Source: a virus. From it: a stretch of DNA of 44,846 nt. Shown piece after piece: positions 1 through 44,846 of this stretch. Positions within the stretch are counted from its first letter, which is position 1. Each line of letters starts with the position of its first letter. Both the position numbers and the translations under genes were made by a program. Location of the stretch: positions 1-44,846 of the IMG/VR virus record IMGVR_UViG_3300023257_000043. One strand, given 5' to 3'. The notes under the pieces were generated by a model. That model worked only from the letters and a program-made list of their open reading frames with translations, ran no database searches and was not told the DNA's origin.

Positions 1-398
1 GCGTCTTGCACAGGTTTCCTTCCATTAAAATAATTTAACTGGTCCATAGTGACAGGAAACGCAATCAATTGATGTGCCTTACGTGAGTATATTCTCCTGT
101 TTCTCACGCCGTACTCCATCCTTCCAGGCAGATACTTGTACTTAATAATGTTATGGATATGAGCCACACTGATTATGCCGGATGCACCTTTCTTTAACGT
201 TAGCACCCATGCGTCTCTCAACGCACCTTTACCTGGAGTTCTTAGCTTCACTCGCTGTAACGTATGCTTCATTATCTGCGTTAGCATTGTGTTGAAGATT
301 ATAGAAAACTTTTTATCTACAATCTCCAACTTACGACGAGCTAGTAAAGCGTCTACGTCTAGCTTTATTTCAGGAAAAGGAGCAAAGAACATCACCAT
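1..398 (-). CDS. Partial gene, probable neck or head-tail connector protein
   Basis: The minus strand stays open from an ATG at 398 to the left edge, giving about 132 residues with the C-terminus missing. An AAGGAG sits 13 nt upstream (412-417), rather far; a second in-frame ATG at 392 is an alternative start. The product begins MVMFFAPFPE, is rich in Lys and Arg, and is predicted soluble, with no membrane segment. I recognise no family. Position immediately after a putative connector gene, and downstream of capsid genes in the same direction, suggests a neck or tail-completion protein, but that is inference from order only. Confidence 0.6.
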   Translation of the reverse strand, partial: MVMFFAPFPEIKLDVDALLARRKLEIVDKKFSIIFNTMLTQIMKHTLQRVKLRTPGKGALRDAWVLTLKKGASGIISVAHIHNIIKYKYLPGRMEYGVRNRRIYSRKAHQLIAFPVTMDQLNYFNGRKPVQD

Positions 399-402
399 TC
401 TA

Positions 403-1140
403 TTAGAACAGCTCCTTACCCAAATAGAAACACTGCTCTTCAAACTGCTCTAATTTTCTATCAGCAGTTGTCTTGAGTGAAAATGCAGCACCGTAATCAA
501 GAGTACCACCTGATCGTGGGACACCGGCGGCGTTACTTCTGCGTTCAGCAAGCATACTAATGACTTGGAACTCAGCCCACAGCCGTAACGCCGCTTTGAA
601 TCTATTATCTGTGAATGTTTTATCAGTCCCGGAAGTAGTCCATTCCCATTCTTCTCCCGCAACGTAATATATCTTATCACCAGCCATTGTCGGACAAGGA
701 TACACAAGCATGGTAGAGGCGAATGAGTCAAGCTCAAGTCCTACTGGGTCCATCCTACCAAGACTCTTCACATTTCCCATGAATATATCGAACAGGTTTG
801 GATTGTGATACAACGACAGTCCTTCAGCTTCAAATGCATCGGAGTCAAAGAAATCTAACTCGCTGTCAAAAGAAACCTTTAGTCCCACATATGATTCCCA
901 TATCTCTTCAAGGATATTCTTCACTGTAACAGGAACATCATAAGTCTGCTGATCCGCTACCGTGGTGATATACCTTAAAACCTTCTTCGGAACTCGCTTG
1001 TAGATTTCTTCAAACGCCTCATCGAGATATTCATCAATATCATCATTGCTTATCTCGTACTGATTCTTTGTCGTATCTCTATTGGGTCTACCTGAGTTAC
1101 GCCAAACCTGTTCTCGCAATGTGTTCCTTGAAACTGCCAT
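403..1140 (-). CDS. Putative head-tail connector/adaptor protein
   Basis: A 245-residue soluble protein without a signal peptide or membrane segment. The N-terminal 60 residues look helical and charged (NDDIDEYLDEAFEEIYKRVP), followed by a stretch with YDVPVTVKNILEEIW, a pattern seen in phage adaptor proteins that bind the portal ring. The C-terminal half contains many aromatic residues and ends in a helical Arg/Glu-rich segment. I cannot name a family with confidence. Its place between capsid-side genes and the next small structural gene, in the same direction, supports a virion role. It could equally be a neck protein analogous in position to T4 gp13 or gp14. Confidence 0.6.
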   Translation of the reverse strand: MAVSRNTLREQVWRNSGRPNRDTTKNQYEISNDDIDEYLDEAFEEIYKRVPKKVLRYITTVADQQTYDVPVTVKNILEEIWESYVGLKVSFDSELDFFDSDAFEAEGLSLYHNPNLFDIFMGNVKSLGRMDPVGLELDSFASTMLVYPCPTMAGDKIYYVAGEEWEWTTSGTDKTFTDNRFKAALRLWAEFQVISMLAERRSNAAGVPRSGGTLDYGAAFSLKTTADRKLEQFEEQCFYLGKELF

Positions 1141-1146
1141 GCGCTA

Positions 1147-1620
1147 TCACGCTTTCTTTTTTGATCTCGCTTTGCGTGTGACTTTCTTCTTTGCTTTTTT
1201 CTTCTTTACAGTAGTCTTTGGTTCTGGAATATCATTAGGTTTATCCTCCACAACAGGAGCAACAACTGCTTTCTTTGGAGTCGGACGAGAGGAGAAACTT
1301 ATATCCTCATCATCTGCACCTCTGATATTTGCCGAGGTGACAATATTGTTATTGATAACCTTTACCTTATCCGGCACCTCTATAACGTTTTCCGGTGAAT
1401 CAAGTTCTTGAAAAAGAGGAGCTGACTTAGCCACCTCCATGACTCTAGCAGTCACTGAATTGACCTTTTTGAAGTAATCACTATTTGCCGCCTGTGGGCA
1501 ATCAGTTGTTGCATCTCTGCGTACCATAATTCTTTGACCGTACTCACCAGTAAACAACTGATCCGTACCACTGATATTCTCATACATCTGTTTCTCTTTT
1601 TCTTTTGCTTTCTTCGACAT
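1147..1620 (-). CDS. Hypothetical protein with lysine-rich C-terminal tail
   Basis: A 157-residue protein with a GGAG ribosome site five nt before the ATG. The first 15 residues are Lys/Glu-rich, the middle (about 15-105) is mixed and probably folded, and the last 30 residues are a highly basic run of Lys, Arg and Ala. Such tails often bind nucleic acid or acidic protein surfaces, so a DNA-contacting virion protein is possible; this is inference. No recognised domain, cysteine motif or membrane segment. It lies seven nt upstream of the connector candidate and is probably co-transcribed with it. Confidence 0.6.
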   Translation of the reverse strand: MSKKAKEKEKQMYENISGTDQLFTGEYGQRIMVRRDATTDCPQAANSDYFKKVNSVTARVMEVAKSAPLFQELDSPENVIEVPDKVKVINNNIVTSANIRGADDEDISFSSRPTPKKAVVAPVVEDKPNDIPEPKTTVKKKKAKKKVTRKARSKKKA

Positions 1621-1685
1621 CTTAGCTCCTACCCTTCTCTATCTTTTATAGTCTTTCAGGCTCAGCCCCACACCTGACCCGTCTT

Positions 1686-1820
1686 TCACAACAGGCCACT
1701 ATCTTCAGAATTTTTTCCTCTAGCAAAGAGACGAACCTCACCATCATCAGTCGCTTCAACTACAATAGTATTATTATCTAAACATATACCGTTGTATACC
1801 TTAGTCAAAATTAAGGTCAT
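1686..1820 (-). CDS. Small hypothetical protein (44 aa)
   Basis: This 44-residue frame opens with ATG at 1820 and ends with TGA. The product (MTLILTKVYNGICLDN...) has the balanced composition of a real small soluble protein, with an acidic central part and two probable beta strands. No clear Shine-Dalgarno site precedes the ATG; it starts inside the preceding 25-codon peptide gene, so translation may be coupled. Without it the 270-nt stretch between flanking genes would be nearly empty, which is unusual in this compact genome. The call rests on composition and context only. Confidence 0.4.
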   Translation of the reverse strand: MTLILTKVYNGICLDNNTIVVEATDDGEVRLFARGKNSEDSGLL

Positions 1821-1878
1821 GTATTAGCGCCCATAAACCCACAATGCCAAAAGCAACGTAACCAATTAGATACCACAC
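1801..1878 (-). CDS. Small single-span membrane peptide (25 aa)
   Basis: A GTG start at 1878 is preceded by GGAGAGG with a five-nt spacer, a good bacterial ribosome site. The peptide is almost entirely hydrophobic for its first 20 residues (WYLIGYVAFGIVGLWALI) and ends in a polar HDLNFD, as expected for one membrane span. Phages often encode such mini-proteins for lysis regulation or host takeover, but nothing here identifies a function. It overlaps the next small gene by 20 nt. The ribosome site and hydrophobicity are the whole case. Confidence 0.45.
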   Translation of the reverse strand: MWYLIGYVAFGIVGLWALIHDLNFD

Positions 1879-1893
1879 GCTAACCTCTCCTAT

Positions 1894-2178
1894 TCAATTC
1901 CAACCTTCAATATGATGCTTTTTAAATACTTCAAGAGCATCTGCATAAGCTTTGGGGAATTTCTCTCGATTCAATCTATCTTCTGCAATGGGATCAAAAG
2001 TATTAGATAAAAGGCGGTCCTCAGCTACTACCTCAAAATTAGAATCGTCCTTATACTTTTCCTTCAATTCCTTAATCGTGTCACCAACAGTATCTGAGGT
2101 TACGGCCATACGGTCAACCCTCTTCTCACCATTCTCATCAGTGTAGTAATAAAACATCATTGCATTCCAGTCTTTCAT
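1894..2178 (-). CDS. Hypothetical protein (94 aa)
   Basis: A small soluble acidic protein starting MKDWNAMMFYYYTDENGEKR with a GGAG-type ribosome site just upstream. The first 30 residues suggest a short beta hairpin around a DENGEKR turn; the rest is helical and charged. There is no cysteine, membrane segment or recognised motif. It lies 17 nt downstream of the epimerase gene and upstream of the two mini-genes. It may be the last gene of the sugar cassette transcript or the first of the connector group; sequence alone does not decide. Confidence 0.6.
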   Translation of the reverse strand: MKDWNAMMFYYYTDENGEKRVDRMAVTSDTVGDTIKELKEKYKDDSNFEVVAEDRLLSNTFDPIAEDRLNREKFPKAYADALEVFKKHHIEGWN

Positions 2179-2195
2179 CTTACTCTCCTCCTTCG

Positions 2196-3104
2196 TTATA
2201 ATAAACCACTATCTTCTAATCCTTGCTCCAACGAATACTCAGATTTGAAGCCAATAATCTCCGACGTTCTTCCAGCATTACCAACGCTTCTCCTGATATC
2301 TCCCTTGCGCTCTGGAAGATACTGCAATACCTCACCACCGAACAATTCAGCTACATCAAGTACACTCCTCTCTTCTCCTGTACAAATATTAAATACAGCA
2401 CCACCTAACGCTACTTTTCCTATTCCTACTGTCATCAGAGCACGTACCACATCCTTCACGTATACAAAATCTCGTGTTTGATTTCCATCCCCTATGATAG
2501 TCAACGGTTCTCCTTGCTTCTTCTGTCTTGAGAACACATTTATAACCGATGCATACGCACCTTCATTTGACTGGCCTTCCCCATACACATTGAAGAGCCT
2601 TAATGACGCTGTTTCTAATCCATGCTGTTCACCAAGCACCTTCATGTAATGTTCTCCAGCTAATTTCTGTACAGCATACGGACTGAGAGGATGTGGAGCA
2701 AAAGTTTCCATCAGTGGAAAGACAGTCTGCTCTCCATAAACAGCCGTTGAACTGGTAAAAGTTACTCTCTTTACATATTTACTGTTTGCTGCCGCTCTAA
2801 GCACGTTCAAAGTAGTCGTAAGATTGCACTCATGGCAAAGGCTTGGCTCAGAAAAGCTTCGACTAATATCTGGTATTGCAGCGAGGTGGATTATGCTCTT
2901 CACAACACGCTCATCTAAAATAGCCGTCAGTGCCTCCGAACCTTTCGATAGGTCTAACCACACGAACTTAGCCTTTGGATTGATATTCCCGCTCTGTCCC
3001 GTTATCAGGTTGTCTACTACAATAACATCATGGCCTACCTCACATAGCTTATTAACCAAGTGAGTTCCAATAAATCCTGCACCACCTACCACAACTACTC
3101 TCAT
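2196..3104 (-). CDS. NAD-dependent nucleotide-sugar epimerase/dehydratase (extended SDR)
   Basis: A 302-residue member of the extended short-chain dehydrogenase family, the group of UDP-glucose 4-epimerase and related nucleotide-sugar enzymes. The N-terminus carries the NAD-binding GGAGFIGTH motif (residues 7-15); the catalytic region has SSTAVYG followed by the YxxxK pair in YAVQK, and a later RLFNVYGEGQ segment typical of substrate-binding loops. It therefore probably epimerises or dehydrates an NDP-sugar in the cytoplasm. AGGAG lies eight nt before the ATG. It ends the sugar cassette and would supply an activated sugar to the upstream glycosyltransferases. The exact sugar cannot be read from the sequence. 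Confidence 0.92.
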   Translation of the reverse strand: MRVVVVGGAGFIGTHLVNKLCEVGHDVIVVDNLITGQSGNINPKAKFVWLDLSKGSEALTAILDERVVKSIIHLAAIPDISRSFSEPSLCHECNLTTTLNVLRAAANSKYVKRVTFTSSTAVYGEQTVFPLMETFAPHPLSPYAVQKLAGEHYMKVLGEQHGLETASLRLFNVYGEGQSNEGAYASVINVFSRQKKQGEPLTIIGDGNQTRDFVYVKDVVRALMTVGIGKVALGGAVFNICTGEERSVLDVAELFGGEVLQYLPERKGDIRRSVGNAGRTSEIIGFKSEYSLEQGLEDSGLL

Positions 3105-3376
3105 ATCAACGACTCCTCAGTGATTAAATCCACAACATTTTTAACGGCCATTGATCGAGTATAATAGAAATCTCTACACCCATATTTCTCTTGGCGTGAG
3201 GCCCAAGCACCAAGATTATCTACCAACTTTAATACCGCTCCTTCTATCGTATTACTATGGCCTGAACTAGCTGGAGTAGTTCTCAATGATATTTTAACCC
3301 CACCTGTTTTACTAATGTTAATCTGTACTCCGCTCTCCTCATTACCTAGCAGCATCAGGGCTCTTTCTACATTCAT
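3101..3376 (-). CDS. Hypothetical protein (91 aa)
   Basis: A 91-residue protein that starts in a four-nt ATGA overlap with the preceding gene and itself overlaps the epimerase start, so it is translationally coupled on both sides. It begins MNVERALMLLGNEESG and contains a KTGGVKISLRTTPASSGHS segment followed by an amphipathic helix. No known domain is recognised. The pattern resembles small phage proteins of unknown function rather than a sugar enzyme. Tight coupling inside the cassette suggests it is expressed with the epimerase and the hexapeptide-tail protein. Confidence 0.6.
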   Translation of the reverse strand: MNVERALMLLGNEESGVQINISKTGGVKISLRTTPASSGHSNTIEGAVLKLVDNLGAWASRQEKYGCRDFYYTRSMAVKNVVDLITEESLI

Positions 3377-3870
3377 CGTATCACCAAGCCAGTTTCATTT
3401 ACCTTGCCTTTTAACTTTGCTGTATTACCATACACCAAGCCATAATCAGGAACGTCCTTTGTAACAACCGAACCGGCACCTATCATATTGGTATTAACAT
3501 GAAAATCTCCTATCCATCTACACAACTTATATTTCCTATTAATCTCTTTTGCATTACAACGTTGCAATCCAATTATCCAATCTGGGTCATTCTCTCCATA
3601 GTGCAACTTGAGAAGGTATAGTTCAGCAATCCGTTGTTGCTTAATCCTATCAGCGTTTTGTAAAGCAAACCTGAAAACCGGCGAAGTGAAGTTATCAGAT
3701 TCAGTAGTAGCTTCATCCCACAATTGTTGATTTCTCTCTTTAATGAAATCCTGTTGATTTATACCAGTCATTTTACAATCGCACTGCCTTGCGACCTCTT
3801 TAAAGAAATTGTCTATAGTACGTGATGCCATACTATTAGCCAGGCTATTAATACTGTACATTAAGTTCAT
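3373..3870 (-). CDS. Protein with C-terminal hexapeptide-acyltransferase tail
   Basis: I place the start at ATG 3870, which has GGAGG eight nt upstream; a TTG 15 nt earlier is not preceded by a ribosome site. The 165-residue product has two unlike parts. Residues about 1-120 are helical, rich in Asn, Gln and Arg, and match nothing I know. The last 40 residues (IGAGSVVTKDVPDYGLVYGNTAKLKGKV) are the classic closing coil and tail of left-handed beta-helix sugar acyltransferases. The hexapeptide coils with the active-site His that normally precede this tail are missing. It could be a decayed or recombined acetyltransferase, or a protein reusing the tail. Overlaps its downstream neighbour by four nt. 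Confidence 0.65.
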   Translation of the reverse strand: MNLMYSINSLANSMASRTIDNFFKEVARQCDCKMTGINQQDFIKERNQQLWDEATTESDNFTSPVFRFALQNADRIKQQRIAELYLLKLHYGENDPDWIIGLQRCNAKEINRKYKLCRWIGDFHVNTNMIGAGSVVTKDVPDYGLVYGNTAKLKGKVNETGLVIR

Positions 3871-3872
3871 TT

Positions 3873-4898
3873 CTATTCCCTCCAAAACTTGAATATAGTT
3901 CTTCCATCAACAGTCTTAACAGGTAGTGCCTTGTGCTTGTTATATCCCCAATGAGTATATATCAAGTGAAGGAATTTTTTTGCCGTCAAACCTTTGAGGC
4001 TTTCGTGGTCGGACCAGACTTTATCTCCTGACACCGCCATATCAAAGAAGAGTACCTTTACTTTTTCTGACAAACCTTTAAGATCACTCCATGCTCTGTC
4101 TCCATTGTGTATAATTGAGTGATGGAATGTGGAAAGGAATATTCCTACATCAAAAACTGTTTCGGTTGTACTCATATACTCTTCGATCTTGCAATTATGG
4201 AAGGTGATCTTCTTACTGTCTCTATTGTACATTCGATTCAGATAGTCAGACACCTCGCACCGCATCTTGTTAGCCTCTACAGCATGGATACTCTTGTTAG
4301 CCATGTCAAACAGACCGAAACTCATGTATCCCTCACACGACCCAAGGTCAGCAATATTATCAACAGGATTTCCTATTTCCTTACGAATAAATTTCAACCG
4401 ATCACCGCTATCAACGCGGTAACAAATAAACTCCGAAACATCTGGATGTGGGATAGGAGTATACAATGATTTCATTTCAACCAATTTATCTTTGAAATCC
4501 TCCCACTGCTGCCCGCACTCAACTATATCAAGTCTTACCAGACCTTTATAATCCAGAAAATCAAGAATGTTAATTCTGTGGAAACCATCAATTACTTGTA
4601 TTCGTCCTTCATCAGTAATATTGACGGTAATACTACTCTTGTCTCTACTGAAACCATGTTTCTCAATGCTTGCCCATAGTTCCAGAGCGCCACGTAGCTT
4701 AGCCAAGTGTGGGTCTTTTCCTGCACTCGTGTACTTCTTAGCATACGATGATGTTTCTAGCTCTTCATCTGAAGTGTTGACATCATACTTTTTCATAGCC
4801 TCTATAATAGCTTCTTGTAACCATAGAACCGCTGAACGTGTAGGATACCATATCCAGTCATTCTTCAATAGTTCAAAAGGAATATCAATACATCTCAT
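3873..4898 (-). CDS. ParB-like domain fused to SAM-dependent methyltransferase
   Basis: AAGGAGG lies eight nt before the ATG at 4898, inside a longer frame starting at 4922, so I choose 4898 (341 residues). Residues about 60-130 include VIDGFHRI, the core of ParB/sulfiredoxin-like domains, which use this loop for nucleotide binding or hydrolysis. Residues about 175-300 form a class I methyltransferase: DLGSCEGYMSFG (184-195) is the SAM-binding motif I, HAVEAN the acidic motif II, and the FLSTFHHS region lies near the active site. Target unknown; in a sugar cassette a glycan or nucleotide-sugar methyltransferase is plausible. Overlaps no other gene but is only 20 nt from the radical SAM gene. 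Confidence 0.8.
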   Translation of the reverse strand: MRCIDIPFELLKNDWIWYPTRSAVLWLQEAIIEAMKKYDVNTSDEELETSSYAKKYTSAGKDPHLAKLRGALELWASIEKHGFSRDKSSITVNITDEGRIQVIDGFHRINILDFLDYKGLVRLDIVECGQQWEDFKDKLVEMKSLYTPIPHPDVSEFICYRVDSGDRLKFIRKEIGNPVDNIADLGSCEGYMSFGLFDMANKSIHAVEANKMRCEVSDYLNRMYNRDSKKITFHNCKIEEYMSTTETVFDVGIFLSTFHHSIIHNGDRAWSDLKGLSEKVKVLFFDMAVSGDKVWSDHESLKGLTAKKFLHLIYTHWGYNKHKALPVKTVDGRTIFKFWRE

Positions 4899-4918
4899 TT
4901 TCTTCTCCTCCTTCATTT

Positions 4919-5803
4919 TCAATAATTACCAAAACAGTACAAACATTCATCTCTTGTTTTAATGTCATTTCTTATATCATTACAGAAATCACTATTCCAC
5001 ACTCCTTCTTGATAGATTATGGGACTTCCAGGAACCGGAGGCATAACTCTGGCACAACAAGAAACATATCCTCCAGGAGCTAATAACATATGCTGGAAAC
5101 ACAAACGGCAGTTACCGACTTCTTTCGGAGTGCCTACCGGTTTAGGCCAGCTTTTTACTTTTCCAGCTTTAGGATGAGACTTATATGTATTAATCTCAGC
5201 CAAGATTTCTGTATCAGCAGTTGTTATTATTTTGTCGTATTGTTCTTTTTTATGTGGGAGTAAATTATGGAAGTCAATACCGTCACACTTTAGTCCAAGC
5301 TCCAACGCTTCCGGTATTATCTGATAATTTCCGTGGTGGATAACAAAAGACACATATATTTTACTTTGTGTATTCGCTTTTAACCAACTTATTCCATCTA
5401 CAATTTCATCAAATTTTCCATCCACTCCATTGATCTCTGCGTGTCCTTTCTGGTCAACTGAGTTTAGACTGATCGAAATTGAGCGCACAGGATGGTTTTG
5501 GAATAATCTCTTTCTCTTCAATACCAAAGACCCGTTGGTTATGAGTCCTACATTTATATTACGCTCCTCTAAAAGGAACAACAGAGAGTCTAAGCCACGG
5601 TACAACAACGGCTCACCAAATCCTGCAATGCATACCGATTTAATGCTAGGATATTTATTCAACGCTGCTTCAACTGTTGGTATGTCAATGTCTTTTTTCA
5701 TATCCAAATCTCCGCTTGTGCGCCTACAGAACCAACATCGAAAATTGCACTTGTTCGTAGCGAAAACAGAAAGCTCAGTAGGATCGTTAATATCAATATG
5801 CAT
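4919..5803 (-). CDS. Radical SAM protein with SPASM-like C-terminal cysteines
   Basis: The start at ATG 5803 follows GGAGAG; an in-frame ATG at 5821 lacks a ribosome site. The 294-residue protein has CNFRCWFC near residue 20, the CxxxCxxC motif that holds the 4Fe-4S cluster cleaving SAM, then a GFGEPLLY segment equivalent to the GGEP motif. The C-terminus carries further cysteines (CRLCFQ, SCCARV, CLYCF), as in SPASM domains that bind auxiliary clusters. Such enzymes mature peptides or modify sugars and cofactors. Here it sits between a large glycosyltransferase and a methyltransferase, so glycan modification is the most natural guess. The substrate is unknown. Confidence 0.9.
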   Translation of the reverse strand: MHIDINDPTELSVFATNKCNFRCWFCRRTSGDLDMKKDIDIPTVEAALNKYPSIKSVCIAGFGEPLLYRGLDSLLFLLEERNINVGLITNGSLVLKRKRLFQNHPVRSISISLNSVDQKGHAEINGVDGKFDEIVDGISWLKANTQSKIYVSFVIHHGNYQIIPEALELGLKCDGIDFHNLLPHKKEQYDKIITTADTEILAEINTYKSHPKAGKVKSWPKPVGTPKEVGNCRLCFQHMLLAPGGYVSCCARVMPPVPGSPIIYQEGVWNSDFCNDIRNDIKTRDECLYCFGNY

Positions 5804-5808
5804 TTTAT

Positions 5809-8800
5809 TTACTCTCTCCATAGATTTTTGAGTCGTTGAAATTCTTCTCTGGCAAATGTTCTTGAATCTCGTTCACCAACAAAATTAGATTCGTCCGATG
5901 CTAGACCACTTATAACTCCAGACATAGCGAAGAAGTTTAACTCAGAAGGATCATCTTGATACGCAGACAGGAATTTGTTTAACAGAGCGTCTACCCAACC
6001 AGTCCCACGCAAGCCCCATCTTCTCTTTTCAGTCAGGCTCTTGTACCTCTGGAATATCAGGTAAGGAGTCCATTCTGGTGAGTGTACACCTAAAGCCTGT
6101 GTGTTATTCAGTTCTTTAAATTCACAGCTATGGCCTTCTTTAACAACTCTATCCAACTGCTCTCTTTCACATGAGAACATTTCTTCATCATATGCAAACT
6201 TAGCAAAAATTGAATGTTCATAGATTTTTAATCCACTTATCATCATATCCAAGTGCGGGTCCCATAGTGGGTATACAACAAAGGCGTGTTTCTTCAAGGC
6301 TTCCTCGTAGAGAGTTCTTACAGCATGAGGTTCTAATACCATATCTTCATCAACCTGGATATAATACTTTGTTTTGCACTTAGTAATCATTTGCTGAAAG
6401 GCTTTGTCCATCGGATATTGATCTTTAATAATCTCCAAGTTGAAATCGCAGTCTTGATTTTTCAAAGCCTCTATACAATTTTCATAGTTTGGATTTCCTA
6501 CAGTTATAACAAAAACCGTAAGACTTTTTGAGAGGTTTTCCTTTTTCACTTTTATTTCATTCAACCTGCTATCTCTAAGTTGATGCGCTTCCTGGAACTT
6601 CTCTACATCTCCAATAATGAAAGCTGCCCAAAGATTGGCTATGTACTTCCAGTCCCATCCCGCTTCAACTATCTTCCTATTCAAAGCACCGTTTTCTTTT
6701 AACTTTCCTTTTTCAATCATCTTCACTATACCATTAGCTACATCAACGGGGCTCCTATCAACAACAACGTTCTGGTTGAATAGATTGATTTCTTTTACAA
6801 CGCCTACATCGGTTGACACAAAAGGAATGCCGCAAGAACATGCTTCCATCAACGGAGTCGGTAATCCTTCCGCTGATGATACACAAATGTAAATGTCAAC
6901 GTCTGCATAGAAATCAGCCATCGCTTCATGTGGTACACGTTTTCCACCAAATCCTTTAGTTTTAAGTCTAAATTTATGGTTTGTTTTTTCGAGTATCTTG
7001 AGCGCAGGTAGTAGAATATTTTGGTATCCCTTAAACTCTTTCTTGGTATTTCCGCAGTAGCCTAAAACATATTCTTTATTCTTCTGCGGCTTTGTTTCCT
7101 TTGCTCTTGCTACAGGTTTAAATACCTTACAATCTGTTCCTGCTGGTAAATAAACAGTATCAAGACCTAACTTTTTCCACAAGGACTGAATTGTTCTGGA
7201 GATAGAGGCGTTTCCTTTTGCACTCTTAGCCGTTACCAGTTCCTGTTTAAGAAATGCGCGGAAATTCTCTGGAGGCATATAGATGTCTTTTATCGGACAA
7301 TGATGAACCAGAGTAACATATGATTGATCCCTTAGAACATTCGTTACTTTATCACTAACGGTGAGTAACAGTCCCATTGGAAAAAGTATATCATACGTAT
7401 CAGTGCTCACACTTGATAACTCACTATGGCTGCACATATCAAAATTAACATCAAGCGAACAATGCTTCTTCAGTCCTTTTGCTTGTGAATGAAACGCCCA
7501 ATTAGGCTCATCATATATGAGAAGGACTTTTGGATCTTTTCCTTTTACAGAGCTGTTTATATTCTTGTATTCTATTTGAAGTTGTTCATCTCTTACAAGC
7601 GGCTTTGTAGTCATAGCAGATAGTCTATCAGTCCTCTCATCCATCAACTGATAATAACTATCGTTGTCGCCCGTTAAGAAATACCCCCACACATCAGCGA
7701 TATATTTCCAGTCCCATCCCGCTTCAACTATCTTTCTATTTAACGCTCCGCGCTGTCTCATATCACCGGCTTCGATCATCTCTATTATTCCATTAGCCAG
7801 AGCGGTTGCTGTTCTATCTACTAAAATGTTCTGGTCCTGTAGATTAATCTCCTGCACAACACCTACATCAGTTGATACAAAAGGTATACCACAGGAACAC
7901 GCTTCCAGTAGAGGAGTCGGTAGTCCTTCCGCTGATGAACCGCAAAGGTAAATGTCAATATCACTATAAAACTTTGGCATTTTTTCATGTGGGATTAACT
8001 TGTCGGCGCTCTTTACCTTTAGTTTTACATTGTAACCAGCTTCATTGACTATCTCAATAGCTGGTTTAATGATGTCCTCAAATCCTTTTAGTTCCTTATC
8101 TGTATCTCCGCAGAATCCTAATACTACTTGAGACTTTTTTGTTTTAGCTTTCTCTACCGGTTTGAATAATTCGCAATCTATTCCGGCTGGTAGATACAAT
8201 GAATTAAGATTGAACTCTTTCTTCCATAGCTTTTGTATCATTCTGGATATGGAACCATGGTTGTGTGCTTTACTTGCATTGTTTACTTCGTGCTCAAGAT
8301 AACCAAGAATATTCTCTTTGTAATTCAATCCTGCTAATGACGGATAGTGATGAACCAGTGTTGAATACGATTTTGATTTCATTACACTAGCTAAGTCAGG
8401 AAACACAGTCATCAACAGACCCATAATAAACACTCTATCACACGAATCTATCTGTGCGTGATTTATCTTCCGGCAAGACCCCATCTCGATACTTACATCA
8501 AGATTACAATACTTAGCAAATCCTTTAGCCTGAGAATGGAATGCCCAGTTCTCTTGATCGTATAACAACATTAATTTCTTTATCTCGCGCGGGACTTGCT
8601 GGTACTGCTTACCCCAAAACTTTCCGTAGACCTTCAAAAACTCAAGCCTGTTACGTTCCAACACCTCTTGTGAATTAAACCATACCAATCTTGCGTCTCC
8701 AAGAGTTGTGTGTCCTAAATGCTTTATCCCAGCAACATAACAACAGCCTATCATAAGGTTCTGGACTTTAGCGCGGAAACACAAATCGGAATCCTCGTAA

Positions 8801-9483
8801 TACGCAGGATAATATCGCTCGTCAAATCCTTTTAACTTTTCAAATATTTCCTTCTTCATCAACATTCCGCCGCCGCCAACATAATCATGTACACCAAGTT
8901 CGGCCTTTGCCTCATGTTGTCTCTTTGCATGTCCGGCTGCGTCCATAGACCAACGCTCAACACCGATCAAGTCATAGCCAGTGTCAAGCTCTGTTATCAT
9001 TAATTCAATTGTCTTATTATTTACTATCTGGTCATCGTCCAAGAATAACAGAACGTCACCCGTTGCACTCTTTACACCCATGTTACGGCCTTTAGCTACA
9101 CCAATATTCCTGCCACAAACTACCATTTCTATTGTGGGATACTTTGCTTGGATCTTGTTCATCGTAGCTTCTGGAGTTCCATTACACACCACAACGATCT
9201 CATGTGATATATCTTTGAGTGCTTTTTGGAGAGCGTCTATACACGTACTAAAAACAGCGAAGTTATCTACAGTTAGGACAATCACGCTCAATTCATGTAA
9301 AGAAAGGAAAGGAAGTGGATCAGCAAGAATAGGATCATCAACTCTAACAAAACCATGTGGCAAAGACTTTGCACCGAATCGAAGAACTGATTCATCTATC
9401 TTACCATCTTCTTCAACAACAATGGTTTTACCGTTTTCATCTGAGAATAACTGCCGAGTACCTGTCTTATTCCACCAAAGCAC
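5809..9483 (-). CDS. Giant multi-domain glycosyltransferase: GT2, two tandem GT4, GT2-like
   Basis: A 1224-residue protein from a GTG start with AAAGGAG six nt upstream. Order: a GT2-like domain (about 65-300, LFLDDDQ metal-binding motif and EDSDLCFRA); a first GT-B/GT4-like unit (about 305-610, with PAGIDCELFKP and SSAEGLPTPLLEACSCG); a second, closely similar GT4-like unit (about 650-970); and a C-terminal GT2-like domain (about 985-1224, QVDEDMVLEP). The two GT4 units match over nearly their whole length, both starting with a WAFHSQAKG segment and ending in KIVEAGWDWKYIA. Such proteins transfer several sugars in sequence onto one acceptor. It starts inside the GT9-like gene and overlaps it by 17 nt; acceptor and sugars are unknown. 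Confidence 0.93.
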   Translation of the reverse strand: MLWWNKTGTRQLFSDENGKTIVVEEDGKIDESVLRFGAKSLPHGFVRVDDPILADPLPFLSLHELSVIVLTVDNFAVFSTCIDALQKALKDISHEIVVVCNGTPEATMNKIQAKYPTIEMVVCGRNIGVAKGRNMGVKSATGDVLLFLDDDQIVNNKTIELMITELDTGYDLIGVERWSMDAAGHAKRQHEAKAELGVHDYVGGGGMLMKKEIFEKLKGFDERYYPAYYEDSDLCFRAKVQNLMIGCCYVAGIKHLGHTTLGDARLVWFNSQEVLERNRLEFLKVYGKFWGKQYQQVPREIKKLMLLYDQENWAFHSQAKGFAKYCNLDVSIEMGSCRKINHAQIDSCDRVFIMGLLMTVFPDLASVMKSKSYSTLVHHYPSLAGLNYKENILGYLEHEVNNASKAHNHGSISRMIQKLWKKEFNLNSLYLPAGIDCELFKPVEKAKTKKSQVVLGFCGDTDKELKGFEDIIKPAIEIVNEAGYNVKLKVKSADKLIPHEKMPKFYSDIDIYLCGSSAEGLPTPLLEACSCGIPFVSTDVGVVQEINLQDQNILVDRTATALANGIIEMIEAGDMRQRGALNRKIVEAGWDWKYIADVWGYFLTGDNDSYYQLMDERTDRLSAMTTKPLVRDEQLQIEYKNINSSVKGKDPKVLLIYDEPNWAFHSQAKGLKKHCSLDVNFDMCSHSELSSVSTDTYDILFPMGLLLTVSDKVTNVLRDQSYVTLVHHCPIKDIYMPPENFRAFLKQELVTAKSAKGNASISRTIQSLWKKLGLDTVYLPAGTDCKVFKPVARAKETKPQKNKEYVLGYCGNTKKEFKGYQNILLPALKILEKTNHKFRLKTKGFGGKRVPHEAMADFYADVDIYICVSSAEGLPTPLMEACSCGIPFVSTDVGVVKEINLFNQNVVVDRSPVDVANGIVKMIEKGKLKENGALNRKIVEAGWDWKYIANLWAAFIIGDVEKFQEAHQLRDSRLNEIKVKKENLSKSLTVFVITVGNPNYENCIEALKNQDCDFNLEIIKDQYPMDKAFQQMITKCKTKYYIQVDEDMVLEPHAVRTLYEEALKKHAFVVYPLWDPHLDMMISGLKIYEHSIFAKFAYDEEMFSCEREQLDRVVKEGHSCEFKELNNTQALGVHSPEWTPYLIFQRYKSLTEKRRWGLRGTGWVDALLNKFLSAYQDDPSELNFFAMSGVISGLASDESNFVGERDSRTFAREEFQRLKNLWRE
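6600..8590 (-). repeat. Internal tandem duplication of the GT4 unit
   Basis: Two copies of about 1.06 kb lie head to tail inside the giant glycosyltransferase gene, offset by roughly 1059 nt. Short stretches are still identical in DNA, for example the sequence ttccagtcccatcccgcttc near 6647 and 7706. The remaining differences are scattered, so the duplication is not brand new but is much younger than the family split. Confidence 0.85.
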
Positions 9484-10459
9484 GGAGTGCTCCTTTCACC
9501 TTACGGGCTGATATTGATCTCATACACCGAGACGTACCTGTTTCAATATAGTCATTCATGCACTCATGCGTGTACCGAAACCAGCACGGAGCACACTTGA
9601 CGGATTTATTACAATTAATAAATCTCATATTTGTAATAAAATCTTTAAATCTATCTCTCTTTAGAGACGGACCCATCAGTGCTACGCTTGGGACGTTCAA
9701 AATAGCTGCCAAATGTAGGACTCCACTATCGTGAGCAACTACTGCACTTGAAAATGCAACTATCTCTACTATCTCGGCAAGAGTTATTCCAAGCTTCCAT
9801 ACAATATCTTTGTTCTTTCCATAATCAGCTAACTTCAAAAATCGTTTTCGTGTTTCAACTGAACCAACCACAACTACATTGTACTTTTCAGATAAACTAT
9901 TAGCGAGGTCAATTATAGATGAAGGAGGTAATGCTTTGAGTGGTGAGGATGCATCGGCTTGTATGCATATGGTTTTCTCGTGTGTACCGCTTTGGGACTG
10001 AGTGGGAAAGGTGTGTCTAACAGCAACTCCGGTCTCTACTATGTCCTGCTCAGAGACATCAACGCCAAGTCGCATTCCCCAACCTTGAATAACAGGCTCG
10101 TCAAGGATAGTTTTTATGCTGGATAGATCCTTTACAATGTCTCCAGAGATAATCGACCTAACATGCCACAACGGTTCGGTCAGTCCTCTTGGTCTTTTAG
10201 TAACAACTTTCGTATCGCCTTTGAAAAACTTCGCTATTCCAATTAAACTACAAGGCGCATCTCCGTTATACATTATTTCATATTGATGGGGAGCAGTGAA
10301 ATCTCTTACTTCAAGTCCTTCGATCAACGATAAGAGTCCTTGGCCTATCTCTGGTGAAGTGTAATAAACCACATGATGGCTCTTCATTAAATGTATTACA
10401 GAAGGAAGTGTATCTATTACGTCACCCAACCCACCTGGTCTTATAATTGTAATCTCCAC
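9467..10459 (-). CDS. Glycosyltransferase family 9-like (heptosyltransferase-type)
   Basis: A 330-residue GT-B protein starting with GTG. The N-terminus MEITIIRPGGLGDVIDTLPSV has the glycine loop of GT9 enzymes, which add heptose or related sugars to lipopolysaccharide. The C-terminal half has VVAHDSGVLHLAAILNVPSVALMGPS, the nucleotide-sugar-binding motif of the family (D-S-G-x-x-H-L-A-A). Cysteines near the C-terminus (INCNKSVKCAPCW, ECMNDY) occur in many heptosyltransferase-like proteins. Together with the next upstream gene it forms a GT9-like pair. It may alter host-surface sugars or glycosylate a phage component. The family is clear; the sugar is not. Confidence 0.9.
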   Translation of the reverse strand: MEITIIRPGGLGDVIDTLPSVIHLMKSHHVVYYTSPEIGQGLLSLIEGLEVRDFTAPHQYEIMYNGDAPCSLIGIAKFFKGDTKVVTKRPRGLTEPLWHVRSIISGDIVKDLSSIKTILDEPVIQGWGMRLGVDVSEQDIVETGVAVRHTFPTQSQSGTHEKTICIQADASSPLKALPPSSIIDLANSLSEKYNVVVVGSVETRKRFLKLADYGKNKDIVWKLGITLAEIVEIVAFSSAVVAHDSGVLHLAAILNVPSVALMGPSLKRDRFKDFITNMRFINCNKSVKCAPCWFRYTHECMNDYIETGTSRCMRSISARKVKGALRALVE

Positions 10460-10465
10460 GATGCA

Positions 10466-11464
10466 TCATCCCCTTTTTAATACTTTTCTTACTTCAGCAG
10501 TAACCGCTTTTGCTAAAGTCCTTGCATTACTATCGGTAAAATCTGCAATAATAGGAACCGTGTCTTTATGATACTTGGTTTTACTTCCAGGACTAAGCTC
10601 AAGATTTCCATTCAACAATAGAACTGTAGGTGTCTCTGTGTAATGTGAGATCCAATACATTGCTGAGTCCACAGTAACCAGCACCGAACACCGATCAACT
10701 AATTCAAACAGATGTTCCGGCTTAAACTTGTCACCCACTGATATTGCTCTTCGATAACCAAAGTCATTTCCGAGTGAGATAACAACGGAGTCTTTTATAC
10801 CTGACAATTTATCCACAATCGCATTAGCCAATCCTGAACCGATCCTATTTGATATACCATCTAGGACAACGCCAATGGTGTATTTCTTTTGCGGTACTTT
10901 CTTTTCCTGGAATATATTCTCAACGAGCGTACAAATCGACTTCAGTTTCTTCAGGTAGAAAGTATGTTTCACTGCATCTGTGCCTAGCAATATCTCCGTA
11001 GCAATGTCAATTCTGTTTGCTCCTTGGAAATGTACTAAGTCATGTTCAAACACACCATCAAAGGTTACACCAAGAGCGTACTCTGATTTAGAGCCTAAAT
11101 GAGATAGCAAAAACGCTTTTCTACCATCGTTAAGACGAGAACATATAGTGTGGTAGTCTGTTGCAGCGGAGACCAGTGTAGGATTCGTGGGATGTATGCG
11201 GGAATTGAACGTAGATAGCGCTGACAAGGACATAACAACGTCACCTAATGCTGAACCACGGCGGATGATAATAGGTTTGTCATTTAGATGGCACCGGTGA
11301 TTAATAGCAGCCAGCACACTTTTATATGTTGGGCCGATACGTGCCGGACAAAGGAATGACGGATACAAGAAGTTAGGAGGAATATTAACAGACTGTCCAG
11401 TTAATACATTAGTTACTACCTGTGTTACACCTGTTTCGTTGATAGTTAGCTCCACGCAAACCAC
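10466..11464 (-). CDS. Glycosyltransferase family 9-like protein, first gene of the sugar cassette
   Basis: A GT-B protein resembling its downstream neighbour: RRGSALGDVVMSLSALSTF is the N-terminal glycine loop and VTVDSAMYWISHYTETPTVLLLNG the C-terminal sugar-nucleotide site, though the family Gly and His after Asp-Ser are changed (DSAMYWIS), so activity may differ. The frame is open back to an ATG at 11551, but that start lies in the loop of a terminator hairpin and the intervening part reads through a promoter-like AT-rich stretch, giving an implausible N-terminus (IIIKTIIIKEI). GTG at 11464 or 11455 fits better; neither has a strong ribosome site. About 330 residues. Start uncertain. Confidence 0.82.
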   Translation of the reverse strand: MVCVELTINETGVTQVVTNVLTGQSVNIPPNFLYPSFLCPARIGPTYKSVLAAINHRCHLNDKPIIIRRGSALGDVVMSLSALSTFNSRIHPTNPTLVSAATDYHTICSRLNDGRKAFLLSHLGSKSEYALGVTFDGVFEHDLVHFQGANRIDIATEILLGTDAVKHTFYLKKLKSICTLVENIFQEKKVPQKKYTIGVVLDGISNRIGSGLANAIVDKLSGIKDSVVISLGNDFGYRRAISVGDKFKPEHLFELVDRCSVLVTVDSAMYWISHYTETPTVLLLNGNLELSPGSKTKYHKDTVPIIADFTDSNARTLAKAVTAEVRKVLKRG

Positions 11465-11499
11465 GCTCTTTTCTATCTCTTTTATTATTATTGTTTTTA

Positions 11500-11512
11500 T
11501 TATTATACCACA
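11500..11512 (-). promoter_or_regulatory. Extended -10 promoter for the sugar cassette
   Basis: On the minus strand TGGTATAAT (11510-11502) is a perfect extended -10 element of the bacterial housekeeping sigma factor. No convincing -35 box lies 17 nt upstream, which is tolerated when TGn is present. An AT-rich leader follows. It sits just after the terminator hairpin and about 40 nt before the likely GTG start, which is where a cassette promoter would be expected. Confidence 0.55.
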
Positions 11513-11516
11513 TATT

Positions 11517-11580
11517 TGAAGAAAAGGGGAGAGGGTTGAAGATTTCTCCATGATTTCTCATTTTGATCTTCAACCCTCTC
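11517..11580 (-). terminator. Rho-independent-like terminator after the capsid gene
   Basis: A perfect 15-bp inverted repeat, with arms 11529-11543 and 11566-11580 and a 22-nt loop, is followed on the minus strand by CCCCTTTTCTTC. The T run is interrupted, so termination may be incomplete. In the plus direction no T tract follows. It separates the capsid operon from the sugar cassette. Confidence 0.65.
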
Positions 11581-11715
11581 TTGTGCGTGGAGCTGACGCG
11601 CGAAGTTGAAAGCGTCGTGTGCTTGCGGTGCGGTGGTGAACCTACTATCCATTCACACGCCAGCACTCTACATCACATCAGTCCCTTTCCTACTTATCCA
11701 TCCAACACCTATGGC
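11581..11715. other. Non-coding spacer after the capsid gene
   Basis: These 135 nt between the capsid stop and the terminator hairpin hold no plausible minus-strand gene and no tRNA. Plus-strand frames here are antisense extensions of a long shadow over the capsid gene. It is probably the untranslated 3-prime end of the capsid message. Confidence 0.5.
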
Positions 11716-12813
11716 TTAGGTATCAGTGATTGTTATAGTCGCGTACAAGTTACCAACGACCTTTTTACGTCCGAAACGGCTCATCATACCACGTGCGTAG
11801 GTAAAGTCCGTGGTGCTAAATACTTCAGGACTGAGCCACGCCATGATATAAGGCATGAACACGTAACCGGTCTGGAGCCAAGACAAGCCCTTATGACCAA
11901 GCAACATCTTGTATTCATACGGATGCCACGGATCTTCAATAACGTCATACAGACCATTAAGAGAACCGATAACAGTACGAGTACCAGTAGACAAGCTACG
12001 CCGCTCTGCATTCGGAGCCAGTGCGAAACCTTCAAGCTTCTCAAGACGCCCGGTATTAGTCGGATGCGTGATAATAAAATTACCACTGACATACCGTTTG
12101 GTCTTGATCTGCGTGTTGGCATCAATGATAGCGTCATACAGAGTCTCACGCCATGCACGCTTGTCGGCAGTCGTAGTATCACCGGCGGGCGGAGTGGCAC
12201 TCCAGTTGACATTACCAGCGGTAGTCCCAGCGTCAATATCGGTAGCGGTATACAGGTCAAGAATGACCTCACTATCAATCTCTCGGACAATCTCGCTCGA
12301 AACGATACCAAGCAACTCACCCATCGTCGAAAGGCCAGGATGATATCTCGGCAAATCCTGCGCCGATTCAATCGTCCAAATAGCTTTCAATTTCTTCTGC
12401 TCAGCCGTAACGGTAGTGCTGGAGATATTGAAAGTGACCTCTTTAACGGTTCCAGACTCAACAGTATCAGCATAATCTCTATCGAAATTAGCCGCTACAT
12501 CAAGCCGATCACCATCAGCATTTTTGGAATCCAGCCAGAAGGCTTTAGCCGTAGGCTGACGCATGACCTGCGTACCAACGATCCTCGGAGCCAGCAATGC
12601 CGGATAAATGCGCCGAATCAACGGAAGAGCATACGTGGTGAAAGTACCCACATTAGCCGTAGTCACACCCTCGTGAAGACGAATCTCCTCTGCCATATTG
12701 TCCATAAGGACTTCAGTAGCGTGACGAGTAGTCTCATTGAGCCCCCGAGTAAGGTGGTCCCACCGAGCCTGTCTAGCCCTATCTTCAACCAATTGTTCTC
12801 TGGTTATCTTCAT
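11716..12813 (-). CDS. Major capsid protein (T4 gp23-like)
   Basis: A 365-residue soluble protein with AAGGAGG and a second GAAGGA before the ATG. The segment PLIRRIYPALLAPRIVGTQVMRQPTAKAFWL (about 65-95) matches the T4 gp23-type N-arm/E-loop region of HK97-fold capsid proteins, and the C-terminal half has the compact beta-rich pattern of the family. At 365 residues it is shorter than T4 gp23 (521), as in many distant relatives. It follows protease and scaffold, the usual T4-type order. By eye its DNA is richer in G and C than neighbouring genes, which is common for the most heavily expressed phage gene. A terminator follows. Confidence 0.88.
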   Translation of the reverse strand: MKITREQLVEDRARQARWDHLTRGLNETTRHATEVLMDNMAEEIRLHEGVTTANVGTFTTYALPLIRRIYPALLAPRIVGTQVMRQPTAKAFWLDSKNADGDRLDVAANFDRDYADTVESGTVKEVTFNISSTTVTAEQKKLKAIWTIESAQDLPRYHPGLSTMGELLGIVSSEIVREIDSEVILDLYTATDIDAGTTAGNVNWSATPPAGDTTTADKRAWRETLYDAIIDANTQIKTKRYVSGNFIITHPTNTGRLEKLEGFALAPNAERRSLSTGTRTVIGSLNGLYDVIEDPWHPYEYKMLLGHKGLSWLQTGYVFMPYIMAWLSPEVFSTTDFTYARGMMSRFGRKKVVGNLYATITITDT

Positions 12814-12849
12814 ATTCCTTCATTTCCTCCTTCCACAGTGAAAACTCTC

Positions 12850-13476
12850 TTAGTCTTCTTTCTTCTCTTCAGAGAGCGGTTCCAACCCAGCCAACATAGC
12901 CTGGGATTCTTTCAGCAACGAAACATCATCCAACTGATCGTTCTCAGGCTGGTAAATACCTACACCAGCAGGAACCTTAGAAGCCTTTTCAAGGATAGCC
13001 GTTATGCGCTCACGAGATTCCTTAATACTAATGTCAATTTCCTCAATAGTATTGCCGGAAACCATGGCACGAATATCATCAGCATAAGCCTCAGTGCCGA
13101 GACTCTTGGTAATGTGCTCTTCAAGTTTCGAGGTTTTCAGTGCCTTCTCCTGCTCATCAACCTTAGCATTGAGCGTCTTGAGCTGTTCCGTAAGGGCCAC
13201 CATTACGCTATCATCCTTCTCTTCCTTAACAGGCTCTTCTTTCTTCAGAAGTTTTTCCTGAAGGCCGGTGACAGCCTCAGTCAGCGAAGTCAATTGCTCT
13301 GCAAACTCGCCTTTCACTTTGGCCTCCGCCTGTTCCTTCTCCAACTTCACTGCTTCAAGAAGCTTCGCATCGGCATCGGCCTTAACGGACTCAAGCATCT
13401 GCTTATGAAGTTCAGGATAGTCAGCCTCAAGCTGAGCAATGTCCTTAATCTCCAGCTTTTCTTTCTTGTCTCCCAT
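12850..13476 (-). CDS. Nested in-frame scaffold protein from internal start
   Basis: Within the protease-scaffold frame, ATG at 13476 is preceded by AAGGAGGAGG with an eight-nt spacer, among the strongest ribosome sites in the window. Initiation here would make a 208-residue protein (MGDKKEKLEIKD...) containing only the coiled-coil scaffold part, with no protease residues. Phages such as lambda make their scaffold this way (Nu3 within C), so extra scaffold over protease is a known need. Sequence shows the site; production of the short form is inference. The Glu-rich coding sequence here could by itself produce purine runs, which lowers certainty. Confidence 0.55.
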   Translation of the reverse strand: MGDKKEKLEIKDIAQLEADYPELHKQMLESVKADADAKLLEAVKLEKEQAEAKVKGEFAEQLTSLTEAVTGLQEKLLKKEEPVKEEKDDSVMVALTEQLKTLNAKVDEQEKALKTSKLEEHITKSLGTEAYADDIRAMVSGNTIEEIDISIKESRERITAILEKASKVPAGVGIYQPENDQLDDVSLLKESQAMLAGLEPLSEEKKED

Positions 13477-14064
13477 TGTCTCTTCCTCCTCCTTATCTTC
13501 TTTTGTTTCTTTGATGCTGTCCACACCAGCGTCTAGCACCGAAGCACCAATTACGAAATCATATGTCTGCCACTGGTACGTTTCATCAACATCTTGAAAC
13601 TTGATCTTTTTTCCATCTTTTTCTATTTCTTCTATCGTAGTAGTCCCATAGCCCCTTTGCGATACCTGCACCTTTCCGCCACCTTTGATTATCGCCTTGA
13701 TGTCATTACCGACCCGCGTTTCAACCAAGTCGGCTCCGCCAACAATTCTGCCATCTTCCAGAATACCAACATCCGTAATAATCGAGGCCGTTCTATCTAG
13801 GTGGGATTTATTATCAGAAGGATGGTCTGCTTCCATAAAAATCATTTTGTTTTTGATCTTATCGGCGTTCGCAGCAAATTGACCTTCCATAATAGACTTA
13901 CGATACCTGCGTCCGTTCTCATTAATTTCGTCAACACGACCAAAAGTAAGTTGAAGATGCGCAGGTTTAACAACAGCACCTGCTTCATCAAGAACAGCCT
14001 CAGTGAGTTCCACCTTTTCAGGGCAGAACGTTTCAGTTAGCTGTACTAGCTTTTTCGTTTTCAT
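12850..14064 (-). CDS. Prohead protease fused to scaffold-like region
   Basis: The ATG at 14064 has TAGGAGG seven nt upstream; a TTG at 14082 has none, so the protein is 404 residues. The first 185 residues are a gp21-type (S77) prohead protease: NENGRRYRK, a catalytic His in EADHP (H81) and a catalytic Ser in VQVSQRGYG (S135). Residues about 195-404 are Glu/Lys-rich coiled coil, ending LSEEKKED, as in scaffold proteins. In T4 the protease and scaffold are separate genes (21 and 22); here they share one frame. The protease would clip the scaffold and capsid after assembly. An internal start is annotated separately. Confidence 0.85.
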   Translation of the reverse strand: MKTKKLVQLTETFCPEKVELTEAVLDEAGAVVKPAHLQLTFGRVDEINENGRRYRKSIMEGQFAANADKIKNKMIFMEADHPSDNKSHLDRTASIITDVGILEDGRIVGGADLVETRVGNDIKAIIKGGGKVQVSQRGYGTTTIEEIEKDGKKIKFQDVDETYQWQTYDFVIGASVLDAGVDSIKETKEDKEEEETMGDKKEKLEIKDIAQLEADYPELHKQMLESVKADADAKLLEAVKLEKEQAEAKVKGEFAEQLTSLTEAVTGLQEKLLKKEEPVKEEKDDSVMVALTEQLKTLNAKVDEQEKALKTSKLEEHITKSLGTEAYADDIRAMVSGNTIEEIDISIKESRERITAILEKASKVPAGVGIYQPENDQLDDVSLLKESQAMLAGLEPLSEEKKED

Positions 14065-14227
14065 TATTTTTCCTCCTACCAAAAAGTGTATACTTGAATC
14101 TTTTCATTGCCTTGCTTCTTTTAGACACCCATTCACCCTTGCCCTCTATCAGGATACGTCTACCATCTCTCAACGTCACCCAATGACTATCTGAGGTGCT
14201 GGATGTAGATGCTTTACTTTGCGACAA
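14033..14227 (-). CDS. Small hypothetical protein with DGRRILIE motif
   Basis: A TTG at 14227 has AGGAG six nt upstream; a TTG at 14233 abuts the AGGAG and is less likely. The 64-residue product has a Ser/Thr-rich start and a short beta segment HWVTLRDGRRILIEGKGEW, a pattern seen in small phage proteins encoded near MuF-type head genes. The end is basic. It overlaps the gene before it by 14 nt and the protease start by 32 nt. The function is unknown; overlap on both sides and the ribosome site support expression. Confidence 0.5.
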   Translation of the reverse strand: MSQSKASTSSTSDSHWVTLRDGRRILIEGKGEWVSKRSKAMKRFKYTLFGRRKNNENEKASTAN

Positions 14228-14588
14228 GGACAACTCCTAAGCTAATTTCCTTTTTACTGCCGAGCACTGGATCTCCGGTGTCGCTCACTGTATAAGGAAT
14301 ACTGTAGTAAGTATCCTTCTTTGCTCTGAAGTCAACACGAACAACGATGCTATCTGCATATGTAGCACATATATTTACATAATAGTAATCATTCTTTTTG
14401 GGTGATGGGAACATTGCGTTTACTAATGTCTGCAACTTATCTCTCAAGTATTCAAAAGATCCTGGCATATCAAGATAAACTGACTCACATAATTTACTGC
14501 TTTCTCCTGCACCAAATAAACCATCATAAACTTTTCGGACAGTTTTCATTTCAGATAATAGGCGTTTAGTGTCATTTGATTCCCTCAT
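14214..14588 (-). CDS. Hypothetical protein (124 aa)
   Basis: A soluble 124-residue protein following the MuF-like gene by 13 nt. The first half is helical (LLSEMKTVRKVYDGLFGAGE), the second beta-rich with tyrosines (NDYYYVNICATYADSIVVRVDFRAKKDTYYSIPY). No family, cysteine motif or membrane segment is recognised. Its location between minor head protein and prohead protease suggests a head assembly or internal head protein, but nothing in the sequence demonstrates this. Confidence 0.6.
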   Translation of the reverse strand: MRESNDTKRLLSEMKTVRKVYDGLFGAGESSKLCESVYLDMPGSFEYLRDKLQTLVNAMFPSPKKNDYYYVNICATYADSIVVRVDFRAKKDTYYSIPYTVSDTGDPVLGSKKEISLGVVLVAK

Positions 14589-14601
14589 AATAATAACCTC
14601 C

Positions 14602-15351
14602 TTATTTATTCTTTCTTTTACGAACCACTGTTAAAGAACACATACAATTCGATCTACACCGAGAATCGCCAGCTCTAGGCGTCGATGGTAATGTTTCTCT
14701 AGTGTATCCACCAACGGTTCTTGACTCCGCACCCCAAGCTAAACAATCAACACAAGACTCTGCCGGATGTAGTGTCCAGTAGAACCTAGTTCCTTTTGGC
14801 TTTCCCAGTACAAACCCATACCAGAACATCGAGTCTAGCGTGTTGACGTACATCTGGAGCCTTCTAGCGTAATCCATCCGTCCTCGTTCATTTACCATAT
14901 CGGAAACAAACTTCTTAGCAAATCGGTTTTCATACCTCACGGCTTTCTCCAAATACTTCCGGTCCTCTGGAGTTATACCAATGTCTTTATAGAACGGATT
15001 ACCAGCCCATGTTGCTCCAAGTACCATAGCTTCTTCATACGCTTCTCTTCTTGCCTTCATCCAAGCATTTACTAATCCCTTTTCTCCTAGCTTACCATCT
15101 TGGAACTTCTTAAACGAGGCAGTCATTTTGGTATCAAGCGAAACCTTTACCTTCTTGTACTTCTGCTTGGCACGCCAATTAGCCTTTGTATCCTTACCGC
15201 CACCAACGGAGAAGAAACTTGCTGTAAAGGTGTCATAGGTGGTATTGAAATCAGAATCTCTCCGTCGGCCTATACTTTTCAATCCTTTATCTCTAAAAAC
15301 CTTCTCTATGAGAATAGAAATAAAAGGATTAGTGGTAGTTACTTGGGTCAT
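14602..15351 (-). CDS. Minor head protein, Mu gpF-like (MuF)
   Basis: A 249-residue protein with a basic helical N-terminal two-thirds and a C-terminal MuF-type signature: HPAESCVDCLAWGAESRTVGGYTRETLPSTPRAGDSRCRSNCMCSL, with conserved Cys pairs and a Gly/Pro-rich link. In Mu and SPP1 such proteins are delivered with or located at the portal vertex during head assembly. It normally sits next to the portal; here the fibre and metallopeptidase genes separate the two. Starts one base from the end of the metallopeptidase/S74 gene, so they are coupled. Confidence 0.8.
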   Translation of the reverse strand: MTQVTTTNPFISILIEKVFRDKGLKSIGRRRDSDFNTTYDTFTASFFSVGGGKDTKANWRAKQKYKKVKVSLDTKMTASFKKFQDGKLGEKGLVNAWMKARREAYEEAMVLGATWAGNPFYKDIGITPEDRKYLEKAVRYENRFAKKFVSDMVNERGRMDYARRLQMYVNTLDSMFWYGFVLGKPKGTRFYWTLHPAESCVDCLAWGAESRTVGGYTRETLPSTPRAGDSRCRSNCMCSLTVVRKRKNK

Positions 15352-15752
15352 TATTTCTCCGGCGTCCCTATTCGTTTAGTCACATCATCCAGCCGGTGCA
15401 GTAGGGCACGGTTGATCTTTCTCTGTTCATCCAGTTCATCACGCATCTTGGTCATTTCAGCTAACATTGGAATAATCAACGAACTCCTGGAATACCCTAC
15501 TACCTTCCCGTTTTCATCACGGCAAGCCATTCTCGGACGGATTCGGGCTACGTCCTCTGCTATTAAGCCGATCTCCCCGAAGGCTGATCCGTCCTTCAGG
15601 TGCTTCATTTCATGCGCCGTAACAGACTCCAGCTCGTCCCGGTCAAGGTCGTTCCGTACCACGGCGTATCCCCGGTCAGGCCAAGCCCAACCATGAGCCT
15701 TTCTGATACCGTGTTCAGCGAACCAAGATGGATGCTGTGGGACTACTTGCAT
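15351..15752 (-). CDS. HExxH metallopeptidase-like protein with S74-type chaperone tail
   Basis: A 133-residue two-part protein. Residues 36-54 (LDRDELESVTAHEMKHLKD) closely resemble the active-site helix of M48-type zinc peptidases, with HEMKH at 47-51 providing two zinc ligands and the catalytic Glu. Residues about 58-133 (EIGLIAEDVARIRP...SLIIPMLAEM...NRALLHRL) match the second half of the S74 intramolecular chaperone at the end of the preceding fibre, and the DNA repeats there. The S74 catalytic Ser/Lys part is absent. It may clip or help mature the fibre, or aid entry through host envelope. A third zinc ligand is not obvious. The ATG overlaps the fibre stop. Confidence 0.7.
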   Translation of the reverse strand: MQVVPQHPSWFAEHGIRKAHGWAWPDRGYAVVRNDLDRDELESVTAHEMKHLKDGSAFGEIGLIAEDVARIRPRMACRDENGKVVGYSRSSLIIPMLAEMTKMRDELDEQRKINRALLHRLDDVTKRIGTPEK

Positions 15753-15805
15753 TTGGCTTCCAGTGCCTGTAGCCGGTGCAGTAAGTCACGGTTGCTCTTC
15801 TGATG
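15391..15805. repeat. Duplicated S74 C-terminal DNA (two copies, 380 bp apart)
   Basis: Sequences beginning agccggtgcagta at 15391 and at 15771 stay alignable for about 35 nt with few changes. They encode the matching C-terminal helices NRALLHRL of the metallopeptidase protein and NRDLLHRL of the fibre, so the small gene acquired its tail by duplication from the fibre or the reverse. Confidence 0.75.
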
Positions 15806-18800
15806 CTCCTGGAGTGCTTTCACCAGCACCGGGATAATCTGTTTTGGGTCGAATGTACGGCAGTCTTTTAGCCCGAGCTGGTCACGTTTCCCAACTGCCT
15901 CTGGTATAATCCCTTCAACTTCTTGAGCGACAAAACCAAGGTGCTGTTTGCCGCCGTCGTTCATTTCTGAATCTTCTCGCCATTGGAACGATACCGGTTT
16001 CAGTTTGGCAATGGTATCCATTCCGTAAGTGATATCCTGTATATCGGACTTCAACCGTACATCAGAAGATCCGGCTATAATATCGCCGTCGCCATCAGTA
16101 GCAAGTGGGTCGGCAGATGTAAGGGAAACGATACGAATAGTTCCATCTTCGTTAATTCTCAAGAACTCTTCAGCTCCGGCAGTACCGGCTGTGAATAAAA
16201 TCTCTCCTTCAGTATCAGCACTTCCTCGCACCCCGGCTATGGAACCAAATTGTTTCGTTGTAGTCCCAGCATCATCACCATAAAAGGTTATTGACGGGCC
16301 GAAGCCCGCAGCCATATCACCCTCTGAGCGCAATTCTATACGAGCGACCGCACGAGGCAGGGTGGTTTGTGATGTTTGACGGAGTTGGTTGGTCGCCCAG
16401 CTTTCTACATCGGCAAAAACATCAAGATGATAAGCTGGTGCCGTAGTCCCGATACCAACGTTACCGCCATTTTCAACGGTCATTGCGAAAGTCGCAGTCC
16501 CAGCCGTTCCTGGGAAAAATTGTATATCACCATAGGTGTTCTTGACGGCAAGTATATCCGCAGACGCATGAGTTGAGCCATAGTTAATCAGGTAGGACGC
16601 TTGCGAGGCGTTGTCCGTACCCATTGCATACATTGAATAAGAAGAGCTGACCGTGGACTTGACCAGGGAGGTTGTTTCAGTTTCTCCGTGAATATGTAGT
16701 GCATACTCAGGAGCGGCGGTACCTATCCCAACGAGACACCCTGAGAAATTAGCGTATCCATCAGTATAAAATGTTAATAATTCATTACTTGGTACGCCTA
16801 TCCAATCGGTATCACCAAGAGCAAAACCAGTCGAAGCTGTAATGGTTGTTGCAGATAGAGCAGCAGTAATATCAAGCCCACCCGTGAGAGTTCCAACCGC
16901 TTCACCTGAATTGCAAGCAAACGTTACGTTGAAATTATTACCATCTTCATACACTGTAAATACTCCAGCATCATGTAAACTTAAATTACCTGGCACACTA
17001 CCAGCTGTGCCAATTGTTGTTGCGCCGATTAGATTAGATGTGCCGTAGACACCAATGTTACCTACATTGTCAACAACAAACTTCTCCGCTGAGTTAAGAT
17101 CACACTTAATATAATCACCAGCAAAGCCGGTTTCCATATTAGCGTGAAAAGCTTTTGCCCCTGTATTAGCTGAGTTACCTCTTACCTCAATAGCTTCAAC
17201 AGCTTGATTTGCTGCTCCAACGTCAAGTCGAAGGACAGTAGATGATCCCGACTGTGTATCTGATACGCCAAAGGTAACAAGAGCCGATGTATTAACGTTA
17301 CTAGCGCCATATACAGATAGTCCCGTACCCTGTAATCCGGCTTGGTAGATATGTAATCCTGTACCTGCCGGAGTAGTGGTAGCACCCCAATTGTAAGGAA
17401 TGTGATTGTTAATAATGAATATGCCTTGATTTGTTCCTGACCCAGCATTCTCTTCAACAACCAAATTCATGCCTGTAACGTCGAAAGTGCTGTTTGTGTT
17501 GTTGCTATCGAGGTCGATTATGTCAAGGCTGGCCGCTGCGTTAGCGGTGACTGACATTGCCAGCCCGTCACCGGTTGTACCGGCTAGGCTGTCGCCCCAC
17601 GTCAACCCAGCAGCGTCGGCGTAGGCCGTGGTAGCCAACTTGGTTGAGTTATCAGCTACAGACTGAGTGGTGGCTATAACGCCGTTTGCCATTGTAGCAC
17701 CTGATGCACCAATAGTGCCAGTGGTAACGATCTCCGATGCACCATTATTGATAGACCCGAATCCAGCTGCTATCGTACCGCTATTGAGCGCGCCAACAGA
17801 TACTAGATTAACGCACGTTGTAATACTTGCCTGCGTAGCCTGTGTGGTTGCCGTGTCAGGAGCTAAACCGGTGATGGTACTGACTGCCCCAGCCGTCAGG
17901 CTTGTCGCTGTACCTGAGATATTAGTTCCAACACAGGCAGACGGTGTGCCAAGATCAGGAGTTACAAAGGTTCCATTAGTTTGCAAAACAACTAATCCGG
18001 TGCCAGATTCATCGTCTATTGCTCCTGCAAAACCGGCAGAATCATTAACGACTATTTCTGCACTCAAATCACCGTTTGCTGTTCCCACCCAATAGTCAGC
18101 ATCGGTTGGTGCTCCAGAGGTTGCTACACTCCCACCGCCTCCTCCGACTTCTCCGCGTAAATCAATAGAGTAAATACTAGTCCCTACCTCTGGTATCTCC
18201 TGTAAAAAATCATTGGCGTTGTTCAGTATCACTATTCTACATACTGGCGTGAAAACATGTTTTAGTAGAGTATCAGAAGGACGATTAACTAGTGTCCCGT
18301 ATTTATCCTCGATAGCCTCTTTTACATTCTTGTATTCTTTCCCTGACTCAATAGTGTCACCAGCCTGAACAAGCGCCATCAGTTTTCCAGACCCTGCACT
18401 TGACCACACATATCCAATAACAACATTGTAATATTTGTCGGCGGTGATGCTCTCGCCTGTTGAATATTCTGTAAACGCAAAATCAGTTTGTGTGGAATAA
18501 TCACCTGCACTATCAATCACAAACATACCGTCAGTGCCAACTACTTTTTCTACCGTAGTCAATGTGTCAAATATTATCTCCATACTGCCAGCAGCAATCG
18601 TAACATTGGCTTGTATCGCAGTAATATCCATCCCCGAATTGTAATGTGCACCTTCGTTAAAGAACCGGTGATAGGTATTAGATATTATTTCTTCACTATC
18701 AAGGGGAGTATGGAATCCACCATAAATTGTAGCCGACGATACACCAACAGTTCCAACCTTAACAGTGCCGATATGAACATGATCGAGAGAAACTGAGTCT

Positions 18801-20074
18801 GGATCTGTATTTGAAGCAGCAAGTCTAGGAGAGCCGGCATTATCATCTACATAGACATAGATAGTTTTTGGGGCAGCGTCAGTACCTGCGTAGGCCGTTG
18901 CATTAACAGTCATAACGTCACTAGAATGCTCAAGCCTAACCTGGTTTATGTTAAATACAAGATTTTCTGCGTCTGGTTGGGTTACAGTTATGGTTAATGC
19001 GCTCCCGGAAACAGAAGGCGATGCCGTCAGAGGGGTTATAGCTGTATTATCAGTTATATGCACAAGATTGTAACCGGCTTCTTGTAGTGCGGTTTCTACT
19101 TCAGTTCCTTCAAAATATCCACCAGCATCAGTGATATTAACGTACTGAGCCGTCTGTGTTCTATCAACCCATTCGCCGCCGTAAAATTGCGTAACCTCGC
19201 CGGTTGCTCCTGCGGTTATAGCAACATCTGATAAGTTTGTTAGGCTGGCTTGAGAGAATACAGATGAACCGTTAGAATAAACGGCACCTGTGACAGCACC
19301 AACAACATCGTCTGTCTCAGTAACATTAAGAGTACTGGTAGTAATTGATAACTTTGTGCCTTCAATGTCTGTACATGTAGTAGCGTCTGTTACAGCGTCC
19401 ACACCAGCGCCAAAGAAATCAACGGCAGCGTCACCGCTGGCAGCAGTGGTTGCCGTTGAAGAATTACCTGTACACGAACCAGCCGAACCAGAAACATCAC
19501 CAGTTGCGCTACCAATATTCGGTGTGGTAAACACCGGAGAAACTGACGTGGCATAAGTAGAGCCTGTACCTGTCTTGGACGCCATATCCGTTGCCGTAGT
19601 TGCTGTTCCTGAGTTGCCTGTACACGAACCAGAAGAACCAGTACAATCACCAGTCACGTTACCCGTTAAAGCACCGGCAAAATTTGTATCTGCGGTAATT
19701 ACCCCACCATCAATCTTTGAAGTTCCTACATCTATAGCCCCAAAGTTAGACGTTATTGTACCTGCGTCTAAAGCTCCAACAGTAGTAAGATTTGAGCAAG
19801 TAGTAATATTGGCTTGTGTAGCCTGTGTGGTTGCCGTGTCAGGAGCTAAACCGGTGATGGTTGCTACGGTTGCTGACTGACCTGTACACGAACCCGAAGA
19901 ACCTGTAGCATCTCCAGTTACATTACCGGTTACACCTACCGTGAAAGTATTATTTGCATCCCACGTATTTGCGTTCTCAAGGCTGGGAAGAGTAAGAGTA
20001 CCGTCTGCATATCCATATGTCGCAATAGCCAAAACAACTAAAATTACAGTAGAAAACTTCTGCCAATTATTCAT
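15743..20074 (-). CDS. Tail fibre with S74 intramolecular chaperone
   Basis: A 1443-residue Gly/Thr/Ser/Ala-rich protein. Residues 1-24 form a hydrophobic signal-like segment (VILVVLAIATYGYADG). The body contains repeats such as GNVTGDATGSSGSCTG (at least three copies) and GLAPDTATTQATQ (two copies), then a mid-region (about 330-680) of beta-rich type and a VGIGTTAP beta-helix-like stretch near 1180-1270. The last 100 residues (SDVRLKSDIQDI...HLGFVAQEVEGIIPEAV...) are a peptidase S74 domain, which trimerises the fibre and cuts itself off; the Ser-Asp and Lys start motif is present. Such fibres bind host receptors. Its location between portal and head genes is unusual. Confidence 0.92.
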   Translation of the reverse strand: MNNWQKFSTVILVVLAIATYGYADGTLTLPSLENANTWDANNTFTVGVTGNVTGDATGSSGSCTGQSATVATITGLAPDTATTQATQANITTCSNLTTVGALDAGTITSNFGAIDVGTSKIDGGVITADTNFAGALTGNVTGDCTGSSGSCTGNSGTATTATDMASKTGTGSTYATSVSPVFTTPNIGSATGDVSGSAGSCTGNSSTATTAASGDAAVDFFGAGVDAVTDATTCTDIEGTKLSITTSTLNVTETDDVVGAVTGAVYSNGSSVFSQASLTNLSDVAITAGATGEVTQFYGGEWVDRTQTAQYVNITDAGGYFEGTEVETALQEAGYNLVHITDNTAITPLTASPSVSGSALTITVTQPDAENLVFNINQVRLEHSSDVMTVNATAYAGTDAAPKTIYVYVDDNAGSPRLAASNTDPDSVSLDHVHIGTVKVGTVGVSSATIYGGFHTPLDSEEIISNTYHRFFNEGAHYNSGMDITAIQANVTIAAGSMEIIFDTLTTVEKVVGTDGMFVIDSAGDYSTQTDFAFTEYSTGESITADKYYNVVIGYVWSSAGSGKLMALVQAGDTIESGKEYKNVKEAIEDKYGTLVNRPSDTLLKHVFTPVCRIVILNNANDFLQEIPEVGTSIYSIDLRGEVGGGGGSVATSGAPTDADYWVGTANGDLSAEIVVNDSAGFAGAIDDESGTGLVVLQTNGTFVTPDLGTPSACVGTNISGTATSLTAGAVSTITGLAPDTATTQATQASITTCVNLVSVGALNSGTIAAGFGSINNGASEIVTTGTIGASGATMANGVIATTQSVADNSTKLATTAYADAAGLTWGDSLAGTTGDGLAMSVTANAAASLDIIDLDSNNTNSTFDVTGMNLVVEENAGSGTNQGIFIINNHIPYNWGATTTPAGTGLHIYQAGLQGTGLSVYGASNVNTSALVTFGVSDTQSGSSTVLRLDVGAANQAVEAIEVRGNSANTGAKAFHANMETGFAGDYIKCDLNSAEKFVVDNVGNIGVYGTSNLIGATTIGTAGSVPGNLSLHDAGVFTVYEDGNNFNVTFACNSGEAVGTLTGGLDITAALSATTITASTGFALGDTDWIGVPSNELLTFYTDGYANFSGCLVGIGTAAPEYALHIHGETETTSLVKSTVSSSYSMYAMGTDNASQASYLINYGSTHASADILAVKNTYGDIQFFPGTAGTATFAMTVENGGNVGIGTTAPAYHLDVFADVESWATNQLRQTSQTTLPRAVARIELRSEGDMAAGFGPSITFYGDDAGTTTKQFGSIAGVRGSADTEGEILFTAGTAGAEEFLRINEDGTIRIVSLTSADPLATDGDGDIIAGSSDVRLKSDIQDITYGMDTIAKLKPVSFQWREDSEMNDGGKQHLGFVAQEVEGIIPEAVGKRDQLGLKDCRTFDPKQIIPVLVKALQEHQKSNRDLLHRLQALEAKCK
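17835..19861. repeat. Exact 44-nt repeat within the fibre gene
   Basis: The sequence starting gtagcctgtgtggttgccg occurs at 17835-17878 and again at 19818-19861, identical over 44 nt, about 1.98 kb apart. It encodes the repeated GLAPDTATTQAT segment. Flanking codons differ, so identity is likely kept by recombination. Such repeats can drive loss or exchange of fibre modules. Confidence 0.85.
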
Positions 20075-20098
20075 TTTAATTCACTCACTTTCCAGCTA

Positions 20099-20350
20099 TT
20101 ACGTTACGGGTGTTGTGTCGTAATCTACTCTTAACACTTTGTTAGAGTCGAGATATACATTGGTAACTGTATAACCTCCTGAGGGAGCTGTACTAGGTAC
20201 TCCACTACCACTTGTAGTTTGAGTTGTACCGTCAGGAAACTTGAGCCTTGTTCCTGCAAGAGGCAGCTCTAACCCATCAGCATCCATATTGACTACTTTA
20301 TTACCACCAGTGAAAAAATTTAATACACCTGCAAATGGGAATAGAGCCAT
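20099..20350 (-). CDS. Small tail-fibre-associated protein
   Basis: An 83-residue protein just upstream of the main fibre gene. It contains LPLAGTRLKFPDGTTQTTSGSG, with the FPDGTTQ segment that recurs in the N-terminal parts of many phage tail fibres, and a Gly/Ser linker before a C-terminal beta stretch. The N-terminus (MALFPFAGVLNFFTGG) is moderately hydrophobic. It is probably a collar, adaptor or split-off N-terminal piece of the fibre that joins it to the particle. Call is from motif and neighbour. Confidence 0.6.
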   Translation of the reverse strand: MALFPFAGVLNFFTGGNKVVNMDADGLELPLAGTRLKFPDGTTQTTSGSGVPSTAPSGGYTVTNVYLDSNKVLRVDYDTTPVT

Positions 20351-20386
20351 GCCTCATCTGCCCCTTTCTCTGCTTCTTAACCTACA

Positions 20387-20719
20387 TTAAAACTTCAAAC
20401 TGGAAAATATCTTTGACAGCAGAATCTTGGCCGCAACATCTACTAAAGGCTTCCACTCATCATTAACCTTAATAGCTACTGCATTATTAATCGCCTTTTC
20501 AGCAGCACTCAGTCCAGAAACAGCCGCTAAATCTCTCGCACAATAGGTGCAGGTAATGAAACCACGAGCGCAAATAAGGAAATTGTCAAAAACATTTCCA
20601 CAATGAGGACAGCGCATTTTTCTTTTTCCGTCAGGATACACAACAATACGAAGTCCTGGGTCTATCTCAACACATTCTCCATTTGCTATTTGTGCGTCTA
20701 CTCGATCTTTCTTTATCAT
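20387..20719 (-). CDS. Zinc-ribbon protein
   Basis: A 110-residue protein with a four-cysteine zinc knuckle: CPHC near residue 38 and CTYC about 23 residues later. The N-terminus is charged and the C-terminal half helical. Zinc ribbons of this size bind nucleic acid or protein partners, so a regulatory or assembly role is possible; no specific family is evident. Starts in an ATGA overlap with the putative holin gene and is therefore coupled to it. Confidence 0.6.
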   Translation of the reverse strand: MIKKDRVDAQIANGECVEIDPGLRIVVYPDGKRKMRCPHCGNVFDNFLICARGFITCTYCARDLAAVSGLSAAEKAINNAVAIKVNDEWKPLVDVAAKILLSKIFSSLKF

Positions 20720-21066
20720 TACTTTTCACTCTTCTCTACGATTATTGCCTTCTTCTTCTTTGGGATAAACCTACTGGTTATGTTTGCTGGAATAGTCAAT
20801 GCAAATCCAACCGCTAACGCAGCTAAACATTTACCAAGAGCCTCAACCAGCTCGATAGGCAATAAGACAGATGCCTTGTAGGAAACCCCCCACGCCACTA
20901 ACAGAGCAACAAACCACGCCGGTTCGTCAATGAACCGCTCCAACTGCTTTACTAACTTAATCCTCTTTAAGAACTCAGTGGCTCCAGTAACAAATAGAAT
21001 CACAATAATAACCAGAAGAGGATTCAAGCTCGAAATGAATGATGCGTCCGTTGGAATTGAAATCAT
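20719..21066 (-). CDS. Membrane protein, holin candidate
   Basis: A 115-residue protein with three likely membrane spans: about 13-33 (NPLLVIIVILFVTGATEFL), 47-66 (AWFVALLVAWGVSYKASVLL) and 76-96 (ALGKCLAALAVGFALTIPANI), followed by a basic C-terminus (PKKKKAIIVEKSEK). Size, span number and charged tail fit a holin, which punctures the inner membrane to start lysis, but no endolysin gene lies in the window, so the call rests on topology. Other small phage membrane proteins look similar. Confidence 0.55.
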   Translation of the reverse strand: MISIPTDASFISSLNPLLVIIVILFVTGATEFLKRIKLVKQLERFIDEPAWFVALLVAWGVSYKASVLLPIELVEALGKCLAALAVGFALTIPANITSRFIPKKKKAIIVEKSEK

Positions 21067-21078
21067 TATCCACGCCTC

Positions 21079-21519
21079 CTATTTCTTCAATAATACCTTC
21101 ACATAAACCTGCTTTTTATTACCTACACCAGAGCACACAATGCGCAGCACTCTGTTATAACAACTTACTAATCCACCAACAGCATTGATTAACTTCGCTA
21201 TCGTGCTTGAACCATAAGCTGCACCAGCGCCTAAGAAGTAATCAATCTCATCAACATCATAAAGGTAGGTACTCCAAGCATCAGTGGGTGTAGCAGTACC
21301 GGGTTTCAACACAGCACTATAAACATCTCTGTTCAATTTTCCATCTGGACCAAGTATACCGAGAGAGGTATCTGTAAGATCGGCTTCTGTCAATGTATAA
21401 TCAACATCACCTGCTGCGTCTGAAGTACAATCAAAAATAAGCTCTTCATTCGGGCCATCTGATTCAGGTCCAGCAGCCTTAACCGAATATGTAACCGTTA
21501 CCGTTCCCTTATTAGCCAT
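21079..21519 (-). CDS. Hypothetical, possible minor virion protein
   Basis: A 146-residue Gly/Ala/Asp-rich protein starting MANKGTVTVTYSVKAAGPESDGP, with beta-strand patterns in its first 60 residues and a C-terminal strand pair (RVLRIVCSGVGNKKQVYVKVLLKK). It is soluble, with two C-terminal cysteines. It lies 12 nt after the portal gene, where T4-type genomes carry small head or decoration proteins. No family recognised; a virion role is a guess from position and composition. Confidence 0.55.
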   Translation of the reverse strand: MANKGTVTVTYSVKAAGPESDGPNEELIFDCTSDAAGDVDYTLTEADLTDTSLGILGPDGKLNRDVYSAVLKPGTATPTDAWSTYLYDVDEIDYFLGAGAAYGSSTIAKLINAVGGLVSCYNRVLRIVCSGVGNKKQVYVKVLLKK

Positions 21520-21531
21520 TTCAATATCTCC

Positions 21532-23169
21532 TTAAAGATTCTTTACTCGTTCCCACTCTAACCGCTCGTCTATCAACGTTCCTATATCCTCCGAAAGTAA
21601 CTGACAATCTTTACTTTGGAGAATGCGCCGTGCTAGATCCTCTTGACTGACTTCAGGATTAGATGATTTCCTGTCTTTCCCACGCGAATCCCGAGCGTCT
21701 ACGTTCATGTCACGTGACCCGGCGGTAGGTTCTCTATCTATGTCCGTTGTCTTGACTTTCCCACTGTCCCGCTTATCTCGCTCATCCCTCTTCTTCTCTT
21801 CCGCCTTATCATACTTAGCTATTTCCTTAATGGATTCTTCACTCAGGCGTAGTATATGACGATAAATCCACTCGGTAGGTATGTAGAAATCAGGATTGAA
21901 CTCTTTAATAATCTGTGCTCTTAACCGCTCTGTCTGATACTTCCTCAACTCACCTACGGTTCCCATCGGTGGAAAGACAACACTCCACTTTAACTCAGAT
22001 GGATTTATTCCAGCTAAGATAAATTGAATGCTGTACACCTTCTTATGTCCAATGGATGTTGCCAATTGAACGTTCCTTATAGCTTTGGCAAATTCTCCGA
22101 GCTGTTCTACAAGAGTTGACTTGGAATTAATATCTCCAGCAAATCCAAGGAGTGCGCTTGGAACCTTTGGACCGGCGAGCATCTTGTTATGAAAATACCT
22201 TACATCTCGTATCTCACCTGTGTTATTGTCACCTTGAATAACCTGAATACCTTGATGCTTTGCACCTTCACGAACAGGAACAAACAAATCTTCGTCATCA
22301 GTAAGAGGACTCATTTGCTGTTTCAGCATTCCAGTGGAAGGATCAAGGACACGTTTCTTTCTGTATTTCTTCTTCAATTTATCAATGTACGCTAATGCAG
22401 CATTCCCCTGCATGTTTCCTACATCAATCAACCATGCAAGGCGCATCTGCGCTCTCCGTATGCGTCCAATGATAAGACTGTTCTCCAACGCATTTAATTG
22501 TTTCCATGCTTTTCTGGCAGCGTTTAATACACTTACACCATAGCCTGTTTTCCGATTCATGTTTATTGAATACTCTGCTATCTGCCACTCTCTAAACTTA
22601 GCAACAGCAGTATCCAAAGACAAATCCTTCTGTGTATAAGCATATTCCTCTAACCTACGGCGTATGTCATAATTTTTAACCATCTGATCGGCTGGGATAA
22701 ACTTCAACCACCATACAGTTTTATTGGCTACTACAATCTCCTGAAAGTCCACTCCGTACTTAACTAACCCACGTACAATCTTCGGTGTGTCCTCTCGTAT
22801 ACCGGTGAGCCTATCCGTTCGATCAACCATCTGTTGCGCCTTTGTTTTGATAGCATCACTCGGTGCGTCCTCAATGACCACCTTATATGTCTCTCCGATT
22901 TCCTGTCCGTACACAACATTGTTAGTATAAATATCAAGAGCAGCACTTATCTCTGGAATCTCTTCATCCATAACATCAAAATCTTGATACTTAGCAAGTC
23001 TTTCTCTTCCAATTTTTAATGAATCTAAAATAGACTGACTTATACTATCATATCCTGTGTAAACATTAGGTTCTGGATCTGATGTTTCGGTTGTCTTTTC
23101 TCCTCTTGAAGGTGATTCAGACATACCGAAATCCTGAAATCTTTTACTAATCCACGATAATATATTCAA
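21532..23169 (-). CDS. Portal protein (T4 gp20-like)
   Basis: I prefer a TTG start at 23169: GGAGG lies nine nt upstream, the protein begins NILSWISKRF, and the start shares four bases with the terminase stop. An ATG at 23199 lacks a good site and would add ten residues reading through the end of the terminase gene. The 545-residue protein resembles gp20: ALENSLIIGRIRRAQMRLAWLIDVGN, a KKYRKKRVLDPSTG loop, then PLTDDEDLFVPVREG and RYFHNKML leading to the wing/stem helices. The portal forms the DNA entry ring with the terminase bound to it. The C-terminus is charged and Ser/Arg/Glu-rich. Confidence 0.88.
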   Translation of the reverse strand: MNILSWISKRFQDFGMSESPSRGEKTTETSDPEPNVYTGYDSISQSILDSLKIGRERLAKYQDFDVMDEEIPEISAALDIYTNNVVYGQEIGETYKVVIEDAPSDAIKTKAQQMVDRTDRLTGIREDTPKIVRGLVKYGVDFQEIVVANKTVWWLKFIPADQMVKNYDIRRRLEEYAYTQKDLSLDTAVAKFREWQIAEYSINMNRKTGYGVSVLNAARKAWKQLNALENSLIIGRIRRAQMRLAWLIDVGNMQGNAALAYIDKLKKKYRKKRVLDPSTGMLKQQMSPLTDDEDLFVPVREGAKHQGIQVIQGDNNTGEIRDVRYFHNKMLAGPKVPSALLGFAGDINSKSTLVEQLGEFAKAIRNVQLATSIGHKKVYSIQFILAGINPSELKWSVVFPPMGTVGELRKYQTERLRAQIIKEFNPDFYIPTEWIYRHILRLSEESIKEIAKYDKAEEKKRDERDKRDSGKVKTTDIDREPTAGSRDMNVDARDSRGKDRKSSNPEVSQEDLARRILQSKDCQLLSEDIGTLIDERLEWERVKNL

Positions 23170-25193
23170 ACTCTCCCGCCTCCAAGCCACGAGTACCATT
23201 CAGGAACTTCTATATCTGGGCGCTCAGGTTCTTCTTCAACCTCGTCCAATTCTTCTGCCTCTTTTATATCTTCTTGGCCCTCGCCCAAAGGTGTTACTCC
23301 GTCCATCAACCCAAGGCTTGGTTCTAACCATCCACCTATACCTAAATAAGCTCCATGGTGCGCTCCCGCTAGCGCATCAGCAATATCTTTATGTGCGTTG
23401 GGTCCATAAGAAACGTGATCTATTTTTCCTTTTCTTCGATCATCCTGTAAACCAAGCAATTCATCAATCACTGGTTGGTAGTAATACATTACCAACCGCC
23501 TATCCTCAATACATCGTTTTAACAAGTAGTAAGCCGCTGGACTACGATCAACACTAAGATATGTTGCGTTGAATCCTAATTTGTTAAGCTCTTGCAGAGA
23601 TCCTTTTGAGTTCCACCAGTCATATGTTATCCCGGCCAGAGGTATACCAATTTCTCTCAACTCCGTAAACAATCCACGAACGGCAGCAAAATCAATCTCT
23701 GCTCCTTTCGGATGCACAATCTGGAGCATGAAATCGACATAGACAATCGGAAGTTTTTCTACAACAGTGATTACTCTACCTGTCAGCCGATCAAAGACAT
23801 CTCTCTCCGGTATGGTTCTCCTGTGAGTACGCTCTCCTGCTTTATGGCACACGGAAACACCACAAGCATCTCCACTGGCGGCAAGATCGACGTGAGCGTA
23901 TCGTGGTGCGTCTGGATGTAGGATAGGAATACGGAATCCGTCTTTATCAATACGAACTAACATCTCTTGCAGGAAATACGCGCCATCCTGTAGATTAGTT
24001 TTTAGGGCGGAATAAGGATGTTTAATTGAGAGGTCAAGCTTAGTACATTCATAAATACGTTCTCTTTTTGTAATGAGAGGACTGATAGCCACAGTGCTTC
24101 TACCTGCAATATCTCTTATGGCTCTATCTATGTCATCAACGAAGTCAGGATAGAAATCCATTGGTACGGAGAGTACTTCCATCCCAGGTTTTATATCTGC
24201 GTCAGTCTCAATAATACAAGAGGACATCATGCTGTTACCTAGACCAACACGGAACTCTTCCTTCATATACCTCTCCCGAGGACGTGTTTCCCACGTAGCG
24301 TAACTCCTCACAAACACCGTGTCACGCTCTCCTACCTCTTTAACTCTTCGCTCCAAGTAGGCGTCCTCTGTGGTCTTGGATGATATAATAACAAGCTTTC
24401 CTGGGATATGGCCTTGCTGCACGAATCTACTCTTCAACCTCGTCCTGAGCGCATTTACCAATACCTCTGCTTGATGGAACTCGCTGGTTGCTTCTCTGGA
24501 CCGACTTGAATCCATAACACGAGCCATAAAGTTTGCCTCATCCACGATACCACCAAAAATTGTTTTACCAATGGCAGATAGTTCAGTGGAGTTACCGGGC
24601 ATGGCAACGATGTTCTTTGGAAAATTTAGGCTGGATTTGATTCTTTTATCAGGAGGATAGTTACGCTGGAACCATGGAGACAGTCTTACCATATCTGATA
24701 GTTCAGCAAATATCTGTGTTTTGGCTTGAGCACCTGTGATAGACAGGTTCATTATTGTGATAGTTGAAGAAGGTGAAAGACTATAAAAAGACTGTGGTGA
24801 CTTTAAGCATAGGAGTTCGTAAATCATCCTTGCCTCTATCAAAGCCCCTAGGAACGATTTCCCATACCCAATGCCACCAGCTAATATTACCTCAAATACA
24901 GTTGGATCGTTAAATAAATCTATGAAATCCTTTTTTAGTACGTCAAATACTTCAACAGCATCTCCAAGATAATAAGGATCGAGGAGAAATGTTTCTGGGT
25001 CTACAGGTATTTCATCATAATCTTCATCGTAAAGGTCTTGAAGAGTTTCTGAATCGCCTTCTTCTGCTATTTCATCAATAACGGATAAAAGAGCAGCACG
25101 TTCTTCAGGAGTTAGACTCTCGTATTCCTTATCAGTCAGAACTCCCGCTAGTGGATGATCGCCGTTTTTTTGTTTTTTGTTTATCTTTGGCAA
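23166..25193 (-). CDS. Terminase large subunit (DNA packaging ATPase-nuclease)
   Basis: A 675-residue packaging motor of T4 gp17 type. The ATPase domain has a Walker A AGGIGYGKS near residue 106-114 and a Walker B GGIVDEANFM; the C-terminal nuclease part shows HVDLAASGDACGV, VDFMLQI and DIADALAGAHH, supplying acidic metal ligands. Thus it both powers DNA into the prohead and cuts the concatemer. The first 60 residues are acidic. Its ATG lies within the previous gene, overlapping it by 62 nt, which is long; a weak AAGATCGAG precedes. The portal follows at once. Confidence 0.93.
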   Translation of the reverse strand: MPKINKKQKNGDHPLAGVLTDKEYESLTPEERAALLSVIDEIAEEGDSETLQDLYDEDYDEIPVDPETFLLDPYYLGDAVEVFDVLKKDFIDLFNDPTVFEVILAGGIGYGKSFLGALIEARMIYELLCLKSPQSFYSLSPSSTITIMNLSITGAQAKTQIFAELSDMVRLSPWFQRNYPPDKRIKSSLNFPKNIVAMPGNSTELSAIGKTIFGGIVDEANFMARVMDSSRSREATSEFHQAEVLVNALRTRLKSRFVQQGHIPGKLVIISSKTTEDAYLERRVKEVGERDTVFVRSYATWETRPRERYMKEEFRVGLGNSMMSSCIIETDADIKPGMEVLSVPMDFYPDFVDDIDRAIRDIAGRSTVAISPLITKRERIYECTKLDLSIKHPYSALKTNLQDGAYFLQEMLVRIDKDGFRIPILHPDAPRYAHVDLAASGDACGVSVCHKAGERTHRRTIPERDVFDRLTGRVITVVEKLPIVYVDFMLQIVHPKGAEIDFAAVRGLFTELREIGIPLAGITYDWWNSKGSLQELNKLGFNATYLSVDRSPAAYYLLKRCIEDRRLVMYYYQPVIDELLGLQDDRRKGKIDHVSYGPNAHKDIADALAGAHHGAYLGIGGWLEPSLGLMDGVTPLGEGQEDIKEAEELDEVEEEPERPDIEVPEWYSWLGGGRV

Positions 25194-25890
25194 TGGTTCT
25201 CGATCTTTGCTTTCTCAGCTCCCGCAAAGAAGGTTCCTTTACCTCTTCTATAGGTAAAGGAGCATTGCCCTTGATATTCTCGTCCATCCGCATCTCTTCA
25301 TCCAAAGATGTATCAGTGATTAATGGTTGTTCAGGTTCAACATCAAGAAATTCATCTATCTTCTTCGACATTTCTTTATGATCTTCCTCAACACTACGTC
25401 CCACCAATTGCTCATCAACCGTGCGAGACATGATTAACTTCGCCATCTTTCTTACTTTATCACGACCTGCTTTTGGTAAGGCTGTCTGTTTAGTTACAGA
25501 GCGAGTTTCAATCTCCAAGCCGAGCGTTTTGACTCTATCAAGATCCATCACAGTGCTTGTTCCCACAGCAATATACGCCTTAGCAGCAATGTCGTAAGCC
25601 AATAATAGCTGTTGTACTGAAACGGACTCTGGATCGTCTTTGAGTCTTCTATCTATCTCGTTACCAATGGTATCCATCTTATCAAAGAGCATACCTAAAA
25701 CATCGAACCGCTTCTTCAACGACTCCTGCATAAGGACATCTAGCTTCTTGTCCTCCTGCCTTAAAGTTCTAACAATGACAGCTTCTGCTCTCATCTCTAA
25801 ATGCTCGTCACCGTTAGCGAGAGCACGAATCTCTTCACGTATCTGCTCCAACATTTCTTTTTCTTTTAGTAGTTCCGCTGGCCTAGACAT
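25132..25890 (-). CDS. Helical protein, candidate small terminase subunit
   Basis: A 252-residue, highly charged and largely helical protein. Residues 1-70 look like coiled coil (LLKEKEMLEQIREEIRAL...), the middle is helical (VSVQQLLLAYDIAAKAYIAVGT), and the C-terminus is a basic Ser/Lys/Arg-rich tail. Placed directly before the large terminase in the T4 gp16 position, it could be the DNA-recognising small subunit, but no helix-turn-helix was identified and other genes nearby are also candidates. Position is the main evidence. Confidence 0.5.
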   Translation of the reverse strand: MSRPAELLKEKEMLEQIREEIRALANGDEHLEMRAEAVIVRTLRQEDKKLDVLMQESLKKRFDVLGMLFDKMDTIGNEIDRRLKDDPESVSVQQLLLAYDIAAKAYIAVGTSTVMDLDRVKTLGLEIETRSVTKQTALPKAGRDKVRKMAKLIMSRTVDEQLVGRSVEEDHKEMSKKIDEFLDVEPEQPLITDTSLDEEMRMDENIKGNAPLPIEEVKEPSLRELRKQRSRTIAKDKQKTKKRRSSTSGSSD

Positions 25891-26083
25891 TAGTATTTAC
25901 CTTTCTAAAACCAATCTTCCTGCGTGGTCTTGCTAATTTATTTCCGTTACAGTCTAGTAACCTAGAATCATCAGCAGAATCATCAACAGAGCAAGGAGCA
26001 TTTATCGCTGTATTTCCTATGTGCTTACTATACATAAGATCTCCTGGTGTATGAGTCCAGCGTCTAAGATTTTTTATACTCAT
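25883..26083 (-). CDS. Small hypothetical protein (66 aa)
   Basis: A 66-residue basic protein starting MSIKNLRRWTHTPGD with TAGGAGA upstream of the ATG. It ends in an eight-nt overlap with the candidate small terminase gene. There are two cysteines but no clear zinc motif, and no membrane segment. The good ribosome site and compact packing support a real gene. Function unknown. Confidence 0.5.
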   Translation of the reverse strand: MSIKNLRRWTHTPGDLMYSKHIGNTAINAPCSVDDSADDSRLLDCNGNKLARPRRKIGFRKVNTNV

Positions 26084-26087
26084 GGTA

Positions 26088-26351
26088 TTAATCTCCTATC
26101 AACTGGTCGTGCTTGGCTACTTTGGAATACCTAGCGATCTCATTTATACCTGCATGCTTCTTATCTGCGTCCATATCCTTCTGTGTCTTTGATCCTCTTT
26201 GGGAATCACCGGGAATGATAGGTACAGAGAATACCTTTTCCATTGCTATACCACACTTAGAACACATAGGTAAATCAACATTTCTATCTACCACGAATCT
26301 ATCCTCTACCAATTTGATACCACAGCACGGACACTTATACTCGTAGGTCAT
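26088..26351 (-). CDS. FmdB-like zinc-ribbon protein
   Basis: An 87-residue protein whose first 45 residues form a zinc ribbon: YKCPCCGIKL and later MCSKCGIAMEKVFSVP, the pattern of FmdB-type small regulators, in which a second CxxC ends in a strand. The remainder (SKTQKDMDADKKHAGINEIARYSKVAKHD) is helical and polar. Phages often carry such ribbons next to terminase genes; the role may be DNA or protein binding. AAAGGAG precedes the ATG by six nt. Overlaps the Mor-like gene by four nt. Confidence 0.6.
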   Translation of the reverse strand: MTYEYKCPCCGIKLVEDRFVVDRNVDLPMCSKCGIAMEKVFSVPIIPGDSQRGSKTQKDMDADKKHAGINEIARYSKVAKHDQLIGD

Positions 26352-26821
26352 TTCTTACTCCTTTTTTTCTCTAATTTTTTTAGCTTCTTACGATGATTAG
26401 CTCTATCTTGAGCTTCCTTCTTTCTTCTCTGTGCTTCTTCTGTTGCATATTCAGCAGCTGCACGATGTGCCATTGAAGGATTGATTCTAGTCTTTCCAAT
26501 CCCAAACAACCTGCGTATCCTGTTGTACTGATGAATCACACCACACGGAGTAAGGTCGTACTTCTTACACATTGCCTTTACTACTGCCAATGATTCTGTA
26601 TCAGTACGTGTTTGCTGAATGGTGCGGTATATTTCTACATCACGCGCTACCTTATTCAGATCGTGTCTTGATGGGATTGGGATCGTTGTACCACCAAAAA
26701 CTCTAATGAACTTCTTCGTTGTGTCCCATCCCATTATCTCAAACAATTCCACAAAAGGGGTGTCCTTGAATAGGGTTAGGAGAAGTGATATCTCATCTAC
26801 CGGATCGTCTATTGGGTTCAT
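26348..26821 (-). CDS. Mor-like helix-turn-helix DNA-binding protein
   Basis: A 157-residue protein. Residues about 30-115 follow the Mor/C activator layout: a helical dimerisation part, a beta segment FIRVFGGTTIPIPSRHDL (the family's FGG-x-x-x-x-IP), then a helix-turn-helix in RDVEIYRTIQQ...LAVVKAMCKKYDLTPCGVIHQYNRIRRLF. In phage Mu such proteins activate middle and late promoters. The C-terminal 45 residues are very basic and helical. Here it could regulate the structural operon downstream; a small-terminase role is an alternative, since some contain similar HTH folds. Confidence 0.65.
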   Translation of the reverse strand: MNPIDDPVDEISLLLTLFKDTPFVELFEIMGWDTTKKFIRVFGGTTIPIPSRHDLNKVARDVEIYRTIQQTRTDTESLAVVKAMCKKYDLTPCGVIHQYNRIRRLFGIGKTRINPSMAHRAAAEYATEEAQRRKKEAQDRANHRKKLKKLEKKRSKK

Positions 26822-26827
26822 TATTAT

Positions 26828-27169
26828 TTACTCCTTGCTTAGTAATTCACCAACAAAAGAAGATGCTGCTTTATATTTTGGCAACCACTTGTTAAGTTTA
26901 TCCAATGCTGATTCAACACCTCTATGTGTTCCTAATCTATAAGCACGGAGAAGTGTCTCCTTACCATTGATAACGTGTTGCGCAGAATCTAACAAGTCTT
27001 TTACAACACTAGCAGGAACAGTGGTGGAAAGTTCTCTTTCAAGTTGACGAGCGAACTCAATCTTTATTGACTGACTCTGCCCAACCACTATAGGATAACA
27101 ATCACCGCCACCATCATCCATTATGTCTTTAACTATGATATTGGAATCGGTCCTGGGCGTTTTACTCAT
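26828..27169 (-). CDS. Hypothetical protein (113 aa)
   Basis: A soluble 113-residue protein with GGAGAG before its ATG and a four-nt overlap with the RuvC-like gene. It starts MSKTPRTDSNIIVKDIMDDGGGD and is helical from residue 35 on (FARQLERELSTTVPASVVKDLLDSAQHV). This resembles small phage proteins carrying an N-terminal TPRTD tag followed by a coiled region. No function can be assigned. Confidence 0.55.
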   Translation of the reverse strand: MSKTPRTDSNIIVKDIMDDGGGDCYPIVVGQSQSIKIEFARQLERELSTTVPASVVKDLLDSAQHVINGKETLLRAYRLGTHRGVESALDKLNKWLPKYKAASSFVGELLSKE

Positions 27170-27723
27170 CTTGTTTCTCTCCTAAGCCACTCCGCCATCA
27201 ATATAGCGTCAGTCTTGTTGTCATCCAGCTTCTTTGCACGTGCTGTCTTTCCGATTCTAAAATCTACAGAAGGCCATTGCTGTGTAGCTGCAAGAGTGCT
27301 TCGTCTTTTTATCTCTTTACGTTTCCTAGCGTTTTGCTGCTTCTTGTTTTCTCCGTCCTTCTTTATGATTTGAAAGGCTCCTATCATAGGTGCTTGCCAT
27401 ACCTTCGGCTTGACCATGACCAACGGAACCCCCATACAGGCAGTCCAAGTTTTCCAGAATTTAACTGCGCCTAAGAATGTAGCGGTTGCTTTTATTCCTC
27501 CGCGCTTCTGCTTACCATTATCAGTCAATCCCATGTATGTCCCAACGTCCTCCAACACCACTCTAAGCGGAGGTCTTTTACCGAGCATAACCTTCAGCTT
27601 CTTTACAGACGGTACATCTAATGTCGTATCTATAGATGCCATTCCTGCAAATGTTCCATCAGGTGCCAATATCATTACCCAAGATACCGTACCCGGATCA
27701 ATTCCCCAAAAATACTTAATCAT
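27166..27723 (-). CDS. RuvC-like Holliday junction resolvase
   Basis: The ATG at 27723 overlaps the stop of the sigma-like gene (ATGA) and has AAGGAAAG upstream, so I prefer it over a start at 27768. The 185-residue protein begins with the first acidic strand YFWGIDPGT (Asp9), has the second acidic residue in VVLEDVG (Glu58), and ends with the acidic pair DDNKTDAILMAEWL. Those carboxylates bind two metal ions in RuvC-fold resolvases. A Lys/Arg-rich insert (KKQQNARKRKEIKRR) probably contacts junction DNA. It would trim branched replication intermediates before packaging, doing the work of T4 endonuclease VII. Confidence 0.8.
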   Translation of the reverse strand: MIKYFWGIDPGTVSWVMILAPDGTFAGMASIDTTLDVPSVKKLKVMLGKRPPLRVVLEDVGTYMGLTDNGKQKRGGIKATATFLGAVKFWKTWTACMGVPLVMVKPKVWQAPMIGAFQIIKKDGENKKQQNARKRKEIKRRSTLAATQQWPSVDFRIGKTARAKKLDDNKTDAILMAEWLRRETR

Positions 27724-28436
27724 CTTTTTTCCATCTTTCCTTGTCTGATGCCTAACAAGTATCCCCAACGGACGCTTATGATAACTATATTTTTAAGTCG
27801 TATAGCTATATTGTTTTGCATCGCGTACTTTCGTTTCAACTCATAATACTCTTCCGGCATGTTCTTTCCATAGTTGGAATAAGTTATTAAATTTAGTTCC
27901 TTATCCAATATCAAACTCAAAACATCCAAGGAGAAGTTTAGCCTACGTCCCGCCTTTATCCGCCACTTCATACGGTCAGTAACGTACTCGCGCACATAGT
28001 CAAGTAACCGCTGGTCATAAACATTCTGTATAGCGAGTTCACTTGGGATAGGAAATGTACCGTAACTAGCGAGATGGCACCTTGTCAGAACATCAACTTT
28101 ATCCGCATCGTCCAACATGAGCTGTGCTCTATTAAATGTGTGTTCAGGCATATCTTTCGCTAGCGCATTTCGTGCTTTGTAAAGAGTAATAGTTATGATG
28201 TTACCTCTTTTAACATCGAACTTCTTCTTCTTCAAGAATCCCCACAATGATATAGCTGTCTCCTGAACGATGTCCTCAATCATTGACAGGTTAGATACGC
28301 TTCTCTTCATCTGGTACTGAACCAATCTTGGTAGGTACTTGTAGAGCATTTCAAAACACTCATTCAGCACCTCCTCATTATCGTTAGCTGCATAGTCTAA
28401 ATACAGTTTGTTAAACGCCTTTTTATCTAGCGACAT
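27720..28436 (-). CDS. Sigma-factor-like protein
   Basis: A 238-residue protein. Residues about 45-95 resemble sigma-70 region 2: IEDIVQETAISLWGFLKKKKFDVKRGNIITITLYKARNAL follows the region 2.1-2.4 pattern that binds RNA polymerase and reads the -10 box. A region 4 helix-turn-helix is not obvious; the C-terminal half has basic and aromatic helices that may replace it, as in T4 gp55. It may redirect host polymerase to late genes. Overlaps the Rad50-like gene by 14 nt. The match is by eye and modest. Confidence 0.6.
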   Translation of the reverse strand: MSLDKKAFNKLYLDYAANDNEEVLNECFEMLYKYLPRLVQYQMKRSVSNLSMIEDIVQETAISLWGFLKKKKFDVKRGNIITITLYKARNALAKDMPEHTFNRAQLMLDDADKVDVLTRCHLASYGTFPIPSELAIQNVYDQRLLDYVREYVTDRMKWRIKAGRRLNFSLDVLSLILDKELNLITYSNYGKNMPEEYYELKRKYAMQNNIAIRLKNIVIISVRWGYLLGIRQGKMEKR

Positions 28437-30351
28437 CTACTTGTACCTTCGTCTCACCCTTTATTTTCGTAACGGTAATAATCTTATCAAAAATTCCACT
28501 ATCTGCCAAGTCTTTATTGTGGGTAATAACAAATACACCATCTCGCTCTGCCTTTTCTCTACCAAGCAAAGATAGTGTCCAGTCAAGATTTTCATCATCG
28601 AGCACCTTGAACAGTTCATCGAATATTAATATATTGAGCCGCGAATGTCCAACACACTGTGATAAAGAGCAGAGCGTCAGTAGAACAGGCATGTCTATTA
28701 TATTCTTTTCTCCTCCTGATAGCTGCTCATAGCTTTTAGATCCATTCTGCATATCTACCTGTACTTCAAACTTTTCTCTCAACTCACCGCTCTTTAATTT
28801 CCTCTGTGTGTTGAATGTTACTTCTACTCCTTCAGGCAAGTACTGACGTATCCGGTCATTCATAAACGGTGTTATAGACTTCAACACCAATGACCGTATT
28901 CCGCTGCCTGAGCACATACTCTGCACGAACCATAATGCTTCTACCTCTTCGTCTACACCCACAAGCGTTTCGTTTACTACACTTATCTTGGTTTTGATGT
29001 CCTTTATAATCTTGCGAAGAGAATTGATTGTTTCTTTATGTGGGTTAGGAGCTTTCTTCAACATCTTTATACTTTCAGTCACAGTTGAAATGTCTTTATC
29101 AAGAGAATTAACGGCAGTGGTATATCTCTTTTTTACTCTTTCAAACTCATCAAGTTCTTTGTCCAACTTACCGATTTGTATGATAGTAGCTTTGTACAGT
29201 TCCTTATGATGGAGAATCTTTTTTGCTAATTCCTTGTATTCCTTATCATCGGATTCCTTACGATTTGATAGTTGTTCATGGCGTTTTTCTGCTTTTTCTA
29301 ATTTTCCGTATGCGTCACTGTGTAGCACATCTTTGGATTCAGGTGTTATTGTTGACCCACAATTACCACAAGTAACATCTTCATCAAGACTATTAATCCT
29401 GTCCAGTTCAGTGTTCGACTCTTTAATAATAACCTCTTCCGCCTGGATCTTAACACCAAATACCGAGAGTGACGTTTTAACAGTAGCTAAAGCTATATTG
29501 TGCTTTTCCATCTGAGCAAACTCATCGTCCTTTTTCTTCTCTAAAGACTTTCCTTTTTTGAGTATCTTTGTTTCTTTACTGGTAACAACTTGCAAGCTAT
29601 CCTGCACAATTACAAGCTCCTTCTTCATGTTTGATAAATCTTGCTGTTTGCTCTTTACCTCTTTAGCTCTATCTGCGTTATACGTGGTTTCTTTTTGTTG
29701 TGCTTCTTTGCCTAACTTTTTCTTAGATAAAATATCAGCGTTTAACTCAGCTATTTTCTCTTCTGAACTTTCCTTATCCATCTGCTTTCCTTCAGCTAAT
29801 CGACCAGCAGCGCGGGACATATCAGTTAGATGAGTGAATAAACCTGCTGCTTTCTCAACAATTTCTTTCTGATCTTTATCGGTACATCCAGAAAAGAACT
29901 GTGTACTCTGCTGTGAAAACAAGAATGAATTAGTGAAGGACAGCAACGTGCAGCCAATTACTTCCTGGACATAGGCGTTTGTTTCCTTGTTATCTTTTCT
30001 CGTAATATCATCCGAGGTTCCATCATCACCCAAAACAGTAATCTTAACATTGTTTTCATGGACGCTATGCTTCCTGTATCGAGATATTCGATAGGTATAA
30101 TCGCCGTCTTCAACCCAAACACTAACCTCACAGTCCTTACCAACAGCTTCATTTACTACTTCATCTTTACCGGGACCGCGATCTGTCTTACCAAATATGC
30201 ACCACAATATGGCTTCTGAAAAGATAGTTGATTTTCCGGCACCGTTCTTACCAACTATCATACACGCTGTTCCTACCTTGAAAACGTCATCACCAAGAAT
30301 TACTTCTTTCACTCGGCAGAAATTACGAATCTCTAATCTGGTTATCCTCAT
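28423..30351 (-). CDS. Rad50/SbcC-like ATPase (T4 gp46-type recombination nuclease subunit)
   Basis: A 642-residue SMC-like ATPase. N-terminal Walker A is GKNGAGKST (about residue 34-42); a long coiled coil follows, interrupted by a zinc hook CGNCGS near residue 325 that dimerises two arms; the C-terminal lobe has the signature LSGGEKN and Walker B LNILIFDEL. With the next gene it forms the Mre11-Rad50-type complex that resects DNA ends for recombination-driven replication, as T4 gp46/gp47. The shorter coiled coil fits phage versions. Gene order (47 then 46, overlapping four nt) is typical. Confidence 0.93.
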   Translation of the reverse strand: MRITRLEIRNFCRVKEVILGDDVFKVGTACMIVGKNGAGKSTIFSEAILWCIFGKTDRGPGKDEVVNEAVGKDCEVSVWVEDGDYTYRISRYRKHSVHENNVKITVLGDDGTSDDITRKDNKETNAYVQEVIGCTLLSFTNSFLFSQQSTQFFSGCTDKDQKEIVEKAAGLFTHLTDMSRAAGRLAEGKQMDKESSEEKIAELNADILSKKKLGKEAQQKETTYNADRAKEVKSKQQDLSNMKKELVIVQDSLQVVTSKETKILKKGKSLEKKKDDEFAQMEKHNIALATVKTSLSVFGVKIQAEEVIIKESNTELDRINSLDEDVTCGNCGSTITPESKDVLHSDAYGKLEKAEKRHEQLSNRKESDDKEYKELAKKILHHKELYKATIIQIGKLDKELDEFERVKKRYTTAVNSLDKDISTVTESIKMLKKAPNPHKETINSLRKIIKDIKTKISVVNETLVGVDEEVEALWFVQSMCSGSGIRSLVLKSITPFMNDRIRQYLPEGVEVTFNTQRKLKSGELREKFEVQVDMQNGSKSYEQLSGGEKNIIDMPVLLTLCSLSQCVGHSRLNILIFDELFKVLDDENLDWTLSLLGREKAERDGVFVITHNKDLADSGIFDKIITVTKIKGETKVQVDVAR

Positions 30352-31481
30352 TTTAATACACCGGCCACTTTCCTAACAAACTTACGTGTACCTGTTAATC
30401 CTTTATTTGTGAGATGTACTTCTTCCATGACTTCTTTGACCGCAGCGGATACCGAGGAGTGGGACAAATCGGTGGGACAGTAGTCTGTAATGTATTGCTT
30501 GACACATTCATCGAAGCCAAGGCCGTAGTACTCTTTCCCAGCCAAACCCGCGTCTTTATCTGCTTCATCTGTAGCTCTCACCAGTAGCACTTCAACATCT
30601 CTGGCTCCTGCTCTCAATAATTGACTCTTAATCTCTTCTGGAGTAGTGTCTTTATTTCCCATTGGCAAAGCTACTGTATAGAAATGTTCTCCTACGCAAC
30701 TTGGTTCAAGATCATCGTAGTTTTTCCTTATGAACTTTGGAAACTGTAACGGCACTCTTGATACCTTCTTACCATCCAGCAACCATAGATATCTATCTCC
30801 ATCTTCTTCTGAACTTACGCTATCGTTTCTATCCATATGTAAACCAGCACCAATAAAGATAGTACTCTTCTTAACTGAAGGATGATGATAGTGAGCGAAG
30901 AAACAGATAACAGACTTTGCTCCTTCTTGCTTGAGGACTGTCTTTAACTCTTTGACACTTATCCCTTTTTCACTTTTTACTCCGGTAGCGAATCTCGCTC
31001 CTTTAACCTCTACATGACCAATAACAACAATATCCTTGCCGTGTATTTGATTGTCCATCAAGAATCCTTTTGTTATTTCTGAATCATACGGCAGAGCAAG
31101 GACATGTCTGCCATCAACCTCAATAAGTTCTGGCTCATCATAGACATTTCCAATATCAGCAAAAGGCGCTATTGAAGAGTGCTTACAGGATTCTCTAAGG
31201 AAAAGATCGTGGTTTCCTACAATGAAATGCAACTTAATTCCAAGGCAAGAAACAAATCGTAACGCTTTCCATACAGCATGATACACCGGAACATCTATCC
31301 TATATCTGTTATGGAAGATGTCACCACCAAGGAAAAGCTCATTAATTCCTTTACTGTAACACTCTTTACCGGCCTGTTCAATAACACTGACGATATCATT
31401 CAGCCTAGCATCTTTTCCATCAACTATAGAGTTGAATGTCTGATATCGCCTACCGTGGAGATCTCCAAGTATTGCAATCAT
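30348..31481 (-). CDS. Mre11/SbcD-like nuclease (T4 gp47-type)
   Basis: A 377-residue metallophosphoesterase with the family motifs in order: ILGDLHGRR (residues about 4-12), GGDIFHNRY, GNHDLF, GHVE and FAHYHHP. These bind two manganese ions for nuclease action. The C-terminal 120 residues are a helical capping region that contacts the ATPase partner. Encoded just upstream of the Rad50-like gene with a four-nt overlap, as in T4-like phages. It would resect double-strand ends to produce substrates for the RecA-like recombinase. Confidence 0.93.
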   Translation of the reverse strand: MIAILGDLHGRRYQTFNSIVDGKDARLNDIVSVIEQAGKECYSKGINELFLGGDIFHNRYRIDVPVYHAVWKALRFVSCLGIKLHFIVGNHDLFLRESCKHSSIAPFADIGNVYDEPELIEVDGRHVLALPYDSEITKGFLMDNQIHGKDIVVIGHVEVKGARFATGVKSEKGISVKELKTVLKQEGAKSVICFFAHYHHPSVKKSTIFIGAGLHMDRNDSVSSEEDGDRYLWLLDGKKVSRVPLQFPKFIRKNYDDLEPSCVGEHFYTVALPMGNKDTTPEEIKSQLLRAGARDVEVLLVRATDEADKDAGLAGKEYYGLGFDECVKQYITDYCPTDLSHSSVSAAVKEVMEEVHLTNKGLTGTRKFVRKVAGVLK

Positions 31482-31924
31482 TCTGTGCGTTTACCATCCT
31501 TTGAGTACTCTAGCGCATTATCTATCTGCTCCTGCCGAGGCCACATCCACCTAAAACAGTACCCCGGATGTTGATAACGAGCCTCTATTCTAGCCATATC
31601 CTCGTCAATACTTTTAATGATTATTGCTTCTCTTTCTGCTGAAAGATTTATTGTACCATCTTCATCCGGTTTACCTGCGCTATTTATCAAGTAGAAAACA
31701 GACGCTTGTGACGGCATGACAATCTCTTTCCCGCCACCAAGAAATTGATATTTTTCTTTTTCAAGGAAATCAAGAAGAGTTCGCATAGCAACATAATAAT
31801 CCGCTCCTTCAACAGAGGCCAAAACTACATCATCATCCATCAATGATGCAATTACAAGTGCGCGTTTATCGGGATCAAAAGTGTCTGCCGTAACCTTTTC
31901 ATACTCTGCAACTAACTTAATCAT
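31478..31924 (-). CDS. Hypothetical protein between RecA and the nuclease pair
   Basis: A 148-residue soluble, acidic protein that overlaps the nuclease gene by four nt and touches the recA stop, so it is coupled to recombination genes on both sides. It has a MDDDVVLASVEGADYYVAMRTLLDFLEKEKYQF stretch and a Trp-rich C-terminal part (GYCFRWMWPRQEQIDNAL). No known domain is recognised. Conserved coupling might point to an accessory factor in recombination, but that is inference only. Confidence 0.55.
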   Translation of the reverse strand: MIKLVAEYEKVTADTFDPDKRALVIASLMDDDVVLASVEGADYYVAMRTLLDFLEKEKYQFLGGGKEIVMPSQASVFYLINSAGKPDEDGTINLSAEREAIIIKSIDEDMARIEARYQHPGYCFRWMWPRQEQIDNALEYSKDGKRTE

Positions 31925-32955
31925 TACTTTATCTCCTTTAAATAGTACTTCCAGCTATCAGGCAATAACTTATCAGCGTTATCAGCTAACACAGTCTTGA
32001 GATTAGTAGACTGAAACTTATCTTCCTCACCGGGAATTGAATACCAACTACCATTTTGCTCCAGCAGTCCTTGTTGCACCATAACGGGCAATCCACATTT
32101 ATACCGCATTATACCTCTATCAAAAAGAGTAATGAAATTAGCTTTCACATACGGAGGAGAGAACTTATTCTTCGTAGTGGTCATAGCTCCTTCCAAACCG
32201 ATAACTGGAGCACCTTCTTTTTTTCGTACTCTCTTACCCATGCGTAACCAAAGGCGTAAGGTGGAATGAAACTTAATCGCTCTACCGCCCACTGTAACAA
32301 TGTCATCACCATACATAACTCCGACATTATCACGTGTCTGGTTTACGAGCACAAGGCAAACACGAGACTTAGATAATGCTCCTGTTACCTTCCGTATGTG
32401 ACCCATGGCTCTTGCTCTTGCTGCCATCTCAGCGCCGAACTTTACATTACCTTTCTTATCAACCTCCAGCTTTGCTACCGACCCAGCAACTGAATCCCAC
32501 ACAATAACTCCAGGTTTTTTATCCTTTTTTCGCGCCGCCAAGAATATTTCTATTTCTTCCCAACACTCTTCAATCAAGATTCCTGGTGCGACATATACAA
32601 ACCGCTCTTTATCAATTCCAAGAACTCCTATGAAATGTGCCGGGTGGGAGCCTTCAATATCAAGGTACATCCCATATCCTCCCATGCGCTGTACCTCTCT
32701 AATAGCGTGGATACCTAGTAGAGTCTTGCCTGTGGAAAAATCACCATAAACCTCAACCACTCTACCGAACGGAAATCCACCACCACAGGCAATGTCAATA
32801 GATAGCACTCCGGTAGAAACTAATTCTTTAATATCTGATGTGTAAACCTTTTCATCTGAAAGGAGAACGGCTCTCTTACTTCCGCCTAATATCTTAGATG
32901 GAGGTTTCGGTTCTATTACACTTTCCTTCTTGCTGACTGCTTTTCGTTTTACCAA
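31924..32955 (-). CDS. recA: RecA/UvsX recombinase
   Basis: A 343-residue recombinase. After an N-terminal basic segment it has Walker A GDFSTGKT (71-78), Walker B IVWDS (151-155), the segment EMAARARAMGHIRKVTGALSKS, and the L2-region LVNQTRDN, all in the order seen in bacterial RecA. The domain following L2 (TVGGRAIKFHSTLRL) also matches RecA more than T4 UvsX or archaeal RadA. It forms filaments on single-stranded DNA for strand exchange, together with SSB and the resection nuclease nearby. The tRNA gene lies just upstream. Confidence 0.93.
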   Translation of the reverse strand: MVKRKAVSKKESVIEPKPPSKILGGSKRAVLLSDEKVYTSDIKELVSTGVLSIDIACGGGFPFGRVVEVYGDFSTGKTLLGIHAIREVQRMGGYGMYLDIEGSHPAHFIGVLGIDKERFVYVAPGILIEECWEEIEIFLAARKKDKKPGVIVWDSVAGSVAKLEVDKKGNVKFGAEMAARARAMGHIRKVTGALSKSRVCLVLVNQTRDNVGVMYGDDIVTVGGRAIKFHSTLRLWLRMGKRVRKKEGAPVIGLEGAMTTTKNKFSPPYVKANFITLFDRGIMRYKCGLPVMVQQGLLEQNGSWYSIPGEEDKFQSTNLKTVLADNADKLLPDSWKYYLKEIK

Positions 32956-32986
32956 TTAAATCACGCTTTCATTTTGCTTCTAGTAG

Positions 32987-33074
32987 TGGACCGGATGGGG
33001 GTCGAACCCACGTCCTCCCTGTTTTCCGTCTATTTCGGAACACATCAGGCGCTCTCCCTTTGAGCTACCGGTCC
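32987..33074 (-). tRNA. tRNA gene with an extended anticodon region
   Basis: An 88-nt tRNA-like gene. The acceptor stem GGACCGG/CCGGTCC pairs perfectly over 7 bp; the D arm (GCTC/GAGC), the T arm (GTGGG/CCCAT with loop TTCGACC) and A73 are all normal; no CCA is encoded. The anticodon part does not fold: only CCTG/CAGG pair, with 24 nt between them, and the only 5-bp stem (TTCCG/CGGAA) has a loop AAATAGA with no U33. Removing 17 nt (for example GTGTTCCGAAATAGACG) leaves loop ATGAAAA with anticodon GAA (Phe), variable loop AGGAC and a normal 71-nt shape. Other cuts would give His or Tyr. Class II variable arm is not a better fit. Identity is uncertain. Confidence 0.75.
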
Positions 33075-33083
33075 GTTTAAAAC

Positions 33084-34187
33084 TTACTTCTTGCGCTTCA
33101 CGCCACGCTTAACCTTTTTCTTGGGTGGCGGATCATCTTCTTCCTCGTCCAGTCCTGCTTGAACATCATCCGCGAGATCATCGAAATCGAAATCCAAATC
33201 ATCACTATCAAAATCTATGTCATCGCTGGAGTCAGCGTCATCAGCCTCGTCCGTCTCGAAAGGAGCCTCCTCATCATCTTTGCCTAAGTCAAATTCATCT
33301 TCATCCTCGACAGGTTCTTCTTTCTTAGGCTTAGGCTTTTTAGCCTTTGGCTTCTTTGCCTTCGGTTTTGGCTTGGGCTTCTCTTCAACCTCGTCCTCTT
33401 CACCATCTATGTTGATATCGTCATCATCAACGTCAACGAACAAATCGTCCTCGTCAATAACTACCTCTTTCTTTGCCTTCGGCTTCCTTTCAGACTTAGC
33501 TGTATCATAGGACTCATCAACATCGTCATCCTCGTACAAGATTCCTTTTATCTCTTCGGTGGTAAGGAACTCTGCCTCTTCATCAAGGTTATTAAGTTTC
33601 TTGAGCAAGGACTTCCACGCTTTGGTATTCTTAATAGAAGACGGCTTACCACCAGCGCGGATATCGTAGTTAGGCCATTCACGCTTGGACTTGGGATCTT
33701 TGACCATCGTTTTTGTGATAGTCAAAACTCGTCCGGTGAGCTGGTCAGTAATGTCACCAAAATCAGGATCGTTGATGATACCGAGAATGGGATTAAGAGT
33801 CTTGATACCAAACTCAAACTTCTGCACCCCAGCTTTAGTATCGTCAACATCTATGACATTACACAGATAGCGGGACTTAGCGCCGATGCGACTAGCGAAC
33901 TCTCTATCCTGTGAATCTCCACTCTTGTAACGCTTCTTGACATAGGAGCATACAGGACACTTTTTACCGTCCATCTTCGGACAATAAATCTTTTCTTCAT
34001 CCTCACCTACTCCGTAATGTACTCTGATTTCCGTAAAGAATCTACGCATGTCTTGATGCGGAGGCATAATTCGTATCCGCGTTTTATCACTCAGGCTGAT
34101 GTAACCTGGGCGACCGGCGGATTCTCCAGCCAGCTTCTTTTCTACCTTTGCATGATACTGTTTCAAATCATCTAAATCTAGTCCCAT
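33084..34187 (-). CDS. Single-stranded DNA-binding protein, T4 gp32-like
   Basis: A 367-residue protein. The core (about 1-200) has H-x11-C-x7-C-x2-C at HYG...YCPKMDGKKCPVC, close to the gp32 zinc site H-x12-C-x9-C-x2-C, and a conserved EIRVHYG segment within the OB fold. From about residue 215 on it is low-complexity: an acidic stretch, a Lys/Pro repeat (KPKAKKPKAKKPKPKK), then a long Asp/Glu/Ser run. Acidic tails in gp32 recruit replication proteins. Here the last 15 residues are basic (KKKVKRGVKRKK), which is unusual. Placed between polymerase and RecA, as expected. Confidence 0.82.
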   Translation of the reverse strand: MGLDLDDLKQYHAKVEKKLAGESAGRPGYISLSDKTRIRIMPPHQDMRRFFTEIRVHYGVGEDEEKIYCPKMDGKKCPVCSYVKKRYKSGDSQDREFASRIGAKSRYLCNVIDVDDTKAGVQKFEFGIKTLNPILGIINDPDFGDITDQLTGRVLTITKTMVKDPKSKREWPNYDIRAGGKPSSIKNTKAWKSLLKKLNNLDEEAEFLTTEEIKGILYEDDDVDESYDTAKSERKPKAKKEVVIDEDDLFVDVDDDDINIDGEEDEVEEKPKPKPKAKKPKAKKPKPKKEEPVEDEDEFDLGKDDEEAPFETDEADDADSSDDIDFDSDDLDFDFDDLADDVQAGLDEEEDDPPPKKKVKRGVKRKK

Positions 34188-34202
34188 AATAATTCCTCTT
34201 TC

Positions 34203-34748
34203 CTATTCATCGTCCTCATCTGAATCGTCAGTTAAATGACTCACAATCTTTGACGCCTTATCAGCCAATGCCTCTATGTCTGACGCATGCTCCTTTCTCT
34301 GCGTTGCTCCAAGACTGATGAGCATGTTGGCTCGTTGTTCAAACGACTTCTTGGCTACCTTCAGTAACTTCCATTGAAGTTCTGCCTTACGAAGAGTGGA
34401 TGTTGCCTGTTGATACGACTCATCCTGATTCACTGTATTCTTAATTTGCGCCTCTGTAGGAGGCTTTGGTTGTTCTTCCTTCAGTGTGGCACGAGTCTCT
34501 TCACCTAGAACGGCAAACATTGCATTTCGCTCGTCCTCCAGCTTGTTCACAAGACCTTCAGCATTAGCTTCTAAACTTGCCCAATATGCGTATTTGCCAG
34601 ACTGCTCCGCGAACTCCTTGGACAAATCCTCGGCGTTGACTTTGATCTCTTCACGCAAATTGATCTTCTTCTTCATGTGGAGAAACGGTAACATGACAGA
34701 AAACAATAACGGATCTCTCTCCTTTTGCTGTTTTTTATCCTTTGGCAT
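34203..34748 (-). CDS. Helical protein, possible UvsY-like recombination mediator
   Basis: A 181-residue almost wholly helical protein. Residues 35-160 are charged coiled coil with a central conserved-looking TEAQIKNTVNQDESYQQATSTLRKAELQWKLLKVAKKSFEQRANMLISLGATQRKE, which resembles the helical end of T4 UvsY, the mediator that loads UvsX onto gp32-covered DNA. The tail is acidic (DDSDEDDE). Location immediately upstream of the SSB fits that role. Similarity is by eye and weak, so treat the function as a hypothesis. Confidence 0.5.
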   Translation of the reverse strand: MPKDKKQQKERDPLLFSVMLPFLHMKKKINLREEIKVNAEDLSKEFAEQSGKYAYWASLEANAEGLVNKLEDERNAMFAVLGEETRATLKEEQPKPPTEAQIKNTVNQDESYQQATSTLRKAELQWKLLKVAKKSFEQRANMLISLGATQRKEHASDIEALADKASKIVSHLTDDSDEDDE

Positions 34749-34794
34749 AATTTATTCCATTTCCTTCCTCTTACTATAAAGATGTGCCCACGCG

Positions 34795-37311
34795 TTACCC
34801 GCTTACATTCAAATCCTTTAAGGCTCCCCAACGCTTACCGACAGCCACATCAGCCACCAGCGGGATCCCTCTCATAAACGGTAGATCAACACTTTCCATC
34901 TTCCGCTTAATTACAATAATTACCTCCTTTGCTCTTGATCGTAGAACCTCAAAATACAGAGCGTCATGGTTTTCATTGACCGGAATTACAATGTTCTTCC
35001 AACCCAACCAATCCCTCTGCCTAAACTCTCTCATTATGGCTATAAATGCAAGCTTCAATATATCTGCTGCTGTACTCTGGATTCCGGTATTCTTACATTG
35101 CCTGATAGCGTGACCGAAATGTTTCTCTGCTATCCTCCTATTCATTCCTTTCAAATCCTTCAGTTGCCTTCTCCTACCAAACGGATTTGTTGTGTATCCA
35201 TTCTTCAACGCCTCGGCAATAACAGTTTTCCAATAAACTTCTTCGATGCTTGGATAGGTATCAAGGAACTTCTGTAGTTGCTCCTCAGCCTGTTGTAACG
35301 TTGTTTCTCCATCAAGATTAAATCCTTTTCGATCATCAACCAAGCCGTGAGCTGTTCTACCATACAAGACACCGAAATTGAATCCTTTAGCCTTTACTCG
35401 CTGCTCTTTTGTTAATTCATCAACAGACACACCAAATATTCCACAGCCTGTATTACTATGAATATCTCCTCCTCCCATAAAACATTTAATCATATTTTCA
35501 TCACCTGACAGTGCTGCCATAACACGAAGCTCTACCTGAGAATAATCAGGACTAACTAGAATGTAACCGGGACGAGCGACGTACAAGTTTCTGAGGAAAG
35601 AACCGCGCTCGATGTTTTGAAGATTTGGATCTCTTGTAGCAGTCCTTCCAGTGTCAACAAACCTATACCGTGGGTGAATGCGATTCTCTGTTGTTATCCT
35701 TCTACGCTCAACTATCGGAGTGACATAGGTATTCAACCGCTTTGTCTGCTTTCGGTACTTCAATAGAACCTCAGCGAACTTTGAATTGTAATCATCTACC
35801 AGCACCGTAAGGACTTTCTCATCAACCTGAGCCTTACCTGACTCTGTAGTTATAATCACCGGTAGACCCATTAATCCAAATAGTATCTGCGCCATCTGGT
35901 CATTTGACGAGAACTTAAAAGACGCTCCTTTCCTCATCATGTACTGAAAAACTTCAGGAAACTCAAACATCTGCTTCTCAAACTTCTTTATTTTCTTCAG
36001 TATGTGCCGTTCTACCTTCTTTGCATAAACCGGATCAGCAGCCAATCCGTAATACATAAGGTCAGCATATCCTTCTGCAACAGATGGTGATACGATTTCT
36101 GAATAGAGATGCCACATCTTTTCTTTCTTCAACTGCTTCTCTACCACTCCAGCTATTCTAAATGTCATATCGCAGTCGGTGCAGTTGTAATTCGACATTG
36201 CCATGAGCGGAATGTTACACATCAAAAGACCTGAGTACTTTTTCCAGAATCTATCTTTGTATCCGCCGTACTCTGAAAAATACTCCCACACCATTGATTC
36301 CAAACCGTTATTTCCTGTTTCATCTAGGAGTCGATGCATTTCCATCGTGTCCAGAACTTTACCTTGTATCTCAATATCAAACTGTCTTCTTAGTTCAACC
36401 ATATCAAACAATACGTTCTGTGCAATGAATGTTTTGGTTTCATCCTCAAACAAATCCTTCAAGTGTGTGATAATAGCTTGTTTGTGTTCAAGAGTTATTT
36501 CACTATGATGGACTGGAATACAACACGCTTCTCCAGGTGCCCAGCTAAACCCAATGCACACAATAGTACTATCTGTCTTGCTCATCGTCTCTATATCGAA
36601 ACTGAGCCTGTCATACTTCGATAGCTGTAGGATATGTGAAATAGCTGAACTATCATCACGAGAGCACTTGTATCCTTCATGTAACTTACTCTGAGGCTGT
36701 TCGATCTCCTCACCTTTTAATACAGACACAACCTTCTTCAAATCGGCACGGAAAAGTTTAAGCTGCTCCTCGTGCTCTTCTCTATAACCTTTTCTTAAAA
36801 TGAACGCTGGATGGACGGTTGGAACTACCGGAATGTTACTCAGGCCAGCAACCTTGTTACTATACCTCAAGACATTGCCTCTAAACCTTTGAATCCCCTT
36901 CAAACCCATTAGGCTACTCAACGCAACACCACCAAGAGGTACAATGACCTTCAATGTATCTTTGTACTTCACCAATTCAGCTATAAGTTTAGGATTACAA
37001 GCAATGATTTCCTTACTCGTTGGTTGTCTATTTTTATCATTAGGTGTAGTTGGCCGACAGCGAACAGCGTTGGTTATAATGTATCCTTTAGTTATTCCTA
37101 CTTTATACAGAGCCTTTCTGAGGAGCTTGCCACTTTTTCCTACAAATATTTCTCCTTCCTCATCCTCGTGTTTACCGGGAGCTTCTCCAATGAATATAAT
37201 CTCTACAGGACCACCACTTGAATACGGAGGTATACACGGATGATTGATGCCGGATGCACTTAATTCACACTTAGTGCATCCGGCCATCTTGTTACCAAAC
37301 AAATCCTGCAT
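34795..37311 (-). CDS. DNA polymerase family A with N-terminal uracil-DNA glycosylase domain
   Basis: An 838-residue fusion. Residues 1-200 are a family-4 uracil-DNA glycosylase: four cysteines (C12, C15, C85, C105) placed for a 4Fe-4S cluster, GEAPGKHEDEEG (42-53) and VHPAF (166-170). Next comes a 3-prime to 5-prime exonuclease (LSFDIETM, later NYNCTDCDM), then polymerase motifs A (VSPDYSQVELRV), B (RVKAKGFNFGVLYGRT) and C (NENHDALYFEV). Motif C has His-Asp-Ala where family A usually has His-Asp-Glu. Such fusions occur in SPO1-type phages. The enzyme is the main replicase, working with the clamp genes just upstream. ATG shares one base with the previous stop. Confidence 0.95.
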   Translation of the reverse strand: MQDLFGNKMAGCTKCELSASGINHPCIPPYSSGGPVEIIFIGEAPGKHEDEEGEIFVGKSGKLLRKALYKVGITKGYIITNAVRCRPTTPNDKNRQPTSKEIIACNPKLIAELVKYKDTLKVIVPLGGVALSSLMGLKGIQRFRGNVLRYSNKVAGLSNIPVVPTVHPAFILRKGYREEHEEQLKLFRADLKKVVSVLKGEEIEQPQSKLHEGYKCSRDDSSAISHILQLSKYDRLSFDIETMSKTDSTIVCIGFSWAPGEACCIPVHHSEITLEHKQAIITHLKDLFEDETKTFIAQNVLFDMVELRRQFDIEIQGKVLDTMEMHRLLDETGNNGLESMVWEYFSEYGGYKDRFWKKYSGLLMCNIPLMAMSNYNCTDCDMTFRIAGVVEKQLKKEKMWHLYSEIVSPSVAEGYADLMYYGLAADPVYAKKVERHILKKIKKFEKQMFEFPEVFQYMMRKGASFKFSSNDQMAQILFGLMGLPVIITTESGKAQVDEKVLTVLVDDYNSKFAEVLLKYRKQTKRLNTYVTPIVERRRITTENRIHPRYRFVDTGRTATRDPNLQNIERGSFLRNLYVARPGYILVSPDYSQVELRVMAALSGDENMIKCFMGGGDIHSNTGCGIFGVSVDELTKEQRVKAKGFNFGVLYGRTAHGLVDDRKGFNLDGETTLQQAEEQLQKFLDTYPSIEEVYWKTVIAEALKNGYTTNPFGRRRQLKDLKGMNRRIAEKHFGHAIRQCKNTGIQSTAADILKLAFIAIMREFRQRDWLGWKNIVIPVNENHDALYFEVLRSRAKEVIIVIKRKMESVDLPFMRGIPLVADVAVGKRWGALKDLNVSG

Positions 37312-38189
37312 CAGTTATTTCCTTTGAGAATGCGCTGAATCTTGCAGAACAATCCTTGTAGCTGGAGTACTTTCGTTGTTCCTTGTGCCATATAGAACTC
37401 TGTCTCGGCAATGAACGGTAGTATTTCTGCACGTTGCTCAGTCTTTACCGCTTCATGCCAGATTCTATCAAGGATAATGTGTGTCTCTCCGCTGTTCTTG
37501 AACGTCAAGTCGATGAACTTCTTTATCCCCATAGTTAATACGTCCTCATCGAACTGTAACTTGGAGATTTTACCACCATTAAGATACCGCTCAAGGATAG
37601 TCATGGCCTTCCGCATATCTCCACCACTCAACTTAGCCGCTTTTATTGCAACCTCCTTCTTTGGTTTTCCGGCCTTTTTCATCAACCTGAAGATATGCTT
37701 TGCTACGAGCTTGATAGGAATGTAATCGAAATGGCACTCCACACAACGGCTTACCAGCGGCTCAATAAGTTTCTGTTCGTAATTAGCTGAAAGAATAAAC
37801 CGGCAATTCTTAAAATTGACTTCCATTATTCTACGAAGAGCATTCTGTGCGTCTTTCGTGAGTGAATCCGATTCGTCAAGGAACACCACCTTGGGTTTGC
37901 CTTGGGCTAGGCCAACTGTACGGCAAAAATCTTGTACCTTTCCTCTGATGACCTGTATACCTCTTTCCTCACTAGCATTCATCTCCAAGAAATTGCCTCG
38001 CCATGATTTACCAAACATTGCTTTTGCCAAGATGAGCGCCATTGTTGTCTTACCTGTTCCTGCCGGTCCGTAGAACAGGAGATGTGGAATGGTTCCATCC
38101 TTCTCTAACAATGTCTGTAGCATCTCCTTTGTATCTTCGTGTCCCACAAATCCATCAAAGGTAGTCGGACGATAATCTTCAATGAGCAT
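37311..38189 (-). CDS. Clamp loader ATPase (T4 gp44 / RFC small-subunit-like)
   Basis: A 292-residue AAA+ ATPase with a Walker A GPAGTGKTT (41-49), Walker B VVFLDESD (101-108), sensor I ILSANYEQ and an arginine finger in VSRC (146-149). The NASEERGIQVIRGKV segment after the Walker A helix matches the eukaryotic/archaeal RFC and T4 gp44 type rather than bacterial DnaX. It would load the sliding clamp for the polymerase encoded one base downstream. Length is slightly shorter than gp44 (319), with a helical collar at the end. Confidence 0.92.
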   Translation of the reverse strand: MLIEDYRPTTFDGFVGHEDTKEMLQTLLEKDGTIPHLLFYGPAGTGKTTMALILAKAMFGKSWRGNFLEMNASEERGIQVIRGKVQDFCRTVGLAQGKPKVVFLDESDSLTKDAQNALRRIMEVNFKNCRFILSANYEQKLIEPLVSRCVECHFDYIPIKLVAKHIFRLMKKAGKPKKEVAIKAAKLSGGDMRKAMTILERYLNGGKISKLQFDEDVLTMGIKKFIDLTFKNSGETHIILDRIWHEAVKTEQRAEILPFIAETEFYMAQGTTKVLQLQGLFCKIQRILKGNN

Positions 38190-38205
38190 AGTTATATTCC
38201 TTCCT

Positions 38206-38802
38206 TTATTTCAACATCAACTTGAAAAAGATTCTTCTTTTATTCTCAACTGATTTAAATCCGTAGGCCAACATACGGCTGATAGATGTATTTGAGCCTT
38301 TGCCTAGCAGGTATCTATCAACCGCATCCAGCACATCGGCGTTCTCAGGATAGTGCATGATGCTGCTGATGAGAAACTTCACAGCGATATACAAAGCTCC
38401 GGTATTCTCTTCCAATATCTTGAAAACAGCATCTCTATCTTTATTAAACACCACAGCGTTCAACAGAGCAAACAAGTCCTTCTTATTCCCCCATACATCA
38501 CCGTACTGAATCTTGACCAAATCAGAATTGACGCCTTTTAACAGCGCAGCACTCTTTGCGTTTGACACACGCACAACAACCGGAAGGACCGTATTGTGTA
38601 ACATCCATTTGAACTGCTTAGGTGTCAGTCCTGTCAAATCGGCGTCGATCAGTACGGTAGACGGAATGAGTGGTTTACACAGGAACATATCCTGCCGAAA
38701 CACGGACACATCAGAAAGGCTCTTATCATCCGTGAGATCAACATCTCCCACAATGACCGTAGTTAAAGGCCGCTTAGGCTTTCGTTTCTTCTTCACCGTC
38801 AT
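38206..38802 (-). CDS. Unrecognised protein in the clamp-loader small-subunit position
   Basis: A 198-residue basic protein overlapping the clamp gene by 29 nt, with GGAGA eight nt before its ATG. The first 20 residues are Lys/Arg-rich; residues about 25-110 have alternating strands and helices (PSTVLIDADLTGLTPKQFKWML, VLPVVVRVSNAKSAALL), and the end is helical (AVKFLISSIMHYPENADVLDAVDRYLLGKGS). In T4 the partner of gp44 is gp62 (187 residues). The same size, context and helical C-terminal half suggest an analogous collar or delta-type subunit. No sequence family recognised. Confidence 0.6.
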   Translation of the reverse strand: MTVKKKRKPKRPLTTVIVGDVDLTDDKSLSDVSVFRQDMFLCKPLIPSTVLIDADLTGLTPKQFKWMLHNTVLPVVVRVSNAKSAALLKGVNSDLVKIQYGDVWGNKKDLFALLNAVVFNKDRDAVFKILEENTGALYIAVKFLISSIMHYPENADVLDAVDRYLLGKGSNTSISRMLAYGFKSVENKRRIFFKLMLK

Positions 38803-39604
38803 CAGGTGATTCTCCCGTCTGAACGATATATGAAAATGAACCGTTCTCTATCCACACCGGCATTTGCTCCTGCTTGAAATTAGCCTTCGGATTGAAGAAC
38901 ATGGTAACATCTCCATCACAATTGCTGATAACTTCCTTGAAACCGAAACCGAGCGACATTGAGAAATCCTGTGAACACTCTATCTCTGACGGAACGAGCT
39001 TGGTAATAAAACGAGCACTGCCAGCAGCATTGTCGGTACTGACCTTTACCTTGCCGTCCTTGGAGATACTAAACGTATACCACTCTTCTCCAACCACACC
39101 AGCATCTCCAACCAGACTCTTTAGTAAACTGGTGTCGATGACCAACATATTCTTCTTGGAAAACTTTATCTCTTTCACATCATCATCATCATTCTTGAGA
39201 CGAAAGATTCTCTTCTGGAAATCGGTTGTTTCAATTAGTTCAAGTCCTTGCGTGCTTTCTATCAAGTCATCACTCACAACAGCAAACTGACCTTGCTTAC
39301 CTTTCTGGGTCAACGCAACATGCTTTCCGGTAAACTGCATTCTGGTCTTACTCTCGTAATCAAACCTTGAGAGGATTCCGGCAAACGTAGGCAACGCAGG
39401 TATTGTAATCCGTCCAGGTTTTTTAACTACTGCTTCTGCTTCTCCATAAAAACAAACGACACGTGTTCTGTTGACTCCCATGGCGCTGATCTTTCCGTCC
39501 GCAGCTTCGATAATACAATCTGGAACTAATCCGTTCAACGCCACCTTCGCCGCAAACTCTTTCAAATCTGCGTGGTTGACTATAACTGTAGCTTTGCTTC
39601 CCAT
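38774..39604 (-). CDS. Sliding clamp (PCNA/gp45-like)
   Basis: A 276-residue protein with the strand-rich repeat layout of DNA sliding clamps: an N-terminal half with MQFTGKHVALTQKGKQGQFAVVSDD and a C-terminal half that ends in MPVWIENGSFSYIVQTGE, the position where PCNA and gp45 subunits have the carboxy-terminal partner-binding strand. The centre contains an acidic loop DDDDVK. It encircles DNA and tethers the polymerase. Order clamp, loader, polymerase reproduces that of T4. The acidic tail (DDGEEETKA) is an addition. Confidence 0.8.
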   Translation of the reverse strand: MGSKATVIVNHADLKEFAAKVALNGLVPDCIIEAADGKISAMGVNRTRVVCFYGEAEAVVKKPGRITIPALPTFAGILSRFDYESKTRMQFTGKHVALTQKGKQGQFAVVSDDLIESTQGLELIETTDFQKRIFRLKNDDDDVKEIKFSKKNMLVIDTSLLKSLVGDAGVVGEEWYTFSISKDGKVKVSTDNAAGSARFITKLVPSEIECSQDFSMSLGFGFKEVISNCDGDVTMFFNPKANFKQEQMPVWIENGSFSYIVQTGESPDDGEEETKA

Positions 39605-39617
39605 ACTAGACCCTCCT

Positions 39618-40607
39618 TTAGAACAGCCTGTTAAGACTCTTAGCTTCTCCTATGTCACATACTCCTGGTTGCAGACGTTCCTCAAGCTCTTTGAAGAACA
39701 AAATATTTACCTCATATCTCAACGCTAACGCGGCACTCCTCTCTTCTTCATCTTCATATCTGCCTAGCTTCTCGATGGTATATCTCTCTCCATCATCGAA
39801 ATGCCTTTCTCCTAACTCATGGAAATACTTCTCAACAACCTTACGCACTCTAGGAGACCAATTACCTATGTACTCCTTTGTGTGCTTACTTGCTTCTGAT
39901 ACTGCTATGTGCGGTGTGTTTCCATAGTTCGTGTCCCAGAACTTATCTCTTATCAAGTCTTTCACCGGAACAAACACCAATCCATACGCCGCTCTCTTTT
40001 TCCACGTAGAGAAATCCACCGATCCCCATGGATGTTTCTTTAACATACCGAAACTACCCATTGCGAACCCGTGTACTTTTGTTTTCTCTTTCTCTGACAC
40101 GGCAAAGAATTTCTCATTTCCATAAAGAGGCTTTCCTTTAAAAGAGTAGCCCACGTACCTATTACACTTGCACATCTCTCTCCACCTATTGAAACCTCGC
40201 TGCTTATGCCACACAGGAACGATGTCTCTACCGACTTGTTCTCTTAACTTCTCTGTCATTTTGTCAACAGTAGCAAGTCCTATGTATTCCTCAACATCGA
40301 GTTCGATTATCCTGGAGAACATGTAATGATATTCTTTTAGATATTTAATATATAGATCAAAGAACTCATCTATCTCTGAAAGATTACCTCTGCTGGTGTA
40401 GAAGCTATGTGTACCACTATCAAGCATTATATTAGCACCGTGCTTATGTGCTTCGACCAATGCTCGATGTGTTTTACTATCGTTTCCATTCCTATACGCC
40501 TTGTACAGGTAATAGAACGACACCAGCATATTCTTATGCCCGCACCGCATCATAGCTTCAATGGAGTACGGACAGTCAGTAACAAGATAAATCTTTTCCA
40601 CGGACAA
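39618..40607 (-). CDS. dpdA: DpdA-like 7-deazaguanine transglycosylase (TGT superfamily)
   Basis: A 329-residue TIM-barrel protein of the tRNA-guanine transglycosylase superfamily, in the phage form that places 7-deazaguanines in DNA. Key stretches: NIMLDSGTHSF (59-69, with catalytic-base Asp63), RIIELDVEEYIG (99-110), and KVHGFAMGSFGML with GSVDFSTW (178-202), the last typical of phage DpdA. It would swap guanine in DNA for a modified base made by the FolE/QueE-type enzymes encoded about 3-5 kb upstream. Zinc-binding Cys of bacterial Tgt are absent, as expected. Preceded by the glycosyltransferase gene, two nt away. Confidence 0.82.
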   Translation of the reverse strand: MSVEKIYLVTDCPYSIEAMMRCGHKNMLVSFYYLYKAYRNGNDSKTHRALVEAHKHGANIMLDSGTHSFYTSRGNLSEIDEFFDLYIKYLKEYHYMFSRIIELDVEEYIGLATVDKMTEKLREQVGRDIVPVWHKQRGFNRWREMCKCNRYVGYSFKGKPLYGNEKFFAVSEKEKTKVHGFAMGSFGMLKKHPWGSVDFSTWKKRAAYGLVFVPVKDLIRDKFWDTNYGNTPHIAVSEASKHTKEYIGNWSPRVRKVVEKYFHELGERHFDDGERYTIEKLGRYEDEEERSAALALRYEVNILFFKELEERLQPGVCDIGEAKSLNRLF

Positions 40608-40609
40608 TG

Positions 40610-41740
40610 CTATTCACCACAGTCCTTCTTTATTGCTTCAATGATATTGGGTAACGCTTCAATGCATCTTGAGGCGTAATGTGCAACAGCTATAGGATTA
40701 TCTAATCTATCCTCAACCAGATTAACACAATCCGTGAGACTGTACCTTTTGTAGAGTAACTGCTTGTTGTTGCCAAGCAATTCAGGATGAGAAAAAGCAT
40801 CTGGAACTACCGGCTGGCAACCGAAGTTACACGCCTCAATAACACAATAACCAAAATTCTCTTCCGCCGTGTTTGAAACCATTACCATAGACAGCACAAG
40901 AAGATTGTAATATTCTTTCTTTGATATTCCTTCATGTAGTTCAATAATGCCTAAATCAACCAGCTCCTGTGCGTAAGCTCGTAATTCATCATCTCCCCAT
41001 TGTTTACGCGCTGTGCAAAATACCATATTAACATCAGGCCGGATCGCTTTTAACTCAATTGCTACCTGAAGAGAGTCAACAGGACACTTCTCTAGATCGG
41101 GGCGGTTAGGAAAAATAACCTGCTTAACTTTTGTATAACCATCCCCATCTAATTCATCCCATGCGTCTAATCCATCCCATGGATTACCCGACACCACGAT
41201 CTTGTTTCTGTACCACTCCACAGCCTCTGCTTCATCTTTAGCTCTACATCTAATAATCTTTCTCTTATGATAGTTAGAACCCACAAACACCTTGTCACAA
41301 ATATTTATCCAACCTCTTTCAAATATCTGCGCGAACTCAGCGCACGGTTCCATGAAATCTCCTTTTGTATAGCTGGCAGCATGAAGGAATCCATATATCT
41401 TGACAGGTATCTTATTGAGTACGGAAAGGTATCGGATGCTCTCTATCCCCCAAAACTCCAGATCACTGACAAAGAATATATCACCTGGGTTAATCATCTT
41501 CTTGTAAAACATCTTTGCAATTCCGGCTAATTGTGTAGCTTTATAATGTAGTGTAGAGTTTATGTCCAAGAAGGTTCCAGTTTCAATATGATCGGTTAAA
41601 GGACAACCATTGATAACGCCGCCGTCATATCCTGCTGCTGAAAAAGCTGTAGGAATCCAACGTGCCCACTGAGCACTGTAGCGAGACTCTAAAGGTTCTA
41701 TCGGAAGTAAAAAAACTTTTCTTTTATTATTCTGCATCAT
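40610..41740 (-). CDS. GT-B glycosyltransferase-like protein in the modification block
   Basis: A 376-residue protein. The C-terminal half has the layout of GT4-type enzymes: KQVIFPNRPDLEKCP (nucleotide loop), MVFCTARKQWG, then NTAEENFGYCVIEACNFGCQPVVPDAFSHPELL, the donor-binding E-x7-E-like site. The N-terminal half is an acceptor domain with GFLHAASYTKGDFM. It lies between an HNH gene and dpdA, overlapping the former, well away from the sugar cassette, so a DNA- or base-linked sugar transfer is a possible role. This is inference from location; the acceptor is unknown. Confidence 0.78.
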   Translation of the reverse strand: MMQNNKRKVFLLPIEPLESRYSAQWARWIPTAFSAAGYDGGVINGCPLTDHIETGTFLDINSTLHYKATQLAGIAKMFYKKMINPGDIFFVSDLEFWGIESIRYLSVLNKIPVKIYGFLHAASYTKGDFMEPCAEFAQIFERGWINICDKVFVGSNYHKRKIIRCRAKDEAEAVEWYRNKIVVSGNPWDGLDAWDELDGDGYTKVKQVIFPNRPDLEKCPVDSLQVAIELKAIRPDVNMVFCTARKQWGDDELRAYAQELVDLGIIELHEGISKKEYYNLLVLSMVMVSNTAEENFGYCVIEACNFGCQPVVPDAFSHPELLGNNKQLLYKRYSLTDCVNLVEDRLDNPIAVAHYASRCIEALPNIIEAIKKDCGE

Positions 41741-42338
41741 TATTTACTCCTCTTGCGTGCCGAGCACATCGTCTTTTCCACACTGAAGGTTTTGAAGGAC
41801 TCTGAACGAAGTGTGTTTCCTGATAAGTTAATTCTTTCCCGCATACCTCACATTTGGCTATGGGGTAAGACAGATAATGGTGATCTGGATTTACACAGCC
41901 CTTATTCCCGCAGCTACTTCTCAGGCTAACTCCAAAAGGTATCGGTCCTTTTTCCTTTTTATACTCATTCTTTGCAATCCGGAAACCTGCTGAAAGTGGA
42001 TAACCATCTTTGTCGTGATAAGACGTAGGACAGGTAATGCAATCGTCAGATTCTCTTTTAGGTGTAAAACGTAGTTTACGCCGAATAGGAATAGGCTGAG
42101 ATTTTATCTCTTTAATTATCGCAGCAAGACTCTTTCCTCTTTTCTTCTCTATAAGTATCCTTTCTATAAAAGCTATATCATTCAAGGTGAAGAACATCTT
42201 ATTATGATTTCCGCGAGGAAGGTCTGGAAAATGTAAACCAAGTTTATGCGTAAGCTGATACACTAACGCCTTAGTTATTCTGAACGACCGGGTAACTTGG
42301 TTTACATTCCATCCTTGTATAATTTCTTTTCTTTTCAT
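41727..42338 (-). CDS. HNH-type endonuclease-like protein with MerR-like N-terminus
   Basis: A 203-residue protein with AAAGGATGAA before the ATG. Residues about 13-70 look like a MerR-like winged helix-turn-helix (TKALVYQLTHKLGLHFPD...FFTLNDIAFIERIL). The C-terminal half has CITCPT, SSCGNKGCVNPDHHYLSY (C-N-x-x-C-V-N-P-x-H, HNH/treble-clef type) and CEVCGK with later CARHA, giving zinc sites. It may be a homing-type nuclease inserted between the PIG-L and glycosyltransferase genes, or a domesticated DNA-binding protein. The catalytic first His of HNH is not obvious, so activity is uncertain. Confidence 0.6.
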   Translation of the reverse strand: MKRKEIIQGWNVNQVTRSFRITKALVYQLTHKLGLHFPDLPRGNHNKMFFTLNDIAFIERILIEKKRGKSLAAIIKEIKSQPIPIRRKLRFTPKRESDDCITCPTSYHDKDGYPLSAGFRIAKNEYKKEKGPIPFGVSLRSSCGNKGCVNPDHHYLSYPIAKCEVCGKELTYQETHFVQSPSKPSVWKRRCARHARGVNNDAE

Positions 42339-42559
42339 TTAATTCATCCTTTCTTTTTAGGTAAAAATGTCAAGCGGGCAAAATTTCTGGTGGGACGCTT
42401 AGAATCATTAAAACTGTCGAGGAAGTAAAGCTTGAAAAGGTGCACCGCTCTTAAATTATTCCCATTTGTTTATTTATTTATTAATAATGAGTCGCCCACC
42501 GCTCTTAGGAGTGGGTTCCTTAAACCGATTATTAAACCCACAAAGACCAAAGTGAGCAA
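42339..42559 (-). other. Intergenic leader with alternative hairpins and a direct repeat
   Basis: This 220-nt gap is the longest apart from those described. On the minus strand GTGGGTT (42541-42535) can pair with AACCCAC (42517-42511), or the latter's CCCAC can pair with GTGGG (42499-42495), two mutually exclusive hairpins. An 11-nt direct repeat caccgctctta occurs at 42443-42453 and 42497-42507. An AT-rich tract (42455-42488) lies between and could hold a promoter for the HNH gene. It may be an attenuator or the scar of an insertion; neither is proven. Confidence 0.4.
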
Positions 42560-43390
42560 TCATACTATCAACGCTCCGTTCTCACCATCTTCCAAAACCT
42601 CAACTTTAATTTCTCTGCGAGGAAACCTTTGAATATACCATCTTCTTATCAATAATGCTATATCTTCACAGGAGGACGAAGGAGCCATTGTATGGAGCAG
42701 TCCTTCTAATTTAGTGGTAAGGTTACGCTTCTCCTCCAGGTACTCTATATCCCTGTCAATCCCATTGCTCTGTTCGATTCTTACAGTGACATGGAACACG
42801 TGTCTGTGGAGATCCTTTAGATAATAGAATCTACCACGAGCTTCAGGATATTGGTGACAGCCTTCCGCAGAGGTTTTAATTGTGGCAAAGGTTTTATAAT
42901 CATATTTCGTTATTCCTTCAAACAGATAGTACTTGGCATTATTATTCCACAGTGCACGTTGTGATGGGTAAATACTGTCCAACGCGCATTTCTTAATACC
43001 TGCGGCATCTTCTGTCAACACCTTCATGTCAGTCCTGTTCATTTCTACCGAGTAGTACCTAATATCCTCAACAGGCGCACCACGAAGGATACTATAAACA
43101 TACTGATGCAACGGATGATAGTCAGTAGGTGCCGGAATTAAAAGAGTGCTTGCTGGATAAATAACCTGTGCTAATGCCATAGCAACTTGTGCTGGTGTAC
43201 CTCTATCCTCGTAAATAAACACAGGAGTAAATCCGTACTTTTCAGCACACTTGTACGCCTCTGAACCGCGCATTCCTTTGTGGTCAAAAAAGTAAATAAC
43301 CTTATCGACCTTTCTGGAATCGAGCAATGTAAAACAACCAATGAGTTCATCATCTGGATGTGGTGCAGCGATAACTATTTCTTTTCGCAT
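42560..43390 (-). CDS. PIG-L deacetylase domain fused to QueD/PTPS-like domain
   Basis: A 276-residue fusion. Residues 1-165 are a PIG-L (LmbE) zinc hydrolase: APHPDDE (9-15) and PTDYHPLHQ (88-96) carry the zinc ligands; the family removes acyl groups from amines. Residues about 166-276 look like 6-pyruvoyl-tetrahydropterin/QueD synthase: His179, the HRH pair (195-197) followed by VFHVTVRI, SSCEDIALLI, and VEVLEDGENGALI. The active Cys expected four residues before HRH is Leu here, so it may not do the classic QueD reaction. It lies next to folE, overlapping by 16 nt, so a role in the deazaguanine pathway is likely. The fusion is by my reading, not a search. Confidence 0.72.
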   Translation of the reverse strand: MRKEIVIAAPHPDDELIGCFTLLDSRKVDKVIYFFDHKGMRGSEAYKCAEKYGFTPVFIYEDRGTPAQVAMALAQVIYPASTLLIPAPTDYHPLHQYVYSILRGAPVEDIRYYSVEMNRTDMKVLTEDAAGIKKCALDSIYPSQRALWNNNAKYYLFEGITKYDYKTFATIKTSAEGCHQYPEARGRFYYLKDLHRHVFHVTVRIEQSNGIDRDIEYLEEKRNLTTKLEGLLHTMAPSSSCEDIALLIRRWYIQRFPRREIKVEVLEDGENGALIV

Positions 43391-43959
43391 AATTTCAAAA
43401 ACTCCGATTTCACTTCAGGCTGTTCAAAAGATCCTCTGACAGCAGATGTCACCATTTCCGAATGAGCATTCTTTACTCCACGCATCGACATGCACATATG
43501 ACGAGCTGTTACTTTTACCATCACTCCATGTGGTTTGATTATCCTGTAGAAATTATCAGCGATTTGAGAGGTCATATTCTCCTGAATCTGTAATCTCCTT
43601 GCAAAGACCTCCACCAACCTAACTAACTTTGAGATTCCCACTACAATCCCATTCGGTATGTAGCCTATGTCAACTGTACCAGTGAATGGTAAGGCGTGAT
43701 GCTCACAAATCGAAGCAAAGGCTATTTCTCTAACCACAACCATTTCATTACAGTCGCTCTTGAATGTAGCTGATAAAACTTCCTCTGGTTCTTGGTTATA
43801 TCCGGCCAATAGTTCATGCATCATCTTGGTTACTCTCTTTGGTGTGTCAACCAATCCTTCTCTATTTGGATCTTCACCAATATGAATTAAAAGCTCTCGT
43901 ACCATGTCCTCAATTATTTTATCCCTATTAGCTTGTGGGTCTGTAATGAAAGCTGCCAC
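43375..43959 (-). CDS. folE: GTP cyclohydrolase I (FolE)
   Basis: A 194-residue enzyme that opens GTP to dihydroneopterin triphosphate, the first step of 7-deazaguanine (and folate) synthesis. The zinc ligands match FolE: Cys85 and His88 in CEHH, and Cys156 in RHMCMSM. Other signatures are GEDPNREGLVDTPKRV (28-43), IGYIPNGIVVGISKLVRLVE and TSQIADNFY. GTG start with AAAGGAG upstream. It overlaps queE by 46 nt and the PIG-L fusion by 16, so all three are made together. No folate genes are nearby, so the 7-deazaguanine role is preferred. Confidence 0.95.
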   Translation of the reverse strand: MAAFITDPQANRDKIIEDMVRELLIHIGEDPNREGLVDTPKRVTKMMHELLAGYNQEPEEVLSATFKSDCNEMVVVREIAFASICEHHALPFTGTVDIGYIPNGIVVGISKLVRLVEVFARRLQIQENMTSQIADNFYRIIKPHGVMVKVTARHMCMSMRGVKNAHSEMVTSAVRGSFEQPEVKSEFLKLCEKK

Positions 43960-44507
43960 TGTGGACGCTCCTTTACTATGTCAACTACTTCCTGTACGTT
44001 ATCCATTCCATCACACGGCTGTAAATACAGGAACGTTTCACCTTCAATACGTTCATAAGGCTCAAGTGACTGTCCTGTATAAACTACCTTTAGTTCATCA
44101 CCAACAAAAAAATCTTTGCCTATTTTTGGACTGACTGTAATCCACATGTTTTCCTCGTCACGTAAATCAAATACATTATGAGTAAAGAAATCATTCGGAA
44201 TACCGTTAGTCTCAACCTGTATATCAAATCCACCATATTCCAGTAGTCCGTCTATAAGTGCCTTTAATGCTTCTGGTTGTTCAGTAGGCTCTCCACCTGT
44301 TATGACCACGTGCTCAATGACAGTAGACAAAGAATTTATCCTATCAATAACCTGCTGGACAGTGAGACTATCCATCACTGAACAATCTGTGTCACACCAT
44401 GAACAGCCAAGCGAACATCCAGCAAACCGAACGAAAATAGAGGCAGTACCAACCCACATACCTTCGCCTTGAATTGACACGAATATCTCATTTATTAAAC
44501 AATTCAT
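43914..44507 (-). CDS. queE: 7-carboxy-7-deazaguanine synthase (QueE)
   Basis: A 197-residue radical SAM enzyme that contracts carboxytetrahydropterin to 7-carboxy-7-deazaguanine. It begins INEIFVSIQGEGMWVG and FVRFAGCSLGCSWCDT, with cluster Cys31, Cys35 and Cys38, then VVITGGEP (67-74). This combination is characteristic of QueE rather than other radical SAM proteins. AGGAGG lies seven nt before the ATG. Overlap with folE and the upstream dNTP-hydrolase-like gene makes a single operon. In this phage it probably supplies a DNA base, with DpdA nearby. Confidence 0.95.
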   Translation of the reverse strand: MNCLINEIFVSIQGEGMWVGTASIFVRFAGCSLGCSWCDTDCSVMDSLTVQQVIDRINSLSTVIEHVVITGGEPTEQPEALKALIDGLLEYGGFDIQVETNGIPNDFFTHNVFDLRDEENMWITVSPKIGKDFFVGDELKVVYTGQSLEPYERIEGETFLYLQPCDGMDNVQEVVDIVKERPQWQLSLQTHKLIGIK

Positions 44508-44846
44508 TTTTTAACCTCCTCACTCTTCTTCAATTCTTCAAACAGGTATCCCATGATGTTGAACATCATCGCGCAGAGAACTTCTTGCTTATCTGGAACC
44601 ATCTCTCCGTCTACGTCAATAACAGGAACTCCGCGGTGCAGACACCATAAATCCATAAAATGCCTACACATTGATTTCATGTATTGTTTTGAAGAAATTC
44701 CGAGCTGCCAGTTATCTCCTTCTCGTCGTTCACCGTCTTTCTGTGTTTGGTGCTTCTTCATATACTCTCCATACCTCACCAAAACAGCAGGAGAGAGATA
44801 AGCCTCATAGTCAGGTTTAAGAATGTCACTATCTCTTGTTGCTCCT
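44504..44846 (-). CDS. dATP/dGTP diphosphohydrolase-like protein (DUF5664 type), partial
   Basis: The frame is open through the right edge, so the true start lies outside; 113 residues are visible. They read like the phage DUF5664 family: RDSDILKPDYEAYLSPAVL, YMKKHQ, then GDNWQLGISSKQYM, RHFMDLW and LCAMMFNIMGYLFEEL, the last with paired helices carrying the acidic residues of MazG-like nucleotide hydrolases. Members are annotated as dATP/dGTP diphosphohydrolases. It overlaps queE by four nt, so it may adjust purine nucleotide pools for modified-DNA synthesis. Family assignment is by recognition of the pattern. Confidence 0.7.
   Translation of the reverse strand, partial: GATRDSDILKPDYEAYLSPAVLVRYGEYMKKHQTQKDGERREGDNWQLGISSKQYMKSMCRHFMDLWCLHRGVPVIDVDGEMVPDKQEVLCAMMFNIMGYLFEELKKSEEVKK

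Follow-up and report, generated by a model that had tools for sequence, protein, structure and literature searches.

The acceptor stem, the D-T elbow and the T arm of a tRNA form the body that is recognised by RNase P, by RNase Z or exonucleases, by the CCA-adding enzyme and by EF-Tu, and the anticodon loop is the part recognised by the ribosome and by anticodon nucleases. The reasons for which phages carry tRNA genes are debated, mainly in terms of codon supply, replacement of cleaved tRNAs and lysogeny. Among the described systems closest to the RNA reported here, the canonical class I tRNA (RF00005) shares with it an acceptor stem, a D arm, a T arm and the signature bases of the D and T loops; the intron-containing tRNAs of archaea and eukaryotes share extra anticodon-arm nucleotides that fold as a hairpin; and the tRNA-like domain of tmRNA shares an acceptor/T body with other RNA structure in the place of the anticodon arm. 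tRNA-Sec, allo-tRNA and tRNA-Pyl have anticodon stems longer than 5 bp, although the extension amounts to about one base pair and these are decoding tRNAs whose loop and anticodon are normal (PMC7609411). The pseudo-tRNA tRNA-Other of Bacillus cereus is likewise a tRNA-like RNA and is reported to be inactive in translation, but it carries a Trp anticodon and its gene is chromosomal and lies inside a larger transcript (PMC3399842). In the engineered tRNA scaffold, a man-made expression tool, the acceptor, D and T arms are retained and the anticodon stem-loop is made the insertion site for a hairpin (PMC3753655). Phages are unmentioned in a review of non-canonical tRNAs (PMC7609411), and the parts of a survey of virus tRNAs reached by the terms searched contain no phage RNA in which the anticodon hairpin is replaced by a longer structured arm (PMC6409571). 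Nor was a prior description of such phage RNAs found in the literature searched, which lay largely outside the subscription journals.

The window analysed here is the whole of a 44,846-base IMG/VR record of a tailed phage. Its only tRNA-like match is an 88-nt element on the minus strand (Table 1), whose bounds coincide exactly with those of the Rfam tRNA model match (E 7e-7, gathering score 29). Read 5' to 3', the element comprises GGACCGG, TA, the D arm, G, CCTG, ATGTG, the inner hairpin, AA, CAGG, GAGGAC, the T arm, CCGGTCC and a final A. As the initial annotation had held, the arms other than the anticodon arm are canonical, with 7/7 acceptor, 4/4 D-stem and 5/5 T-stem pairs (one of the latter G-U), and the body is that of an elongator tRNA, with a 7-bp acceptor stem, a D arm and a T arm bearing TTCRA. 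The roughly 17 extra nucleotides reported for the anticodon arm, and the 5-bp hairpin that they form, were also confirmed: the stretch between position 26 and the T stem measures 39 nt compared to 23 nt in a canonical class I tRNA, an excess of 16 nt, and the Rfam model leaves 29 nt of this arm unaligned.

Table 1. Coordinates of the tRNA-like element, its parts and its flanking genes in the window, with the loci of a separate UAU-anticodon tRNA family.
Feature	Coordinates	Strand	Remarks	Evidence
tRNA-like RNA	32987..33074	(-)	88 nt; no CCA encoded, CTA follows	Rfam RF00005, 46.3 bits
Acceptor stem, 5' strand GGACCGG	33068..33074	(-)	pairs with 32988-32994 (CCGGTCC), 7/7	sequence and fold
D arm GCTC-AAAGGGA-GAGC	33051..33065	(-)		Rfam, ARAGORN, fold
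Anticodon-stem base, 5' strand CCTG	33046..33049	(-)	pairs with 33018-33021 (CAGG)	
Internal loop, 5' side ATGTG	33041..33045	(-)	3' side AA at 33022-33023	read from sequence
Inner hairpin TTCCG-AAATAGA-CGGAA	33024..33040	(-)	occupies the place of the anticodon loop; insert of the initial annotation	
Variable loop GAGGAC	33012..33017	(-)	6 nt	sequence
T arm GTGGG-TTCGACC-CCCAT	32995..33011	(-)		Rfam, ARAGORN, fold
T4-type single-strand DNA binding protein gene (ssb), upstream	33084..34187	(-)	9 bp from RNA	phrog_224, E 2e-8
UvsX/RecA recombinase gene (uvsX), downstream	31924..32955	(-)	31 bp from RNA	phrog_97, E 1e-52; PF00154
UAU-anticodon family members	L024, L026, L027, L032, L058, L065, L072, L083, L091, L095, L096, L097; also L155, L160			

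The element lacks the 5-bp anticodon stem and 7-nt loop with U33 of a canonical tRNA, the best canonical pairing at that site being 2/5. As it stands, the arm consists of a 4-bp anticodon stem, a 5/2 internal loop and a 5-bp inner hairpin closed by a 7-nt terminal loop, and its minimum-energy fold pairs CCU with AGG on the outside and UGU with ACA across the internal loop. It folds better than its own dinucleotide shuffles (z = -2.7; z = -2.0 when the whole RNA is folded). Contrary to the earlier statement, the arm forms without removal of the 17 or so nt. The element belongs to a class defined in the present work as phage tRNA-like RNAs with an extended anticodon arm, in which an intact acceptor/D/T body and a stem at positions 27-31:39-43 are combined with a structured segment of 11-50 nt that replaces the loop. 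An identical 88-nt sequence is present in contig IMGVR_UViG_3300022868_000089 from another sample (the two contigs are 99.9% identical), which argues that the element is not an assembly accident. Scans by protein and by DNA pattern for close relatives returned only near-identical contigs, and blastn with the element returned just T-arm matches in annotated phages and plasmids. Other phage tRNAs that share its D arm are of normal length and of mixed isotypes.

The ssb gene, the tRNA-like RNA and uvsX are all co-directional, and the phage genes of the window include those for a T4-like capsid protein, UvsX, SbcCD, the T4-type single-strand binding protein and a clamp loader. A family A DNA polymerase is also encoded in the window (34795-37311, minus strand); it has a uracil-DNA-glycosylase domain at its N terminus as well as a 3'-5' exonuclease. 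Transglycosylase-like (phrog_887), GTP cyclohydrolase I and QueE-like genes are found at 39618-40607, 43375-43959 and 43914-44507, respectively, all on the minus strand, and from these genes a 7-deazaguanine modification of the phage DNA is probable. Glycosyltransferase stretches, one of family 2 and two of group 1, occur in a 1224-aa protein (5809-9483, minus strand) that has other sugar genes and radical-SAM genes nearby.

A small intron had been among the explanations first offered for the locus, and the arm can be read as that of a decoding tRNA from which an endonuclease would remove about 17 nt, the halves then being ligated to yield tRNA-Phe(GAA), tRNA-Tyr(GTA) or tRNA-His(GTG). ARAGORN calls no tRNA gene for the element at default settings; once introns are permitted, a single gene is called, its 'intron' being 17 nt long, and it is read as Phe(GAA), or as His(GTG) if the intron is made to lie at 37/38; moreover, the hairpin splits the loop in such a way that ATGTG and AA together would give a 7-nt loop with U33. 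The Phe-like loop of the initial annotation is recovered in this manner, but only as one of several imperfect options, given that a mismatch persists in the 5-bp anticodon stem after the 17-nt removal. Indeed, in an enumeration of every single excision that yields an arm of 17 nt in which U33 and no fewer than 4/5 stem pairs are present, GAA, GTA and GTG fitted equally, and 65% of shuffled loops gave at least one such U33 reading, so that the intron reading carries no weight. The histidine option is further ruled out by C at -1 (no G-1) and A73 (no C73). Neither folds nor inspection of the exon-intron junctions revealed a bulge-helix-bulge, no RNA ligase or tRNA endonuclease was found among the approximately 30 window proteins searched, and no RtcB homologue occurs in the window or the viral loci. 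Protein-spliced tRNA introns are not known from bacteria, and the phage carries bacterial-type replication genes along with its T4-like capsid gene. The element therefore differs from the archaeal and eukaryal intron-containing tRNAs in lacking a bulge-helix-bulge and a single exon reading and in residing in a bacterial-type phage, and a spliced, decoding tRNA is improbable here.

Other tRNA-related assignments were tried and rejected. A class II tRNA is inconsistent with the variable loop, the excess length lying inside the anticodon stem; a Ser(TGA) class II fold is returned by ARAGORN only at a threshold relaxed to 50% and with a weakened D stem, and a class II fold with a normal anticodon loop in the same 88 nt, the outcome named at the start as one that would overturn the first description, was looked for and not found. 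A group I intron would have a catalytic core and a length of at least about 200 nt, whereas the insert is 15-17 nt, and the window has no other Rfam match at the gathering score. The element does not match the tmRNA model (RF00023) and differs from tmRNA in having no mRNA domain with a tag, in retaining a D stem, and in its length of about 88 nt. Among other phages, an unannotated tmRNA is encoded by the Salinibacter phages SRUTV-1 (L007:257-632), where the match is full-length at 80 bits, and M31CR41-3 (L009), where it is cut by the end of the stretch. An RNA of 91 nt in Microbacterium phage Franklin22 (L008:340-430), situated between tRNA-Asn and tRNA-Gln and not annotated, aligns with the tmRNA model at its ends (41 bits, gathering score 47) and has no mRNA part; it has an acceptor stem, a T arm, CCA and one long hairpin, and no D stem.

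The extended-arm design recurs in many unrelated phages. Viral contigs were scanned for class I D arms whose T arm lies too far away (33-63 nt, the usual spacing being about 26 nt), a pattern that demanded neither acceptor nor T-stem pairing and that retrieved at least 120 stretches; even so, among the matches listed, 98 of the 121 sequences assessed (window included) had at least 6/7 acceptor and 4/5 T-stem pairs. Tandem-tRNA artefacts and a class II-like family with a UAU anticodon were set aside before the final set. The latter family, which has a long variable arm and the loop CAGAT(T)A, is coherent and is found mostly in large, tRNA-rich phages (Table 1). At least 84 elements, including that of the window, have intact arms around a 30-60-nt anticodon region. 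Among the matches listed, the acceptor stem is complete (7/7) in 70 of these 84 and the T stem (5/5) in 81, and a 5-bp/7-nt anticodon hairpin is present in only 6. A stem of at least 4 bp occupies the anticodon-stem site, where CCTG/CAGG of the window also sits, in 69% of elements versus 28% of shuffles among the matches listed. Arm folding across the same matches is modestly better than that of shuffles (mean z -0.8), which indicates that the set is probably a mixture, and a few members carry a canonical anticodon hairpin plus a second arm.

The initial annotation was correct that such an RNA is unusual for a phage. In a scan of open length, the D-to-T spacing was 25-28 nt in 136 of 139 cases, 29-30 nt in two and 34 nt in one, and by a rough estimate some 1-2% of the phage tRNAs that have this D arm are of the extended kind. 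An extended element is the only tRNA at 57 of 75 loci among the matches listed, compared to 29 of 101 for normal phage tRNAs, an approximate comparison as locus lengths differ; being mostly solitary, these elements do not appear to be worn-out members of tRNA clusters. Neither self-clustering nor PHROG tallies disclosed a recurring neighbour gene among the matches listed, and alanine identity (G3:U70) was rejected as a common denominator, being present in just 2 of the 84 elements among those matches. In cellular genomes the same pattern retrieved mainly archaeal tRNA introns and tandem-tRNA artefacts, and the overwhelmingly archaeal distribution of such gene layouts also speaks against an intron in the window phage. 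A few bacterial cases have intact arms, several of which adjoin phage-type genes (large serine integrase, phage primase, exonuclease). One tRNA-like RNA of Chryseobacterium balustinum (L192:4785-4842), whose anticodon region is 58 nt long, lies directly downstream of an RtcB-type RNA ligase gene (4893-6278). An association of the elements with RtcB was nonetheless discarded, with this one Chryseobacterium locus and zero viral loci in its favour.

Two groups of cultured phages allow the arm to be followed through its changes. One scan match (L055) comes from Streptomyces phage Vash, which is related to phiC31. Throughout this group the RNA is placed between genes 13 and 14 or the equivalent genes, and just one phage has it annotated, as tRNA-Gly. 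A small alignment of eight sequences (Vash, phiC31, Lilbooboo, Samora, Euratis, RemusLoopin, Sebastisaurus and Heather) contains 7 pairs changed on both sides, and its covariation of 0.281, a value reached by 0/500 shuffles, exceeds the 0.125 of shuffles and the 0.070 or less obtained when partners are slid. Compensatory changes (15 cells) fall in the acceptor, T, outer-arm and inner-arm stems; in the arm itself, C-G is exchanged with U-A and C-G with A-U and G-C in the outer stem, and C-G with G-C in the inner stem. The terminal loops are interchanged among GUAA, GAAA, GCAA and UUCG, in the manner of GNRA/UUCG swaps, while the internal loop AAYCCGGR//GCA is conserved. In phiBT1 the arm is short and its loop is 9 nt long, and the same slot in TG1 holds just an acceptor stem, a T arm and a UACG hairpin.

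A second scan match (L063) is Microbacterium phage Schubert, in which the RNA occupies a slot just upstream of DNA polymerase I. Extended-arm versions are found at this slot in Schubert, GaeCeo, ChickenKing and Cheeto1, and Finny has a short version. More than 100 unannotated EA-type records (including L260, L268, L269 and L270) carry at the same slot an acceptor stem and T arm with an H-type pseudoknot, a further likeness to tmRNA. In a small alignment of four sequences (Peep, McGalleon, Stormbreaker8 and MonChoix), 4/6 pairs of the second pseudoknot stem (S2) are changed on both sides with no broken cell. Schnapsidee, which is filed under the species of Stormbreaker8, has a hairpin in place of the pseudoknot. 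The second domain is thus freely exchanged on an acceptor/T body that stays in place. A survey of Microbacterium phages lists 0 tRNAs for EA1 phages and a single 'tRNA-Ala' in other subclusters (PMC7302621).

On comparative grounds, these compensatory changes show that the arm, or the pseudoknot that replaces it, is a selected RNA structure in the phiC31 and Microbacterium groups. From its architecture, the arm of the window element, whose sole known relative is near-identical, would likewise be structured and selected. The new insertion or degraded gene proposed initially is accordingly a poor fit to a design that recurs in dozens of unrelated phages with the other arms intact and whose extended arm is kept by compensatory changes in the phiC31 group. 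A decaying or recently insertion-hit tRNA gene devoid of function would agree with the simplicity of the hairpin insert and with an element that has no known diverged relative, and the window arm could be a recent insertion. The perfect pairing of all its other arms, the better-than-shuffled fold of the arm itself, and the maintenance of the design in two groups make functionless decay an unlikely account of the element.

The RNAs share a constant body of the type recognised in processing, they have lost the decoding part, and they occupy tight gaps in co-directional replication or early operons: replication genes flank the RNA of the window at 9 and 31 bp, that of the Microbacterium phages adjoins DNA polymerase I, and that of phiC31 is set between genes 13 and 14; together these features point to a non-decoding, excised module. 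That the window element does not decode is quite probable. With somewhat lesser confidence, it is favoured to be a phage tRNA-like RNA that has kept the parts recognised in tRNA processing, bears a longer, folded arm that does not decode where the anticodon loop would be, and is excised from the ssb-uvsX transcript. The RNA would be transcribed within the ssb-uvsX replication operon, and its 7-bp acceptor stem, D-T elbow and T arm would present the body that tRNA-processing enzymes recognise, such that host RNase P and tRNA 3'-end enzymes may cut it out of the transcript. Its excision would then punctuate the operon, separating and protecting the ssb and uvsX messages, though punctuation as the main role is rather doubtful; alternatively, a stable small RNA would be released whose arm does the work. 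In either case, the element would function most like the engineered tRNA scaffold, the difference being that it is natural and resides in phage genomes.

A further possibility is that of a decoy or inhibitor, which the initial annotation had also raised, wherein the RNA would bind a host factor that targets tRNAs and thereby protect translation during infection. Such a target might be a toxin that recognises the acceptor stem or elbow, or an anticodon nuclease titrated by a non-cleavable competitor. Phage tRNAs are known to counter tRNA-targeting defences (PMC10264068, PMC11555353), the tRNA-like domain of the bacterial YrlA RNA has been suggested to inhibit an anticodon nuclease by competition (PMC7790460), and rapid change of the arm on a constant body would fit an arms race. 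However, the canonical anticodon loop, which anticodon nucleases read and cut, has been lost, which disfavours them as the target, and a decoy is on the whole unlikely.

Taken beyond the single locus, the comparisons suggest a scattered and overlooked kind of phage tRNA-like RNA that is probably non-decoding. It is a tentative proposal, held at a little under even confidence, that the RNAs of the window phage, of phiC31 and of more than 100 Microbacterium phages belong to one undescribed class, in which a constant acceptor/T module for processing and stability would be joined to a fast-evolving hairpin or pseudoknot domain with a phage function, be it operon punctuation, regulation or counter-defence. 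Current annotation either misses such RNAs or assigns them arbitrary isotypes, with Gly, Pro, Thr or nothing given for the same gene slot. Solitary phage 'tRNAs' that, in the form drawn, are unable to decode would demonstrate that translation is not what every phage tRNA gene is for, and their occurrence in cultured, well-studied phages such as phiC31 makes the question directly testable.
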